From an uncultured Bacteroidota bacterium (GTDB taxonomy: Bacteria; Bacteroidota; Bacteroidia; Chitinophagales; Chitinophagaceae), in NCBI GenBank assembly GCA_903831575.1, contig CAIKYB010000007.1, positions 1 to 64,000 on the forward strand: a stretch of DNA of 64,000 bases. Reading direction: 5' to 3'. The translations under genes and the position numbers were made by a program. The notes beneath the pieces are model-generated. The model saw nothing but the letters and a program-made list of their open reading frames with translations, had not been told where the DNA came from and did no database searches. Positions 1-64,000 of the stretch are shown here, one piece after another. How positions within the stretch are numbered: the first letter of the stretch is position 1; each line of letters opens with the position of its first letter.

Positions 1-3000
1 CTGCTACTGAATTAACAAACAAGCTATCTGATGTATATCCAGATAAGTATGTTACATCAACTGCTGTATCAACACCTACAACAGGAGTAATTAAAGTATT
101 TGCGCCTGACTTAAAGTACCAGTTGTATGATGTTGCGGTAGCTACTTTTTTAACTGCGTATCTAATCTTTGTTCCAGTTCCAACGAATGTACATACTACA
201 GTAGTTGCTGTACCACCTGTCTCGTTTAATATTGCAGCAGGAGCAGTTGGTAAAACAGCTTTTATAGCTAATTTCTTTTCTAGGGCTGTTGAACAACTTG
301 AACTTACTACCAAACGTAAAGTATCGCCTACTGTAGCAATAGTATATCCAGATAAGAATTTCAAAGTAATTGAGTTGGTGCCTTGACCAGAAAAAATTGT
401 AGTATTTGCCGGGATTGTCCAAGCATAATTTGTAGCGCCAGCTAAAGCAGTAATTGAATAATTGATTGCTGTATCTTTTCCTACTAAAGTACATACGTTA
501 GTTCCATAAGAAGTAGGCGCAGCTATTGTACCAGGTGTTCCTAATGTTACTTTTTTTATTGTCTTTGTAGCAGCAACAGAACTATTACCACAATCATTTT
601 TACCAACAACAGAAATTGTCCCTGTCCAAGTGGCAGACAATGTTGATAAGAAATTAACGGTAACTGTTCTTGTACCTTGACCTGAAACGATAGTAACTCC
701 AGTTGGTACACTCCAATAGTAAGATGAAGCATTTACAATTGCAGGAATGCTATAAGTTTGAGCATTTGAACATCCTGAAATATTAGAAACGCCTGTCATT
801 GTTCCTGGGGCATTAACACCATCGCATGGTGCAATTAAACCAATAAATGCCGGATCAGTAAATGCAGCGTTTAGTGTACCTAATCCGCCAATTATTGGAC
901 GATAATCCGGAGTATAGTAATCATATGGAGTAACTAAAACACCTGTAGTAGTAGTTAAAGAGTCATTTTTAAATAATCCTGTACCACTTCCAAATAAAGA
1001 GTCTCTTATTGAATTTAATGTGCCTGGTTCTACTGCAAAAAGTGAACCTGCAATTAAATTGTTTTTAAACTTAGCAACTCCACTTTGTAGATTTGCGCGA
1101 CATGGGGTACCATCAATAAATACACCATAAGGAGCATCCATTAATATGCTATTGAATACTTTTAAACCTGAGTTTCTGCGGATACGAGCACTTCTTCTAA
1201 ATTTGAAAGATGTATTAGTAAGAAAAGATGAATCTTTTGTTCCTCTAAATCCAGAGATGTCAGTGATATTAGTGAATAATGCTTTGGTTTGAGGTAAATT
1301 AGTTGAACCTGCAGCATCATTATCTGACTCAAATCCTTCTGAGGTTGAACTTGCTGATTGATCTGAAATCAACGGATCTCTTACTCCTAATCCAAATTGA
1401 ACTGAACCGGAGAAACCATTATCTGTATCAAAGTTATCATCCAAACATCTGTAAGCAACAAGGTGAGCACAATTTACTGAACCACCAAACCACTCAAATG
1501 CATCATCATTAATGAATGAACATTGAATGTAGTCAATAGTAGTACCACGTCCAACAGCACCCATAGTTAAACCATTGATTTCTTTATCTGTTGCGAAGAT
1601 GTATCCGCCATACTCAATACGAACATATTTTAAAGTACCTGAGTTATCATCATTATTAGGAGTAGCCCCACCACCAAATTCAGTGCTGGTTGATGCAGCG
1701 ATACCTTCGATATTGCTTACACCACCTACTCCATTATAAGATGCTCTTCCTAATAAAATCACACCCCCCCAATCTCCGATAGATCTGCTTGCAGTGTCTT
1801 TACTTGATGTAAATACAATAGCGCTATCTACTGTTCCTATGGCATTTAACTTTGCATTTTTAGTAACAACTAAAGATGAGTTGGAAACTGTAGCATCACC
1901 TCGGATTACAGTACCTGGCTTGATCGTTAAGGTTACACCTGATTCAACATAAACTAAACCAGAAATCAAATAAGTATTATTGGCTGTCCAAGTTGTGTTA
2001 CTTGTTATTTTACCACTAACCGTAACCGTTGGTGCAGGATACACTGTATGTTTTGGATCCCAGTTTGTCCATCCATCAGTCCACATTATAGAAGGTGATG
2101 GAGCAAAAGCACCACGATAAGTTACTTCTTTAATAAAAGATGAAGAAGTAATTACGATTTTACGATTATTAAACGCTGCATCAGTAAAGTTAACATTAGA
2201 TACAGCTAATGAACCTGAATCTGGGCGATAATCAGCAGTAAAATTTTGTAAAGTATCATAAGGATTACCTAATATTCCTGTTGTAGTTACAGACGAATCA
2301 TTGCTGAACTTAGAAGCCGAAAATAAAGAATCTTTTACTGTTGCGTAACCAGTTGTTGTTGGATCAACAGCCTGAATATTACCTGCAACGATGTTGTTTT
2401 TAAAAACTGCTACGCCAGATTGTAAGTTTGCGCGACAAGCGGAGCCATCAATGAACACACCATAAGGAGCATCCATCAAAATGCTATTTAAAATTTTAAT
2501 GCCTGAATTCCTACGAATACGTGCCCCTCTTCTAAACTTAAAAGATGTATTTGTAAGAAATGATGGATCTTTTGTTCCTAAAAAACCTGATATATCAGTC
2601 ACGTTACTGAATACACAAGTGGTTTGAGGTGTATTAGTAGAACCATTTGCATCGTTATCAGATTCGAAACCTTCTGAAGTTGAACTTGCTGATTGATCAG
2701 AGATTAGTGGATCTCTAACGCCCAAACAAAATTGAACTGAACCAGAGAATCCGTTATCAGTATCAAAATTATCATCTAAACATTTATAAGCAACAAGGTG
2801 AGCACAGTTTACTGTACCTCCAAACCATTCAAAAGCATCATCATTGATATAAGAGCATTGTACATAATCAATAATTGTATTTCTACCAACGCCACCCATA
2901 GTTAATCCGTTGATTTCCTGATCTGTATTAAAAACATAACCACCATATTCGATACGGACATATTTTAAATTACCTGAGTTATCATTATCATCCGGAGAAG

Positions 3001-3535
3001 TTCCACCACCATATTCAGTATCACCTGAAATTGCTATCCCTTCAATGTTTCCAACGCCACCAACTTTATTAACTGTAGATTTTCCTAATATAATTACACC
3101 ACCCCAATCGCCTTTTACTCTCGAACCCGTGTCTTTACTTGATGTAAAAACTATCGGATTGGAAGATGTTCCCACAGCATTAATTTTTGCACCTTTAGTA
3201 ATTATTAAAGAAGAGTTAGCAACAGTAGCATCGCCACGGATGATAGTACCTGGCTGAATAGTTAATGTTGCTCCTTTTACGTACACTAACCCTGAAATTA
3301 AGTAAGTGTTACCACTTGTCCAGGTAGTGCTTGAAGTGATGTTACCAGTTATAGTAACTGTTGTTGCAGGATACTCAACATGTTGAGGGTCCCAGTTTGT
3401 CCAACCTTCTGTCCAAGGAGAAGCTGGTGCGGGAGCGAAAGCTCCTCTGTAATTAACCACCTGAAAGAATGGGCTTTGCGCGTTTGTTGTTATTACAACT
3501 AACAAGATTGCGATGAGTGATAAAAACTTTTTCAT
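1..3535 (-). CDS. Large secreted repeat protein with PKD/Ig-like domains (C-terminus off the left edge)
   Basis: The reading frame is open from the ATG at 3535 to the left edge, about 1,178 codons with no stop, so the C-terminus is missing. It starts with a signal peptide (MKKFLSLIAILLVV, ending near TTNAQ). Two homologous modules of about 444 residues follow. Each contains WTEGWTNWDP-like, DWGGVI(I/L)LG and INDDAFEWFGG motifs and a Cys-Arg-Ala motif, and each looks like a parallel beta-helix with polymorphic-outer-membrane character. From about 830 down to 1 the protein consists of PKD/Ig-like repeats (GQGTRTVTVNF, LSGYT). This architecture is common in proteins exported by the type IX system in Bacteroidota, but the sorting domain would lie outside the window. 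The promoter region carries an 11-bp-phased TTAACA array, suggesting phosphate control. The biochemical role is unknown; surface binding or cooperation with the upstream TonB receptor is inference. Confidence 0.88.
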   Translation of the reverse strand, partial: MKKFLSLIAILLVVITTNAQSPFFQVVNYRGAFAPAPASPWTEGWTNWDPQHVEYPATTVTITGNITSSTTWTSGNTYLISGLVYVKGATLTIQPGTIIRGDATVANSSLIITKGAKINAVGTSSNPIVFTSSKDTGSRVKGDWGGVIILGKSTVNKVGGVGNIEGIAISGDTEYGGGTSPDDNDNSGNLKYVRIEYGGYVFNTDQEINGLTMGGVGRNTIIDYVQCSYINDDAFEWFGGTVNCAHLVAYKCLDDNFDTDNGFSGSVQFCLGVRDPLISDQSASSTSEGFESDNDANGSTNTPQTTCVFSNVTDISGFLGTKDPSFLTNTSFKFRRGARIRRNSGIKILNSILMDAPYGVFIDGSACRANLQSGVAVFKNNIVAGNIQAVDPTTTGYATVKDSLFSASKFSNDSSVTTTGILGNPYDTLQNFTADYRPDSGSLAVSNVNFTDAAFNNRKIVITSSSFIKEVTYRGAFAPSPSIMWTDGWTNWDPKHTVYPAPTVTVSGKITSNTTWTANNTYLISGLVYVESGVTLTIKPGTVIRGDATVSNSSLVVTKNAKLNAIGTVDSAIVFTSSKDTASRSIGDWGGVILLGRASYNGVGGVSNIEGIAASTSTEFGGGATPNNDDNSGTLKYVRIEYGGYIFATDKEINGLTMGAVGRGTTIDYIQCSFINDDAFEWFGGSVNCAHLVAYRCLDDNFDTDNGFSGSVQFGLGVRDPLISDQSASSTSEGFESDNDAAGSTNLPQTKALFTNITDISGFRGTKDSSFLTNTSFKFRRSARIRRNSGLKVFNSILMDAPYGVFIDGTPCRANLQSGVAKFKNNLIAGSLFAVEPGTLNSIRDSLFGSGTGLFKNDSLTTTTGVLVTPYDYYTPDYRPIIGGLGTLNAAFTDPAFIGLIAPCDGVNAPGTMTGVSNISGCSNAQTYSIPAIVNASSYYWSVPTGVTIVSGQGTRTVTVNFLSTLSATWTGTISVVGKNDCGNSSVAATKTIKKVTLGTPGTIAAPTSYGTNVCTLVGKDTAINYSITALAGATNYAWTIPANTTIFSGQGTNSITLKFLSGYTIATVGDTLRLVVSSSCSTALEKKLAIKAVLPTAPAAILNETGGTATTVVCTFVGTGTKIRYAVKKVATATSYNWYFKSGANTLITPVVGVDTAVDVTYLSGYTSDSLFVNSVA
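830..3470 (-). repeat. Tandem duplication of a ~1.33-kb coding module
   Basis: Two copies within the secreted protein gene, about 3470-2140 and 2139-830, are offset by about 1,331 bases and align along their whole length. Paired landmarks are the tryptophan-rich start (near 3440 and 2109), the 'gtttgcgcgaca' Cys-Arg-Ala segment (near 2425 and 1094) and the SDQSASSTSEGFESDND segment (near 2690 and 1360). Third-position differences are frequent while the protein motifs are kept, so the duplication is old and under selection rather than a recent or assembly artefact. Confidence 0.85.
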
Positions 3536-3582
3536 AATATTTACGCCGGTTTAATAATGGCAGTGCAAATATCAGAAGCTAA

Positions 3583-3643
3583 TGTTACGAAAGTTTTTAG
3601 AAATTGTTAAGGTAAGTTTATGTATTTGTTAAGGTAATGTTAC
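3583..3643 (-). promoter_or_regulatory. PHO-box-like array, six hexamers at exact 11-bp steps
   Basis: On the plus strand, hexamers begin at 3583 (TGTTAC), 3594 (TTTTTA), 3605 (TGTTAA), 3616 (GTTTAT), 3627 (TGTTAA) and 3638 (TGTTAC). On the coding strand of the secreted-protein gene this reads as TTAACA-like repeats every 11 bp. That is the spacing of E. coli PhoB boxes and of B. subtilis PhoP boxes (TT(A/C/T)ACA). The last hexamer is 47 nt upstream of the ATG at 3535. A near-consensus Bacteroidota -7 element (GATATTTG on the minus strand, 3566-3573) lies between array and gene. The far end overlaps the arsC stop codon. Phosphate control is inferred; the periodicity is seen directly. Confidence 0.7.
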
Positions 3644-4074
3644 GTGTTCCCTCTGGGTGTCCGGAGACCCAAAATGCAGAAATCCTCACAATAACGCTTA
3701 ATTTGATTTCTGACTACCCTAAACCGTGACATGATTGTTTCTTCATCCCCAGTTGCTTTTGCAGGATCTGGAAAATTGTAATGATATTTTATTGCCTTGC
3801 TTGGAAAAACAGGACATCTCTCCATGGCATGATCACAAACAGTGATGATATAATCAAATTCAACTTCTTTGTATTCATCGATATGATTTGAAGTATGATT
3901 ACTGATATCAATCCCATCTTCCTTCATTATCATAATTGCTCTAGGGTTGAGGCCATGCGTTTCTATACCTGCACTATATATATTGGCTTCCCCATTAAAA
4001 TAATGTTTTAGATAGCCATGAGCAATTTGACTTCTACAACTATTTCCAGTACAAAGCACCAAAATGTTTTTCAT
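3640..4074 (-). CDS. arsC: Arsenate reductase, thioredoxin-coupled (low-molecular-weight phosphatase fold)
   Basis: 144 residues from the ATG at 4074; a GTG four codons upstream is the alternative. The P-loop CTGNSCRS holds Cys8, Cys13 and Arg14. The TVCDHAMERCP segment supplies Cys80 and Cys87, equivalent to the Cys10/Cys82/Cys89 disulphide relay of S. aureus pI258 ArsC. Those cysteines and the AGIETHG and FPDPAK motifs favour arsenate reductase over a plain tyrosine phosphatase. It would reduce arsenate to arsenite in the cytoplasm. It sits between the TonB receptor and the secreted protein, where arsenate entering with phosphate would need detoxifying. The last nine residues (GLRTPRGNT) are encoded by a REP-like repeat and a PHO-like hexamer, so the native C-terminus seems to have been replaced. 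Confidence 0.9.
   Translation of the reverse strand: MKNILVLCTGNSCRSQIAHGYLKHYFNGEANIYSAGIETHGLNPRAIMIMKEDGIDISNHTSNHIDEYKEVEFDYIITVCDHAMERCPVFPSKAIKYHYNFPDPAKATGDEETIMSRFRVVRNQIKRYCEDFCILGLRTPRGNT
3646..3670 (+). repeat. REP-like imperfect palindrome, copy 1
   Basis: The segment 'ccctctgggtgtccggagaccc' region centres on TCCGGA with GGGT/ACCC arms. It shares a 12-base identical core (ctccggacaccc on the minus strand) with an inverted copy at 4207-4232. It lies inside the 3' end of arsC and encodes that protein's tail. Confidence 0.6.
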
Positions 4075-4206
4075 ACGAATAGCCACAACAAATTTATAAT
4101 TGTAAATCTTGGATCAAACCCAAATATGATGTTTAAAATTGTAATGCCGAGCGTGATTATGACTGGCTTTTATATTTTATAAAAAATACTTTCATCATGT
4201 TTAATC

Positions 4207-4232
4207 AGGGGCTCCGGACACCCCCTGGGGGG
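4207..4232 (-). repeat. REP-like imperfect palindrome, copy 2 (inverted)
   Basis: GC-rich island in AT-rich DNA, just after the stop of the TonB receptor (transcribed leftward). The core CTCCGGACACCC at 4212-4223 is the reverse complement of 3655-3666. Next to it is a C5-T-G6 palindrome. The two copies bracket arsC in opposite orientation. A dispersed extragenic palindrome or a small non-autonomous element would fit; there is no transposase here. Confidence 0.6.
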
Positions 4233-4233
4233 C

Positions 4234-7101
4234 TTAAAATTTATAGGTCAATGAAAATGTAATTACACGTCCAAAAGATGAAGAAGACCTTAACGCATCC
4301 GTTCCCTTATCATATTTTTTATTATTGTTGGTATCTTCAAAGAAAACAAGCTTCTGTGCAAGCAAATCCTTGATGTTTAACTTTAAATCAATACTCTTTT
4401 TAGGATAAGACTTGGTAATCTGAAAATCTATCTGAGTTCTACCATTTTCCCAAAGATTGGGTTCTATCAATTCTCCAGACTGCAACGCATCTCCATTACT
4501 TGCTAAAAATATACGCTGACCATATCTATTGAATGAAATTGTTGAAGAGAAATTTTTATCATCATCCTGATAAGTAACCCCAGCATTTATTACATAAGGT
4601 GATTGCCCTTGCATTACACGCCCTTCTTTATAATAATAGTTAGTAGTATCTGTTACCTGTAAATTCACTTTTGATTTTATTATTGTGTAATTACTGAAAA
4701 CTGTTAACTTATTTAATAAAGATGAACTCGCTGATTTAATTACATTTCCAAGCAAGGCTCTTATTTCAAACTCAGCTCCAAGAATTGTTGCAGAAGGAGT
4801 GTTTCTGTACGACAATGTTTGAGGCTGGTTGGTAACTGATATTAACTCAATGGGATCTGTGAATTTTTTGTAAAACCCTGAAACAGATAGCAATTGTGCC
4901 TTACCAGGGAAGAACTCATATCTTAAATCATAATTTTCTATTAATGCCCTCCTTAAAGTTGTATCTCCAAAAACAGCGTATTTTATGGTGTAATCACGAA
5001 ATAAAAATGGCGCCAACTCTCTGAATTCTGGCCTGTTCACTGTTTTTGAATAGGACAATCTTACATTTTGTTTTGTATTGATAGAATACACCAAATTCAA
5101 TGATGGCAATACATCTGTTTTATCTGTATTTATTCTCACCGGTGTATTGCGATCATAATCTGCATTTAATTTCTGATTGAACTGTTCTACCCTTAAACCA
5201 TAAATTAATCTTATTGATTTATAACGCTGATCTGCCATAGCATAATAAGCAAACAAATTTGTTTCTGCAACATATGCATCACGCATCTCTGTAATATCTT
5301 TCAATGCAAATCCCGTTCTGCCCTGACCAAGATTTCCAATATTATTGAAAATTTTATCGGGAGTCAAACGCAATAACATTCTATCAAAAGTATTTGAATT
5401 GTAATTGCAAAATGCCAATAGCCTTGGATTAAACATTCTGTTTCTTGTTTGATAGTACCCTCCAATTTTTAAGGTAGATTGAAAATCTTTGGAGAATTTA
5501 AATGCTCTAGAGATGTCTGCTTTTATGTTCTTTAATTGTTCTTTATTGGTAGAATAAAAAGTAAGTCCTGCCGTATTATCATTATCAACAGGATTAGTGT
5601 TAAATAATTTAGCTTCAGAAAAAGAAACGCCACCAATGCTATCATATACCATTCTTCTCAATGCAGGAATGTCTCTTACAATATCAGAATAAGAGGCAAC
5701 CCAATTTAATTTTAGCTTTGTAACTGGAAGATAATGTTCACCAATTAACTGGGTAGAAAATATTTTATTGCTTGTGAAATTAAATACAGTTGACTTTGTG
5801 AATCTGTTGGCGTCAATGATAATATCATCCTGTCCATTTCTGAAAGTAATTTTGTCTTCAGAATTTACACTATAAATGTTTTTAAAACTTAAGCTATTGT
5901 TGTTATTCAGTTTAAGACTAAAATTAGCAATCAATCCTAACAAGGTTTGAGTGTTAAACACTTCTTCATTGTACACACGTTGAGCTTGATTCTCATACTC
6001 TGGAGCATAAAAAATTCTGACTCCTTCATTTCTCGTGAATGTTTTATTATATGATGCAGATAACAACATTCCGAAAAAATCTTTTTCATGTCTCTGATAA
6101 TTTCTACCAATGATGTATTGAAGAGTAGTATTAGGCAGAGTGTTTTTTTCTAATACCCCCCAATTCTTAGGCGCAAAGCCTCTTGAAATCGAAATTCTAT
6201 CATTTAAACTCATCGCCTTCATAGTGTTCATATCAGGAAAAGTAGATGACAGTCTTCTTGTATTGTCTAGTCCTAAAAAATCCCACTGTCCGTTTTCATA
6301 ATATTTTCTAGGATGTGCAGTTGCTAAACTATTATATCCCATTCCAATGGTGAACGATTGGAAATTTTCTGATGGAATTCCTTTCGTATTGATTACAATT
6401 TGACCCCCAGCAAACTCTCCAGGCATATCGGGTGTAGCCGTTTTGTAAATAATCAAATTATCTAGCATATTAGAAGGAAAGATGTCAAAAGCGAAGGCCT
6501 TCCTGTCGCTTTCCGAACTAGGCAATGGTGCTCCATTGATATAAGCTGCATTGTATCTGTCATTAAGACCACGAATAACAGCAAACTTATCTTCTTGCAA
6601 ACTTGCGCCACTTACTCTTTTTAAAATATCTCCGGTGTTTTTATCGGGTGTTCTCTTTATAGTTTCTGCTGAAATTCCATCACTTACACTCGCACTATTT
6701 TTTTGAGCAATCAATAATGAGCTTACCGTTTCTTTCGGTTTATTAGAACTAGAAGAACTTTTTACGACTACCGAACTCATATCACTAGCTCTATCCATAA
6801 CAATATCCTGATTAATCACTTCATCATCTTTTAATGAAATTCCCGAGATTGATTTCTTTGAATAAGAAACATAAGTACATGACAAAGTGTAAACACCTTT
6901 TTCTAACCCCGAAATTGAATAATACCCATTTTGATCCGACTGAGCAGCTTTTTTCTTGCCATCTAATGATATTGTAGCTCCAATAAGGGGTTCGCCTGTT
7001 TTACTACTCAAAATTTTTCCAGTTATTTTAGCTTTTTGAGCAAAGGAAATACACAATAAAAAAAAGAAGAAAACAATGGATAGTGCTATCTTTTTATTCA
7101 T
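4234..7101 (-). CDS. TonB-dependent outer-membrane receptor with carboxypeptidase-regulatory-like domain
   Basis: 955 residues. The signal peptide (IALSIVFFFFLLCISFAQ) is followed by a regulatory-like beta-sandwich at about residues 24-100 (ITGKILSSKTGEPLIGATI). The plug at about 125-245 contains TPDKNTGDILKRVSGAS, VIRGLNDRYN and FAGGQIVINTKG. The rest is a 22-strand-type barrel ending in aromatic Phe (FSLTYKF), as outer-membrane barrels do. It imports a substrate across the outer membrane with TonB/ExbBD energy. There is no SusD partner beside it, so it is not a SusCD pair. The 11-bp TTAACA array 54 nt upstream and the arsC and plcP neighbours suggest a phosphorus-containing or phosphate-regulated substrate, which is inference. 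Confidence 0.95.
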   Translation of the reverse strand: MNKKIALSIVFFFFLLCISFAQKAKITGKILSSKTGEPLIGATISLDGKKKAAQSDQNGYYSISGLEKGVYTLSCTYVSYSKKSISGISLKDDEVINQDIVMDRASDMSSVVVKSSSSSNKPKETVSSLLIAQKNSASVSDGISAETIKRTPDKNTGDILKRVSGASLQEDKFAVIRGLNDRYNAAYINGAPLPSSESDRKAFAFDIFPSNMLDNLIIYKTATPDMPGEFAGGQIVINTKGIPSENFQSFTIGMGYNSLATAHPRKYYENGQWDFLGLDNTRRLSSTFPDMNTMKAMSLNDRISISRGFAPKNWGVLEKNTLPNTTLQYIIGRNYQRHEKDFFGMLLSASYNKTFTRNEGVRIFYAPEYENQAQRVYNEEVFNTQTLLGLIANFSLKLNNNNSLSFKNIYSVNSEDKITFRNGQDDIIIDANRFTKSTVFNFTSNKIFSTQLIGEHYLPVTKLKLNWVASYSDIVRDIPALRRMVYDSIGGVSFSEAKLFNTNPVDNDNTAGLTFYSTNKEQLKNIKADISRAFKFSKDFQSTLKIGGYYQTRNRMFNPRLLAFCNYNSNTFDRMLLRLTPDKIFNNIGNLGQGRTGFALKDITEMRDAYVAETNLFAYYAMADQRYKSIRLIYGLRVEQFNQKLNADYDRNTPVRINTDKTDVLPSLNLVYSINTKQNVRLSYSKTVNRPEFRELAPFLFRDYTIKYAVFGDTTLRRALIENYDLRYEFFPGKAQLLSVSGFYKKFTDPIELISVTNQPQTLSYRNTPSATILGAEFEIRALLGNVIKSASSSLLNKLTVFSNYTIIKSKVNLQVTDTTNYYYKEGRVMQGQSPYVINAGVTYQDDDKNFSSTISFNRYGQRIFLASNGDALQSGELIEPNLWENGRTQIDFQITKSYPKKSIDLKLNIKDLLAQKLVFFEDTNNNKKYDKGTDALRSSSSFGRVITFSLTYKF

Positions 7102-7154
7102 AAAAAAACTTTGTGCAAAGCAAGATAGATTTAGCTATTATAGAGATTTTTCAA

Positions 7155-7193
7155 TGTTAAGTATAAATTACCTTAATGTTAAGAAATTGTAAA
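7155..7193. promoter_or_regulatory. PHO-box-like array between the divergent receptor gene and plcP operon
   Basis: On the plus strand, hexamers start at 7155 (TGTTAA), 7166 (AATTAC), 7177 (TGTTAA) and 7188 (TGTAAA), each exactly 11 bp apart. Read on the minus strand they are TTTACA, TTAACA, GTAATT and TTAACA upstream of the receptor, 53 nt from its ATG. A plausible weak -7 for the receptor is at 7116-7123 (minus strand TTGCTTTG). On the plus strand the array ends 3 bp before a perfect -7 element facing the plcP operon, so it could serve both directions. Confidence 0.72.
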
Positions 7194-7196
7194 CTT

Positions 7197-7204
7197 TATT
7201 TTTG
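7197..7204 (+). promoter_or_regulatory. Bacteroidota -7 element TATTTTTG (plcP operon)
   Basis: Exact match to TAnnTTTG, placed immediately downstream of the phased TGTTAA array, much as a PhoB box replaces the -35 element. It would start transcription near 7210 and give plcP a leader of about 205 nt. Confidence 0.5.
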
Positions 7205-7417
7205 GGGAATCATTGAAACATGTTTTATGGCTTAACATTAAAATAATGTATAAAAAACACTGTATTAATATTGTATACTTTTCTTTGAGTAAAATTATTT
7301 GTATGAAAAGTAAAATAACACACGCTGGCATTTTATTTCAAAATTTTATAATTAATTCTACGATCTCTTTTATCAACGTTGTTTTTTCAAGCAGCATAAA
7401 ATAATCTTTATTCTTTT
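7205..7417. other. Non-coding leader upstream of plcP
   Basis: AT-rich. A 63-codon frame (7213-7404) has low-complexity Ile/Lys/Phe/Ser content and no recognisable features, so I do not call it a gene. An isolated TTAACA (7232-7237) with a partial partner 22 bp on (AAAACA at 7254) may be a further weak regulator half-site on the plus strand. I see no convincing terminator or riboswitch fold. Confidence 0.4.
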
Positions 7418-8275
7418 ATGCCATCTAAAATCCCAAAAAGAAAAGTTGAAATTTTAGTTATTTCCGATATTCATTTGGGCACATACGGTTGTCATGCGAA
7501 AGAGTTGCTTTTTTATTTAAAGTCAATTAAACCTAAAGTGATCGTTCTAAATGGCGACATTATAGACATTTGGCAGTTTAATAAAAAATATTGGCCTAAA
7601 TCTCACATGAAAATTATTAGGTATTTCTTAAACTTAATAAGCAAAGGAGTAAAAGTATATTACATCACAGGTAACCATGATGAAACCTTAAGAAGGTTTG
7701 CTGGATTAAAACTTGGAAGTCTTAGATTGCTAAATAAATTGGTTCTTGATTTAGACAATGGCAAAAAAGCATGGTTTTTTCATGGAGATGTTTTTGATGT
7801 CACTATGAAACATAGTAAATGGCTTGCAAAGTTAGGCGCATACGGCTATGATACATTGATACTCATCAACAAATTTGCAAATTTTATTTCTGAAAATGTT
7901 TTCCAAAAAGGGAAATTATCTCTCTCCAAAAAAATCAAAAACAGTGTGAAAAGTGCTGTAAAATTTATTAACGATTTTGAAAGTGTTGCTGCAGAAATTG
8001 GGATTAACAATAAATACGATTATGTAGTATGCGGCCATATTCATCAACCAGAGATTAGAGAAATAATAAATTCAAAAGGTTCAATCCTGTATTTAAACAG
8101 TGGTGATTGGATAGAAAATTTAACTTCCTTGGAATATAATCAAGGTAAATGGTCTGTTTATCATTTTGATCACAACGATTTCATTAGAGATCAAGAAATA
8201 GATAACGACAAAGAGGAACCTAACAATGATATCCTTTTTAATTCTTTATTAAATGAGTTCAACATATTAAATTAA
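7418..8275 (+). CDS. PlcP-like metallophosphoesterase (phospholipase C / UDP-diacylglucosamine pyrophosphatase-like)
   Basis: 285 residues with the calcineurin-like metal-binding motifs in order: SDIHLG (16-21), GDIID (46-50), GNHDE (85-89), HGD (122-124) and GHIH (206-209). The stretch HSKWLAKLGAYGYD and the C-terminal LNSGDW are typical of PlcP. PlcP is the phosphate-starvation phospholipase C that releases diacylglycerol from phospholipids so that glycolipids can replace them, and it belongs to the LpxH-like superfamily, which explains frequent LpxH annotations. The next gene, 5 bp on, is a glycosyltransferase, the usual plcP partner. LpxH-type lipid A synthesis is the alternative, less likely in this context. 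Confidence 0.82.
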   Translation: MPSKIPKRKVEILVISDIHLGTYGCHAKELLFYLKSIKPKVIVLNGDIIDIWQFNKKYWPKSHMKIIRYFLNLISKGVKVYYITGNHDETLRRFAGLKLGSLRLLNKLVLDLDNGKKAWFFHGDVFDVTMKHSKWLAKLGAYGYDTLILINKFANFISENVFQKGKLSLSKKIKNSVKSAVKFINDFESVAAEIGINNKYDYVVCGHIHQPEIREIINSKGSILYLNSGDWIENLTSLEYNQGKWSVYHFDHNDFIRDQEIDNDKEEPNNDILFNSLLNEFNILN

Positions 8276-8280
8276 AAAAG

Positions 8281-9369
8281 ATGAAAATACTGTATGCAAT
8301 ACAAGGCACCGGAAATGGTCATGTGAGCAGGGCTCTGGAAATCATTCCGATTTTAATGAAAAAAGGATCGGTTGATATATTAATCAGTGGTATTCAATCA
8401 GATGTTGATTTACCATTTCCTGTAAAATATAAATTCAAGGGGCTTAGTTTTATTTTTGGTAAAAAGGGAGGAATTGATTTAATAAGCACTTATAAAAAAA
8501 GTAGCATTGTCAATCTTTATGCAGAGATAAAATCACTTCCCGTAGAAGAATACGATTTAGTAATCAGTGACTTTGAACCTGTCAGTTCATGGGCATGCAG
8601 AATGAATAATAAACTTTGCATTGGCTTGAGTCACCAGTCTGCTGTAATCAATAAAAATGCCCCCAAACCCAAGATAAAAGACCCTCTAGGGAATGCAGTT
8701 TTGAAATATTATGCCCCCGTAGATTTTTCATATGGCTTTCATTTTGAAAAATATGATACCAACATATTTACTCCAGTAATCAGAGATCAAATCAGAACTT
8801 CAAATCCTAAAAATGCAGGGCATTACACTGTTTATCTTCCTGCATACGGAGATGAAAAAATATTAAAGATTTTAAGCAAAATAAAAAATGTAAACTGGCA
8901 AGTTTTTTCAAAGCACAACAAAAAAACAATTATACAAGATAATATTAAGATACAACCAATTAGCAACGAAGGATTTGTAAAGAGTATGATTAACGCTATA
9001 GGTGTGCTTTGTGGTGCCGGATTTGAAACTCCTGCAGAGGCACTGTATTTAAAAAAGAAATTGTTGGTCATTCCTATGAAAGGCCAATACGAACAGCAAT
9101 GCAATGCAGCTGCCCTAAAGAAAATGGACGTGCCTGTTATAAAATCTTTAAAGAAAAAACATCTGCCAAAAATCGAAAATTGGATAAATAATGAACAAGC
9201 TATTTCAGTTGAATTTAAAGATCAAACTGAGGAAATAATCGATAAAATTTTAACTACCTATTCAACAAAAAAAATCAGAAGAAAAAATACCCTGGGACAT
9301 CATATTGATTCTCTAAAAAAATTAAAAGAAAATAGTTTTGAAAAAATCATTTCAAAGCTATCCCTGTAA
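8281..9369 (+). CDS. Glycosyltransferase, MurG/GT28-GT1-like GT-B fold
   Basis: 362 residues. The N-terminal Rossmann domain begins MKILYAIQGTGNGHVSRALE, with a glycine-rich GTGNGH loop as in MurG/MGD-type enzymes. The C-terminal nucleotide-sugar domain has CGAGFETPAEALYLKKKLL (about 245-263) followed by a PMKGQYEQQCNA segment. No signal peptide or strong membrane helix is visible, so a peripheral inner-membrane enzyme is expected. In plcP operons of other bacteria the adjacent glycosyltransferase puts sugar on the diacylglycerol released by PlcP, and that role is inferred here. It starts 5 bp after plcP and ends 7 bp before the GH1 gene. Confidence 0.8.
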   Translation: MKILYAIQGTGNGHVSRALEIIPILMKKGSVDILISGIQSDVDLPFPVKYKFKGLSFIFGKKGGIDLISTYKKSSIVNLYAEIKSLPVEEYDLVISDFEPVSSWACRMNNKLCIGLSHQSAVINKNAPKPKIKDPLGNAVLKYYAPVDFSYGFHFEKYDTNIFTPVIRDQIRTSNPKNAGHYTVYLPAYGDEKILKILSKIKNVNWQVFSKHNKKTIIQDNIKIQPISNEGFVKSMINAIGVLCGAGFETPAEALYLKKKLLVIPMKGQYEQQCNAAALKKMDVPVIKSLKKKHLPKIENWINNEQAISVEFKDQTEEIIDKILTTYSTKKIRRKNTLGHHIDSLKKLKENSFEKIISKLSL

Positions 9370-9376
9370 ACATAAA

Positions 9377-10708
9377 ATGAATAGAAAAGATTTTGGCGAC
9401 GACTTTTTTTGGGGTGTATCAACAGCAGCATACCAAATAGAAGGTTCAATAACTGCAGATGGAAAAGGGCCTTCCATTTGGGATGTGTTTTCCAAAAAGA
9501 AAAACAAAATATTCAACAATCAAAATGGCGATATCGCTTGTGATTTCTACAATAAATTTACACAAGACCTTTATTTAATTTATGAACTAAAAATTCCCAA
9601 TTTTAGATTCTCCATTTCATGGTCTAGAATTTTCCCTAATGGTACAGGACAAATAAATCAACAAGGAATTGATTTCTACAATCGAGTGATTGATTTGTGC
9701 TTGGAATTAAACATTGAACCATGGATTACCCTCTATCATTGGGATTTGCCAGAAAAACTTCAAGAAAAAGGTGGATGGACAAATAGAGATATTATCAATT
9801 GGTTTTCTGAATTTGTTACTTGCTGTGTAAAACATTTTGGAGATCGTGTTTCTAAATGGATTGTCTTGAATGAACCCATGGTATTTACAGGAGCTGGTTA
9901 TTTTTTAGGCGTTCACGCACCGGGTCTAAGGGGATTAAATAATTTTATAGCATCTGTTCACCATGCTGCCATGTGCCAGGCTGCAGGAGGACGAATCATT
10001 CGTTCCTTACATCCAAATCCTTATATTGGAACTACATTTTCACATTCTTATCTTGAACCTTATAACACCGATAATGTAAAAGATCATCATGCAACAAAAA
10101 AAGTTGATGCACTTTTAAACAGACTTTTTATAGAACCTTTATTAGGACTAGGTTATCCATTAGCTGATTTATCCATTCTAAATAGAATTGAAAAGTTCAT
10201 TAAACCTAATGACATGGAACTTATTAGCTTTAAAATGGATTTTATTGGTTTACAAGTATACACCAGAGAGCTCATCAAATATGTTCCATTTCAACCTTTC
10301 TTACAGGCAAATATTGTAAAAGCTAGTCAGAGATTTGTTCATCATACCATTATGGATTGGGAAGTTCATCCAGACTGTATTTATAAAGCAGTTAAAAAAA
10401 TAGAGCAGTACGAAAATGTAAAAGAAATTATCATAACCGAGAATGGAGCTGCTTTTGATGACGACTTAAAAGATAAAAGAATTTTTGATTTACTCAGAAA
10501 AGATTACCTACAAAATCATCTGAATAAACTATTAAAAGCAAAAAAAGAAGGATCCAACATAAAAGGTTATTTTGTATGGACACTGGTAGATAATTTTGAA
10601 TGGGCTGAAGGATATAAACCAAAATTTGGCCTTGTACATTTAGACCATCAAACACAAAAAAGAACAATAAAAGAATCTGGCTTTTGGTACAGAGATTTTC
10701 TTTCATAA
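9377..10708 (+). CDS. Family 1 glycoside hydrolase (beta-glucosidase)
   Basis: 443 residues from the ATG at 9377; an upstream TTG inside the glycosyltransferase gene is rejected. GH1 hallmarks run in order: FWGVSTAAYQIEG at the N-terminus, SWSRIFPNG (81-89), acid/base Glu166 in LNEP, nucleophile Glu355 in ITENG, and FVWTLVDNFEW near the C-terminus. There is no signal peptide, so it should be cytoplasmic and hydrolyse beta-glucosides or beta-galactosides. The third position in a plcP-glycosyltransferase operon is unusual and suggests turnover of the glycolipid head group or of a derived glucoside, which is inference. Confidence 0.93.
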   Translation: MNRKDFGDDFFWGVSTAAYQIEGSITADGKGPSIWDVFSKKKNKIFNNQNGDIACDFYNKFTQDLYLIYELKIPNFRFSISWSRIFPNGTGQINQQGIDFYNRVIDLCLELNIEPWITLYHWDLPEKLQEKGGWTNRDIINWFSEFVTCCVKHFGDRVSKWIVLNEPMVFTGAGYFLGVHAPGLRGLNNFIASVHHAAMCQAAGGRIIRSLHPNPYIGTTFSHSYLEPYNTDNVKDHHATKKVDALLNRLFIEPLLGLGYPLADLSILNRIEKFIKPNDMELISFKMDFIGLQVYTRELIKYVPFQPFLQANIVKASQRFVHHTIMDWEVHPDCIYKAVKKIEQYENVKEIIITENGAAFDDDLKDKRIFDLLRKDYLQNHLNKLLKAKKEGSNIKGYFVWTLVDNFEWAEGYKPKFGLVHLDHQTQKRTIKESGFWYRDFLS

Positions 10709-10735
10709 ATATCAAATTCATATCTCTTTGTTTTT

Positions 10736-10743
10736 TACATTTG
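10736..10743 (+). promoter_or_regulatory. Bacteroidota -7 element TACATTTG (folD)
   Basis: Perfect TAnnTTTG only 5 nt before the folD ATG at 10749. Transcription would start at or almost at the A of the start codon, predicting a leaderless or near-leaderless mRNA. Confidence 0.5.
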
Positions 10744-10748
10744 CATTC

Positions 10749-11636
10749 ATGCAAATATTAGACGGCAAAATTGTATCGCAGAGCGTCAAAGATGATTTAA
10801 AGTCAAAAGTTGATTTGCTAAAACAGCAAGGTAAACGACTTCCTTTTTTAGCTGCGGTAATTGTGGGCAACAATGGAGCCAGCGAAACTTATGTTGCCAG
10901 CAAAACTAAAAACTGCGACGATATCGGTTTTTTAAGTACTACTTTACGTTTTGAAGAAACGATACCTGAAGATGAACTCATCCGTGTTGTTGAAGAATTA
11001 AATAGCGACAATAAGATTGATGGTATATTAGTTCAATTGCCTTTACCCCAACATATCAACAACGAAAGCATCATCAACACAATCAATCCCTCAAAAGATG
11101 TGGATGGATTTCATCCGATGAGCACAGGAAAGTTGATTCAGGGCTCTCCTACTTTTATACCGGCTACTCCATATGGTGTGATGCTAATGTTGGCTCATTA
11201 CAATATTGAAACCAATGGCAAGCATGCCGTTGTAATTGGAAGAAGCAATATTGTAGGAAGACCCATGAGTATATTACTGAGTCAGCAAATTCCGAATGGA
11301 AACTGCACGGTTACTCTTTGTCACAGTCATACTAAAAATCTAAAAGAAATTTGTTTTCAGGCAGATATAATTATTGCAGCATTAGGGAAGCCAGGTTTTT
11401 TAACTGCAGATATGGTTAAAGAAAATTCAGTTATAATTGATGTTGGCATCAGCAGAGTAGCAGATGAAAGTAAAAAATCAGGATTTACTATTAAAGGAGA
11501 TGTTGATTTTGAAAATGTGGCTTCTAAATCATCTTACATCACACCTGTGCCTGGAGGCGTAGGATTGATGACTATTGCAGCTTTATTGAAAAATACATTT
11601 AATGCATACGAAATGAGAGAGGCGAATAGTAAATAA
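10749..11636 (+). CDS. folD: Bifunctional methylenetetrahydrofolate dehydrogenase / methenyltetrahydrofolate cyclohydrolase
   Basis: 295 residues from the ATG at 10749 (MQILDGK); a TTG 21 nt upstream is the only longer option. Family signatures include Tyr-x3-Lys (YVASKTKNCDDIG), DGILVQLPLPQH, KDVDGFHP, the NADP-binding VVIGRSNIVGRP and TPVPGGVGLMTIA near the end. It interconverts methylene-, methenyl- and 10-formyl-tetrahydrofolate, and so supplies the formyl donor for PurN and PurH encoded downstream. It opens the nucleotide-biosynthesis block, 47 bp ahead of pyrD. Confidence 0.97.
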   Translation: MQILDGKIVSQSVKDDLKSKVDLLKQQGKRLPFLAAVIVGNNGASETYVASKTKNCDDIGFLSTTLRFEETIPEDELIRVVEELNSDNKIDGILVQLPLPQHINNESIINTINPSKDVDGFHPMSTGKLIQGSPTFIPATPYGVMLMLAHYNIETNGKHAVVIGRSNIVGRPMSILLSQQIPNGNCTVTLCHSHTKNLKEICFQADIIIAALGKPGFLTADMVKENSVIIDVGISRVADESKKSGFTIKGDVDFENVASKSSYITPVPGGVGLMTIAALLKNTFNAYEMREANSK

Positions 11637-11683
11637 ACAACTTTATTTTTTTAATTTTAAATACCACATCTAGAAGAAAACAA

Positions 11684-12613
11684 ATGAATCTATCTACCAC
11701 ATTATCCGGATTTGAATTACAAAACTGTTTAATGAACGCTTCAGGTGTGCATTGTACTAATCTTGATGAACTTGATGGTTTATTAAATGAAGGCGTTGGC
11801 GCAATAGTTACTAAAAGTTGTACGCTCGAATACAGAGAAGGAAACCCCAAACCTAGATATGCCACTATTCCTTATGGCAGTATAAATTCTATGGGATTGC
11901 CCAATAACGGAATCAAATATTACCTCGACTTTATTGAGAAAAATCAAGCAATAACTGATAAACTCATTATGCTCTCAGTTGCCGGGCTAACAAAAAATGA
12001 AAATATTGAATTACTTAAAATTGCAAATGAATCCGATTCTCTAAAAATTATTGAACTCAATTTGTCTTGTCCTAATATTCCAGGTAAACCTCAAACGGGT
12101 TATGATTTTGATGCTACCGAATCCTTATTAAATCAAGCTTTTACTATTTGCAAAAAGCCTATCGCCGTAAAATTACCGCCCTATTTCGATATGGCACATT
12201 TTGAAGCGATGGCTGATGTATTGAATAAATTTCCAGTGGCTTATGTTTGTTGTGTAAATAGCATTGGCAATGGAATGTGGATAGATACTGCTACAGAATC
12301 AACTGTTATCAAACCCAAGAATGGATTCGGTGGAATTGGTGGATTGTATATCAAGCCAACCGCACTTGCCAATGTAAGAATGTTTTATAAACTTCTCCCT
12401 AACATTGATGTTGTTGGATGTGGTGGCGTCCAAACCGGACAAGATGCTTTTGAGCATATTCTCTGCGGAGCAAGTATGGTTCAAATCGGCACTACATTGT
12501 GGGAAGAAGGAAAAACATGCTTTGAAAGAATTAGTAATGAACTTGCTGAAATCATGAAAGTTAAAGGATACAATAGCATCAATGATTTCAAAGGAAAACT
12601 TAATGAAATTTAA
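11684..12613 (+). CDS. pyrD: Dihydroorotate dehydrogenase, class 1A (fumarate type)
   Basis: 309 residues. The N-terminus (MNLSTTLSGFELQNCLMNAS) and GSINSMGLPNNG match family 1. The active-site loop LNLSCPNIPGKPQ carries the catalytic cysteine of class 1 enzymes; class 2 enzymes use serine. No PyrK electron-transfer gene is adjacent, and the sequence follows the Lactococcus PyrDA/yeast type, hence class 1A. FMN loops VGCGGVQTGQDA and ASMVQIGT are present. It oxidises dihydroorotate to orotate in the cytosol. It lies 17 bp upstream of the UMP synthase gene, covering the last three steps of UMP synthesis. Class 1A is unexpected in this phylum. Confidence 0.9.
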   Translation: MNLSTTLSGFELQNCLMNASGVHCTNLDELDGLLNEGVGAIVTKSCTLEYREGNPKPRYATIPYGSINSMGLPNNGIKYYLDFIEKNQAITDKLIMLSVAGLTKNENIELLKIANESDSLKIIELNLSCPNIPGKPQTGYDFDATESLLNQAFTICKKPIAVKLPPYFDMAHFEAMADVLNKFPVAYVCCVNSIGNGMWIDTATESTVIKPKNGFGGIGGLYIKPTALANVRMFYKLLPNIDVVGCGGVQTGQDAFEHILCGASMVQIGTTLWEEGKTCFERISNELAEIMKVKGYNSINDFKGKLNEI

Positions 12614-12630
12614 ACCGAAGAAAAATAATT

Positions 12631-13992
12631 ATGAACAACACTTCCTCTTTTTTAAAATCACTGGTAGATATTGAATGTGTAAAGTTTGGCGACTTCACTT
12701 TAAAAAGCGGGAAAAAATCTCCCATCTATATTGATTTAAGAAACATTATTTCTTATCCAAAAATACTTGCTGAGTTATCTGTATTTTTTGAAAAGCATAT
12801 CAGCAAAGAGATTCAGCGAATCTGTGGAGTACCTTATGCTGCACTTCCGATGGCTACAGCCGTATCAATGAATACAAATCTTCCGATGTTGATTAAAAGA
12901 AAGGAAGCAAAAAATTATGGGACTAAAAAAATTGTAGAGGGCGAATTCAAAAAAGGTGATAAAGTATTGTTGATTGAAGATGTGATTACAAGCGGAGAAA
13001 GCTTATTAGAAACCATAAACGAACTGGAAAGCGAAGGATTAGTGATTGCGCAAATATTGGTAGTACTTGACCGAGAACAAGGGGGAAGCGACAGGTTAAA
13101 AGCAAAAGGATATCAAGTACAATCTTTATTTACGATTTCTTCCTTAATTAAAATTCTGTTTGATGAAGGAAAAATTGAAGAAAAACTATATCAGGATGTT
13201 TTGAACTTTATCCATGATTCGCAAATCACAACTGAATTTGTAAAACCCAAAAAGAAGCTCTCTAAAATTCACCCCAACAAAATCGGGCAGCAACTTTTAG
13301 ATATTGCGCATATTAAAAAAAGTAACTTAATTGCCTCTGTTGACCTAACTACGTGTAACGAGGTATTAGATTTCCTTTCAAAAGTTGGAAATGGAATTTG
13401 TGCGGTTAAACTACATGTGGATATCATTACGGATTTCTCTCCCGAATTTATTACTGAACTGAAATCTATTGCTCAACAGCATAACTTCTTAATCATCGAG
13501 GACCGCAAATTTGCTGATATTGGGAGCACTCAACTCCTTCAGCTGAGTAAAGGCATATACGCCATTGCCTCATGGGCTGATATGGTTACCATACATCTGA
13601 TTGCAGGAGAAGCTTCATTAAAAGCAATACAGGACTGGGATACCGAAAAAAAACCAGGGCTCATTCCTATCATTGAAATGTCGAGCCAAGGCACTCTTAC
13701 AGATAAGCAGTATATGGAAAACTGTAAAAAATTCTTGTATAAATACAAGGATGTGATTGGCGGAGTTTGTCAGACTTTTGAAATGGATTCACCCTTTTTG
13801 AAATTTACGCCTGGTGTGAATTTAGCAAGCAAGGGAGATGATAAAGGCCAGCAATACAACACTCCTGAATTTGTAATAGAAAAATTACACTCCGATTTTT
13901 TAATCATAGGCAGAGGTTTATATGCATCAACTCAACCGGAGATTGAAATAGAAAAATATTTAACAGCAGTAAGAAATTGCGATATTTTTTAA
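12631..13992 (+). CDS. pyrEF: Bifunctional UMP synthase: orotate phosphoribosyltransferase fused to OMP decarboxylase
   Basis: 453 residues. Residues 1 to about 200 are OPRTase (DFTLKSGKKSPIYIDLR; PRPP loop VLLIEDVITSGES). Residues about 220-453 are OMP decarboxylase with the catalytic EDRKFADIG (Asp-x-Lys-x-x-x-Asp region). Further motifs are KLHVDII, IEMSSQG, FTPGVNL, DDKGQQYNTP and IIGRG. Domain order and the decarboxylase motifs are those of animal, plant and yeast enzymes rather than the usual bacterial PyrF (FLDLKFHDIP). It converts orotate plus PRPP to UMP. Its position after pyrD agrees. Confidence 0.94.
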   Translation: MNNTSSFLKSLVDIECVKFGDFTLKSGKKSPIYIDLRNIISYPKILAELSVFFEKHISKEIQRICGVPYAALPMATAVSMNTNLPMLIKRKEAKNYGTKKIVEGEFKKGDKVLLIEDVITSGESLLETINELESEGLVIAQILVVLDREQGGSDRLKAKGYQVQSLFTISSLIKILFDEGKIEEKLYQDVLNFIHDSQITTEFVKPKKKLSKIHPNKIGQQLLDIAHIKKSNLIASVDLTTCNEVLDFLSKVGNGICAVKLHVDIITDFSPEFITELKSIAQQHNFLIIEDRKFADIGSTQLLQLSKGIYAIASWADMVTIHLIAGEASLKAIQDWDTEKKPGLIPIIEMSSQGTLTDKQYMENCKKFLYKYKDVIGGVCQTFEMDSPFLKFTPGVNLASKGDDKGQQYNTPEFVIEKLHSDFLIIGRGLYASTQPEIEIEKYLTAVRNCDIF

Positions 13993-14213
13993 TGATATCC
14001 CTTCAAAAAAGAGCTGCTATACATATAATAAATATAAATGTTTTAAGGACGAGTCTGAAATAAACGGAGCTCCCTATCAAAAATACTTTTCTCCATCTGT
14101 TGTACATCTTGATTTTATTAGATGATGATAACTATGAAATTTAAAAGTTGATTGAAATAAAAAAAATCTTCAACTATTTGGCTTTTGAGTTTCGGAAGTC
14201 AAATCGTTTTCAA
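13993..14213. other. Intergenic DNA between pyrEF and the purine operon promoter
   Basis: No open frame of note. An imperfect hairpin (AGTTGA at about 14145 with TCAACT at about 14169) is visible, but without a clear U-tract I do not call a terminator. The rest of the gap (14214-14367) holds the promoter, the riboswitch and the downstream hairpins. Confidence 0.4.
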
Positions 14214-14221
14214 TACTTTTG
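14214..14221 (+). promoter_or_regulatory. Bacteroidota -7 element TACTTTTG (purine operon)
   Basis: Perfect TAnnTTTG. Transcription would begin near 14227, about 20 nt before the riboswitch aptamer, as expected for a leader-encoded riboswitch. Confidence 0.6.
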
Positions 14222-14248
14222 CGTACCAATTTAATTTTGGGGAATAAA

Positions 14249-14313
14249 ACTTGTATATGCTCATAATACGGCTGAGCGTTTCTACAGTTTACCATAAATA
14301 AACTACTACAAGT
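14249..14313 (+). promoter_or_regulatory. Purine riboswitch aptamer, guanine class
   Basis: It maps position by position onto the B. subtilis xpt aptamer. P1 is ACTTGTA (14249-14255) with TACAAGT (14307-14313), keeping the conserved U20-A76 and A21-U75 pairs. J1/2 is TAT (14256-14258). P2 is GCTCA (14259-14263) with TGAGC (14273-14277). L2 is AATACGG (14265-14271). J2/3 is GTTTCTAC (14278-14285), identical to consensus. P3 is AGTTTA/TAAACT (14286-14291/14299-14304). L3 is CCATAAA (14292-14298) and can form the GG-CC loop-loop pairs. The specificity base in J3/1 is C14306, which selects guanine or hypoxanthine over adenine. U14279 and U14283 (U47 and U51) are intact, arguing against the 2'-deoxyguanosine variants. 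It lies in front of purL. Confidence 0.94.
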
Positions 14314-14344
14314 GAATGCATCTCTAGGCAATGCCTATGTATTC
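14314..14344 (+). terminator. Riboswitch expression-platform hairpin
   Basis: Begins on the base after P1. Outer stem GAATGCA (14314-14320) pairs with TGTATTC (14338-14344), one G-U included. Inner stem TAGGC (14325-14329) pairs with GCCTA (14333-14337), with a four-base bulge. The following ATTTGTGTGTT is moderately U-rich, so this may be an intrinsic terminator of moderate strength. No competing antiterminator is obvious, so the mechanism is open. Confidence 0.55.
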
Positions 14345-14347
14345 ATT

Positions 14348-14378
14348 TGTGTGTTAAACTCAAACCATTGAACACACG
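14348..14378 (+). promoter_or_regulatory. Hairpin enclosing the probable purL start
   Basis: GTGTGTT (14349-14355) pairs perfectly with AACACAC (14371-14377). The 15-nt loop ends in the TTG at 14368-14370, the likeliest purL start codon. It could hide the start site and so act as a translational part of the riboswitch platform. No Shine-Dalgarno sequence is visible. Confidence 0.4.
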
Positions 14379-17300
14379 TCTTTACATAAAAAAACAAAAT
14401 GGATTTGATGTAAAAACTGATGTGCTTCAACGTGAGCTCAATCAATTGGGCGTTTCCGCTAAAATCAAAGTATATTCTACTTACGATATTTTCAATACTA
14501 CTGATGAAGAATTAAAAATCATCATCCCATCTGTCTTTACCGATCCTGTTATTGAAGAATGTTTGTTTGAACTTCCTATACACAAACAAATCATTGCTAT
14601 TGAATATTTACCTGGACAATTTGATTTGAGAGCCGATGCCGCTATGCAGTGTTGTCAATTATTGCTGGAACATAACAACACTTATGTTCAAACATCACAA
14701 GTTATCGGACTTGACGAAATCAATGATGAGGATATCAATATCATAAAAAAACATTTAATCAATACCGTTGATTCGAGAGAAAAAGATTTGTTGTTGCTTG
14801 AAAAGCCGATGGTACAGGAACCCGCATCAGTAATGACAATAGATGGCTTTATCAACTTTGATAAATCTGTGTTAGAATCGTTTTTGAAATCAAACAGATT
14901 ATCTATTGATATTGAAGATTTGATTTGTATTCAAAACTATTTTATCGGAGAAAAAAGAAATCCAACGATTACAGAAATAAAAGTATTGGACACTTACTGG
15001 AGTGACCATTGCAGACACACTACTTTTTTAACACACCTCAACAATATCAAATTTGAAGGTGCTTATAAAAATGAAATAGAAAATACTTTTAACAGGTATC
15101 GAAAAATAAAAAAAGAAGTTGGAAAGGAAAATACACCTATCACCTTAATGGAACTTGGCACTATTTTACCTAAATATTTTCTTTCTAAAAACCAACTTCC
15201 ACAATATCATCGTTCTAAAGAAAACAATGCCGCAACCATTGAAGTTGATGTGGATGTGAAAGGAGAAAATGAAAAGTGGTTGTTGCTCTTTAAAAATGAA
15301 ACGCATAATCATCCTACAGAAATTGAACCCTTTGGTGGTGCAGCCACTTGTATCGGCGGTGCGATCAGAGACCCTTTAAGCGGAAGGGCATTTGTTTATC
15401 AGGCAATGAGAGTGAGCGGTGCAGGCAACCCTGTTGAACCGGTGAAAAACACAATCGCCTCTAAACTTTCGCAACAAAAAATTTCAAAAGAAGCTGCATT
15501 GGGTTACAGCTCTTACGGAAATCAAATTGGTTTAGCCACTTCGTTGGTGTCAGAAATATTTCATGAAGGATACAAAGCAAAAAGATTCGAATGTGGTTTT
15601 GTGATGGCTGCCGTTAAAAAAGAACATGTAAAAGAAGAAGATCCCCAAGCCGGAGATGTTGTTTTGTTGATTGGCGGCGACACAGGAAGAGACGGTATTG
15701 GCGGCGCTTCTGGATCTTCAATGCAACATAATGAACATTCTATTGCAACTATGCAATCAGAAGTTCAAAAAGGAAATGCAATCACTGAAAGGAAAATTCA
15801 AAGATTGTTTAAAAGAAATGAAGTAACTCAACTCATCAAAAAATGTAATGACTTTGGTGCAGGCGGCCTTTGCGTGGCGATCGGAGAAATTGCAAAAAGT
15901 GTTGAAATAAATTTAAATCATGTTCCTCTAAAATACGAAGGATTAAATGGAACAGAAATAGCACTGTCCGAATCACAGGAAAGGATGGCTGTGGTTGTTT
16001 CCAAAGAAGATGCCGTTTCATTTATTAAATATGCTGAAGCTGAAAATCTAAAAGCTACACATGTTGCCACGATCACAAATGAAGATGCGCTAAAAATGCA
16101 CTGGAATGACAACATGATGCTGCATTTAAAACGTTCATTTCTGGATACTAATGGTGCTGTAAAAAAAGCGAATGTAATTGCAAATGCAGATGGAGAATAC
16201 CTAAATGATAATGTTCCCTTTGATAAAATCAATTTTTTGACTGTTTTGTCAAGCAAAGAAGTTGCATCACAAAAAGGAATGATTGAACACTTTGACAGCA
16301 CTGTACTGGGAAATACTTTTCTAATGCCTTTTGGCGGTAAATATCAATTGACTCCTTCTGATGTTTCTGCTCATTTTATATGTGATGAAAATTATTCGAC
16401 TCAAACCTTAAGCATTGCTTCTTGGGGATACCATCCTGCCTTCACTACAGCAAATACTTACCTCGGTGGAATGTATGCTGTCATTGAATCCATAAGTAAA
16501 CTCGTTGCTGCAGGAGGAAATTATAGTAAGGTCTATTTAAGTTTTCAGGAATATTTTGAAAAGCTTGAAAACGATCCGAAAAAATGGGGCAAACCATTCA
16601 CTGCTTTACTTGGAGCATTTGAAGCTCAATTTAATATCGGCGCTGCCGCAATTGGAGGAAAAGACAGCATGAGTGGTACTTTTAAAGAATTGAACGTGCC
16701 TCCTACATTAATAAGTTTTGCCGTTACTACAGAAAAAGCAACTCAGCTTATTTCTACTGAATTTAAGTCAGCGAATAATTTTATTTACTTGTTTCGTGTT
16801 CCTGCAAATGAGAAAAAAATTCCTAATTGGGAATTATTAAAATTATCCTGGGGTAAAATATATGAGCATATTAAATCAGGAAAAATAGTTGCTGCAAAAC
16901 ATGTTAAAGATGGCGGGATAGCATCTGCAATTGCGCAAATGAGTTTTGGAAATAAAATCGGAGTAGAAATCTCTACTAACTTACAGCTATTATCACTCAG
17001 TATAGGAAGTATAATTATAGAATCAAAAGAACTCTTAGATCCGGATTTCCAATTAATTGGCAAAACAAATTCCTCCTCTCTACTGGAGTTTAACCAAATG
17101 CCAATTCTAATAGAGGAAGCTGTTTCAGCCTGGAGTAATACCTTTGAAAATTTATTCCCTACAATTACAAATAGTCATTCTGTTAAAATCCCGAAAATTA
17201 CTACCCCCTCTAAAAAAATTAAAAATATTGGCTTTGGCAAGCCTACTGTTTTTTTGCCTGTGTTCCCAGGTACGAATTGTGAATATGAAACAACTCATGC

Positions 17301-18030
17301 TTTTAAAAAAGAAAATGCAAATACGAGCAGCTTGATTTTTAATAATTTAAGTGAGCAATCTATTTCAACATCCATAAAATTATTTACAGAGGCTATTCTT
17401 AATTCTCAAATTATTGTTTTTAGTGGCGGGTTTAGTGCAGGTGACGAGCCAGATGGATCAGCGAAATTCATTGTTAATATCCTTAAAAATCAATTTATCA
17501 AAGATGGCATTCATGCTTTTTTAGAAAAAGGTGGACTAATGCTAGGCATTTGTAATGGCTTTCAGGCACTTATTAAATCAGGATTATTGCCTTACGGAAA
17601 AATTTCAGATTGCACTCCCTCTTCTCCAACCTTAACCTACAATTCAATAGGCAGACACGTTTCAACAATGGTAAACATAAAAGTAATCAATGATAATTCT
17701 CCTTGGTTACAGGGAATGAAGGATGAAAATTATATTATTCCCGTATCACATGGGGAAGGCAGATTCCATAGTATCGACTCTACATTACAAGAGCTCATAA
17801 ATCAAAATCAAATTGCAACTCAATATACAGATGAGCATAATAATCCCACCCATATTTTCCCATTTAATCCTAATGGCAGTATTTATGCTGTAGAAGGATT
17901 ATTAAATACAAATGGAAATATTTTTGGGAGAATGTCTCATCCAGAAAGAATGAAAGATGGGAGATATCATAATATTCCTAAAGTAGGATACCACAATATT
18001 TTCAAAAACGGCGTAAATTATTTCTTATAA
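14368..18030 (+). CDS. purL: Phosphoribosylformylglycinamidine synthase, single-chain
   Basis: 1,220 residues if it starts at TTG 14368; TTG 14347 adds seven residues, and there is no in-frame ATG before the conserved TRLYIKK. PurS-like N-terminus, then TYWSDHCRHTTF and ETHNHPTEIEPFGGAATC of the ATP-binding synthase, a second synthase half, and a C-terminal glutamine amidotransferase with nucleophile Cys in GICNGFQAL and the SHPERM His/Glu. It makes FGAM from FGAR, glutamine and ATP. The sequence resembles the clostridial/Bacteroides clade of long PurL rather than the proteobacterial one. First gene of the operon, under the guanine riboswitch; purE follows 15 bp on. Confidence 0.95.
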   Translation: MNTRLYIKKQNGFDVKTDVLQRELNQLGVSAKIKVYSTYDIFNTTDEELKIIIPSVFTDPVIEECLFELPIHKQIIAIEYLPGQFDLRADAAMQCCQLLLEHNNTYVQTSQVIGLDEINDEDINIIKKHLINTVDSREKDLLLLEKPMVQEPASVMTIDGFINFDKSVLESFLKSNRLSIDIEDLICIQNYFIGEKRNPTITEIKVLDTYWSDHCRHTTFLTHLNNIKFEGAYKNEIENTFNRYRKIKKEVGKENTPITLMELGTILPKYFLSKNQLPQYHRSKENNAATIEVDVDVKGENEKWLLLFKNETHNHPTEIEPFGGAATCIGGAIRDPLSGRAFVYQAMRVSGAGNPVEPVKNTIASKLSQQKISKEAALGYSSYGNQIGLATSLVSEIFHEGYKAKRFECGFVMAAVKKEHVKEEDPQAGDVVLLIGGDTGRDGIGGASGSSMQHNEHSIATMQSEVQKGNAITERKIQRLFKRNEVTQLIKKCNDFGAGGLCVAIGEIAKSVEINLNHVPLKYEGLNGTEIALSESQERMAVVVSKEDAVSFIKYAEAENLKATHVATITNEDALKMHWNDNMMLHLKRSFLDTNGAVKKANVIANADGEYLNDNVPFDKINFLTVLSSKEVASQKGMIEHFDSTVLGNTFLMPFGGKYQLTPSDVSAHFICDENYSTQTLSIASWGYHPAFTTANTYLGGMYAVIESISKLVAAGGNYSKVYLSFQEYFEKLENDPKKWGKPFTALLGAFEAQFNIGAAAIGGKDSMSGTFKELNVPPTLISFAVTTEKATQLISTEFKSANNFIYLFRVPANEKKIPNWELLKLSWGKIYEHIKSGKIVAAKHVKDGGIASAIAQMSFGNKIGVEISTNLQLLSLSIGSIIIESKELLDPDFQLIGKTNSSSLLEFNQMPILIEEAVSAWSNTFENLFPTITNSHSVKIPKITTPSKKIKNIGFGKPTVFLPVFPGTNCEYETTHAFKKENANTSSLIFNNLSEQSISTSIKLFTEAILNSQIIVFSGGFSAGDEPDGSAKFIVNILKNQFIKDGIHAFLEKGGLMLGICNGFQALIKSGLLPYGKISDCTPSSPTLTYNSIGRHVSTMVNIKVINDNSPWLQGMKDENYIIPVSHGEGRFHSIDSTLQELINQNQIATQYTDEHNNPTHIFPFNPNGSIYAVEGLLNTNGNIFGRMSHPERMKDGRYHNIPKVGYHNIFKNGVNYFL

Positions 18031-18045
18031 AATAAACCTAAAAAA

Positions 18046-18519
18046 ATGAAAGTTGCTATTATCGTTGGCAGTAAAAATGATGCTGATAAAATCAAAAGCA
18101 CTGCCAAAGCATTAAATGAACTTCAAGTGCCTTATAAAGCATTTGCTATGTCTGCGCACAGAATACCTGAAGAACTTACTAAAACACTTAAAGAACTTGA
18201 AGATGATGGATATGAAGTTATTATTGCCGCAGCTGGCCTTGCAGCACACTTACCTGGAGTAGTTGCCAGTAAAACTATTTTGCCTGTAATTGGTTTACCA
18301 ATTAATGCAGCACTTAATGGATTGGATTCTTTATTGTCAATTGTACAAATGCCCCCTGCTATACCAGTAGCTACAGTTGGTATTGATGCAGGCTATAATG
18401 CAGGTATACTAGCAGCTCAAATATTAGGTATTAAATATCCTGAACTCCAAAAGAGACTAACCACAATGAGACAAGAAATGAAAAATAAATTAATTAATGA
18501 AAAAAATCTAGAATTATGA
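18046..18519 (+). CDS. purE: 5-(carboxyamino)imidazole ribonucleotide mutase / AIR carboxylase
   Basis: 157 residues. Glycine-rich GSKNDADKI, the catalytic [24 protein letters not shown] and [12 protein letters not shown] are all present. No purK lies in the operon, so either PurK is encoded elsewhere or this enzyme carboxylates AIR directly with CO2. The [11 protein letters not shown] segment is of the type seen in clostridial PurE, which often lack PurK. The stop overlaps the purC start (ATGA, 18516-18519), implying translational coupling. Confidence 0.95.
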
Positions 18520-19229
18520 ATTATGAAAAATTAGAACTTCTTTATGAAGGAAAAGCAAAAAAAGTACACGCTACTAATGATCCCAACTATGTAATTATTC
18601 ATTACAAAGATGATGCAACTGCTTACAATGCTCAAAAGAAAGGCACTATTCAAGACAAAGGCACACTCAACAACGAAATAACCAGCCTAATCTTTGATTA
18701 TCTCGAATCACAAAATATCAAAACCCACTTCATTCAAAAATTAAGTGATAGAGAACAGCTTTGCAAAAAAGTCGACATCATCCCTCTTGAAATTATTACC
18801 AGAAATATTCTAGCTGGAAGTACTGCACGACTATTAGCCATTGAAGAAGGCACTAAAATCCCAAATATCATTTATGAATTATGTTATAAAAAAGATGAAT
18901 TGGGTGACCCGTTAATTAATGAACATCACGCAGTGGCAATTGGTGCTGCTACTTACGAAGAAATTAAATATATTTTATCTGTTACAGAAAAAATAAACAC
19001 TATTCTTAAAGAACACTTTTTAAAAGAAGATATACTCCTAGTTGACTTTAAACTAGAATTTGGAAAAGATAAAGATGGAAACATCATACTTGCTGATGAA
19101 ATCAGTCCGGATACATGTAGATTCTGGGATAAGAATACTTTAAAAAAACTTGATAAAGATCGATTTAGAAGAGATTTGGGAGATGTAAGAGAAGCTTATA
19201 TTGAAATTCTTCAGAGACTAAAAAAATAA
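18516..19229 (+). CDS. purC: SAICAR synthetase, short bacterial form
   Basis: 237 residues. LYEGKAKKV at the N-terminus, [33 protein letters not shown] and [13 protein letters not shown] are hallmark motifs. It ligates aspartate to CAIR with ATP. The length and motifs match the Firmicutes/E. coli type; many Bacteroidota carry a longer form of about 300 residues, so this copy is a candidate transferred gene. It overlaps purE by 4 bp and is 6 bp from purF. Confidence 0.96.
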
Positions 19230-19235
19230 CCGCCG

Positions 19236-20648
19236 ATGATAAAAGATAAAATGAATGAGGAATGTGGAGTATTTGGAGTATATGCTAGAAATAAAATTGA
19301 TACTTTTTCCTTAATGCAATTTGGATTAATAGCATTACAGCATCGCGGGCAAGAAGCTTGTGGAATTTCATTTTTAACTAACAGAAAAATTTATTCTTTT
19401 AAAAAAGAGGGATTAGTGATTGAAGCATTTGCCTTGGTTGAAAATCCCCCCTTATATCAAGGAAATGCAGCAATTGGTCATACCCGATACAGTACTGCTG
19501 GTGGTCAAAGTAAAAGAAATATTCAACCATTATACACAACTAATGATATTGGGGAAGTATTTATTTCACTTGCTCACAATGGGAATCTTGTAAACAGTAA
19601 AATCCTCAGAGAAGAATTAGAATCAGAAGGAATTGGATTTGTTTCAAACAATTCTGATTCAGAAGTTATGTTGAGAATTATTCAAAAATACTTTAAAGAA
19701 GGAATCGAGACAGCTGTACAAAAAGTATTTGAACAAGTAAGAGGAGCCTATAGTTGTGTATTATTAACTCAAGACAATCTAATAGCATTTAGAGATCCCA
19801 ATGGAATTCGTCCGTTATCCCTAGGAGTTATGCCTGACGAGACTTATGTTGTCAGCAGCGAAACTTGTGGATTAGATGCTGTTGGCGCTAAATTTATCAG
19901 AGAAATAGAACCAGGCGAAATGATCGTTATTGATAGTAATGGTATTCATTCATTTGATATTCAAAAAAATAAAAAAAAGGCTATTTGCTCTTTTGAATAC
20001 ATCTATTTTTCACGACCAGACAGTATGCTGGAAGGTGATAGCATCTATAAATTTAGAGAACTGTCAGGAAAAAAACTTTGGGAACAATCAAAAATTGTTG
20101 CTGATGTTGTGATTGGGGTTCCTGACTCTGGAGTGCCTGCGGCTATTGGATATTCTAATGCATCCGGAATTCCATTCCGTCCAATACTTTTGAAAAATAA
20201 ATACTTAGGGAGGTCTTTTATCTCGCCTTCACAAGAAATGAGAGAACGGACCGTAATGCTAAAATTGAATCCTATTGTCAGTGAAATAAAAGGCAAACGT
20301 GTTATCATTATGGATGACTCTATAGTAAGAGGAACAACAAGTAAAAGATTGGTCAATATATTCAAAAATGCAGGCGCTAAAGAAATACATTTTGTTTCTG
20401 CATCACCGCCTATAATCGCACCTTGTTTTTTAGGAGTAGATACACCAGAGAAAGAACATTTGATTGCAGCTAAATATTCTCAGGAAGAAATAAAATGTTA
20501 TTTGGGAGTTGACAGTCTTACTTTTCTTTCTATGGATAACTTAAAAGATTTATTGAATGAGGAAGGCTACTGTTATGGATGCTTTACAGAAAAATATCCA
20601 GTGAACAGAAATGAAAAACTAGAAACAAATGTTAACGTCAACGCGTAA
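19236..20648 (+). CDS. purF: Amidophosphoribosyltransferase, propeptide and Fe-S type
   Basis: 470 residues, the committed step from PRPP to phosphoribosylamine. The N-terminus MIKDKMNEE precedes CGVFG, so a short propeptide is expected to be removed to expose the catalytic cysteine as in B. subtilis PurF. RGQEACGISF, GHTRYSTAGG and the PRPP loop VIIMDDSIVRGTTS are clear. The C-terminal CYGCFTEKYP carries the last two ligands of the 4Fe-4S cluster, which gives oxygen-sensitive stability in B. subtilis; E. coli PurF lacks it. An internal ATG at 19251 would shorten the propeptide. Confidence 0.96.
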   Translation: MIKDKMNEECGVFGVYARNKIDTFSLMQFGLIALQHRGQEACGISFLTNRKIYSFKKEGLVIEAFALVENPPLYQGNAAIGHTRYSTAGGQSKRNIQPLYTTNDIGEVFISLAHNGNLVNSKILREELESEGIGFVSNNSDSEVMLRIIQKYFKEGIETAVQKVFEQVRGAYSCVLLTQDNLIAFRDPNGIRPLSLGVMPDETYVVSSETCGLDAVGAKFIREIEPGEMIVIDSNGIHSFDIQKNKKKAICSFEYIYFSRPDSMLEGDSIYKFRELSGKKLWEQSKIVADVVIGVPDSGVPAAIGYSNASGIPFRPILLKNKYLGRSFISPSQEMRERTVMLKLNPIVSEIKGKRVIIMDDSIVRGTTSKRLVNIFKNAGAKEIHFVSASPPIIAPCFLGVDTPEKEHLIAAKYSQEEIKCYLGVDSLTFLSMDNLKDLLNEEGYCYGCFTEKYPVNRNEKLETNVNVNA

Positions 20649-20665
20649 ATAATAAAATAAAAATT

Positions 20666-21667
20666 ATGACAACCTACAAAAACGCAGGAGTTGATAAAGA
20701 AGAAGGATATAAAACGGTTGATTTAATTAAGCCTTTGGTAAAAAAAACATACAATAAAAATGTTTTAACTGAGTTAGGGCAATTTGGTGCATTGTACGAG
20801 TTAGGAAAATACAACAACCCTGTATTAGTTTCAGGAACAGACGGCGTGGGAACTAAAATTAAAATTGCGTTGGAAGTAAAGAAATTAGATACGATTGGAA
20901 TTGATTGTTTTGCCATGTGTGCCAATGATATTTCATGTCATGGCGCTAAACCTTTATTCTTTTTAGATTATTTGGCTTGTGGGAAACTAGATGCTCTTGA
21001 GGCTTCAGAGATTATCAAAGGGATGGCTTTGGCATGCGAGCAAACAGGCACAGCGCTCATTGGAGGTGAAACAGCCGAGATGCCGGGCATGTATAAAAGT
21101 GGGGATTATGATGTTGCAGGTTTTTGTGTGGGAATCGTTGAAAAAGAAAACATCATCACCGGAGCCCATATCAATGAAGGCGATGTAATTATTGGAATAG
21201 CTTCGAGTGGCTTACACAGCAATGGATTTTCTTTGGTAAGAAAATTGATTCCGGATTTAGAAGAAATTTTTAATGATGAGCACATCTGGAAAACATTACT
21301 CACCCCTACTGCTTTGTACAGTAATATCATCAATAGTCTGGTAGAAAAATTCAACATAAAAGGCATTGCACATATCACAGGTGGTGGTCTGTACGAAAAT
21401 GTTCCCAGAATTATTCCTGAATCACTTTGTGCAAATATTTACAAAGACAATATACCACAACAATCCATATTCAAATTGCTACAAGAGCGAGGCAAGATCG
21501 AAGAAAAAGAAATGTATGGCACATTCAATATGGGAGTTGGGTTAGTCATCGTTATAGAAAAAAATATAAACGAAGATGTATTAAATCATATTCAACAAAA
21601 CAATTTTGTTGCTTTTAATTTAGGCGAAATAATCAATAATTCTTTAAATAAAATTATCATCAACTAA
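20666..21667 (+). CDS. purM: Phosphoribosylformylglycinamidine cyclo-ligase (AIR synthetase)
   Basis: 333 residues. TYKNAGVDKEEGYK start, SGTDGVGTK, CANDISCHGAKPLFFLDY, GGETAEMPGMY and HITGGGLYENVPR are diagnostic. It closes the imidazole ring of AIR using ATP. It overlaps purN by one base (TAATG). Confidence 0.97.
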   Translation: MTTYKNAGVDKEEGYKTVDLIKPLVKKTYNKNVLTELGQFGALYELGKYNNPVLVSGTDGVGTKIKIALEVKKLDTIGIDCFAMCANDISCHGAKPLFFLDYLACGKLDALEASEIIKGMALACEQTGTALIGGETAEMPGMYKSGDYDVAGFCVGIVEKENIITGAHINEGDVIIGIASSGLHSNGFSLVRKLIPDLEEIFNDEHIWKTLLTPTALYSNIINSLVEKFNIKGIAHITGGGLYENVPRIIPESLCANIYKDNIPQQSIFKLLQERGKIEEKEMYGTFNMGVGLVIVIEKNINEDVLNHIQQNNFVAFNLGEIINNSLNKIIIN

Positions 21668-22245
21668 TGCGTTTGGCGGTTTTTGTTTCTGGAAATGGAA
21701 GTAATCTACAATGTATAATAGATAATATTCAAAGTCAGTTTTTGAATGGCATTACTATTGGTGTAGTTGTTGCTGATAGAGATTGTTATGCTAATCAACG
21801 AGCACAAAACAATAATTTAAAAACGCTATTAATCAACAAAAAAGCTGATTGGCATACTCAAATAGAAGCTACTTTAAAAGAAGAAGATATTACTCACATT
21901 GTACTTGCTGGATTCTTGTCTATTCTTAATAAAACATTTTGCGAGTCATGGAAAAATAAATTGATTAATCTACACCCTTCTCTTTTGCCCAAATATGGCG
22001 GCAAGGGGATGTATGGATTAAAAGTTCACCAAGCAGTCATTGATCATAAGGAGAAAGAATCTGGTGCTACGGTACATTTCGTAACAGAAAAAATTGATGA
22101 AGGCTCTATTCTTTTGCAACGAAAATGCAATGTAGATCTAAATGAAACCGCTGATTCTTTACAAAATAAAATACACGAAATAGAGAAAGATATATTAATT
22201 GAATCTATAAAAATATTGTATGCAAAAACACAAAGCACTTATTAG
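21667..22245 (+). CDS. purN: Phosphoribosylglycinamide formyltransferase
   Basis: 192 residues. VFVSGNGSNLQ at the N-terminus and the formyltransferase core AGFLSIL...INLHPSLLPKYGGKGMYG, with the Asn-His-Asp catalytic set (INLHPS and the later Asp in KIDEGSILL). It transfers formyl from 10-formyl-THF to GAR. It starts on the last base of purM, and its end overlaps purH by 26 bp. Confidence 0.96.
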   Translation: MRLAVFVSGNGSNLQCIIDNIQSQFLNGITIGVVVADRDCYANQRAQNNNLKTLLINKKADWHTQIEATLKEEDITHIVLAGFLSILNKTFCESWKNKLINLHPSLLPKYGGKGMYGLKVHQAVIDHKEKESGATVHFVTEKIDEGSILLQRKCNVDLNETADSLQNKIHEIEKDILIESIKILYAKTQSTY

Positions 22246-23740
22246 TGTTTATGATAAAACGAATATCGAATCCATAGCAACCTGTTTGATTGATAATAAT
22301 ATTGAAATATTAGCTACTGGAGGTTCATTGAAATACCTACAGGATAAAAAAATTCCTGTGACTGATGTTACTGAATATACTTTGTTTCCAGAAATGCTGG
22401 ATGGAAGAGTAAAAACCCTTCACCCCAAATTATTTGGCGGCATACTTTTTAAAAGAAATAACGAGACACATAAAAAAACAGCAGAAGAACATCAAATCAT
22501 AGCTGTGGACTACGTAATTGTAAACCTTTATCCATTTGTAAAAAAGCAACAGGAAAATTTATCTCATGATGAGTTGATAGAATTTATTGATATTGGAGGG
22601 CCATCTTTACTAAGAGCTGCTGCAAAAAATTATACTGATGTAACTGTATTAACAGACATTAATGATTACGCAATTGTAATTGATGAAATTACTACTCATC
22701 AACAAACAACTATAATTACTAGAAAAAAATTAGCTGCGAAAGTTTTCAATTTAACCGCTGCATATGATGCCTCTGTTGCTAATTTTTTAAATGAAGAACA
22801 ATTTCCAGAATACGCAACCCATACTTACCAATTGAAAGAAATTTTGAGATATGGAGAAAATCCTCATCAAAAAGCTGCTGTTTATGCTGATTTAACTAAA
22901 CAACCTAACCTAAATAATTGGCAACAACTTCAAGGAAAAGAATTATCCTACAATAATTACAGAGATATTCAATCTGCTTTAAACGTAGTTAATGAATTTA
23001 CAGAACCTGTTTGCTGTGCAGTAAAACACAATACCCCTTGTGGTGTTGCTTGTGGTGAAAATGATTTAGTTGCTTTTCAAAAAACCTATGCAGCAGACCC
23101 TGTTTCTATATTTGGCGGAATTATTGCTTTTAATACTCCTGTTTCAATAGAAACTGCTAAACTATTAAATGATATTTTTTTAGAGGTGATAATTGCTCCG
23201 GATTTTGAAGAGGGAGCACTATTAGTTTTTTCTAAAAAGAAAAATGTACGAGTGATTAAAATTCAATTATACGCTTCTAATTCAAAGAATGTCATTTCGA
23301 TTGATGGAGGTTTGTTAGTTCAAACCAGAGATACTGTCAATGATTACGAAATTAATTTTGTTACCGATGTTAAGCCAAATAAAGATCAAATCACTCAACT
23401 GATTTTTGCTCAAAAAGTTGTAAAACATTGTACTTCAAATGCCATTGTTCTTGTTCATAATTTTGTAACTGTTGGAATAGGCAGCGGACAAACCAACAGA
23501 ATACGTGCGGTTGAACAGTCTATTCATCAGGCAAAAGAAAAAAACATAAATCTCGAGGAGTGTGTATTAGCATCAGATGCCTTTTTTCCGTTTAATGATA
23601 TTGTAAATAGTTGTGCTGAAAATAAAATAAAAACAATAATACAACCCGGTGGCTCGATAAAAGACCAAGACTCAATTGATGCCTGTAATGAAAAAGGAAT
23701 CAGCATGGTATTCACAGAAGTCAGACATTTTAAACATTAA
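22220..23740 (+). CDS. purH: Bifunctional AICAR formyltransferase / IMP cyclohydrolase
   Basis: 506 residues. The N-terminal cyclohydrolase domain has LISVYDKTNI, ATGGSLKYL, GRVKTLHPK and IDIGGPSLLRAAAKNY. The C-terminal transformylase has LRYGENPHQ, AVKHNTPCG (catalytic Lys-His), ADPVSIFGG and SDAFFPFND. It performs the last two steps to IMP. The start lies inside purN, giving a 26-bp overlap and suggesting coupling; purD starts 2 bp after its stop. Confidence 0.96.
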   Translation: MQKHKALISVYDKTNIESIATCLIDNNIEILATGGSLKYLQDKKIPVTDVTEYTLFPEMLDGRVKTLHPKLFGGILFKRNNETHKKTAEEHQIIAVDYVIVNLYPFVKKQQENLSHDELIEFIDIGGPSLLRAAAKNYTDVTVLTDINDYAIVIDEITTHQQTTIITRKKLAAKVFNLTAAYDASVANFLNEEQFPEYATHTYQLKEILRYGENPHQKAAVYADLTKQPNLNNWQQLQGKELSYNNYRDIQSALNVVNEFTEPVCCAVKHNTPCGVACGENDLVAFQKTYAADPVSIFGGIIAFNTPVSIETAKLLNDIFLEVIIAPDFEEGALLVFSKKKNVRVIKIQLYASNSKNVISIDGGLLVQTRDTVNDYEINFVTDVKPNKDQITQLIFAQKVVKHCTSNAIVLVHNFVTVGIGSGQTNRIRAVEQSIHQAKEKNINLEECVLASDAFFPFNDIVNSCAENKIKTIIQPGGSIKDQDSIDACNEKGISMVFTEVRHFKH

Positions 23741-23742
23741 AA

Positions 23743-25005
23743 ATGAAAATTTTAATAATAGGCAGAGGTGCAAGAGAGCATTGCTTAGCATGGAAATGCA
23801 GCCAAAGCAAACTCGTGTCAACTATTTTTGTAGCTAAAGGAAACCATGCTATCAACAAAATTGCATCCATTATTGATATTGAAGAAGATGATATCAATGG
23901 ATTATTGAATTTTGCTTTATCCGAAAAAATAGACCTTACAATTGTTGGGACAGAAAAACCATTAGAATTAGGAATTGCTGATTTATTTATTGCTAACGGA
24001 CTTAAAATATTTGCCCCATCAAAAAAAGCTGCACAAATTGAATCAAGCAAAGACTTTGCAAAAAATATTATGAAAGAATGTGGTATACAAACTGCAGCTT
24101 ATAAAACCTTTAGTGATTATGAAGAAGCAATGTCTTATGTAACAATAAAAGGAGCGCCTATTGTTATTAAAAATGATGGATTGGCTGGAGGTAAAGGAGT
24201 AGTTGTGGCAATGAATGTAGAGGAGGCGAAAAGCGCATTAGATTTATTCCTAAATAAAAATATTTATGGAGAAAAGAAAGTTGTCATAGAAGAATACCTA
24301 GAAGGAGAAGAATTTACTTTTATGTGTTTAGTTCATAAAAATAGATTCATTGCGCTACCATTTTCCCAAGACCATAAAAGAGCATTTGATAACGACTTGG
24401 GTCCAAATACTGGTGGAATGGGTGCTTATAGCGATATGCCACAAATCAATTGCTATGAAGAAGCCATAAAAAACGTAGTAACTCCTTTAATTGAAAAATT
24501 AGAGGAAATTGAAATCCCATTCACCGGCTTTTTATATGCAGGACTGATGCAAACTAAGGATGGTATTAAAGTAATAGAATTTAATGCGAGGTTTGGTGAT
24601 CCGGAATGCGAAGTATTACTTCCTATTCTCGACATCGACTTGGTTGAAACTATCCTTAACTTATTGGATGAATCAAAAGAATTTACTTCACATCTTATTT
24701 TCCCAATTAGTAAATGCTTGGGTGTAGTAATTGCCTCAAAAGGATATCCTGAAAATCCAATTATTGGTCATGATATATTCTTCCCGGAAAATAAAAATAT
24801 ACTTATTTTTCATGCTGCCACTTATTTCAAAGAAACAAATTTCATTTCTTGTGGAGGAAGAGTAGCCGTAATAGTAGCCATTGACGATAATTTAATAACA
24901 GCAAGAAATAAAGTTTATACTTATATTGACTCAATGAATCTAACAGATGATTTTTTTTACAGAAAAGATATAGGCAATAACGCTTTTAAATATTTGAATA
25001 ACTAA
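23743..25005 (+). CDS. purD: Phosphoribosylamine-glycine ligase
   Basis: 420 residues. MKILIIGRGAREHCLAWK start, ATP-grasp core IKNDGLAGGKGVVVA, PFSQDHKRAFDND, NTGGMGAYS and EFNARFGDPECEV metal/ATP site are present. It joins glycine to phosphoribosylamine. It is the last gene of the clostridial-order pur block, with guaA following 14 bp on. Confidence 0.97.
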   Translation: MKILIIGRGAREHCLAWKCSQSKLVSTIFVAKGNHAINKIASIIDIEEDDINGLLNFALSEKIDLTIVGTEKPLELGIADLFIANGLKIFAPSKKAAQIESSKDFAKNIMKECGIQTAAYKTFSDYEEAMSYVTIKGAPIVIKNDGLAGGKGVVVAMNVEEAKSALDLFLNKNIYGEKKVVIEEYLEGEEFTFMCLVHKNRFIALPFSQDHKRAFDNDLGPNTGGMGAYSDMPQINCYEEAIKNVVTPLIEKLEEIEIPFTGFLYAGLMQTKDGIKVIEFNARFGDPECEVLLPILDIDLVETILNLLDESKEFTSHLIFPISKCLGVVIASKGYPENPIIGHDIFFPENKNILIFHAATYFKETNFISCGGRVAVIVAIDDNLITARNKVYTYIDSMNLTDDFFYRKDIGNNAFKYLNN

Positions 25006-25019
25006 TTAACTGAAAAAAT

Positions 25020-26534
25020 ATGAATAAAGTAATTATCCTTGATTTTGGATCACAATACACCCAGTTAATTGCCAGAAGAGTAAGAGAACTTAATATTTAT
25101 TCAGAGATTCACCCATTTAATAAATGCCCTGAGATAACTGATGATATTAAAGCGGTGATCTTGTCGGGGAGTAATAATTCAGTAACAGCCGAAAATCCTT
25201 ATCTAGTTGATATTGATTATATTGCCTCAAAAGTTCCTATCCTTGGAATATGTTATGGCAGTCAGTTAATAACACACCTAAAAGGTGGTAAAGTAATCCC
25301 ATCAACCATAAGAGAGTACGGAAGAGCTACAATTAAAATTATTAGTAACAATTTATTTGAAGGGATTGATCAAATTCAAGAAGTATGGATGTCACATGCT
25401 GATTCTATTGTTGAATGGCCCGACAATTTCAATGTAATAGCCTCCACCGATGATATTCCTGTTGCAGCTTTCCAAATAAATAACACAAATATATTCGGCC
25501 TACAATTTCATCCTGAAGTTAGCCATACCATTTGCGGAAAGAAAATCCTAAGCAATTTTCTATACAATATCTGTAAAATAGAATCTGAATGGACTCCCGA
25601 TAATTTTATCAATAATACTGTTGATAGTTTACGAAAAACTATTTTGAACGATAAGGTATTATTGGCACTAAGTGGTGGTGTAGACAGTACTGTTGTTGCC
25701 TCTCTTTTACATAAATCCATTGACAAAAATCTAGTATGTGTATTTGTAGATAATGGTCTGCTTCGTAAAGACGAGTACGAAGATGTACTAAACTCCTATA
25801 AAGAAATGGGATTAAATATCCTAGGTATCGATTCAAAGCAATTGTTTTATAAAAATCTTGAAAATATAGAAGATCCTGAACAGAAAAGAAAGATAATCGG
25901 CAAAACTTTCATTGACATTTTTGAAGAAGTAGCAAAAAAACAAACAGGCATCAAATACCTTGCTCAAGGCACTATATATCCGGATGTGATTGAATCTGTT
26001 GGTGAACACTCTTCTACTATAAAATCACATCACAATGTTGGTGGACTTCCTGAAAAAATGAACTTTAAAATGATTGAGCCTTTAAGATTGTTATTTAAAG
26101 ATGAGGTAAGAAATATTGGTAAAAGCCTTGGGGTACCAGATAATATTCTTGAAAGGCATCCATTTCCTGGACCTGGACTTGCTATCCGAATTATTGGAAG
26201 CGTGACAAAAGAAAAAGTAGATTTATTACAGGATGCAGATAAAATATTTATTAAGAATCTTAAAGAATCCGATTTATATAATAAAATATGGCAGGCAGGT
26301 GTTATTCTATTGCCTGTTAAAAGTGTTGGGGTAATGGGCGATGAAAGAACCTATGAAAATTGCGTTGCACTTAGGGCTGTAAAAAGCATTGATGGCATGA
26401 CAGCAGATTGGTATCCAATCCCATTTGATTTGCTCGGAAAAATATCTAATGAAATAATTAATCAGGTAAAAGGAATTAACAGAGTCGTCTTTGATATTAG
26501 CTCAAAGCCACCAGCAACAATAGAATGGGAATGA
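25020..26534 (+). CDS. guaA: GMP synthase (glutamine-hydrolysing)
   Basis: 504 residues. Class I amidotransferase at about 1-190 (GICYGSQ with Cys; FHPEVSHT with His/Glu), ATP pyrophosphatase PP-loop LSGGVDST, then the dimerisation domain ending [11 protein letters not shown]. It converts XMP to GMP. The C-terminal sequence is Bacteroidota-typical, unlike the clostridia-like pur genes upstream. Guanine made through it would feed back on the leader riboswitch. Confidence 0.97.
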
Positions 26535-26580
26535 TATTTTTTTTGAAAAAATAAATGTTACTTACTTAAATATAATCACA

Positions 26581-28038
26581 ATGAAAAAAATAATTGAAAC
26601 CGCTTTGACATTCGATGACGTTTTGCTTGTACCAGCTTATTCAAAGATTTTGCCAAGAGATGTAGACTTCAGTTCCATGCTGACCAAAAATATAAAACTG
26701 AATACACCAATACTAAGTGCTGCAATGGACACTGTTACGGAAGCTACATTAGCCATTGCAATGGCTAGGGAAGGTGGATTGGGAGTATTACACAAAAATA
26801 TGAGTATCGAAAGGCAAGCCGATCAGGTTAGAAAAGTAAAACGAAGTGAAAGTGGATTAATCATCGACCCTGTTACACTTCATCCTGACTCAACAATCGG
26901 AGAAGCCATTCGATTGATGAACGAAAATAAAATTGGAGGAATTCCTATTGTAAATTCCGAACAACAACTTCTTGGCATTTTAACCAATCGCGATCTGAGA
27001 TTCGAAACCAATCTTAGAAATAAAGTGAGTAGTGTTATGACAAAAGAAAACCTAATTACTGCACCTGAAGGAACCGATCTTAAAAAAGCAGAACTGATTT
27101 TTAAAAAAAATAAAATAGAAAAATTGCCTGTTGTAAATAAATCAGGGAAATTAGTGGGGTTAATCACATTTGGAGATATTCTTAAATTAAAAAGTCACCC
27201 TAATGCAGTTAAAGATAATTACGGAAGACTGCTTGTTAGTGCCGGAGTTGGCATTACTGATGACCTCTTACAAAGAGTAGAAGCATTGTATCATGTAGGT
27301 GTTGATATTATTTGTTTGGATAGTGCTCATGGACATACGATGGGAGTTATTGAATCACTTAAAAAAATAAAAAAGAGTTTTAAATCCATGCAAGTTATTG
27401 CCGGAAATGTAGGTACCGGAGCGGGCGCATTAGCTTTAGCAAACGCAGGCGCAGATGCCATCAAAGTTGGAATTGGACCAGGCTCAATATGTACAACAAG
27501 AATAGTGGCAGGAACAGGAATGCCTCAAATAACGGCAATCATGGAAGTTGCAGCAGCACTGAAAAACAAAAAAATAGGAATCATCAGCGATGGCGGCATT
27601 CGATATACAGGAGATTTGGTAAAAGCTATCGCAGCAGGTGCAACTACTGTAATGATGGGCAATATTTTTGCAGGAACAGAAGAAAGCCCTGGAGAAACTA
27701 TCATCTATGAAGGAAGAAAATTTAAACAATATCGCGGAATGGGATCATTAGGTGCAATGGCAGAAGGAAGCAGCGATAGGTATTTTCAAGAAAATCAGCA
27801 GGACACTAAAAAATTCGTTCCTGAAGGCATTGAAGGAAGAGTAGCATTTAAAGGAAATGTAAAAGAAGTCATCCATCAATTTACAGGTGGACTAAGAGCA
27901 GGAATGGGCTATTGTGGGGCATCAAATATCAGTATGTTACAAGAATCAAAGTTTGTAAGAATTACCCAGGCCGGAAATAGTGAGAGTCATGCCCATGATA
28001 TTTTTATAACCAAAGAAGCACCAAATTATAGCAGATGA
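26581..28038 (+). CDS. guaB: IMP dehydrogenase
   Basis: 485 residues. [13 protein letters not shown] start; two CBS domains inserted at about 95-205 ([24 protein letters not shown]); NAD/IMP site [15 protein letters not shown]; catalytic loop [13 protein letters not shown] with the active-site cysteine; flap [10 protein letters not shown]. It oxidises IMP to XMP, the committed step to GMP. It lies 46 bp after guaA, so the operon covers the pathway from PRPP to GMP except for PurB (and PurK if used). Confidence 0.97.
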
Positions 28039-28107
28039 TTATATAAATAGCCTAATCAAATCAACAATTCGTTGTAATTTAGCTACCTAATAGATTATTC
28101 AATACAC

Positions 28108-29259
28108 ATGAAGAAAACAGTTAGGATAATTATCATTTTTGCCATAATTCTTTTTTCTAATTGTCAAAAAATATTTTCTCAAGACAGTTCCCGCATAAGA
28201 ATTTCATTACTCACATGTACTCCAGGAGAAGAGCTCTATTCCATATTTGGACATAGTGCGATAAGAATAATCGACAGCAACAACGTTACAGATTACATCT
28301 ATAATTATGGAACGTTCAATTTTGATGATAATGGATTCTATTTGAAATTCATCAGAGGTAAACTTCTTTATTTTGTTAGTATTGAAAGAACGGAGGACTT
28401 CCTAGCATTTTACACATTGGAAAACAGAGGTATTGCAGAACAAATACTTCAGTTAACTGGAGATGAAAAAATAGCTATTCAAAAAGCGTTGAAGGAAAAC
28501 TTAAAAGAAGAAAACAAATACTACAAATACGATTTCTTTTTAGACAATTGCACCACCAGACTTCGTGATGTAATTTCAAATAAAAAATACCCAAAGCCCC
28601 TACTTCCATTGGTAATGCCTGCAAGCACAACCTACCGAAATGCAATCCATCAATACCTGGATAAAGGCGGTCAGAAATGGAGTGAACTGGGAATAGATAT
28701 TTTACTCGGAATGCCCACTGATAAAATCATGACTGCAAGCGAACAACAGTTTCTTCCAGACAACCTCATGACCACTATCGACAGCTGCAAAAATATTTTA
28801 TTGGTAAAAGAAAAAACAACGCTTTACTCACCAATAAAAAATGAAGAGAAAAAAGACTGGACCACTCCGATGAATTGCTTTAGTTTACTATTACTCTTCA
28901 TTATTTTTTTAAGTCTCTCTAAAAATATTGCAATTCAAAAAATGCTCCCCTATTTTGATTTTATGCTCTTTTTTACTATCGGTATTCTTGGCGTATTATT
29001 GATACTGATGTGGTGCGCTACAGATCACAGCATGACGAAAAATAATTTCAATTTGTGCTGGGCATTGCCAACGCATTTGTATGCTTCTTTTTTAATTTTC
29101 AGTAAAAAAAGTTTTGCGAAAAAATACTTTTTATTTACAAGTATGCTGATGGCTGCCTTATTGTTAGTATGGTTAGTACTTCCACAGGAATTAAATAGTG
29201 CACTTATTCCGATAGTTTTATTAATTGGCTTAAGATCTTACCAAAGAAGTAAATCCTAA
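28108..29259 (+). CDS. DUF4105 / Lnb N-terminal-domain membrane protein
   Basis: 383 residues. Signal-anchor near the N-terminus, then a periplasmic domain at about 25-240 with LLTCTPGEELYSIFGHSAIRI, NYGTFNF and YDFFLDNCTTRLRD (a papain-like Cys with the GHSA histidine). Five or so hydrophobic helices follow (about 255-375). This is the DUF4105 family, related to the Lnb N-acyltransferase of Gram-positive bacteria that transfers an acyl chain within lipoproteins. A role in lipoprotein N-acylation or another Cys-dependent acyl transfer at the inner membrane is inference. A near-consensus -7 (TAATTTAG, about 28074) precedes it. Confidence 0.8.
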   Translation: MKKTVRIIIIFAIILFSNCQKIFSQDSSRIRISLLTCTPGEELYSIFGHSAIRIIDSNNVTDYIYNYGTFNFDDNGFYLKFIRGKLLYFVSIERTEDFLAFYTLENRGIAEQILQLTGDEKIAIQKALKENLKEENKYYKYDFFLDNCTTRLRDVISNKKYPKPLLPLVMPASTTYRNAIHQYLDKGGQKWSELGIDILLGMPTDKIMTASEQQFLPDNLMTTIDSCKNILLVKEKTTLYSPIKNEEKKDWTTPMNCFSLLLLFIIFLSLSKNIAIQKMLPYFDFMLFFTIGILGVLLILMWCATDHSMTKNNFNLCWALPTHLYASFLIFSKKSFAKKYFLFTSMLMAALLLVWLVLPQELNSALIPIVLLIGLRSYQRSKS

Positions 29260-29279
29260 TACCCATTGAAAGTGATGTA

Positions 29280-30089
29280 ATGACTCATAAAGAAATCACC
29301 TACTTAAATAAAAAACTACACTACACGATTTGCGGAACAGGATCGGCAGTAATGCTATTACATGGCTTTGCTGAAGACTCTCAAATTTGGATTAATCAAA
29401 TTGAAGCATTAAGTAAAAACTACAGCATCATTACGCCTGATTTACCAGGATCAGGATTGTCGGAAAAATGGAAAGATGCTGAGATTTCAATGGAAGATTT
29501 TGCAAAAGCTATCCATGCTATTATTTTAGCTGAAAAAATCGAAAAATTCATTTTAATAGGACACAGCATGGGCGGCTATATCACATTGGCCTATGAGGAA
29601 CTATTTTCCACCTACTTGTTAGCCTTAGGCGTTTTTCATTCCACTGCCTTTGCCGATAATGCATTGAAAATAGCCAGCCGAAAGAAAGCTATTTCTTTTA
29701 TTCAAGATCATGGAGCTAAAGCTTTCTTGAAAACAATCATACCCGACTTGTATGCAGACCAAGAAAAATCTAAAATTGAAATAGAACAACATTTATTAAA
29801 TGGAGGCAGCATTTCAGCAGAAACGCTTTTACAATATTATCAAGCTATGATCCATCGAACAGATAAAAGCACCTTATTAAAGAACCTTAAAAAACCGATG
29901 TTATTTGTTGCAGGATGCTTTGATAAATTAATTCCAATACAACATAGTATTCAGCAAAGCAGAATGCCCGATTGCTCCTTTATCAAAATATTAAAAAATA
30001 GTGCACATATGGGCATGTTAGAACAACCAATGAAAACGGGATTACTCTTGTCCAATTTCATTGACTATTCATGCGAGAAATCATGGTAA
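29280..30089 (+). CDS. Alpha/beta-fold hydrolase
   Basis: 269 residues. Oxyanion-hole LLHGFAED, nucleophile elbow GHSMGGY (Ser about 98), Asp in CFDKLIP and His in SAHMGMLEQP complete the triad. There is no signal peptide. The substrate cannot be told from sequence; carboxylesterase-, haloperoxidase- and MhpC-type enzymes share these motifs. It lies 20 bp after the DUF4105 gene and 60 bp before a short-chain dehydrogenase, probably one transcript. Confidence 0.9.
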   Translation: MTHKEITYLNKKLHYTICGTGSAVMLLHGFAEDSQIWINQIEALSKNYSIITPDLPGSGLSEKWKDAEISMEDFAKAIHAIILAEKIEKFILIGHSMGGYITLAYEELFSTYLLALGVFHSTAFADNALKIASRKKAISFIQDHGAKAFLKTIIPDLYADQEKSKIEIEQHLLNGGSISAETLLQYYQAMIHRTDKSTLLKNLKKPMLFVAGCFDKLIPIQHSIQQSRMPDCSFIKILKNSAHMGMLEQPMKTGLLLSNFIDYSCEKSW

Positions 30090-30149
30090 CAGTAAGTCAT
30101 TTTTAATTAAATTGTGGATTCAACATCAGTTCTATTAAACACACCAACT

Positions 30150-30911
30150 ATGAATAAAATTGTATTGATCACCGGGGCGACATCTGGAATCGGAAATGCT
30201 TGTGCAACTGTTTTTGCAGCTGCTGGCTACAATATCGTTATTACTGGCAGAAGAAAAGAAAGACTGGAGAAAATAAAAACCACAATCGAGTCTGAGTATA
30301 ACATTAAGGTGTATACACTTTGCTTTGATATTCAAAATAAAAAAGAGGTTTTTGATGCGATTGAAAGTATGCCAGCTGAATGGAAAGCCATTGATACACT
30401 GATTAATAATGCTGGGTTAAGTTTAGGGCGCGACAGTTTTGACACTGCTGATATCAATGACTGGGAGATTATGATGAATACTAATGTAAACGGTTTGCTC
30501 TATATCACCAAGGCACTGCTGCCACATTTTATAAAAGAGAAAAAAGGGCATGTTATTAATATCGGATCAATTGCAGGAAAAGAAATCTATGAAAATGGCA
30601 ATATTTATTGCGCCAGCAAATTTGCTGTTGACGCCATTAGTAAATCCATGCGCATTGACTTATTGAAATATGGCATAAAAGTTACTGCTATACATCCAGG
30701 CGCTGTAGAAACAGAATTTTCATTGGTGAGATTTAAAGGTGATGTATCCAAAGCTGACGCTATTTACAAGGGATTCAAACCATTGACAGCAGAAGATATC
30801 GCAAATACTATTTTTTACACAGCTACACTCCCAGACCATGTTTGTATCAATGAAGTTATCATTACTTGTACCCAACAAGCAGGCACCTATTATTACCATA
30901 AAAATATTTAA
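30150..30911 (+). CDS. Short-chain dehydrogenase/reductase (YdfG-like)
   Basis: 253 residues from the ATG at 30150; a GTG 36 nt upstream is possible but adds only unstructured sequence. Cofactor loop TGATSGIGNA with a following TGRRKER (Arg favours NADP), NNAG, and the catalytic Ser (NIGSIAGKE) and Tyr-x3-Lys (YCASKFA). The sequence is closest in pattern to YdfG, which oxidises serine and 3-hydroxy acids, but SDR substrates are hard to predict. Confidence 0.92.
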   Translation: MNKIVLITGATSGIGNACATVFAAAGYNIVITGRRKERLEKIKTTIESEYNIKVYTLCFDIQNKKEVFDAIESMPAEWKAIDTLINNAGLSLGRDSFDTADINDWEIMMNTNVNGLLYITKALLPHFIKEKKGHVINIGSIAGKEIYENGNIYCASKFAVDAISKSMRIDLLKYGIKVTAIHPGAVETEFSLVRFKGDVSKADAIYKGFKPLTAEDIANTIFYTATLPDHVCINEVIITCTQQAGTYYYHKNI

Positions 30912-30915
30912 GCTG

Positions 30916-31401
30916 TTGAAAACAAAAAATATTATACTACTGCTGTCATTACTAATTGCCTTTACACACAAAAGTTTCTGCCAGGATATTATTGCGCAGA
31001 AACCTTGTGAAAATGAATACATATCTCATCAGGCGGATAGCATTAAAATATTTTTTTCAAAAAATGGATACGATGTAGCAAAAGAAGCAAGTGTAACAAT
31101 GGAAAGCGGATACGAAATGCCCATCATTGTTTCATTAAGAAAAAACATTCCTTATCAGTTTGTATTTATTGGTGATGCAAATACAACTCTTTACGAAGTA
31201 AAAATTTATGATTGGGAAGAGGACCAGATTTTTAATGAGAAAAAATTATCAAAAGATGCTGAAGGAAATATAATCACTGCTAGAATAATTCCGTCAAAAT
31301 CCGAATACCATATGATTAAAGTACTTCAGGTAAATAAGAAAAGAAAAAAAGACCTTTGTGGTTATGTAGCTATTTTCTCGCCAAAAAAAGTTTCCGAATA
31401 A
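30916..31401 (+). CDS. Small secreted protein of unknown function (TTG start)
   Basis: 161 residues if translated from the TTG at 30916, 4 bp after the SDR stop. That start gives a clean signal peptide (MKTKNIILLLSLLIAFTHKSFCQD), whereas the in-frame ATGs at 30838 and 30850 lie inside the SDR gene and would bury it. The mature part has about 135 residues, is predicted mostly beta (ESGYEMPIIVSLRKNIPYQF) and ends charged. I recognise no family. A periplasmic protein co-expressed with the upstream genes is likely. Confidence 0.7.
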   Translation: MKTKNIILLLSLLIAFTHKSFCQDIIAQKPCENEYISHQADSIKIFFSKNGYDVAKEASVTMESGYEMPIIVSLRKNIPYQFVFIGDANTTLYEVKIYDWEEDQIFNEKKLSKDAEGNIITARIIPSKSEYHMIKVLQVNKKRKKDLCGYVAIFSPKKVSE

Positions 31402-31426
31402 AACAAACAACAGCAATACAAAATAA

Positions 31427-34400
31427 TTATTGTGTCAACGAAATTCTGATTTGAATGCCTGCACGAATATTAGTTGTAGGAGCACTTGATGAAATATACG
31501 GCTTCACTTTTCTGCGATCATAAAACAATTTAATATTGACACGATTGCTTAAGAAATAATCTATCGTTGGACTGATTGTAACCTCTTTACTTCCACCTGT
31601 TGCAAAATTACTTTCCTGATCTAATCTGCTATTGGAAGTTACATTGTCTCTGATTCTAAAATCTATTCTAAAGTTGATTTCGTTATCCAGTTTTCCTGAT
31701 TTATTCTTGCTTAAAAACGAAGGCAATCTTAACCCCCCAAATAATTTCAACCCCTTTTTACGATATCCTGCTCCAAATACAAACTCTGTGGTACGCACTT
31801 CACTTAATTGGTAATCATTCAGACTCAGACTCAATTGTCGGGTTTTTGTGTACTCAAACTTCGCTTGAACTTGATTTACGAACATCATGTCCACTCCTAT
31901 TAATGGAGAGAACTGTTCCTGAATAGTAACGTTAGGAATTAAGAAATAAGGAATGAAATTCTTTGATGTGGTATCAAAAAATGAAGGATAACCATAGCGA
32001 GAAACGTCCTGGTAAAGTAAGGCCGAAGTAAATCCATTCATACTAAGATTCCCTGTGTAACCATGACTTAAAGTAAAGGAAGTGAAAATCTTATCAAGTG
32101 GTTTTATTTTGCTCAATCCATTGTAATCTAATTTCCAGTTTGGCTTTGGCAATATTGCTTTAAATGGATTTGCTTTCAGATTAGGATTCGATTGTTTTAA
32201 TAGCGCCACCTTGTTTGGATCTTGACCTGTATAGGCCGCGATAAAAGAAGGGATCAATACATCTACTGCATACTTTCCATAACCATAATAAAATCCATCA
32301 GCTCCTACCGGACGACTTGCGCTATAAGGATTTTCTGTACCCAAACGCTTTGACAATATTGCTCTATTGTTCTGAAAAGTCAGGAAGGTTTCAGAAATCC
32401 TGTTGGGATCAAACTTGGCAAACAATGTTTTAAAAGCAACATAAGAAACATCAAATCCTCCACCAGCAAGTGGATTAAGATGTTTAAAATCTGGATTTTG
32501 GCCATTTAATGAAGTATCAATAAAACGAAATGTTTCACTGTAATTTTTGCTAAAACTTTTACTGAAATTAATAGTTACATTAAAATCGCGAAACGGTTCA
32601 AATTGTGCAGTTAGCGTGAGCTTTTGATCTAAGTTTTGTTGTATCAATGCATTGAAAGAACTATCCCTTGTAAATACACCTGCGGCCGCTTTTCGATTGA
32701 GCCAATTCGTGTCTGGCTGCCTTCCCAAAATAAAACCGAAACCAGGCTCTGAACTTCTAAAATTCTGTCCAAAAAATTGACTGCTGTCTGTATAGCCAGG
32801 GAGTCTTGTACTTGCATTTTCTGAAGCAGAGAAATTAATCTGTTTCAAACTAGTCAACAACTTTCCAAATATTTTCATCCCTCCATTAAGATAAGGCACT
32901 GCAGACTTGTCGATTATCTTTCTTGTTTTTAAAACTTTTTTCCCAGATTTAGTTAACACAGAATCAGTGATTTTAGTAATTCTATTTCTCCATTTTTCTT
33001 TATCTTCTATATTTGAAGGTTGATCTAATTGACGAAGCCATTTAGACTTTTGATAAAGCCTATTAAAATCAAATTGCACTGTAGCTTCTTTCTGTTGGCC
33101 ATTTTCAATGAAATTACCAAGATTCACCGCAAGGCGAGAAGCGCCAATCCACTTATACACGGCCTGGTATCTTATATTCATTGTGGTGTAATCCAATATA
33201 GGAATTTTAGCCGTTGGTACTGTGTAAGAAAAATTTGCAGTTTGGCTATACGTTGTACTTCTTCCACCTTTTAGTAGATTATTCCAAATAGTATCCTTTT
33301 TAGCTTTGTTATCAATTCTTCCTGCTGGCTCATCTACTCTGGAATTATTAGTAGCTGTGAAGTCAAAATTTAAGGAGCGAGTAAAATTCCAACGCATCAC
33401 ATAATCACGTTGCATGGTAAAATACTTATCATAAGTTTCAGGTATGGCATATTTCGATTCCCCAACACTTCTTGGACGTATTGCGCCAAACTGCCTACTC
33501 ATATCTACTCTGAAGCTCAATTGAGAAGGCATGAAGCCAATATTGAAATCTTTAACTAAAGCAGCCCATTTATTTTTAGATTTTTTAAAAATATTTTTAA
33601 AGGGCTCAAAGTATTTGGGCTGGGGTGAGAAATTATACCCAAGTGCGGCACGATGTCTGGTAACTTCATTGCTTTCTATCAGCGGGTTGTGACTTTTTGT
33701 TTTAATGTAGGAGTAACTAACATCGATATTTTCTATGTCATAAATTTTTGGAGACTTCCCATTAGTTTTATTTTTCTTGACATTGGTAAAGTTGATCGTC
33801 TTTACAGAATTAAAATCAATAGCATTATTTCGGATAGAATCACGTTGATACTTTGGAGAAGTACTTAGTTTTTCTTTAAGCTTAATATCTAAATCATAGG
33901 GATCGTATTCTGGCGTACTCACTGATTGAGTATAGCTCGCATAAAAAGGAATGGACAACCCTATTTTTTTAGGGAGCAATTTTCCTAACTCCAGATTTGT
34001 TGCAATGTCGTACTGAATAAAATCATCGAGATATCTTTCAGTGGCTCTTTGTTCCAGCGTTCCGTATCCTTTTGTATGCATATTTGCAGAAAGAGATACT
34101 GTTCCTAAATCAGCTAAATTAATATCTACTCTTCCCAATGCTGCAAATCCTCCCCTTTCATCCAGAGACGAAAGTCTTAATTCATTAAGCCAAACCTGAC
34201 CACATGAACCAGTTGGTGCAGTTGAACTTGTATTTTCCACACCTAATAAAACGCCTCTGATTTCACCTAAATTTGGATTACCAATTACCGAATAGGTGTG
34301 ACCGTTAGCTTGAAGTTGTTTGAATAGTTGACCAAGTGGAGTGCTTGATAGATTTCTGGCTTGTTTTATTTTTGTCAATTGCTCTAAATCCACATCCAAC

Positions 34401-37400
34401 GAATTGGAAGGATTCCATAATGAATCATTATAAGCATCAGTATCAGGATTCAGCCCAGAATTTAAAGGGGTTAAAGTAAGTGGGATTCTTATTTCATAAT
34501 AATTGCCTACAAAATCTGTACCTATTCTTACCACTGCCGTTAAATCTTTATTTGAAATAGTGTTTGCAGGATTTTGAGATTGTTCTGCATGGATATACAT
34601 AGACAACTTTCCGAATTTCCTCAAATCTCTGTTTGCAAAAGTTTGGAAAACTCCTTTCGCATCTCCTTTTTTCAAATTACAGAAACTCAAACTCAAAGCT
34701 TGTTCATTCTGGAGTAAATTAACACCATTATTACTTAAAGTTTGTGCACGCTCTATATCCTTTGGAGTTCTGTAAGGTAATGGCAATCGGCTATCATTCT
34801 CTTCAATATTAACAGCTTCCACATTAAATGATGTTGAAGATGTAGGCGAATAAATTCCAGTTGAATCTATTTTATATTGAAATTTACGCCAGGTATTTCT
34901 TGTCAGCTGTAAGGAACCGAATCTAAGAACAACCACATCATCTTCAAAACCAGTCATAAACATTCTAACAAACCTTATTGATTTAAAATCAGGAATATTT
35001 CCAATTTTCTTATCATAGCTTCCTATTGGAATTCTAAACTGGTACCAGGTTTCATTTCTAGATGTGCCATTTACTAAGCTGACTGCTACATCTTTTTTAT
35101 CAACAATAAAATTATTACCAATGAGCATTTCTGTAGCGTTTTTTGGTTTAATATCCACTACATATTGAAAGTACTCTTCGGTTTCATTTAAAGTGTTATC
35201 CTTATTCAAATCTTCTGCATCAGGATATAGTGTTGCGGCTGAAGAAAATTGACCACCGTTAGAAATTGGCGAATTTCCATCAGGCCCATTATAATTTTTA
35301 TACCGGGACAAAATACCATCGCTTCCGGAGAATCCTGCATCTCTGTAATTCTTATAATCATCACTTGAAGGATCTTTTAATGCATTTTGATAAGCTACTG
35401 AAGTTGTACCGAAATCAGTTGCCAATTGATTCAAATAAACAGCACGTGCAGTATCTTCATCACCATCACTGAATCCATCCAATCCAACATCCTGATAGGA
35501 TCTGTCATCTGGATTATTACTAAAAGCATTTGTTACCTGTATTGGATTTCTCGGCACCCTGCCCCAAACTGAATTATCCACTGATGAAGGAATATTTGGA
35601 GTTGGCAAACCATTCTCATAAAATCTTTTTCCATCCTTTAAAATATCTTCAGAAATATTCCCCAAATTGAAATATAATTTTCCTCCAGTTGAAGCATTAT
35701 ATTGAGGTAAAATATATGGATCCTGCATCCAGAATTCAATAAACTCAATATTACTTGTTTCAAAATCAGTTTGGTCAAGACTCCTCATAATCCCACCAAA
35801 ATTGGGAGCCCCGGAAAGAAATTTTCCATCAGCAGTTAACTTTGGTTTATAATTTTCATAATTATAAGGTCCCTTCTCATGAGGGTAATAGGCTAAATCA
35901 AAAGTTGTCAATTGACTTTCGCCAAATCCTGTAGTTTTTTGAGGGAAGATTTCTTTTTGATAAACTTCTCTTACCCGCGGATCACTTAATTCATTTCGAT
36001 CACCAATTGGATTATTGGGCGCATCTATTTGTTGAAGGGTTTGTTCTATTTGATACCAAGCTAATTTGGATCTGCTTTTTCCATAATCCAAATTATTATT
36101 TAATAGGGCCTCTGGAAATAATTCATTGCTAGATCCTTTTGGTGTGGCATGAGCAGGAGTTGAGGCCAATGCCCAGCTTATTGCGGGGAATCTTAAATCT
36201 ATTCCTGATTTACTGCCCTCGAAATCATCAATATAAACTACTCCATTGCTGCCTCTTCCAATTTGAGGAGCATGGCCAGGCTTGAAATAAGCACCTTCAA
36301 AATAAGTATTAACACTGGAAGATGCAGTGGTACTGTAAAAAGGAAGCTTGTCTAAAATTTTTGTTAGTCTTGGTGTTTCTTTCCGGTAATTTACATCCAG
36401 CCCATACATGGTATTTCTTATGGGCTCTTCGTTATAGTTGACTTTCGTGAAGAATGGTCTCTCTCCTAATCTTACGATAGTACCGCCAATAGTTAATTGT
36501 TCTTTTGCAGTATTCTTCGCTAAATAATCCAGTCTTAATGCCAAGAAATTCTTTTGTTGCATTCCGAAATTTGCATTGTTTTCAAAATTAACTTGTACAG
36601 GCAATCCTGCATTCAATATCGCCTGATTAATCATTTTGATTGTTCCTAAATCATAATTGATATCATAATCAATACCTTCTTGCAGCGTTCTTCCTCCAGC
36701 CGTTACCGTTACTGACCCCTTTGGAATATTATACCCAATACTGATTTCAGAAGTTCCTGAAGTTTTTGCCGTTCCCTTCAAAACAAATCGATTCAAATTA
36801 GGATATTGCTGTGCGGTGGATTTAATGGAATCATACAGAGCATAAAACAACGTATCCTTTGCCGTTAGTGGCACTGTAGCATAAATTTGATTCGCTAAAT
36901 CTTTACCAAAAGGTTCTAATACAGGAAACACAATTCTACTATATTGTGAGACTACAGTGAAATTCTCCACAAAATCAAATACTCCATCTGGCTGTGGGTC
37001 AGACTGGCTATTCAATCGGTCAAGGTTTATTAAAGATATTATGGGAGAACCGAGATTTTTGTCTCCAAAAGGAAGGTACCTTTTAGATCCCAACCCTGGT
37101 TCCTGGTATAAAACATCCAACTTGAAATCCGCTGGAGATAGTGTACCATACCCAATGGTATAAACATTCTTCATCATCAATCCCCATATTGGTAATGAAG
37201 GACGTTGAGAAGTAGCTTTTAATAATTTTAAAAACAAAACCTTTTGTGATGATGATGCGCTGTCCGGAGGAACATCCTGAGAAAATTCACCAACTTGATA
37301 GATTCTACCTCTGTAAGAATATTGATAAGCCACACCTAAAACCTCATCCGTTTGTAAGGGCTGACTTAAAGACAACATTCCGATTTGCTTGTTGTAGGTA

Positions 37401-38722
37401 TATTGGGTAGAATCTAATTTTTTTGCAAAAGTCTTTTCAAAATCCTGAACAGGGCTCAGGGATAAATTAAGTAGGTTACTATAAATCAACGCTGAATTTC
37501 TTGAATTAGATTGACCTAAAATATTAGTCAATAAATCATTCGTTGTATTGCTTGGAATATCCAAACTTGAAAGAACAGATATATTCGGTGAATAGGGCTT
37601 AAACTCACCTAAATCTGCTAACCCCACCACATCTCTTGTTTCTGTGGTAGTACCATTTTTATTAGTAACCCAAACTTCCATCCTCAGGATTTGAATCGGC
37701 GAAATCACTGCAGGAAGATTTGACATCAGCTTGTTGTAATTATTTCTGAAATATTGCCCAACAAGAAAGTGTCTGTTCTCCTCATATTCATCTGCTTTGA
37801 TTTCAAATGGAGTTGCTGAAGAGCCTCCTTGAAGATTCACACTTTGACGTTGAGATTTCTGATTAGCCAACACTCCTGTAATGAAAAGTTTACCAAATTG
37901 AAGTTGTGTTTTTAATCCGAAAAGTTGTTGAGCACCTGGAATAAGTGTTCCTTTTGAAGAGAAATTTATGGTCCCTGCTTCAAATCTTTTCATAATCTCA
38001 TCATCCTTTCCAGAGTAATCTAATTTTAGTTGGTTATCTAAATCAAAGTTTGCGAGTGTGTTGTAATTTATAGGAAACTTCAATTTATCTCCAATACTCG
38101 CATTTACATTGAGTTGGGCATTCATTTGAAAATCCAATCCTCCACTTTTTCTTGCATTCTCCGGAAGAGTAGGATTGTCAATCCTTTGACCCTGATAACC
38201 AGCTGTGATATCAACATTGCCTTGAGGCGTAATTTCTATTTTTCCGGTGCCGAACAAACGATTGAAAAGATTATCAGTGAGATTTAATCTTGGCTTAACA
38301 TACTTACCTCTGTTTAAGATACTTGTAGTATTCGCTCTTTTTTGGAAATAATCAACTTCTGCTTTTCTGTTTTTAATGCTCCAGTATTCATTAAAAGAAT
38401 AACTCACTGGCGTTCTGAAAAAGCGATTGCCGATTTTTTCATAAACTAGATATCTTCTAGAGTCAATGTCATAAACAATAGAATCAGTAAGATTAGAGGG
38501 CTTGAATAAATCAAAAGTATTGTGGTTACTTATGGATAGATTATCGCCACGTCTGTCTGTAAGAGGATAATGCAGCGTCAAAGGAGTAACTACTGTATCA
38601 TGTATAGCATATAATCTAAAAACTGGATTGGCTTTTACACATATAACATTTACAATGCTAGCTATGATAATGCAGGCAAACGTTTTCAAAAAAATACGAT
38701 GTAAATTTCTGTGAAGCAACAT
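31427..38722 (-). CDS. sprA: SprA, outer-membrane translocon of the type IX secretion system
   Basis: 2,431 residues, close to the roughly 2,400 of Flavobacterium SprA (Sov in Porphyromonas). Signal peptide with a hydrophobic core KTFACIIIASIVNVICVKA. It is rich in SprA-like segments: GSVTVTAGGRTLQEGIDYDI, YIDDFEGSKSGIDLRFP, WYQIEQ, and asparagine-rich strands across its length. It ends in a Gln-terminated strand (IRISLTQ). SprA forms a giant 36-strand barrel through which cargo with C-terminal sorting domains crosses the outer membrane. Cargo candidates here include the S8 protease (40473) and the secreted protein at the left edge. It lies 28 bp downstream of ruvA, a conserved neighbour in this phylum. 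Confidence 0.95.
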   Translation of the reverse strand: MLLHRNLHRIFLKTFACIIIASIVNVICVKANPVFRLYAIHDTVVTPLTLHYPLTDRRGDNLSISNHNTFDLFKPSNLTDSIVYDIDSRRYLVYEKIGNRFFRTPVSYSFNEYWSIKNRKAEVDYFQKRANTTSILNRGKYVKPRLNLTDNLFNRLFGTGKIEITPQGNVDITAGYQGQRIDNPTLPENARKSGGLDFQMNAQLNVNASIGDKLKFPINYNTLANFDLDNQLKLDYSGKDDEIMKRFEAGTINFSSKGTLIPGAQQLFGLKTQLQFGKLFITGVLANQKSQRQSVNLQGGSSATPFEIKADEYEENRHFLVGQYFRNNYNKLMSNLPAVISPIQILRMEVWVTNKNGTTTETRDVVGLADLGEFKPYSPNISVLSSLDIPSNTTNDLLTNILGQSNSRNSALIYSNLLNLSLSPVQDFEKTFAKKLDSTQYTYNKQIGMLSLSQPLQTDEVLGVAYQYSYRGRIYQVGEFSQDVPPDSASSSQKVLFLKLLKATSQRPSLPIWGLMMKNVYTIGYGTLSPADFKLDVLYQEPGLGSKRYLPFGDKNLGSPIISLINLDRLNSQSDPQPDGVFDFVENFTVVSQYSRIVFPVLEPFGKDLANQIYATVPLTAKDTLFYALYDSIKSTAQQYPNLNRFVLKGTAKTSGTSEISIGYNIPKGSVTVTAGGRTLQEGIDYDINYDLGTIKMINQAILNAGLPVQVNFENNANFGMQQKNFLALRLDYLAKNTAKEQLTIGGTIVRLGERPFFTKVNYNEEPIRNTMYGLDVNYRKETPRLTKILDKLPFYSTTASSSVNTYFEGAYFKPGHAPQIGRGSNGVVYIDDFEGSKSGIDLRFPAISWALASTPAHATPKGSSNELFPEALLNNNLDYGKSRSKLAWYQIEQTLQQIDAPNNPIGDRNELSDPRVREVYQKEIFPQKTTGFGESQLTTFDLAYYPHEKGPYNYENYKPKLTADGKFLSGAPNFGGIMRSLDQTDFETSNIEFIEFWMQDPYILPQYNASTGGKLYFNLGNISEDILKDGKRFYENGLPTPNIPSSVDNSVWGRVPRNPIQVTNAFSNNPDDRSYQDVGLDGFSDGDEDTARAVYLNQLATDFGTTSVAYQNALKDPSSDDYKNYRDAGFSGSDGILSRYKNYNGPDGNSPISNGGQFSSAATLYPDAEDLNKDNTLNETEEYFQYVVDIKPKNATEMLIGNNFIVDKKDVAVSLVNGTSRNETWYQFRIPIGSYDKKIGNIPDFKSIRFVRMFMTGFEDDVVVLRFGSLQLTRNTWRKFQYKIDSTGIYSPTSSTSFNVEAVNIEENDSRLPLPYRTPKDIERAQTLSNNGVNLLQNEQALSLSFCNLKKGDAKGVFQTFANRDLRKFGKLSMYIHAEQSQNPANTISNKDLTAVVRIGTDFVGNYYEIRIPLTLTPLNSGLNPDTDAYNDSLWNPSNSLDVDLEQLTKIKQARNLSSTPLGQLFKQLQANGHTYSVIGNPNLGEIRGVLLGVENTSSTAPTGSCGQVWLNELRLSSLDERGGFAALGRVDINLADLGTVSLSANMHTKGYGTLEQRATERYLDDFIQYDIATNLELGKLLPKKIGLSIPFYASYTQSVSTPEYDPYDLDIKLKEKLSTSPKYQRDSIRNNAIDFNSVKTINFTNVKKNKTNGKSPKIYDIENIDVSYSYIKTKSHNPLIESNEVTRHRAALGYNFSPQPKYFEPFKNIFKKSKNKWAALVKDFNIGFMPSQLSFRVDMSRQFGAIRPRSVGESKYAIPETYDKYFTMQRDYVMRWNFTRSLNFDFTATNNSRVDEPAGRIDNKAKKDTIWNNLLKGGRSTTYSQTANFSYTVPTAKIPILDYTTMNIRYQAVYKWIGASRLAVNLGNFIENGQQKEATVQFDFNRLYQKSKWLRQLDQPSNIEDKEKWRNRITKITDSVLTKSGKKVLKTRKIIDKSAVPYLNGGMKIFGKLLTSLKQINFSASENASTRLPGYTDSSQFFGQNFRSSEPGFGFILGRQPDTNWLNRKAAAGVFTRDSSFNALIQQNLDQKLTLTAQFEPFRDFNVTINFSKSFSKNYSETFRFIDTSLNGQNPDFKHLNPLAGGGFDVSYVAFKTLFAKFDPNRISETFLTFQNNRAILSKRLGTENPYSASRPVGADGFYYGYGKYAVDVLIPSFIAAYTGQDPNKVALLKQSNPNLKANPFKAILPKPNWKLDYNGLSKIKPLDKIFTSFTLSHGYTGNLSMNGFTSALLYQDVSRYGYPSFFDTTSKNFIPYFLIPNVTIQEQFSPLIGVDMMFVNQVQAKFEYTKTRQLSLSLNDYQLSEVRTTEFVFGAGYRKKGLKLFGGLRLPSFLSKNKSGKLDNEINFRIDFRIRDNVTSNSRLDQESNFATGGSKEVTISPTIDYFLSNRVNIKLFYDRRKVKPYISSSAPTTNIRAGIQIRISLTQ

Positions 38723-38750
38723 TCAGCGAAACGATTAATGTAGAATTTTG

Positions 38751-39335
38751 TCAAATGGCTTTTAATGCTTTTTTTATTAATTCTTCAAGGATTATAATAT
38801 CAGGTTCTATGCGAATGACTTTTTGGATAGCCTGTTCAGCCTGACCTCTTGATATTCCTAATCCGGTTAATGCTATTACAGCATCTTGTTCTATACTAGG
38901 GGCAAAGTTAGGCATTGAATTAGAATTATTGGCTTGTTTGCCTACTTTATCTTTTAATTCAAGTACAAGTCTTTCAGCCGTTTTTTTTCCAATCCCTTTT
39001 ACATTTTCAAGTAATTTAGCATTGCCTTGAATGATGGCCTTAGCTACTTCATCAGCTTTCATCGATGAAAGCATCATTCTTGCAGTTGATGCTCCCACTC
39101 CAGAAACACTTATCAAAAGAAGAAACATCTCCTTTTCTTCTTTTTCGAAAAATCCAAACAAAGTATGGGCATCCTCTTTAATTTGTAAGTAAGTATAAAG
39201 TTTGCCTTCATTCAGTTGCTGAATAGATGTGAAGGTATTCAAGCTGATATTGACTTCATATCCAACACCATTTACATCTAAAAAAACCTGAGTAGCACTT
39301 TTATAACTAAATTTTCCTTGTAAATAAGCGTACAT
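38751..39335 (-). CDS. ruvA: Holliday junction branch-migration subunit RuvA
   Basis: 194 residues. OB-fold N-terminus (MYAYLQGKFSYKS, LYTYLQIKEDAHTLFGF), two helix-hairpin-helix motifs (LISVSGVGASTA; LENVKGIGKKTAERL), and the C-terminal RuvB-binding helix bundle (ALTGLGISRGQAEQAI). It binds the four-way junction and targets RuvB. It is divergent from fabH, with a near-consensus -7 (minus strand TATTTTCG, 39357-39364). Confidence 0.96.
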   Translation of the reverse strand: MYAYLQGKFSYKSATQVFLDVNGVGYEVNISLNTFTSIQQLNEGKLYTYLQIKEDAHTLFGFFEKEEKEMFLLLISVSGVGASTARMMLSSMKADEVAKAIIQGNAKLLENVKGIGKKTAERLVLELKDKVGKQANNSNSMPNFAPSIEQDAVIALTGLGISRGQAEQAIQKVIRIEPDIIILEELIKKALKAI

Positions 39336-39451
39336 ATTTTTCTATTCTGTTATTAGCGAAAATAAGGATATTTTGCCATCTATAGCATTTAAAAAGAGTT
39401 GATTGATTTTTGTGTTAATTTTACAACTCCTAAAAAATGATAAACTCATAA

Positions 39452-40453
39452 ATGATGCAAAAAATTAATGCTGCAATTACAGCTGTTGGTGCCTATGTCC
39501 CGGAATATAGGTTGACAAATAAGATACTTGAAACAATGGTAGATACCAATGATGAATGGATAAAATCTCGTACCGGCATTGATGAAAGAAGAATATTAAA
39601 AGGAGAAGGCCTTGCCAGTAGTGACATGGGGGCTGAAGCTGTCAAAGATTTGATAAAAAAACGTGGCATCAGCCCAGATGAGATCGATTGTATTATTTGT
39701 GCTACCGTTACTCCAGATATGTTTTTTCCCGCTACAGCAAATATCATTAGTGATAAAGCAGGCGTAAAAAATGCATTTGGCTTCGATGTAAGCGCTGCAT
39801 GTTCAGGATTTCTTTATGCTCTTACATTAGGCACTTCAATGATTGAATCTGGAAGATATAAAAAGATTATAGTGGTAGGTGTAGATAAAATGAGTGCGAT
39901 TGTAGATTATAGCGACAGGACGACTTGTATCATCTTTGGAGATGGAGCAGGTGCCGTGCTACTTGAAGTAAACGAAGAAGGAGTTGGTGTTTTGGATAGC
40001 ATTTTAAAAAGTGATGGCAGCGGCAGAAATTTCTTACACATGAAAGCAGGCGGATCTCTAAAACCATCTACCGTTGAAACGGTAATGGCTAAAGAACATT
40101 ATATTTATCAGGAAGGGCAAACAGTATTCAAATTTGCAGTTAAAGGAATGGCCGATGTGAGCTATGAACTGATGCAGAAAAACAACCTAACAGCCGATGA
40201 TATAGCCTGGCTGGTTCCTCATCAAGCAAACTTAAGAATTATTGACGCCACGGCTAATAGAATGAACTTGCCTAAAGAAAAAGTCATGATTAATATCCAG
40301 AAATTTGGTAACACTACCGCAGCTACTATTCCATTATGTCTTTGGGAATGGGAGAAAAAATTAAACAAGGGAGATAATATCATTCTCGCCGCTTTTGGAG
40401 GAGGTTTTACCTGGGGAGCAACCTGGGTTAAATGGGCTTATGATACTAAATAG
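39452..40453 (+). CDS. fabH: 3-oxoacyl-ACP synthase III
   Basis: 333 residues (tandem ATGs at 39452 and 39455). Catalytic Cys in [13 protein letters not shown], His in VPHQANLRI, Asn in [10 protein letters not shown], and the C-terminal [10 protein letters not shown]. It condenses acetyl-CoA or a branched acyl-CoA with malonyl-ACP to start fatty acid synthesis; in this phylum branched iso primers are common, but the preference is not visible here. It lies 19 bp upstream of the secreted protease gene. Confidence 0.96.
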
Positions 40454-40472
40454 AAAAGTCAACTAAAATTTA

Positions 40473-42431
40473 ATGATCAAGATCTCAACGTTTTTTTTAT
40501 TTTTAATTACTTGCATTAGCACCAATGCCCAAATGAGCAGGTATATTGTAAAATTCAAAAATAAAAATTTCAATTCTTGTACTGTAAATAATCCCTCTTT
40601 TTTTTTGACGCAAAGGGCAATCGACAGACGCCTTAAATACAGTATTAACATTGATCCTACAGATTTGCCCATTACAGAAAGGTATATTGATAGTATTAGG
40701 CTATCCGGAAACGTGAGTATACTTAATAAATCTAAATGGCTCAATCAAATTGCTATTTCAACAAATGATATTCAAGCATTGGCAAAAATAAATTCCTTCT
40801 CTTTTGTTGAACAAACACAAGCAATTGCCGCAAAATCGTATTTACCTGTAAAAAACAAAACGGAACTGGAGAATTCATCCACAATCAATAGTAACGATAT
40901 TTTCGCAAGAGTCACTTCGGCAGATTATTATAACTATGGCGCTTCCGCAAGCCAAATTAAAATACATCAGGGAGATTTTTTGCACAATCACGGATTTAAA
41001 GGAAGCGGAATGCAACTTGCAGTAATCGATGATGGTTTCTATAATTATACTACTTTACCAACGTTTGACAGTATACGAAGCCACAATCAAATACTTGGCA
41101 CATGGGATTTTGTTGACAATGAAGCCGATGTTTCTAACGACGATAGTCATGGGATGAAATGCTTAAGCACCATCGCAGCAAATCTTCCTGGCGTATTTAT
41201 TGGAACAGCTCCTCAGGCATCATTCTATTTATTCAGATCCGAAGATATCAACTCCGAATATCCGATTGAAGAACACAATCTTGCCGCAGCTGCAGAAAAA
41301 GCCGACAGTCTTGGTGTTGATATTTGTTCAATTTCATTAGGTTATAATACTTTCGACAGCTCGATTTTTGATTACACTTATAATGATATGAGTGGAAATA
41401 AAACCATCAGTGCAAGAGCAGTTAATTATGCAGCTAAGAAAGGATTACTAATGGTTGTGTCTGCCGGTAATGAAGGAGATAAAACCTGGCATTATATTGA
41501 TACTCCTGGTGATGCAGACAGTGCATTTACCATCGGAGCGGTTGATAGTAATGGAGTAATTGGTGCTTATAGTAGTTATGGGCCCAATAGCAACAATCAA
41601 ATCAAGCCTACTGCTGTAGCAATTGGAACGGATGCTGTCGTAGCAAATAGTTCTACCGGAATGCCCATGTTCAGCAATGGGACTTCATTTGCATGTCCTA
41701 ATATGGCCGGCATTACCACTTGTCTTTGGCAAGCATTTCCTGAAGCCTCTAATATGGAAATCATCAAAACGCTGGAACAAAGTGCTTCTATTGCAAACGC
41801 CCCCAATAACAGAATGGGTTATGGAATTCCAGACTCAAAGAAAGCATTTGTAATGCTTCAGAAAAAATATTTTTCAAAACAAATTAATTTTAATCAATGT
41901 AAGGGAATACTTGATTTTTCCATCAAGACCGACAATACCATGACTATTGAAATTGAAAGGAAATTATCCAGCGATAATAATTATAGCAATTTAACAACCC
42001 TCTCTAATAATGATCAATATGGATTGCATGCATTCCATTATATTGACGATTTATATGGATTGGATATTACTAAAGCAGATTACAAATTTAAAGTTTCCAT
42101 TGGCACTGATACTTCGTATTACATAGATAGCGCTGAAATAAATTACGATCTTAGTTGCAACCCTAATCTAGTAGAAAATGACAAGATCAGTATTTCGCCT
42201 AACCCAGTTATTACTACACTGAATATTGAAATTGACAGATTGAATAAAACAAGTATTGAGATCGCCATCCAAAACAATATTGGACAAACGGTTTTTACAA
42301 AAAATTATACGCAGGAAGCAGGAATAGCAATCAACAAAATAAATTTATACCATTTAAGTAAAGGGATTTACCACATTCAAGTATATGCGGACCATGAAAA
42401 GATACTAACCAAAAAGTTTATCAAGCTATAG
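40473..42431 (+). CDS. Secreted subtilisin-like (S8) serine protease with type IX sorting domain
   Basis: 652 residues. Signal peptide (ISTFFLFLITCISTNAQ) and a propeptide-like region to about 160. The S8 domain has Asp in LAVIDDGF, His in NDDSHGMKC, oxyanion Asn in VVSAGNEGD and Ser in NGTSFACPNMAG. The end is a classic type A C-terminal domain: SISPNPV...LNI, then LSKGIYHIQV and KKFIKL. It should be exported by Sec, passed through SprA and trimmed or anchored at the surface. It runs convergently into the RNA methyltransferase, overlapping it by 6 bp. Confidence 0.95.
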   Translation: MIKISTFFLFLITCISTNAQMSRYIVKFKNKNFNSCTVNNPSFFLTQRAIDRRLKYSINIDPTDLPITERYIDSIRLSGNVSILNKSKWLNQIAISTNDIQALAKINSFSFVEQTQAIAAKSYLPVKNKTELENSSTINSNDIFARVTSADYYNYGASASQIKIHQGDFLHNHGFKGSGMQLAVIDDGFYNYTTLPTFDSIRSHNQILGTWDFVDNEADVSNDDSHGMKCLSTIAANLPGVFIGTAPQASFYLFRSEDINSEYPIEEHNLAAAAEKADSLGVDICSISLGYNTFDSSIFDYTYNDMSGNKTISARAVNYAAKKGLLMVVSAGNEGDKTWHYIDTPGDADSAFTIGAVDSNGVIGAYSSYGPNSNNQIKPTAVAIGTDAVVANSSTGMPMFSNGTSFACPNMAGITTCLWQAFPEASNMEIIKTLEQSASIANAPNNRMGYGIPDSKKAFVMLQKKYFSKQINFNQCKGILDFSIKTDNTMTIEIERKLSSDNNYSNLTTLSNNDQYGLHAFHYIDDLYGLDITKADYKFKVSIGTDTSYYIDSAEINYDLSCNPNLVENDKISISPNPVITTLNIEIDRLNKTSIEIAIQNNIGQTVFTKNYTQEAGIAINKINLYHLSKGIYHIQVYADHEKILTKKFIKL

Positions 42432-43595
42432 CTGAAAAACAGCAACAAACATAGTATCCGCTTCACATTCATAGCCTTTCAAATAATTCATGCGAATCAA
42501 TTTTAATGCTGAATTCGATTCAATAAATTTTGCCATTTCTTCATTCTCGGCTTTAAACACAGAGCAAGTGATATAGAAAAAAAGACCTTCTGTCTGAAGA
42601 TGTGGAATAACATGGGAAACAATGGATTGTTGTTTTTTTACAAATGCGGGGATATTTTTTTTATCAAAACTAAAATATTGTTCAGGAGTTCTACCCCATG
42701 TTCCACTTCCGGTGCAAGGAACATCAGATATAATTATCGAGAATTTCTCCATCTTATCCAAGCCTGATGACAACGAAAGATTTTGTATAAATTTCTTAAA
42801 AATATCAACCCTAGATTGCTGAAGTCTTTGAGTTAAATTTGATAATATATTTGCTCTTACATCCGATACCGTTAGTCTTATTTTTCCACTCAACCGATCA
42901 TATAACAAAATAGATTTTCCTCCGCTTGCAGCACAAGTGTCCCAAACAGTATGAATCTCATTTTCAGCTTTTAACGGCATGCCCTTAAAGAAATCAAATA
43001 CTCTTTGGGAATTCAAATCCTGAATAACAGCATCCTTATTGATTCGCAATACCTTATCCAACCCTGCACTATTAGTACATTTAATGACATCCTCTCCTAT
43101 TTCTTCAAATACAATTAATGCTTTTTGAAGTGCTTCAACGACTACTTTTTTTCTATGAGGCCTTATTCGAATAAATAAGGAAGGCTGTTTGAAAAAAGAT
43201 GAAGCATAAGAAACAGCATCAATTTCCGGAGACAATTCCTCCTGGTAAGCAAACAGATTACTACTATCCAGATTTAAGTAAGAAAGCTTTTCGGGGATAG
43301 ACAAATGAATACGATTATTTAATTCTGGATGAAGTTCTTTAAGCATGTCATTTTCCTTATCCTGACAGAGAAATAAAGCATGCAAAATTGATTGATCCGC
43401 CGAAAAATGCTTGTTCAAAAAAACCGCGCAACGGAAATAATCATAACAAAGTGAAGACACTGCTTTTCTGTCTTTAGAGCCAAATTTTTTATGCTCCGCA
43501 AAATATTTTTTCAAATGATATGACAAAGGATTGCCCGGCTTATACGAAGCAATCAATTTAGTTGAACTGGTTAAATACGAATGGAATCTACTCAT
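42426..43595 (-). CDS. RsmB/NOP-family 23S/16S rRNA m5C methyltransferase
   Basis: 389 residues. SAM-binding VWDTCAASGGKS, DVRANIL, motif IV DVPCTGSGTWGRTPEQ with one catalytic Cys, and motif VI ITCSVFKAENEE with the second. The N-terminal region (YDYFRCAVFLNKHF) resembles the NusB-like part of RsmB. It would methylate cytosine C5 in rRNA, most likely 16S. The ATG is 1 nt after the U-tract of an intrinsic terminator, leaving no room for a separate promoter. Confidence 0.92.
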   Translation of the reverse strand: MSRFHSYLTSSTKLIASYKPGNPLSYHLKKYFAEHKKFGSKDRKAVSSLCYDYFRCAVFLNKHFSADQSILHALFLCQDKENDMLKELHPELNNRIHLSIPEKLSYLNLDSSNLFAYQEELSPEIDAVSYASSFFKQPSLFIRIRPHRKKVVVEALQKALIVFEEIGEDVIKCTNSAGLDKVLRINKDAVIQDLNSQRVFDFFKGMPLKAENEIHTVWDTCAASGGKSILLYDRLSGKIRLTVSDVRANILSNLTQRLQQSRVDIFKKFIQNLSLSSGLDKMEKFSIIISDVPCTGSGTWGRTPEQYFSFDKKNIPAFVKKQQSIVSHVIPHLQTEGLFFYITCSVFKAENEEMAKFIESNSALKLIRMNYLKGYECEADTMFVAVFQL

Positions 43596-43596
43596 G

Positions 43597-43619
43597 AAAA
43601 AATCCCGCGCTTGGCGGGA
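43597..43619 (-). terminator. Intrinsic terminator of odhB, also U-rich on the other strand
   Basis: Stem TCCCGC (43603-43608) with GCGGGA (43614-43619), 5-nt loop. On the minus strand it is followed by six T (43602-43597). On the plus strand TATTATTTT follows, so it may act weakly both ways. Confidence 0.85.
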
Positions 43620-43641
43620 CTATTATTTTAAGGTGAACTGA

Positions 43642-44847
43642 TTATAATTCCAGCAAGGCATTAACTGGGTCTTTTCCAAATAACATTAATGCTGGATTTT
43701 CCAGCAACTGCTTCACCCTTACTAAAAAACCTACAGATTCTCTGCCATCAATAATTCGATGATCATAGCTTAATGCCAAATACATCATCGGCTTAATTAC
43801 AACCTGGCCATTTACAGCCATTGGTCTTTCAACAATATTATGCATACCTAAAATGGCACTTTGTGGAATATTGATAATAGGCGTACTCATCATTGATCCA
43901 AAGATGCCACCATTTGTTATCGTAAATGTTCCGCCCGTCATTTCTTCAATAGTCAATTTATTATTCTTTGCTTTAGTAGCAAGTTCAACTACTGCCGATT
44001 CTATTTCTGCCATACTTAAACTTTCTGCATTTCTGATTACAGGAACAACAAGTCCTTTTGGCGCACTAACGGCAATGGATATATCACAATAGTCATGATA
44101 CAAAACACTATCCCCATCAATATAAGCATTTACAGCAGGGAATTCCTGAAGGGCATAAGTACAGGCCTTCGTAAAGAAACTCATAAACCCAAGATTTACA
44201 CCATGTTGTTCTTTGAATTTGTCTTTAAATCTTTTTCTAACCTCCATCACCGCACTCATATCTACTTCATTGAAAGTAGTGAGCATGGCGGTTGTATTTT
44301 TTGCTTCCACCAATCTTCTGCTGACGGTTTTACGCAAATTGCTCATCTTTTCAGGACGTTCATTTCTCGTAAACATTGTCATCCCAGGCTTTCTTCCGGG
44401 ATTTGTCAATGCCTCAAGAACATCTTGTTTGATAATTTTACCATTAGATCCGGAGGGCACAATATTTTTGCTATCTATTTTTTTATCTGCAATAATAGCT
44501 GCTGCAACAGGAGTTGCCTTAACATCTGTAGCCGAAACTGGTTCTTTTTTTACTTCCGCAGTTTTGTTCTCCGTTTTTTTAGGGGCTTCAGCAACAGCGG
44601 CCGGACGTTCTGCTGCAGTATCAATCGTACATACCAAATCTCCTATTGACAAAGTATCTCCTTCTTTGGCAATTTGCTTTACAGCACCTGCCTGCTCTGC
44701 ATTAATTTCAAATGTCGCCTTTTCGCTTTCCAGTTCAGCAATCACCTCATCTCTATCCGCCCATGCACCATCAGCTTTATGCCATTTAACCAGCGTAACC
44801 TCACTTATACTTTCTCCAACTGTAGGAACTTTTATTTCAATAGCCAT
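43642..44847 (-). CDS. odhB: 2-oxoglutarate dehydrogenase E2, dihydrolipoyl succinyltransferase
   Basis: 401 residues. N-terminal lipoyl domain ([19 protein letters not shown]; lipoyl Lys in [10 protein letters not shown]), an Ala/Pro/Lys-rich linker (about 80-115), a peripheral-subunit-binding domain ([19 protein letters not shown]), and the catalytic domain with [11 protein letters not shown]. It transfers succinyl from lipoate to CoA in the TCA cycle. The E1 gene is not adjacent, so the complex is encoded in parts. It is followed by a strong terminator and is divergent from rpsA. Confidence 0.95.
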
Positions 44848-45058
44848 TTATTAAAGATTTATGATGGCGAATTTCGGATAAAATTGAGGATTTTTAAAAT
44901 GAAATATTCAGAAAAGGCATAAAATGAAGAGTTTACAGCTAATAAAAGGTAACAATAGGTGATTATTAGCGCAATATTCAAAAGTTTTCGGAAAGCTATT
45001 CAAAGAAAATAATTCAGTAAAATTGGCTACTTCAGTCGTTTTTTTACATAAAAAACTA

Positions 45059-45066
45059 TACCTTCG
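45059..45066 (+). promoter_or_regulatory. Near-consensus -7 element TACCTTCG (rpsA)
   Basis: One mismatch to TAnnTTTG, 31 nt before the rpsA ATG, following a T-rich tract. Strong ribosomal protein promoters in this phylum look similar; call is tentative. Confidence 0.4.
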
Positions 45067-45097
45067 CTGCCCCGTTAAAAAACCACGGGATTATTTT

Positions 45098-47029
45098 ATG
45101 TCATTTAATATTTCAAAACAACTAAACGCAGAAGAACAGGAGCCAATTGCTTCTATGGAAGCTGAAGCTACTGCGACAACAAAAGAACCTGTTGCTGAAA
45201 AGCATGTTGAAACACCTCATGATGACTTCGATTGGAGTCGTGATAAGCGCAATGTCGTTTCTTATTCTCAAGAAGAAAAAGTAAAATACGACAGTGTTTA
45301 CGACAACACTTTCAAACAAATCAATGACGGTGAAATGATTCAAGCTACAATTGAATCTTTAACCAAAACTGATGCTGTTGTAAACATCGGATTTAAAAGC
45401 GATGGATTGATTTCTTTGAATGAATTCAGAGACATTCCAGGCGGTATTAAAGTAGGAGATGTTATTGAAGTAATGGTTGTAGAAAAAGAAGACAGAGAAG
45501 GCAACTTGAATCTTAGTCGTAAATCTGCAAGAATTACAAGAGCTTGGGAAAGAATCGTTGAGGTTAACAAAACTGGCGAAATTGTTACGGGCTTAGTTAC
45601 CAGCAAAACAAAAGGCGGATTAATTGTAGATGTATTTGGAATGGAAACATTCTTACCAGGTTCTCAAATTGATGTGAAACCTGTTACAGATTACGATCAA
45701 TTTGTTGGAAAAACAATGGAATTTAAAGTAGTTAAGATTAACGAAACTATTAAAAATGCAGTTGTTTCTCACAAAGCACTTATCGAAAGCGATATCGAAG
45801 CTCAAAGAGCTGAAATTATCGGCAAATTGGAGAAAGGTCAAGTATTGGAAGGAACTATCAAAAACATCACTGATTTCGGAGCATTCCTTGATTTAGGTGG
45901 ATTGGATGGTTTACTTTATATCACTGATATTTCTTGGGGACGTATCAACCATCCTTCAGAAGTATTGAAGTTGGATCAGAAAATCAATGTAGTAGTTCTT
46001 GATTTCGATGATGATAAAAAACGTATCAGCTTAGGCTTGAAACAATTAACTCCTCATCCTTGGGATACTTTAGCAGAAAATCTTAAAGAAGGTGAAATCA
46101 TCAAAGGTAAAGTAGTAAATATCGAAGATTATGGCGCTTTCCTTGAAATTATGCCAGGTGTTGAAGGCTTGGTTCACGTAAGTGAAATTACATGGGCTAA
46201 CACACCAATCAATGCAAAAGAATTCTTCAAATTAGGAGATGAGCATGAAGCAAAAGTGGTTACACTTGATAAAGAAACACGTAAGATGAGTCTCTCTATC
46301 AAACAAATGACAGAAGATCCATGGAGTACTATTGAAACAAGATTCCCTGAGCAATCTCGCCATATGGGTACTGTAAAAAATATCACTCCTTATGGTGTAT
46401 TTGTTGAATTAGCAACTGGCATCGGTGGAATGATTCACATCAGTGATTTAAGCTGGCTAAAACGCTTCAATAACCCTAACGAATACACTAAAGTAGCCAA
46501 GGAAATTGAAGTAATTATTTTAAGCATAGATAAAGAAGGACGCAAACTTCAATTGGGACACAAACAAATTGAAGAAGATCCATGGAATTCTCTGGAATCA
46601 GTATTCACTATCGGATCTCTTCATGAAGGAACTGTCGTAAAGAAAGATGAAAAAGGTGCTGTAATTCAATTGCCATATGGATTAGAAGGATATGCTCCTG
46701 CTCGTCATTTAATGAAAGAAGACGAAAAAATGATTGGCGCTGATGAAGTAGCTCAATTCATGGTTATCGAATTCGATCGTAATGATAAGCGTATCTTGTT
46801 AAGTCATACTCGCTTGTGGGAACAAGAGAAGGAAGAAGAAAAGCAAGTTGAAATTAAAGAAAGAAAAGCTGAATCAGATCAAACTAAAAAAGCAGTGAAG
46901 ACTATTCAATCAAAAGTTGAAAAATCTACATTAGGCGACTTAGGTGTTTTGGCAGGCTTGAAAGCTAAAATGGACAGCGCTTCTGGCGAAGGAGAAACTC
47001 CTGCTGCTGAAGAACCAAAAGCTGAATAA
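45098..47029 (+). CDS. rpsA: 30S ribosomal protein S1
   Basis: 643 residues from the ATG at 45098 (MSFNISKQL); the open frame extends 25 codons further to a TTG, but that stretch overlaps the promoter. An acidic N-terminal extension of about 75 residues precedes six S1 RNA-binding repeats. The third to fifth are the most canonical (VLEGTIKNITDFGAFLDL, IIKGKVVNIEDYGAFLEI, MGTVKNITPYGVFVEL). The C-terminal tail is Lys/Glu-rich. It helps mRNA binding to the 30S subunit; Bacteroidota rely on it heavily because Shine-Dalgarno sequences are weak, as seen throughout this window. It ends in a strong terminator. Confidence 0.96.
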   Translation: MSFNISKQLNAEEQEPIASMEAEATATTKEPVAEKHVETPHDDFDWSRDKRNVVSYSQEEKVKYDSVYDNTFKQINDGEMIQATIESLTKTDAVVNIGFKSDGLISLNEFRDIPGGIKVGDVIEVMVVEKEDREGNLNLSRKSARITRAWERIVEVNKTGEIVTGLVTSKTKGGLIVDVFGMETFLPGSQIDVKPVTDYDQFVGKTMEFKVVKINETIKNAVVSHKALIESDIEAQRAEIIGKLEKGQVLEGTIKNITDFGAFLDLGGLDGLLYITDISWGRINHPSEVLKLDQKINVVVLDFDDDKKRISLGLKQLTPHPWDTLAENLKEGEIIKGKVVNIEDYGAFLEIMPGVEGLVHVSEITWANTPINAKEFFKLGDEHEAKVVTLDKETRKMSLSIKQMTEDPWSTIETRFPEQSRHMGTVKNITPYGVFVELATGIGGMIHISDLSWLKRFNNPNEYTKVAKEIEVIILSIDKEGRKLQLGHKQIEEDPWNSLESVFTIGSLHEGTVVKKDEKGAVIQLPYGLEGYAPARHLMKEDEKMIGADEVAQFMVIEFDRNDKRILLSHTRLWEQEKEEEKQVEIKERKAESDQTKKAVKTIQSKVEKSTLGDLGVLAGLKAKMDSASGEGETPAAEEPKAE

Positions 47030-47049
47030 ATTTTAGCATACTATATAAT

Positions 47050-47078
47050 AAAAAATCCTCCAATTCGGAGGATTTTTT
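47050..47078 (+). terminator. Intrinsic terminator of rpsA
   Basis: TCCTCC (47056-47061) pairs with GGAGGA (47067-47072), flanked by six A and six T that extend the stem. It is a textbook rho-independent terminator that also works on the other strand. Confidence 0.93.
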
Positions 47079-47136
47079 ATTATAAGAAATTTGATTTGAA
47101 AATTCAATCGGCAATTAGTCTCAAACTCACCTCCTA

Positions 47137-47193
47137 CCAACTAATTAACCAATCAACTAATAAACCAATCAACCAATCAACTACCCCCCCCCC
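47137..47193. repeat. AACCAATCAACTAAT-type microsatellite ending in a C10 tract
   Basis: Degenerate tandem units of AACCAATC / AACTAAT (47137-47183) run directly into ten cytosines (47184-47193). The tract stops 1 nt short of the hmgA stop codon on the minus strand. Slippage would not alter a coding frame, as the stop precedes it. Confidence 0.75.
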
Positions 47194-47194
47194 T

Positions 47195-48352
47195 CTACTC
47201 CGCCCAACTCATTACATATCCTTCATTCTCTATTTCCAGTGCTGCCTTAGTTAATTGTAAAGGCTTGAAGGTATCTACCATCACCGCTAGCTCTTTGGTT
47301 TCTTTTGCTCCAATACTCTTCTCTACAGTCCCAGGATGAGGCCCATGAGGAATGCCAGCCGGATGCAATGTAATCATGCCGCGAGTAACATGTTTTCTGC
47401 TCATAAAATCTCCATCTACATAATACAATAATTCATCGCTGTCAATATTGCTATGATTGTATGGTGCTGGGACCGATTGTGGATGATAATCATATAAACG
47501 AGGAACAAAAGAACACACTACAAAGGCATCTGTTTCAAAAGTTTGATGAACAGGAGGCGGTTGATGCACTCTTCCTGTGATGGGCTCGAAATCATGAATG
47601 CTGAAAATATAGGGATAACAACAACCATCCCAACCTACTACATCAAATGGATGTGTACCATAATGAATCCCATACAACTGCCCTTTCTTTTTTGTCTTAA
47701 TTATGTAATCACCTTTCTCATCATGTGTTTTTAAATTTTCAGGACCACGAATGTCTCTCTCGCAAAAAGGAGCATGCTCCATCAACTGACCATTGCGACT
47801 TGTATAACGCTTGGGATATCTGATAGGATGAAAAGACTCAACAATAAATAACCTGTTTTTGTCATTATTGAAATGAATCTGATAAATTGTTCCTCTGGGT
47901 AATACGATATAATCCCCATAACTAAATTCCAATTCGCCATAACATGTTTTTACTACGCCACTGCCTTCATGTACAAAAATCATCTCATCAGCATCAGCAT
48001 TTTTGTAAAAATAATCAACCATGCTTTTTTGTGGCGAAGCCAATACAATATGACAATCCGAATTTACTAAAACTGCCTTCCGGCTGTTCAGAAAATCAGC
48101 TTCCGGCTTTACATTAAACCCTTCAAAGCTTCGATGCTTCAGCATCTTTTCTTCTGCTACAATTGGCGATACATCAATTGGATCATCACACTTTACAATT
48201 AATGTAGGCGCATAAGTGTGGTAAGAAATAGAATAATCATTTGAAAACCCCTCTGTTGAAAATAATTGTTCTGAATACAAAGAACCATCTGGTTTTCTGA
48301 ATTGCGTATGGCGTTTGTGAGGTATTACGCCTAATGATTTATAATGTGGCAT
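47195..48352 (-). CDS. hmgA: Homogentisate 1,2-dioxygenase
   Basis: 385 residues. Cupin-fold enzyme; DEMIFVHEGSG, YGDYIVLPRGT, VVGWDGCCYPYIFSIHDFEPITG, HQTFETDAFVVCSF and the Fe-ligand region HPAGIPHGPHPG match the family. It opens the ring of homogentisate to maleylacetoacetate in tyrosine/phenylalanine breakdown, using O2. It stands alone here, without fumarylacetoacetase or HPPD genes next to it. The length is about 50 residues shorter than the human enzyme, as usual for bacterial members of this group. Confidence 0.93.
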   Translation of the reverse strand: MPHYKSLGVIPHKRHTQFRKPDGSLYSEQLFSTEGFSNDYSISYHTYAPTLIVKCDDPIDVSPIVAEEKMLKHRSFEGFNVKPEADFLNSRKAVLVNSDCHIVLASPQKSMVDYFYKNADADEMIFVHEGSGVVKTCYGELEFSYGDYIVLPRGTIYQIHFNNDKNRLFIVESFHPIRYPKRYTSRNGQLMEHAPFCERDIRGPENLKTHDEKGDYIIKTKKKGQLYGIHYGTHPFDVVGWDGCCYPYIFSIHDFEPITGRVHQPPPVHQTFETDAFVVCSFVPRLYDYHPQSVPAPYNHSNIDSDELLYYVDGDFMSRKHVTRGMITLHPAGIPHGPHPGTVEKSIGAKETKELAVMVDTFKPLQLTKAALEIENEGYVMSWAE

Positions 48353-48571
48353 CTATATTAAATTAAAAAGGTGAAATTAAAAATATAAAAAAATCCAGCA
48401 AAGAAAATTAATAGCCTTTGCATAAAGACAACATAAGGAAATAATATTTCCAATAACGTTTATCAATATAATAGATGAAGTTTCTTTTAAAAGGCAATTT
48501 GAATTATTTTTTTTAATTTATCTTTCCTTAAAAATACATTTTTTGTTCGATAAACAATCACCCAATCATTT

Positions 48572-49087
48572 GTGAAAAGAATCGGTTTAATATCAGATAC
48601 GCATGGATTTCTTGATGAAATTATTGCTGAGTACTTCAAAGATTGCGATGAAATCTGGCACGCAGGCGATTTTGGAACGATTGAACTTGTGAATCAATTG
48701 AAAAAAGGATTACAAAAATTAGGCAATAAATCAATTGTGAGAGGTGTCTATGGCAATATTGATGGGATAGATATTCGATCCCAATTCCCTGAAAATATCA
48801 CTTTCGATTGTGAAAATGTAAAAGTAATGATTCAACATATTGGCGGCTACCCCGGACGATACTCCCTTGGCATAAAAAATAAAATAGCCGCTCAACAAGT
48901 GAAATTATTTATCAGCGGACATTCTCATATTTTGAAAATAATCTACGACGAGAAATTACAATGTCTGCATATCAACCCAGGCGCAGCAGGGAAACAAGGC
49001 TGGCACAAAGTAAGAACGATAGTAAAGTTTGTGATTGATAAAGACAATATCAAAGATTGTGAAATTATTGAGTTGGAAAATCGTTAG
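48572..49087 (+). CDS. YfcE/MJ0936-type metallophosphoesterase
   Basis: 171 residues with GTG start. Metal motifs: LISDTHG (6-12), HAGDFG, GNIDG and GHSH; the closing NPGAAGKQGWHK resembles the NPGS motif of YfcE-type phosphodiesterases. Cytoplasmic; the natural substrate is unknown, though relatives hydrolyse phosphodiesters. There is no SD sequence upstream. It runs convergently into proline dehydrogenase with 9 bp between. Confidence 0.9.
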   Translation: MKRIGLISDTHGFLDEIIAEYFKDCDEIWHAGDFGTIELVNQLKKGLQKLGNKSIVRGVYGNIDGIDIRSQFPENITFDCENVKVMIQHIGGYPGRYSLGIKNKIAAQQVKLFISGHSHILKIIYDEKLQCLHINPGAAGKQGWHKVRTIVKFVIDKDNIKDCEIIELENR

Positions 49088-49096
49088 CCGCCATTT

Positions 49097-50338
49097 TTAA
49101 CAAGCCCTTCTTCTGTTCAACTCTTTTTTAATCAACCCCAATTCTCTTCCAGTTTGACCTGCAACTGAACTGTTTTCCTGAGCTCTTCTCATTAAATAGG
49201 GAACGACATCTTTTATCGGACCAAAAGGAAGGTACTTGCTAACGCTGCAACCAGACTTGGCCAAATTAAAAGTAATGTTATCACTCATGCCGAATAATTG
49301 CGAGAAATGAACATGGGGATGATTAGATGGAATGTTTTTTTCTGATAACAATTGTACTGCATACAAACTGCTTTCTTCATTGTGAGAAGCAACTATCAAT
49401 GCGATCTTGTTAATATTTGAAATACAAAATGCTAGTGCATCATCATAATCTTTATCAGTGTTTTCTTTTGTAGATTGTATGGGTGACCTGTAACCATTAC
49501 TCAAAGCTCTGTTTCGCTCCTTTTCCATATAAGCACCTCTCACAAGCTTTGCCCCAAGAATAAAATGATGCTGCTCGGCCAGCGAAAAACTATATGTCAA
49601 AAAATCAAGTCTGTCGTGACGATACAATTGATAGGTGTTATAAATAATACAGCTGTTTGAATTAAAAGACTGCATCATTTTAAAAGCAAGTGCATCTACC
49701 GGCTCCTGAATCCATGATTCTTCAGCGTCTACCAAAAGAGCAACATTGCTTTCAAAAGCAGCTTGCCCAATTTTCATGAGCCTTTCTACTACGTTGCCCC
49801 ATTCTTGTTGTTCCTGATCATCTAGTTTTTTTATAGCCTGATCATATCGATCAAAAATACCAGTACTGTTTTCGGACAACATGAAAGTATCTATTTTTTC
49901 GAGTAACCCAAACCGTGAAACCCCAGTTATCTTAATGCTGATAAATGGAATATTCTTTTGCTTTGATGCATATTCAATGACTTTTAAAAACTGATGAGTT
50001 GATTCATCAAATGCTACTTCCCCTACTCCGCCTTCAACACCATAATCCAATATAACATTCACCCCATATTTCTCAAGCTTGTCTACTACTGGCTTTGTCT
50101 CTTCTAAAGTTTCACCGCCAACAAACTGACTGAAAATTGTTTTTCTGATTAGAAATTTTATAAAGGGAATTTTCCACTTGATAGCCAAGGGCATAAAAGT
50201 CAAGCCGAATTTTACAAAAAGCGACATTCCCATTGCTGAAAAAAGAAAATGCGCTTTTTTTAATTCTTTATCTGACTTATAATCAAATGCATATTCGGTA
50301 TTATCGAATGAAATATTATGTGAATGTTGACTACTCAT
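49097..50338 (-). CDS. Proline dehydrogenase
   Basis: 413 residues from the ATG at 50338; the longer frame begins at TTG. A FAD-dependent TIM barrel: NVILDYGVEGG, SIKITGVSRFG, LVDAEESWIQEP, AKLVRGAYMEKERNRA, and YLPFGPIKDVVPYLMRRAQEN, whose Arg-Arg pair binds proline. It oxidises proline to pyrroline-5-carboxylate and feeds electrons to quinone. It is the monofunctional form, with no P5C dehydrogenase domain or neighbour. Confidence 0.94.
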   Translation of the reverse strand: MSSQHSHNISFDNTEYAFDYKSDKELKKAHFLFSAMGMSLFVKFGLTFMPLAIKWKIPFIKFLIRKTIFSQFVGGETLEETKPVVDKLEKYGVNVILDYGVEGGVGEVAFDESTHQFLKVIEYASKQKNIPFISIKITGVSRFGLLEKIDTFMLSENSTGIFDRYDQAIKKLDDQEQQEWGNVVERLMKIGQAAFESNVALLVDAEESWIQEPVDALAFKMMQSFNSNSCIIYNTYQLYRHDRLDFLTYSFSLAEQHHFILGAKLVRGAYMEKERNRALSNGYRSPIQSTKENTDKDYDDALAFCISNINKIALIVASHNEESSLYAVQLLSEKNIPSNHPHVHFSQLFGMSDNITFNLAKSGCSVSKYLPFGPIKDVVPYLMRRAQENSSVAGQTGRELGLIKKELNRRRAC

Positions 50339-50435
50339 CAATCTGATAACGTTAAAGCAAGCAATTGTTAAAGGCAACAAATGTACAATTAAATCCTATC
50401 ACAACGATATCGCAAAAGTGCAAAAGATGAAATAC

Positions 50436-50945
50436 CTAACTCACAAAAAGTGCTTTTAATTCAGGCGCGTCTTCGGGCTTAAGTTTGCCCCCTAAAATCA
50501 ATCGCAATTGTCTCCTTCTTAATGCGCCGTCAAATAAACGAATCTCATCAGTCGTTTCAGGAACAAGCTGGTTAACAGGCCTTGGCTTCCCATTAGGATC
50601 CAATGCTACAAAAGTATAATAAGCCTCATTACTCTTATATTTATATTGCTGAATAGCATCTTCTCCCCAAACATTCAAATGCACTTCCATACTGCTATTA
50701 AACGCCCTTGTCACTTTAGCTTCTATATGCACTACATTCCCAATCTTTATAGGATTTTCAAAGGATATATTATCTACAGAAGCAGTTACTACCGGTGCCG
50801 CGCAATGTTTCATCGCCGCTAAAGCTGCTGCAATATCCATCCAGTACATCAATCGGCCTCCCATTAAATTCCCGAAATTATTCGTGTCATTGGGCAAAAC
50901 TAATTCTGTCATAACTACTAAGGATTCAGATGCTTTCTTTTCCAT
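50436..50945 (-). CDS. Acyl-CoA thioesterase, hotdog fold (YciA/BACH-like)
   Basis: 169 residues. Single hotdog domain with NNFGNLMGGRLMYWMDIAAA (the Asn/Asp active-site helix), a second strand cluster VASVDNISFENPI-like, and EAYYTFVALDPNGKPRPV. It hydrolyses acyl-CoAs to free acids and CoA in the cytoplasm; chain-length preference is not visible. It lies 28 bp upstream of the superoxide dismutase gene's end on the same strand. Confidence 0.9.
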   Translation of the reverse strand: MEKKASESLVVMTELVLPNDTNNFGNLMGGRLMYWMDIAAALAAMKHCAAPVVTASVDNISFENPIKIGNVVHIEAKVTRAFNSSMEVHLNVWGEDAIQQYKYKSNEAYYTFVALDPNGKPRPVNQLVPETTDEIRLFDGALRRRQLRLILGGKLKPEDAPELKALFVS

Positions 50946-50973
50946 ATTTTAAAATTTGGATTGTAATTAGATA

Positions 50974-51735
50974 TTATGAGTTGAATCTTTTTTCAACATA
51001 GTCCCAATTCACCAGCGACCACCATTTTTCAATATAATCAGCTCTCTTGTTTTGATATTTCAAATAATAAGCATGCTCCCAAACATCGAGTCCTAATAAA
51101 GGATAGCCTTTAATATCCATCGCATTAATATCCATCAATGGATTATCCTGATTAGCAGTACTACCAATAACCAGTTTGCCTGAATGGTCTTTGCACAACC
51201 AAACCCAGCCGCTTCCAAATCTATTTTTTCCTGCGTCAGTAAATTGTTTTTTAAACCCATCAAACCCACCGAATTGACTTTCTAATTCATTAAATAATTT
51301 CCCGGAAGGTTTATTATTTTCAACCTTAGGGCGCATACATTGCCAGAACATTTCATGATTATAATGTCCTCCAGCATTATTTCTAAGTTTCATAGAATAC
51401 TTAGAAATACTTTCTAGTAATTTATCGACAGATTGGCTCATGTCAACAGCTTCTAATTTCGCTGTATCATTTAGATTTTTCACATAAGTTGCGGCATGTT
51501 TGGAATAATGGATTTCCATTGTCATGGCATCAACACAATCTTCTAAAGCATCATATTGATAAGGAAGTGGCTTTTGATCAAATCCGGTGTTCAAATCGGA
51601 CTTGATTGCGCTTGTTGAATTATGATTGGATGCAAACAAACTGGATACACCTTCCAGGCCAACAGCCACCATTGCTGTAGTTGCCAATCCATATTTTAAG
51701 AACTTTCTTCTGCTGTTTTTATTTTTACTTTCCAT
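50974..51735 (-). CDS. Tat-exported iron/manganese superoxide dismutase
   Basis: 253 residues, about 50 longer than cytosolic SodA/SodB. The extension is a twin-arginine signal (NSRRKFLKYGLATTAMVAVG). Metal ligands are the His in MEIHYSKHAATYV, the His in GGHYNHEMFW, and Asp/His in LDVWEHAYYLKYQNKR; GSGWVWL is conserved. The Tat route fits a folded metalloenzyme delivered to the periplasm. Fe versus Mn cannot be decided with confidence. It lies 13 bp downstream of the LptF/G permease gene. Confidence 0.93.
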   Translation of the reverse strand: MESKNKNSRRKFLKYGLATTAMVAVGLEGVSSLFASNHNSTSAIKSDLNTGFDQKPLPYQYDALEDCVDAMTMEIHYSKHAATYVKNLNDTAKLEAVDMSQSVDKLLESISKYSMKLRNNAGGHYNHEMFWQCMRPKVENNKPSGKLFNELESQFGGFDGFKKQFTDAGKNRFGSGWVWLCKDHSGKLVIGSTANQDNPLMDINAMDIKGYPLLGLDVWEHAYYLKYQNKRADYIEKWWSLVNWDYVEKRFNS

Positions 51736-51748
51736 AAGATTGAAATTA

Positions 51749-53161
51749 TTATTTGAATAACATTTTGATCTTTACAAAGAAACGAATGTAGGCATCCTTA
51801 TTGAATAATTGAGAATCATGCATGGCCTTATATGTTAAAAATATTCCTACCGGAGTCAACCCTATTATAGCAAGCCACATACCAAAGGAAGGAGTTACCA
51901 TCATTTGCTTAGAAAACTTTTCGCCAAACATATTGAGCAAATGAAATAAGAGAAAGAAAACAATTGCAGTTACAAGCGGCATTCCTAAGCCCCCTTTTTT
52001 TATAATGGCTCCCAATGGTGCTCCAATAAATAACAATACTAGACAGGCTAAGGACAAAGAGTATTTTCTATGCCATTCTATTTTATGATAATTTATATCC
52101 TCATCTTTTAATTTACGTTCCTGCATGTTTTGTTGCAACACAGCTCTTGCTTCACTCATTTTATTCAACGCTAGCGAATTTATAAATGGGAGAACGGAAT
52201 CAGGAATAATCTTAACGGATGTTTTAGAAATGGGTTGAGCACTTGCTTTTTTCCATATACGTTCAGGAATATTACTATACTGAAAAAGTGTAGCTATTTG
52301 ACCAGATATTTTCTTCAGCACTACCGACCTATCCCTTTCTAAAGAGTCTATATTTTTACTTAGCTGACGGGCACTTAACATTTTATAATTATTCCTAAAA
52401 ATACTGTCATTTGTTTGTTGCTTTTGCAATATGCTTAAATCAAACAATTTTTTAAAATGCTGAAAGCCAAGTCTAGTAAACTCTGTAGAAGTATCCATAA
52501 AGTTTCCTTTCTCCTGATATCGGTACCCATTTTCTAAATTAAACTCTAAATAATTTTGATCAGCTGAAATATTCATAACGCCTTTTTCAGCAATGATGCA
52601 GTTGTCTTGTAAAACATTATTCTGCTCATAAATAATGACATTACGAATCGTTTTTCCATCTGCCTCTTTTTTACCCACTTTAATAGCATAATTGGGAATA
52701 TGCGTAAAGAACACACCTTCTTTCAAATCAAAAGCTGGCTTCTTGACATAAATGTCACTATATAAAGTAACGAATTTTAAATTGGCATATGGAATAACAT
52801 AATTAGCAAAAAGAAATGTAACCCCACACAAAAAAATGGCAACCCACATAATAGGACGCATGAATCTTAATAGAGAAATTCCTGAAGACTTGATTGCAAC
52901 CAATTCAAAACTCTCTGCTAAATTTCCGAATGTCATTATGGAAGAAATCAAAATTGCAATTGGCATGGCTAACATAAGTAAGGATGCACTGGCATACCAA
53001 AGAAATTGACCGATAGTAATAAAATCTAAACCCTTACCTACAAGATCATCTAAATACTTCCATAAGCTCTGCATCATTAACACAAAAAATGCTATAAAAA
53101 AAGTAATGATGAATGGTCCAATAAAAGACTTCAGAATAAGTTTGTCTATTTTTTTTACCAT
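51749..53161 (-). CDS. LptF/LptG-family lipopolysaccharide export permease
   Basis: 470 residues. Three N-terminal membrane helices (FIITFFIAFFVLMMQSLW; SASLLMLAMPIAILISSIM; IMWVAIFLCGVTFLFANYV), a long periplasmic jellyroll/coiled region (about 130-350), and three C-terminal helices. The DKLILKSFIGPF start is typical of the YjgP/YjgQ family. It partners LptB in moving LPS from the inner membrane; only one permease gene is here, the second being elsewhere. Last in order before SOD and thioesterase, all leftward. Confidence 0.93.
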   Translation of the reverse strand: MVKKIDKLILKSFIGPFIITFFIAFFVLMMQSLWKYLDDLVGKGLDFITIGQFLWYASASLLMLAMPIAILISSIMTFGNLAESFELVAIKSSGISLLRFMRPIMWVAIFLCGVTFLFANYVIPYANLKFVTLYSDIYVKKPAFDLKEGVFFTHIPNYAIKVGKKEADGKTIRNVIIYEQNNVLQDNCIIAEKGVMNISADQNYLEFNLENGYRYQEKGNFMDTSTEFTRLGFQHFKKLFDLSILQKQQTNDSIFRNNYKMLSARQLSKNIDSLERDRSVVLKKISGQIATLFQYSNIPERIWKKASAQPISKTSVKIIPDSVLPFINSLALNKMSEARAVLQQNMQERKLKDEDINYHKIEWHRKYSLSLACLVLLFIGAPLGAIIKKGGLGMPLVTAIVFFLLFHLLNMFGEKFSKQMMVTPSFGMWLAIIGLTPVGIFLTYKAMHDSQLFNKDAYIRFFVKIKMLFK

Positions 53162-53384
53162 AGTTTAATTTTCTGCAGACAATTTTGAAATTAATCATTT
53201 GTAATGACATGACTAACAAAACAAAAATAACTCATTCTAATCAGTCAAAACAACTGAAAACTTTGTATGAGGAAAAATAATAAAAAAGTAGCGGCTGAAG
53301 TGCACTAATAACTAAAAAGTCAAGCTGGGTAGGTATTGTTTGGAAAGTAGTATTAAATGATAGTATTAACCGGAAGCGTATTTC

Positions 53385-53765
53385 TTATGATCCCAAACGG
53401 TGAAAAAGATCTTTAACCTGATATTCCCATAATTGGCTTTGATCTTTTATATCTTTCTTTTCAGCAAAATCTTTGATAATTAAAATAGTCTGATTGGTAA
53501 CTTCTGACCTATCCACCCTGAATTCGAAATACTCATCTTTCGCCATATGGTTCCAACGAAAACGAATAAACTTATCTTGCTCTTTTTCAAGTAAAACAGC
53601 TTTTTCTTCTGATTCATTCCATGAAAATGTAAAAACTCCTTCACGCTCATCTACTTTGTCTGCAAACCATTCTTGCATAGCGGTAGGATTACTCAAAAAT
53701 TCAAATAAAATACTTGGAGAGCATCTAACAGGGTATTCTAATGTATATAATAGCTTTTTACTCAT
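53385..53765 (-). CDS. START-like (SRPBCC/AHSA1-like) domain protein
   Basis: 126 residues. Helix-grip features: LEYPVRCSPSILFEFLSNP, MQEWFADKV, FTFSWNESEE, IRFRWNHM and a C-terminal helix. Small stand-alone proteins like this, often beside the primary sigma gene, are common in Bacteroidota and lack a known function. It is divergent from rpoD. The 223 bp downstream of it (53162-53384) show no gene. Confidence 0.85.
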   Translation of the reverse strand: MSKKLLYTLEYPVRCSPSILFEFLSNPTAMQEWFADKVDEREGVFTFSWNESEEKAVLLEKEQDKFIRFRWNHMAKDEYFEFRVDRSEVTNQTILIIKDFAEKKDIKDQSQLWEYQVKDLFHRLGS

Positions 53766-54007
53766 TTTTAAATTTATTGATTTCTTTTATTCTTGCAATA
53801 ATAGAAAATTAATCGACGTAACAAAATAAATACTTGACTTTTTTTGACTTTTATTTAATTTATTATTGAATTCAATAGTAATTCACTTCAAAATTTACGT
53901 ATGGGATTTAAAAATATTTTTAACCGCACACAATAAAAGCATTAAAATTCGTTATGTATAAGGTATAGTTCACCATTTTCTTTTAATCAACCCTAACACC
54001 CCAAACC

Positions 54008-54877
54008 ATGCGTCAACTAAAAATCTCGAAATCAATTACTAATCGCGAAAGTGACAGTCTTGAAAAATATTTACAGGAAATTGGAAAAGTTGAGCTCATT
54101 AGACCAGAAGAAGAAGCCCAACTAGCAGCACTCATTCGAAAAGGAGATCAAAAAGCATTAGATAGGCTTACAAAAGCCAATCTAAGATTTGTTGTTTCTG
54201 TAGCAAAACAATACCAAAATCAAGGATTATCATTATCAGATTTAATAAATGAAGGCAACTTTGGTTTAATAAAAGCAGCCCAGCGTTTTGATGAAACCAA
54301 AGGCTTCAAATTTATTTCTTATGCAGTTTGGTGGATCAGACAAAGTATATTACAAGCCTTGGCAGAGCAATCAAGAATAGTTAGACTACCCTTAAATAAA
54401 GTAGGATTAAGCAGCAGAGTGGGAAAAGCCTTCTCACAATTAGAACAAGAGTTTGAACGACCTCCTACTTCAGAAGAAATAGCACTATACCTGGATATAC
54501 CAGCCGAAGAAGTATCAGCGGTAATGAGTGTAGGAGGGAAACATATAAGTGTTGATCAGCCTATTTCAGAAGGCGAAGATGGCACATTAATGGACTTGCT
54601 TGAAAACGTTAATGCTGTGAAAACTGATAATAAACTTGTAAATAATGATTCTTTAAATATCGAAATCGAAAGGTCGCTCAAAACATTATCCCCAAGACAA
54701 AGAGAAGTTGTCGTCTACTTTTTTGGAATTGGAGTGGATCATCCTATTAGCTTAGAAGATCTTGGAGAAAGATATAACCTCACAAGAGAAAGAGTGAGAC
54801 AAATAAAGGATAAGGCTATTATGAAATTAAGGGAAACATCCCAAAGTCATTTACTTAGAGGATTCCTAGGAGCTTAA
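54008..54877 (+). CDS. rpoD: Primary RNA polymerase sigma factor (sigma-70, short Bacteroidota form)
   Basis: 289 residues, lacking region 1.1 as the primary sigma factors of this phylum do. Region 1.2 ([16 protein letters not shown]), 2.1-2.4 ([52 protein letters not shown]), region 3, and 4.1-4.2 ([30 protein letters not shown]). It directs transcription from -33/-7 promoters such as the TAnnTTTG elements listed here. The leader (53766-54007) contains two adjacent TTGACTTTT repeats near 53834 and no obvious gene. A long terminator follows. Confidence 0.96.
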
Positions 54878-54894
54878 CTAGTTACATTACCCAT

Positions 54895-54935
54895 AAAAGA
54901 AAAAACATTCAAGGAATTGGATGTTTTTTCTTTTT
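54895..54935 (+). terminator. Intrinsic terminator of rpoD
   Basis: Perfect 14-bp arms AAAAGAAAAAACAT (54895-54908) and ATGTTTTTTCTTTT (54921-54934), extended by a TC/GG step, ending in T-rich sequence. Mirror A and T tracts make it bidirectional. Confidence 0.88.
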
Positions 54936-54969
54936 ATAGCAATCGATCAGATTATCTAATGCAAATACA

Positions 54970-54977
54970 TACATTTG
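54970..54977 (+). promoter_or_regulatory. Bacteroidota -7 element TACATTTG (M20 dipeptidase)
   Basis: Perfect TAnnTTTG match 33 nt before the start at 55011, directly after the rpoD terminator. Confidence 0.55.
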
Positions 54978-55010
54978 TAACACTAATTTTTTATAAAAAA
55001 ACAAATCAAA

Positions 55011-56375
55011 ATGCAAGTTTGGAAAGATTACCAGGAAAAAAACAAAGACAGATTTTTAAGTGAACTTTTTGAATTACTTAGAATACCTAGCGTAAGTGCA
55101 AAAAAGGAACACAAAGATGATATGATTCGTTGTGCTGATGCAATTAAGCAAAGATTACTCGAAGCTGGTGCAGACAAAGTAGATATTTATTCAACTATAG
55201 GGCACCCTATTGTTTACGGAGAAAAAATGATTGATCCATCAAAACCAACCGTTTTAGTTTATGGACATTATGATGTCCAACCTGCAGAGCCATTGGAATT
55301 ATGGAAACATGATCCATTTGACCCTACAATAGTAGATGGGAAAATATATGCAAGAGGAAGTTGCGACGATAAAGGACAAGTGTATATGCATGTAAAAGCT
55401 TTCGAAACTATGGTACAAACGGGAACGCTTAGCTGCAATGTTAAATTTTGTATCGAAGGTGAAGAAGAAGTAGGATCTCCTAACCTTGGAAAATTCGTTG
55501 GCGAAAACAAAGAATTATTAAAAGCAGATTGCGTTCTTATTAGTGATAGTGCAATGATTAGCTTAGACACTCCAAGTATTGATATCGGCGTTCGCGGATT
55601 AAGTTATATCGAAGTGGAAGTTACAGGACCTAATCGCGATTTACATAGTGGTGTATATGGTGGTGCCGTAGCTAATCCAATTACCATTTTGGCAAAAATG
55701 ATTGCTACTCTTCATGATGAAAATAATCACATTACGATTCCAGGGTTTTACGATGATGTTGTAGTGGCAACGACGGCTGAAAGAGAATTAATGGCAAAAG
55801 CACCTTTCAATGAAAAAGAATACGCAGAAGATTTAGGTGTTAAAGAATTATGGGGAGAAAAAGGATTTACTACAAATGAAAGAACAGGCATTAGACCAAC
55901 ACTGGAATTGAATGGAATTTGGGGCGGCTATATTGGCGAAGGCGCTAAAACTGTTTTGCCATCAAAAGCATTTGCAAAAATTTCAGCTAGATTAGTCCCT
56001 AATCAAATATCAGAAAAGATGACTGAATTACTCATCAATCATCTTATTAAAATCGCTCCCCCATTCGTTACCGTTAAAGCTGCACTACACCATGGTGGCG
56101 AGCCATATATGACTCCAATTGACAGCAATGCCTACAAGGCAGCATCAATGGCAATGGAAGCTACATTTGGAAAAACACCAATACCCGTTCGTGGAGGCGG
56201 AAGTATTCCTATTTGCTCCTTATTTGAAAAAGAATTGGGAATAAAAATCGTATTCATGGGATTTGGATTAGACAGCGATAATCTTCATAGCCCAAATGAG
56301 AAATATGATGTAGCTAATTATTATAAAGGAATTGAAACCATCCCCTACTTTCATAAGTTTTTTTCAGAAATGTAA
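55011..56375 (+). CDS. M20-family dipeptidase
   Basis: 454 residues. Zinc ligands and catalytic residues are visible: His/Asp in VYGHYDVQP, Asp in ARGSCDDKGQ, catalytic Glu pair in EGEEEVGSPN, Asp in ISDSAM and the final His in DNLHSPNEKY. A lid/dimerisation domain (about 190-350) is inserted. There is no signal peptide, so a cytoplasmic metallo-dipeptidase (carnosinase/CPG2-like branch) is expected. It is flanked by a promoter and a terminator, so it looks monocistronic. Confidence 0.95.
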   Translation: MQVWKDYQEKNKDRFLSELFELLRIPSVSAKKEHKDDMIRCADAIKQRLLEAGADKVDIYSTIGHPIVYGEKMIDPSKPTVLVYGHYDVQPAEPLELWKHDPFDPTIVDGKIYARGSCDDKGQVYMHVKAFETMVQTGTLSCNVKFCIEGEEEVGSPNLGKFVGENKELLKADCVLISDSAMISLDTPSIDIGVRGLSYIEVEVTGPNRDLHSGVYGGAVANPITILAKMIATLHDENNHITIPGFYDDVVVATTAERELMAKAPFNEKEYAEDLGVKELWGEKGFTTNERTGIRPTLELNGIWGGYIGEGAKTVLPSKAFAKISARLVPNQISEKMTELLINHLIKIAPPFVTVKAALHHGGEPYMTPIDSNAYKAASMAMEATFGKTPIPVRGGGSIPICSLFEKELGIKIVFMGFGLDSDNLHSPNEKYDVANYYKGIETIPYFHKFFSEM

Positions 56376-56382
56376 TTCAAAT

Positions 56383-56425
56383 AAACTGCTAAGATTTCTA
56401 TTATTTAAATCTTAGCAGTTTTCTA
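56383..56425 (+). terminator. Intrinsic terminator of the dipeptidase gene
   Basis: 15-bp perfect arms AAACTGCTAAGATTT (56383-56397) and AAATCTTAGCAGTTT (56407-56421), 9-nt loop, followed by TTCTATTT. Confidence 0.9.
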
Positions 56426-56561
56426 TTTATGAATTCAAAAAGTTGCCCCCTCATTGTAATTAAGCATTTTGTTATGCTAAACAAATAATGCAAATGAAAG
56501 TTTTTTTTTCGGCCAAACTGTTTCTCCATTAATCAGAAAATGTTCCTTTGAAATCTTATTG

Positions 56562-56569
56562 TATTTTTG
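56562..56569 (+). promoter_or_regulatory. Bacteroidota -7 element TATTTTTG
   Basis: Perfect TAnnTTTG, 15 nt before the ATG at 56585; predicts a very short leader for the membrane glycosyltransferase gene. Confidence 0.5.
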
Positions 56570-56584
56570 AAAAAATATTCTACC

Positions 56585-58645
56585 ATGAGTAAGAAAACCC
56601 CTTTGGTACAGAAGCCCACCTCTCAAAAAATAGTTGCTCCTACAAAGGAAAACAACATACTGATTTATCTCGTATTTATTATTTTGATTGTATTACTATA
56701 CGGAAGCACCTTAAATTATGAGTTTACACTGGATGACGACTTGTTTTATGTAAAACACAAATCTGTGCAAAAGGGCATGGAAGGAATAGGAGAAATATTC
56801 CGCTATGGAAGCTTGAACCAATTTGACGGCACCACGGGAACGCAACCTTACAGACCTGCAACCCTTTTGTTTTTCACCGTGCAAAAAATCTTTTTTGACA
56901 ATTCCCCTTCAGCAGCACATTTAGTAAATGTGCTAATGTACATTTTACTCAGCTTTGTATTATTTACTTTACTAAAAAAACTCTTCCCTTCATGGAACAA
57001 GTTCATCTTGATGTTCATCATCCTATTATACATCGCGCATCCTATCCACACGGAAGTAGTGGCAAGCGTTAAAAGTGCTGACGAACTGCTTGCTGCATTC
57101 TTCGGATTTTCTGCGCTATTGTTTTTCATTCCTCAAAAGGAGAAGAAGGATGTTTCCCTTTTGTCTTTTGCAATGGGAACTTTTTTGTTTTTCATGGCGA
57201 TTTTATCTAAAGAAAGTGCCATTGCATTCTTGCTGATTATTCCATTGGCATATTACATGCTTATCAAGAACGACATTAAAATCGCCCTGAAATATTTTAT
57301 TGCTCTAGCTATTATAGCTGCAGTTTTTATGCTCATGAGATATAAAGCAATTGGAACAGCTCCTACAAATATTATCGATCCAATGCTCGACAATATTTTA
57401 TATAGAACAAAAGGATTTGCTGAAATAACAGCCACTAAATCGCAAATTTTATTTTACTATATCAAACTAATATTTATACCATGGCCATTAAGCTGGGATT
57501 ATTCCTATAACCAAATCCCTATCGTAACATGGTCAAGTTTGTCGGCTTGGGCAGGATTACTGATTTATGCATCCTTATTAGTATTCGCAATATGGCGTTT
57601 TCGCAAAATGCCCATTTTGTCATTTTGCATTTTCTTCTTTTTCCTTGCTTCTTCTCCAACAAACAACCTCTTTATTATTAATGGCGCCAATGTTGGGGAA
57701 CGCTTTCTATTTGTCCCATCTTTTGCTTTTGTACTTTTTGTTGTTTGGATAACATCGACACTATTTAAAATAGATTTAAAAAGCTGTTCAGGAAAAAATA
57801 AAACTGCTTTTATCTTAACCTTGACTGCAATTATTATTTCTTTTTCAGCTTTATCGAACAACAGATCCAAGGACTGGATAAACAATCTTGTATTGTTTGA
57901 AAAAGGCATTGAGGTTTGTCCAAATAGCAGCAGAACCCAATATAGCATTGCTACAGAATATTTAAATGCCGCACAAAAAACAACAGACCCCGCTGAAGCA
58001 GCTGATTTCTTTAAAAAAGCAGTAGCCCATTTTACGAAGAGCATAAGCATCTATCCGAAAAATACACAAGCGTATTATAATGCGGGCATCTGTTATGCAA
58101 AGTCAGGAGACACCACAAATGCGATAATCAACTACCTCAAAGCAATACAATACGACCCTACGTATGTGATGCCCATGAATAATCTCGGGGTGATTTATCA
58201 AAAAAGCAACATGTATGACAGCGCACAGAAATATTACGAGATGGCACACCAGGTTAATAAAGAAGATTTAATTCCCAGAAAAAATTTAGGTGACCTTTTC
58301 TTTTTCAAAGGATATGAAGCTAATATAAAAGGAGATATAAATAAAGCTCTTGAATTTTATACCATAAGTATGGGCTACAATGAAAACAACCCCATCTTGT
58401 TAAATAATATGGCTTATATCTATTCTTTCAAACAAAAATTGGACAGCGCAATAATTTGTTTAACAAAAGCAAATGGCTATGACCCGAATTCTTTAATAAC
58501 CCTTGAAAATCTTGCATCCGTAAACTTCCAATTGAAAGAATACACAAAAGCAATCAACTTTGCAAACAAAGCACTTGCCATTGATAAAAACTCACGTAAA
58601 GCACTAGGTGTTTTGGTGGATGTAAAAAATGTGATGGGCAAATAA
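56585..58645 (+). CDS. TMTC-like membrane glycosyltransferase with C-terminal TPR repeats
   Basis: 686 residues from the ATG at 56585; a TTG in the promoter is rejected. A Lys-rich N-terminus is followed by about 10-11 membrane helices (30-430). The first luminal loop has YEFTLDDDLFY (Asp-Asp, as in GT-C enzymes), and the next has HPIHTEVVASVKSADELLAAFF, like the TMTC pattern HPVHTEAVxxIVGRADLL. From about 445 there are several TPRs (YYNAGICYAKSGDTTNAI; AIQYDPTYVMPMNNLGVIYQ). TMTC proteins are polyprenyl-phosphate-mannose protein O-mannosyltransferases. Protein O-glycosylation of exported proteins is therefore a reasonable inference. Confidence 0.82.
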   Translation: MSKKTPLVQKPTSQKIVAPTKENNILIYLVFIILIVLLYGSTLNYEFTLDDDLFYVKHKSVQKGMEGIGEIFRYGSLNQFDGTTGTQPYRPATLLFFTVQKIFFDNSPSAAHLVNVLMYILLSFVLFTLLKKLFPSWNKFILMFIILLYIAHPIHTEVVASVKSADELLAAFFGFSALLFFIPQKEKKDVSLLSFAMGTFLFFMAILSKESAIAFLLIIPLAYYMLIKNDIKIALKYFIALAIIAAVFMLMRYKAIGTAPTNIIDPMLDNILYRTKGFAEITATKSQILFYYIKLIFIPWPLSWDYSYNQIPIVTWSSLSAWAGLLIYASLLVFAIWRFRKMPILSFCIFFFFLASSPTNNLFIINGANVGERFLFVPSFAFVLFVVWITSTLFKIDLKSCSGKNKTAFILTLTAIIISFSALSNNRSKDWINNLVLFEKGIEVCPNSSRTQYSIATEYLNAAQKTTDPAEAADFFKKAVAHFTKSISIYPKNTQAYYNAGICYAKSGDTTNAIINYLKAIQYDPTYVMPMNNLGVIYQKSNMYDSAQKYYEMAHQVNKEDLIPRKNLGDLFFFKGYEANIKGDINKALEFYTISMGYNENNPILLNNMAYIYSFKQKLDSAIICLTKANGYDPNSLITLENLASVNFQLKEYTKAINFANKALAIDKNSRKALGVLVDVKNVMGK

Positions 58646-58748
58646 AAAACCTATTGGAATTTATAAAAAAATTAAACTTTTCGAATCAATATTTTTAATT
58701 GACTAAGTGTAATTTTCATATGAAAAAGTGAGCATTTTTTAAAACAAA

Positions 58749-60038
58749 TCAATTCAATTTATTGCAGACCCTTTGCAATTCTACCTCAGCGATCTTAGCT
58801 ACATATTGTAAATTCAAAAGCCGAAAACCCGTTTCCTCAAAACTTTTTTGAGCTTCTCTAACTTCCAAAGCCGTTGCCGAATTCAACTGAAAACGCTGTT
58901 GAATTATGTTGACCAACTGCTTTGATAATTCAAAAGTATTTTGCTGTGTTTTCAATTGTTCGATCGCATTAGTGTAGGACTGAAAAGTTTTTACTGCAGC
59001 GGCCTGTTGATCATGCAATACTGCTTCTCTTTGCAATCTGGCATTTTGGGTATTGATAAGAGCAATCTGTTGTTGGCGTTTTATTATACTTCCATTATAT
59101 ATCGGAATGGATAAGCCCATGCTTATAGATGGTCCGTAAACTCTATTTAGCAATAATTGACCTCCAGTAGTTTCAGCATTCCCGAAACCGTATCCCATGT
59201 TCAATCTTAAAGAAGGCCTTCTTTCTGCTGCCACTTCTGTCTCTAAAAACTCGTTTATTTTTATCTGTTTATCAAGTGAAGAAATTTCAGCATTGGAAGT
59301 CAATTTATTTAATACGTCTGCTAGTACAATATTTTCATTAATAACAATAGTATCAAAAACATCATAGGCAGTATCAGATTTTATTTCCAATAAATTAGCC
59401 AGATCTACTTTGGATTGTCTTATTATGGTTTGTTGTGATTGCAGCTCCATTAATCTGGTATTAAGATCAATCTGTGATTGAAATAAGTCCGCATCACTTG
59501 CAAGTCCAATAGACTTCTTTGTCTGTGTTAATTCTAATTGTTTGTGAGAAACTTCAATACTTTGCCGCAATGTATTGACATAAGATTGCTCTCTCACAAC
59601 TGTATAATATTTGATCATGACAGCAGCAATCGTACTTTGTATTTGCGAAATCAAAAACTGTTCACTTTGTTTCTGTAATTCTTGGAGTCTTTTTTTTGTT
59701 GCTACAACCCTGTAGCCATTATACAAAAGCATGCTACCAATAATATTTGCATTGAGGGCATCTGAATATGCACCTGAACGATTAATTTCTATCCCGGTGT
59801 TCAATTTCTGGTTAACATCGTTGACACTTCTCTGGTCTGTGGCATTAAAAGTTACCAATGGAAGCCCTCCAGCCATCCCCCTATTATTATTTATCCGACT
59901 AATTTCCGTATTGTTTTCCTGTATTTGAATATCAAGATTTTTTTTCAATGCTATGCTTACTGCATCCTTCAAACTCATCTGCTGTGCTTGCGCAAATGAA
60001 TAAAAACAAATCGAAAAAAAAACTGCAAGAAATCTCAT
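58749..60038 (-). CDS. TolC-family outer-membrane efflux channel
   Basis: 429 residues from the ATG at 60038 (MRFLAVFFSICFYSFAQAQQ signal peptide); the ATG at 60047 adds three residues and overlaps the pump gene. Two coiled-coil TolC repeats are visible (ALKKNLDIQIQENNTEISR; LNTRLMELQSQQTIIRQSK; ATALEVREAQKSFEE). It forms the trimeric exit duct for the RND pump encoded immediately upstream. It is last in the efflux operon and converges on the TPR glycosyltransferase gene. Confidence 0.93.
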   Translation of the reverse strand: MRFLAVFFSICFYSFAQAQQMSLKDAVSIALKKNLDIQIQENNTEISRINNNRGMAGGLPLVTFNATDQRSVNDVNQKLNTGIEINRSGAYSDALNANIIGSMLLYNGYRVVATKKRLQELQKQSEQFLISQIQSTIAAVMIKYYTVVREQSYVNTLRQSIEVSHKQLELTQTKKSIGLASDADLFQSQIDLNTRLMELQSQQTIIRQSKVDLANLLEIKSDTAYDVFDTIVINENIVLADVLNKLTSNAEISSLDKQIKINEFLETEVAAERRPSLRLNMGYGFGNAETTGGQLLLNRVYGPSISMGLSIPIYNGSIIKRQQQIALINTQNARLQREAVLHDQQAAAVKTFQSYTNAIEQLKTQQNTFELSKQLVNIIQQRFQLNSATALEVREAQKSFEETGFRLLNLQYVAKIAEVELQRVCNKLN

Positions 60039-60039
60039 A

Positions 60040-63000
60040 TTAGTCATTTGAATCGTTATCAATTTTCACCTGTTTTCCACTGATAAAAGTATAAATAGCA
60101 GGAATCACAAACAAGGTTAATACTAAAGAAAAAAGCAACCCGCCTACAATCACAATCCCCAGTGGGGCTCTACTTGAGCTGGCTGCTCCCAGACTCATGG
60201 CAATAGGCAATGCACCTAATGCTGTAGCAAGACTTGTCATTAATATAGGACGTAATCTTTGTTGAGAAGCAATAAGTACGGCTTCTTTTTTATTCAAACC
60301 TGATGCTCTTTTTTTATTCGCAAATTCTACAATCAAAATACCATTTTTAGTAACTAGCCCTATTAGCATAATCATGCCAATTTCTGAGAAAATATTAATG
60401 GTCTGATCAAACATCCACAAACTCAACATGGCACCAGCCAACGCCAATGGAACTGTTATCATAATGACCAAAGGATCTTTAAAACTTTCAAATTGCGCAG
60501 CCAATACAAGATAGATGAGCAGTAAGGCAAGCATGAACACAAAACCAGCATTACTGCTACTTTCAGCATAATCTCTCGAGGGACCGCTTAACTCAGTTTG
60601 AAAGGAATCATCAAGTACTTTTTTCGCAATTTGCTGCATCGCCTTTACTCCATCGCCAATCGTTTTTCCTTCGGCTAGGCCTGCCTGTATAGTAGCAGAT
60701 TTGTATCTATTGAAATGAAATAAAGTAGGCGGATTAGAACTTTCTTTAATTGTCACAACTGCAATCAACGGAATTTCTTCACCACGACTATTTCTTACAT
60801 AAAGCTTTGAGATATCTTTTGGAGCTTGCCTGTCTCTATATTCAACCTGACCTATAACTTGATATTGTTTTCCATTATTAATATAATAGCCCAGCCTTCT
60901 GCCACTAAACGCACCTTGCAGTAATTCTCCGATATCAGCAATATTCACACCCAAATCTCTTGCTTTTAATCGATCAATTGAAATTTGTAATTCCGGCTTA
61001 TTGAATTTTAAATTACAATCTACTGTAGGTGAAATAAATGTTTTGTCTTTTTTAGCTTCTTCCAGAAATTTAGGAATGAAATCTTTTAATTTTTCGAAAT
61101 CAAGATTTTGAAGAATAAACTGAACTGGCAACGCACTTCTTGAACTCAATCCAACAGAAATAGTTTGTTCCTGAACAGCCGAAATTCTTAATTGATTAAA
61201 TCGAGAAGTTTTTGAAGAGATATCTTTAGCAATCTCTGCCTGAGTAAGACTTCTGCTCTCAGGATCTGATAATTTCAATCTTCCAAATCCAGTATTCACT
61301 CCTGTTCCATTAAATCCCGGAATCGCAGCAAAAACAAAATCTTTTTCAGGAACAGAGTCATAAACATAATTAATAAACTCATTGCCTGCTTCTACCATGT
61401 AATCATAACTCGCTCCTTCTGGACCACTCAAAATAAATCTCACCGTACTTTTATCTTCCATAGGAGCTAATTCACTTTGCAAGGCATTGACTAAATAATA
61501 AATCAATCCGCAACAAACAAAAACAATTACCCATGCTACCCATCTCAATTTCAAAAACCCATTTAATATTTTTTTATACCTATTTTCCATCCCCTTAAAA
61601 AATGGCTCAGTTGCTTCATAAAATTTACCATGCCCTATTTTTTTTCTATTTAATAAAACATTTAATACCGGCGTTATAGTCAGCGAAACAAAAGCAGAAA
61701 TAAGCACAGCAATAGAAATCACCACACCAAACTCTCTAAACAAACTACCCACAAAACCCTGTAGAAAAATTACAGGAAGAAAAACAACAGCCAATGTAAT
61801 AGAAGTAGAAACTACCACAAAGAAAATTTCCTTGCTGCCTTCAATAGCCGCTTTACGTATAGGTAGCCCTTCTTCCAGCTTTCGAAAAATATTTTCTGTA
61901 ACAACAATACCATCATCGACAACAAGACCAGTTGCAAGTACTATCGCCAGTAGTGTGAGTATATTGATACTATAACCAGCAAAGTACATAACAAAAAAAG
62001 TAGCAATCAAAGAAATAGGAATATCAATTAATGGGCGAACTGCAATCAAAATATTTCTGAAGAAAAAGAATATGACCAATACCACCAAGCTCAGAGAAAT
62101 CAACAAAGTATCAGCCACTTCACGAATACTTTTTCTAACCAGTTGTGTATTATCAATCAACGTAGTGAGTTGAATATCATTGTGCTGATTTTTTTTAATC
62201 AAATCAATTCTTTTATAAAACTCATCTGCAATTCTAATATAATTCGCACCGGGCTGTGGCGTTATTGATACTCCAATTGCATTAACACCATTTAATCTCC
62301 AACTGAATTCATTATTTTCGGGACCAATCTCTACTTTAGCAATATCTTTTAGTCTTACAATTCCTTCGTCACTTTGTTTTAAAATAATATTATTAAAATC
62401 ATCTTCTGTTAGCAATTTCCCCAGCACTCTGATCGTAAGTTCTGTTGATTTCCCGTAAATTTTTCCTGAAGGCACTTCAATATTTTCTCTGTCTAAAGCA
62501 TTTTTGATATCACTGAATGCAACATGGTAAATATTCATCTTTTCAGGATCAGTCCAAATCCGCATGGAAGGTCTCTTTTGACCGAGAATATTAACCGAAC
62601 TAACTTCTGGAATAGTTTGTAATTTTTGCTGTAAAACATTTTCTGCATAGTCACTCAATTCCATCTGACTTTTATTATTACTCTGTAATCCTACTAAAAT
62701 TATAAAATCACTATTAGCATCATTTTTAGTTACTACAGGAGCTGCATCAATATCTTGTGGAAGATTTCGAACAGACTGCCCGACTTTATCACGAACATCA
62801 TTAGCCGCAGCTTCAAGACTTTCACCTAGGTTGAATTCAATATTAATACTGCTTTTACCATTAGCACTGGAAGAACTGATAGACCTGATACCAGGAATGC
62901 CATTGATTATTTTTTCAAGCGGCTCTGTAATCTGGCTTTCGACAATATCAGCATTAGCACCAGCATAAGAAGTCGTTACATTTATAATCGGAGGATCAAT

Positions 63001-63117
63001 AGCTGGATAATCACGAACAGCCAAAAAAGTATACCCTACAATACCAAACAACACGATTACAATGTTGAGTACTATAGCGAATACAGGCCGTTTGATGGAA
63101 AATGATGAAATGTTCAT
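60040..63117 (-). CDS. RND-family efflux pump inner-membrane transporter (HAE1/AcrB-like)
   Basis: 1,025 residues, the normal length. FSIKRPVFAIVLNIVIVLFG start, TTSYAGANADIVE-type porter segment, GLVVDDGIVVTEN with the proton-relay Asp pair in TM4, GSLFREFGVVISIAVLIS, and MLIGLVTKNGILIVEF in TM10-11. Two large periplasmic loops and 12 membrane helices follow the usual pattern. It exports drugs or other amphiphiles by proton antiport. It lies 13 bp after the adaptor gene and overlaps or abuts the channel gene, a complete tripartite operon. Confidence 0.96.
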   Translation of the reverse strand: MNISSFSIKRPVFAIVLNIVIVLFGIVGYTFLAVRDYPAIDPPIINVTTSYAGANADIVESQITEPLEKIINGIPGIRSISSSSANGKSSINIEFNLGESLEAAANDVRDKVGQSVRNLPQDIDAAPVVTKNDANSDFIILVGLQSNNKSQMELSDYAENVLQQKLQTIPEVSSVNILGQKRPSMRIWTDPEKMNIYHVAFSDIKNALDRENIEVPSGKIYGKSTELTIRVLGKLLTEDDFNNIILKQSDEGIVRLKDIAKVEIGPENNEFSWRLNGVNAIGVSITPQPGANYIRIADEFYKRIDLIKKNQHNDIQLTTLIDNTQLVRKSIREVADTLLISLSLVVLVIFFFFRNILIAVRPLIDIPISLIATFFVMYFAGYSINILTLLAIVLATGLVVDDGIVVTENIFRKLEEGLPIRKAAIEGSKEIFFVVVSTSITLAVVFLPVIFLQGFVGSLFREFGVVISIAVLISAFVSLTITPVLNVLLNRKKIGHGKFYEATEPFFKGMENRYKKILNGFLKLRWVAWVIVFVCCGLIYYLVNALQSELAPMEDKSTVRFILSGPEGASYDYMVEAGNEFINYVYDSVPEKDFVFAAIPGFNGTGVNTGFGRLKLSDPESRSLTQAEIAKDISSKTSRFNQLRISAVQEQTISVGLSSRSALPVQFILQNLDFEKLKDFIPKFLEEAKKDKTFISPTVDCNLKFNKPELQISIDRLKARDLGVNIADIGELLQGAFSGRRLGYYINNGKQYQVIGQVEYRDRQAPKDISKLYVRNSRGEEIPLIAVVTIKESSNPPTLFHFNRYKSATIQAGLAEGKTIGDGVKAMQQIAKKVLDDSFQTELSGPSRDYAESSSNAGFVFMLALLLIYLVLAAQFESFKDPLVIMITVPLALAGAMLSLWMFDQTINIFSEIGMIMLIGLVTKNGILIVEFANKKRASGLNKKEAVLIASQQRLRPILMTSLATALGALPIAMSLGAASSSRAPLGIVIVGGLLFSLVLTLFVIPAIYTFISGKQVKIDNDSND

Positions 63118-63130
63118 GAATGGCTGTTAT

Positions 63131-64000
63131 CTATTGATTAATAAAATCCTCTAGTGTTTTTAACGATCTTACTTTTACAGGTTTTTTGGGCTTCACGAAT
63201 AAAATGCCAGTAACTACAATGGAATCCCCCACAGCAATCCCGCTAGTAATTTCAACTCCATAAGCGGAACGAATACCTGTAGTAACTTTTACCATTTCAG
63301 CAATACCATCTTTTACGACAACAACTTTTTTTGATGTAGCATCCGGAATAATAGCGTTAGTAGGCACGATAATAGACTGCATATTTTCTCCTTCTTTCAA
63401 TTGAACTTTCACAAAAGTGCCTGGCCTTATATTGCCTTTTGGTAACAAGGCTCTTACTTTAAGATTTCCCGTAGCACTATTTACAGAAGACTCTGTAGCA
63501 ATTATTTTAGCAGCATAATTTTCTTTTTCTCCTACAACCAGCGACACTTCATTTCCTATTTTAATCAACCCACTGTATAATTCAGGAACAGCAAAATCAA
63601 TTTTTATCTGATTGGTTTGTTGCAAAGTAGCTAGCACCGTTTGAGTAGTTAAGTAAGCTCCCGGACTGACCATTCTTAAGCCGAGATTTCCGCTAAAAGG
63701 TGATCTAATGATGGTTTTATCAATCTGCGCGTTGATAAATTCGATATCAGCTTTTATGTTATTTAAAGTATTAAGGGCAAGATCATAATCGGATTGATTC
63801 ACGCCGTTGATCTGAAGCAATTTCTTTAATCGATCTTCATTTTTTCCAGCAAGCCATAATTGCGATTTACTTTTGGATAATTGAGCCTGCAACTCAGCAT
63901 CATTAATTTTGGCTAACACAGTCCCTTCTTTTACAAAAGCGCCATCTGAAATATTTAAAAAAACAAGCCTCCCATTAACTTCAGGATGAATTTCAACAGA
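63131..64000 (-). CDS. RND efflux periplasmic adaptor (5' end beyond the right edge)
   Basis: Open frame to 64000 without its start; the GTG at 63919 is internal. The visible 289 residues begin in the first half of the lipoyl domain (HPEVNGRLV, then DGAFVKEGTVLAKI), followed by an alpha-helical hairpin (LQAQLSKSKSQLW...LNNIKADIEFINAQI), the returning lipoyl half (IRSPFSGNLGLRMVSPG), a beta-barrel (VGEKENYAAKI; IRPGTFVKVQL) and the membrane-proximal domain (KKVVVVKDGIAEMVKV). It bridges the pump and the TolC channel. The N-terminal signal or lipid anchor is off the window. Confidence 0.94.
   Translation of the reverse strand, partial: SVEIHPEVNGRLVFLNISDGAFVKEGTVLAKINDAELQAQLSKSKSQLWLAGKNEDRLKKLLQINGVNQSDYDLALNTLNNIKADIEFINAQIDKTIIRSPFSGNLGLRMVSPGAYLTTQTVLATLQQTNQIKIDFAVPELYSGLIKIGNEVSLVVGEKENYAAKIIATESSVNSATGNLKVRALLPKGNIRPGTFVKVQLKEGENMQSIIVPTNAIIPDATSKKVVVVKDGIAEMVKVTTGIRSAYGVEITSGIAVGDSIVVTGILFVKPKKPVKVRSLKTLEDFINQ

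Follow-up and report, generated by a model that had tools for sequence, protein, structure and literature searches.

How did a guanine-class purine riboswitch come to stand in front of a purine operon in a member of the Chitinophagaceae, and how could it control that operon? A sequence-only reading of the 64,000-nucleotide stretch analyzed here (the window) had placed such an element before purL, with helices, J2/3, loop GG and CC nucleotides and C14306 as in an xpt-type aptamer. The covariance-model search that this reading had proposed was significant: RF00167 (Purine) was the sole Rfam match in the whole window (cmscan; 14231-14328, plus strand, 61.6 bits, E 3e-8), lying above the gathering score of 37 bits and spanning the full model, positions 1-102. 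No second Rfam match at E≤1 was found in 14150-14450 with lax filters, and in the RF00167 search the purine aptamer was single-copy in the 2.44-Mb host genome.

The RF00167 alignment agrees with the xpt-type description, and the coordinates hold (Table 1). The P1-P3 three-way junction carries the conserved J2/3 and L2-L3 nucleotides, with 99.3% of the aptamer cells paired over eight sequences. Loops L2 (AATACGG) and L3 (CCATAAA) contain the GG and CC nucleotides as well as the two small loop changes already remarked upon, and C14306 together with the unaltered J2/3 provides the guanine-class signature. The common architecture, J2/3, loop-loop nucleotides and specificity C are those of the Bacillus subtilis xpt/purE-type guanine riboswitch, and the purE type also precedes a purine operon (PMC10912719). 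The window element differs from the B. subtilis type in its phylum, in the lack of a terminator, in having a switch helix near a UUG without a Shine-Dalgarno sequence, and in helices that are almost frozen in sequence among its carriers. By its aptamer this is an ordinary guanine riboswitch, found in an unexpected host. Guanine or hypoxanthine would naturally be expected as the ligand of such an aptamer, with feedback on the purine genes.

Table 1. Features of the riboswitch-operon locus, numbered from the first letter of the window.
Feature	Position	Strand	Basis or remark
Putative promoter, Bacteroidota-type -7 element TACTTTTG (TAnnTTTG)	14214-14221	+	Motif alone
Guanine-class purine riboswitch aptamer, P1-P3	14249-14313	+	RF00167, 61.6 bits, E 3e-8
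P1	14249-14255/14307-14313	+	RF00167 alignment
P2	14258-14263/14273-14278	+	RF00167 alignment
J2/3, GTTTCTAC	14278-14285	+	RF00167 alignment
P3	14286-14291/14299-14304	+	RF00167 alignment
Specificity C	14306	+	RF00167 alignment
Segment B, P1 3' strand plus UGAAUG	14307-14318	+	12-bp complement to segment C
Segment C, UAUUCAUUUGUG, anti-P1 strand	14340-14351	+	Pairs with B
3' part of segment C, UGUGUGUU, alternative partner of D	14348-14355	+	92% of cells paired, eight sequences
Segment D, AACACACG, candidate sequestor strand directly 3' of the start codon	14371-14378	+	Folding
purL, single-chain TIGR01857 type, UUG start	14368-18030	+	TIGR01857, 1565 bits
purE	18046-18519	+	TIGR01162
purC	18516-19229	+	TIGR00081; groups with Fusobacteriota
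purF	19236-20648	+	TIGR01134
purM	20666-21667	+	TIGR00878; groups with Fusobacteriota
purN	21667-22245	+	TIGR00639
purH	22220-23740	+	NF002049; groups with Fusobacteriota
purD	23743-25005	+	TIGR00877
guaA (GMP synthase)	25020-26534	+	NF000848
guaB (IMP dehydrogenase)	26581-28038	+	TIGR01302

Comparison of the carriers bears on whether the leader might be a non-functional remnant, or might respond to a different purine, for example 2'-deoxyguanosine. Against the six other carriers compared, the window aptamer shows 92-98% identity and the purL DNA 71-90% (10-29% difference), which argues against decay even though the purL of one carrier is interrupted by an IS21-type insertion. 2'-dG-II riboswitches (RF03165) are known from Bacteroidetes (PMC8872408) and share clan and phylum with the window element, but they belong to another family, where that class precedes endonuclease I-like genes rather than a pur operon. 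RF03165 was not called at 14249-14313, and neither J2/3 nor the specificity C departs from the canonical form. We therefore regard a remnant or another ligand as very improbable. Eighteen of the 19 pairs of P1, P2 and P3 are invariant across the window and seven relatives, and no compensatory changes were found in these helices in that set; with helices that hardly vary, covariation was unusable as proof of the aptamer within the carrier clade. The sequence of P1 may be frozen because its strand takes part in two helices, as described below.

Downstream of the riboswitch the gene order is purL-E-C-F-M-N-H-D-guaA-guaB, with all genes on the same strand and neighbors either closely spaced or slightly overlapping. 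The window PurL passes the TIGR01857 equivalog cut-off of 1057 bits, and the presence of purL, together with RF00167 and C14306, bears out the proposal of a guanine-class riboswitch before purL in Bacteroidota. The purL leaders of relatives had also been suggested for comparison, and the aptamer and a conserved UUG proved common to eight carrier leaders. The longest-ORF start at 14347 was rejected for the UUG, which is present in all eight leaders, each with an in-frame stop upstream. Read from this UUG, the PurL N-terminus (LNTRLYIKK) aligns with the start of Ilyobacter polytropus PurL (MNYRIYVEKK).

Guanine-sensing riboswitches are usually encountered in Bacillus-like and Fusobacterium-like bacteria, and the element is as unusual in its phylum as had been supposed. 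RF00167 was found in 5 of 93 genomes of the host's genus and in 3 of 4 genomes of a second genus of the same family; among sampled genomes it was present in 1 of 398 for the order and 5 of 395 for the phylum. The other four phylum genomes have lower-scoring matches 5' of endonuclease I-like genes, one of which scores as 2'-dG-II. Riboswitches of RF00167/2'-dG-II type occur 5' of such genes in G085, G150, G320 and G355 (L004-L008), from another Bacteroidota family; the endonuclease I-like proteins there are secreted and have extra C-terminal domains, and G150 has two of these riboswitches. We found no literature linking guanine riboswitches to purL in Bacteroidota, and an earlier mention is possible, for example in distribution surveys.

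Contamination is an unlikely source of the riboswitch operon, since its contig also bears SprA, a gene of the T9SS translocon, the orotidine-decarboxylase-type gene upstream of the riboswitch-purL unit is found in the same place in G023, and the unit is present in separate MAGs. Chitinophagaceae MAGs supply the named PurL relatives, at 65-78% identity. G023 itself carries the insertion mentioned above: an IS21-type istA/istB pair follows residue 617 of its purL (L134:13111-15463, minus strand) and interrupts the gene. The remaining genes of the pur operon were not found in this MAG, which is 99% complete; G023 may have lost purine synthesis, or the assembly may be at fault.

Three lines of evidence concern how the operon arrived: the type of PurL, the gene trees and the gene order. 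Among 60 relatives, TIGR01857 PurL is confined to riboswitch carriers (the G023 copy being truncated), and nearly all non-carriers have the short PurL (TIGR01736) with a separate PurQ. The nearest named outside PurL to that of the window is from Ilyobacter polytropus (47.5% identity), and PurC, F, M, H and E are 45-64% identical to those of Ilyobacter and Fusobacterium. For PurH, sampled genus-mates without the riboswitch reach only about 41% identity; for PurF and PurM they give only weak, paralogue-like matches, and for PurC none among the matches listed. In trees that compare few named outside genomes, PurC, PurM and PurH of the window, G026, G767 and G685 group with Fusobacteriota at bootstrap values of 98-99, the PurC group also including one Acholeplasmataceae MAG; the PurF tree has a support of 54 and the fork in the PurL tree is open, so that neither fixes the donor. 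Finally, the operon of Ilyobacter polytropus (pILYOP01) reads purL-E-K-C-F-M-N-H-D with RF00167 directly 5' of purL, and Fusobacterium vincentii has purL, E, C, F, M, N, H and D, likewise with RF00167 5' of purL. These operons have gene order, PurL type, riboswitch position and PurC/M/H phylogeny in common with the window, while gene by gene the proteins are about 37-64% identical and the window operon lacks purK and adds guaA-guaB. Because TIGR01857 PurL occurs only in carriers, PurC, M and H group with Fusobacteriota, and the order and RF00167 are shared, the sequences support horizontal acquisition of riboswitch and operon together, replacing the native purL/purQ. Within this limited sample of outside genomes the donor is Fusobacteriota-like.

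An element ancestral in Bacteroidota and lost from most lineages, instead of transferred, would have to accommodate the grouping of PurC, M and H with Fusobacteriota, the nesting of carriers in a genus in which native PurL/PurQ is found in the other sampled members, and the absence of the element from 397 of the 398 sampled genomes of the order. Near-identical sequence in two genera is the observation in its favor, and we consider this history extremely improbable. In searches of phage and plasmid collections, the phage matches were not carriers but unannotated gut scaffolds with Firmicute-like pur genes. None of the 63 sites in viral contigs that matched an exact pattern for the P1 3' strand and its extension was preceded by an aptamer. 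Horizontal transfer is a common suspicion for riboswitches that turn up sporadically in a phylum; in the present case the transfer is traceable with its operon because gene type, gene order, gene trees and species marker agree. A similar case is that of the AdoCbl riboswitch operons that passed from Bacillus/Clostridium into enterobacteria (cited in PMC2258182): there too riboswitch and biosynthetic operon moved together, but the riboswitch class and the phyla are others, and the window additionally has an apparently changed expression platform.

Two features of the Fusobacteriota loci were noted in passing. Ilyobacter polytropus has a second purine riboswitch adjoining the purL operon (L031:7695-7792), just before the stretch that precedes a formate-tetrahydrofolate ligase gene. 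The F. vincentii purL riboswitch (L032:9681-9779) has GTCCCTAC in place of the usual J2/3 and might have a different ligand specificity.

The carriers also differ in what surrounds the riboswitch. In G575 and G488 the gene order is purC-[riboswitch]-purL-purF-M-N-H, and trees group their PurC, F, M and H with Streptococcus, yet their PurL and riboswitch go with those of the window. In the rpoB tree the carriers fall apart into two positions, and a single carrier clade is rejected (p-AU 1.5e-4); carrier PurL forms one clade with a support of 100. Taken together with the Streptococcus-like operon of G575 and G488, this discordance indicates that riboswitch and purL moved at least one further time within the family, between two genera and two operon backgrounds.

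The region between the aptamer and purL suggests how the element could act. Segment B, which extends the P1 3' strand, can pair with segment C, and over eight leaders 99% of the B:C cells are paired, with the arms kept and a loop of 15-27 nt. When the downstream stretch was shuffled, B:C gave P ≤0.0014 in seven of the eight leaders. The helix uses the P1 3' strand in every leader, making it mutually exclusive with P1, and the comparison thus shows a predicted switch helix that alternates with P1. The alternative pairing of C with D, the codons following the UUG, is 92% paired by cell in eight sequences; no compensatory changes were found over these sequences, shuffling one leader at a time gave P values of 0.007-0.35, which are suggestive only, and the helix has only 5 bp in the relative G767. 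In the window, a simulated ligand bonus of -4 kcal/mol on P1 raised the P1 probability from 0.02 to 0.91, lowered B:C from 0.84 to 0.12, and raised C:D from 0.42 to 0.81, so that C:D is partly formed without ligand. The simulated bonus increased upstream pairing of D in all eight leaders, two of them needing a larger bonus, while over the initiation region as a whole the predicted unpaired level changed little, from 0.61 to 0.55. Relative to shuffled versions of itself, the 142-nt leader has a better fold (z -3.0).

We propose that, without ligand, the P1 3' strand would pair with segment C and leave the region around the purL UUG freer for translation. With ligand bound, P1 would form and release C, which could then pair with the codons right after the UUG and lower purL initiation. 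The net effect would be a translational OFF switch in which a start-codon hairpin replaces a terminator or a hidden Shine-Dalgarno sequence. Shine-Dalgarno sequences are missing from Bacteroidota mRNAs, in which structure near the start tunes initiation (PMC6847099); with the lack of a U-tract terminator, unlike in Ilyobacter, this is why we favor translational control. The start hiding, the ligand and the direction of control are modeled from the aptamer and the predicted folds, and the short-hairpin state could act instead on RNA stability or Rho.

Control of transcription, with B:C or C:D serving as an intrinsic or Rho-dependent terminator, would be in keeping with the Fusobacteriota relatives: the Ilyobacter leader has a clear 13-bp terminator after the aptamer, followed by TTTTTG, and Barrick and Breaker noted a possible excess of transcription attenuation in Fusobacteria (PMC2258182). 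In the window, however, no intrinsic terminator with a U-tract was found downstream of the switch, the sole terminator-like pattern there being a 5-bp stem (14325-14337) within the variable B:C loop. No U-run follows B:C or C:D in any of the eight leaders, and C:D lies inside the ORF. Transcription control is thus unlikely, although it is the strongest competitor of the translational OFF switch. An ON switch, in which the B:C hairpin blocks the ribosome until ligand frees the region, is more doubtful still. Adenine riboswitches can be ON switches, and the end of B:C lies some 16 nt 5' of the start, within reach of a 30S footprint; yet turning purine synthesis on with guanine is not sensible feedback, and simulated ligand increases upstream pairing of the post-UUG codons in all eight leaders.

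We assign a probability of about 0.7 to the overall reading: transfer with the operon, guanine/hypoxanthine sensing, translational OFF control through a start hairpin, and later movement. In this reading a guanine-class riboswitch entered the Chitinophagaceae with a Fusobacteriota-like purL-first operon, and its expression platform was apparently rebuilt in the new host. Two points go beyond the sequence-only reading: transfer with the operon accounts for the presence of the element, and a terminator-less switch helix by the start codon could be its mode of action. A donor-like phylum with a terminator and recipients apparently without one offer a natural experiment on how a platform is rebuilt for non-Shine-Dalgarno ribosomes. 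There is about an even chance that riboswitch and purL form a mobile regulatory cassette which passed from one phylum to another, jumped among genera and operon backgrounds in Bacteroidota, and swapped its terminator for a start-codon hairpin suited to ribosomes that ignore Shine-Dalgarno sequences.

The TAnnTTTG promoter motif that had been reported ahead of the riboswitch corresponds to the putative -7 element TACTTTTG, which is kept in the closest carrier, G767. In six of eight carriers, TAnnTTTG or TAATTTCG stands 35-46 nt 5' of the aptamer; the two that lack it have purC just upstream. A second TAnnTTTG motif, TAATTTTG at 14232-14239, is not conserved. Further upstream, a 13-bp terminator-like hairpin followed by CGTTTTCAAT (14176-14204) stands between pyrE/F and the riboswitch and probably terminates the upstream unit. 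The 453-aa protein encoded at 12631-13992 matches orotate phosphoribosyltransferase in its N-terminal part and resembles orotidine decarboxylase in its C-terminal part, an apparent PyrE-PyrF fusion.
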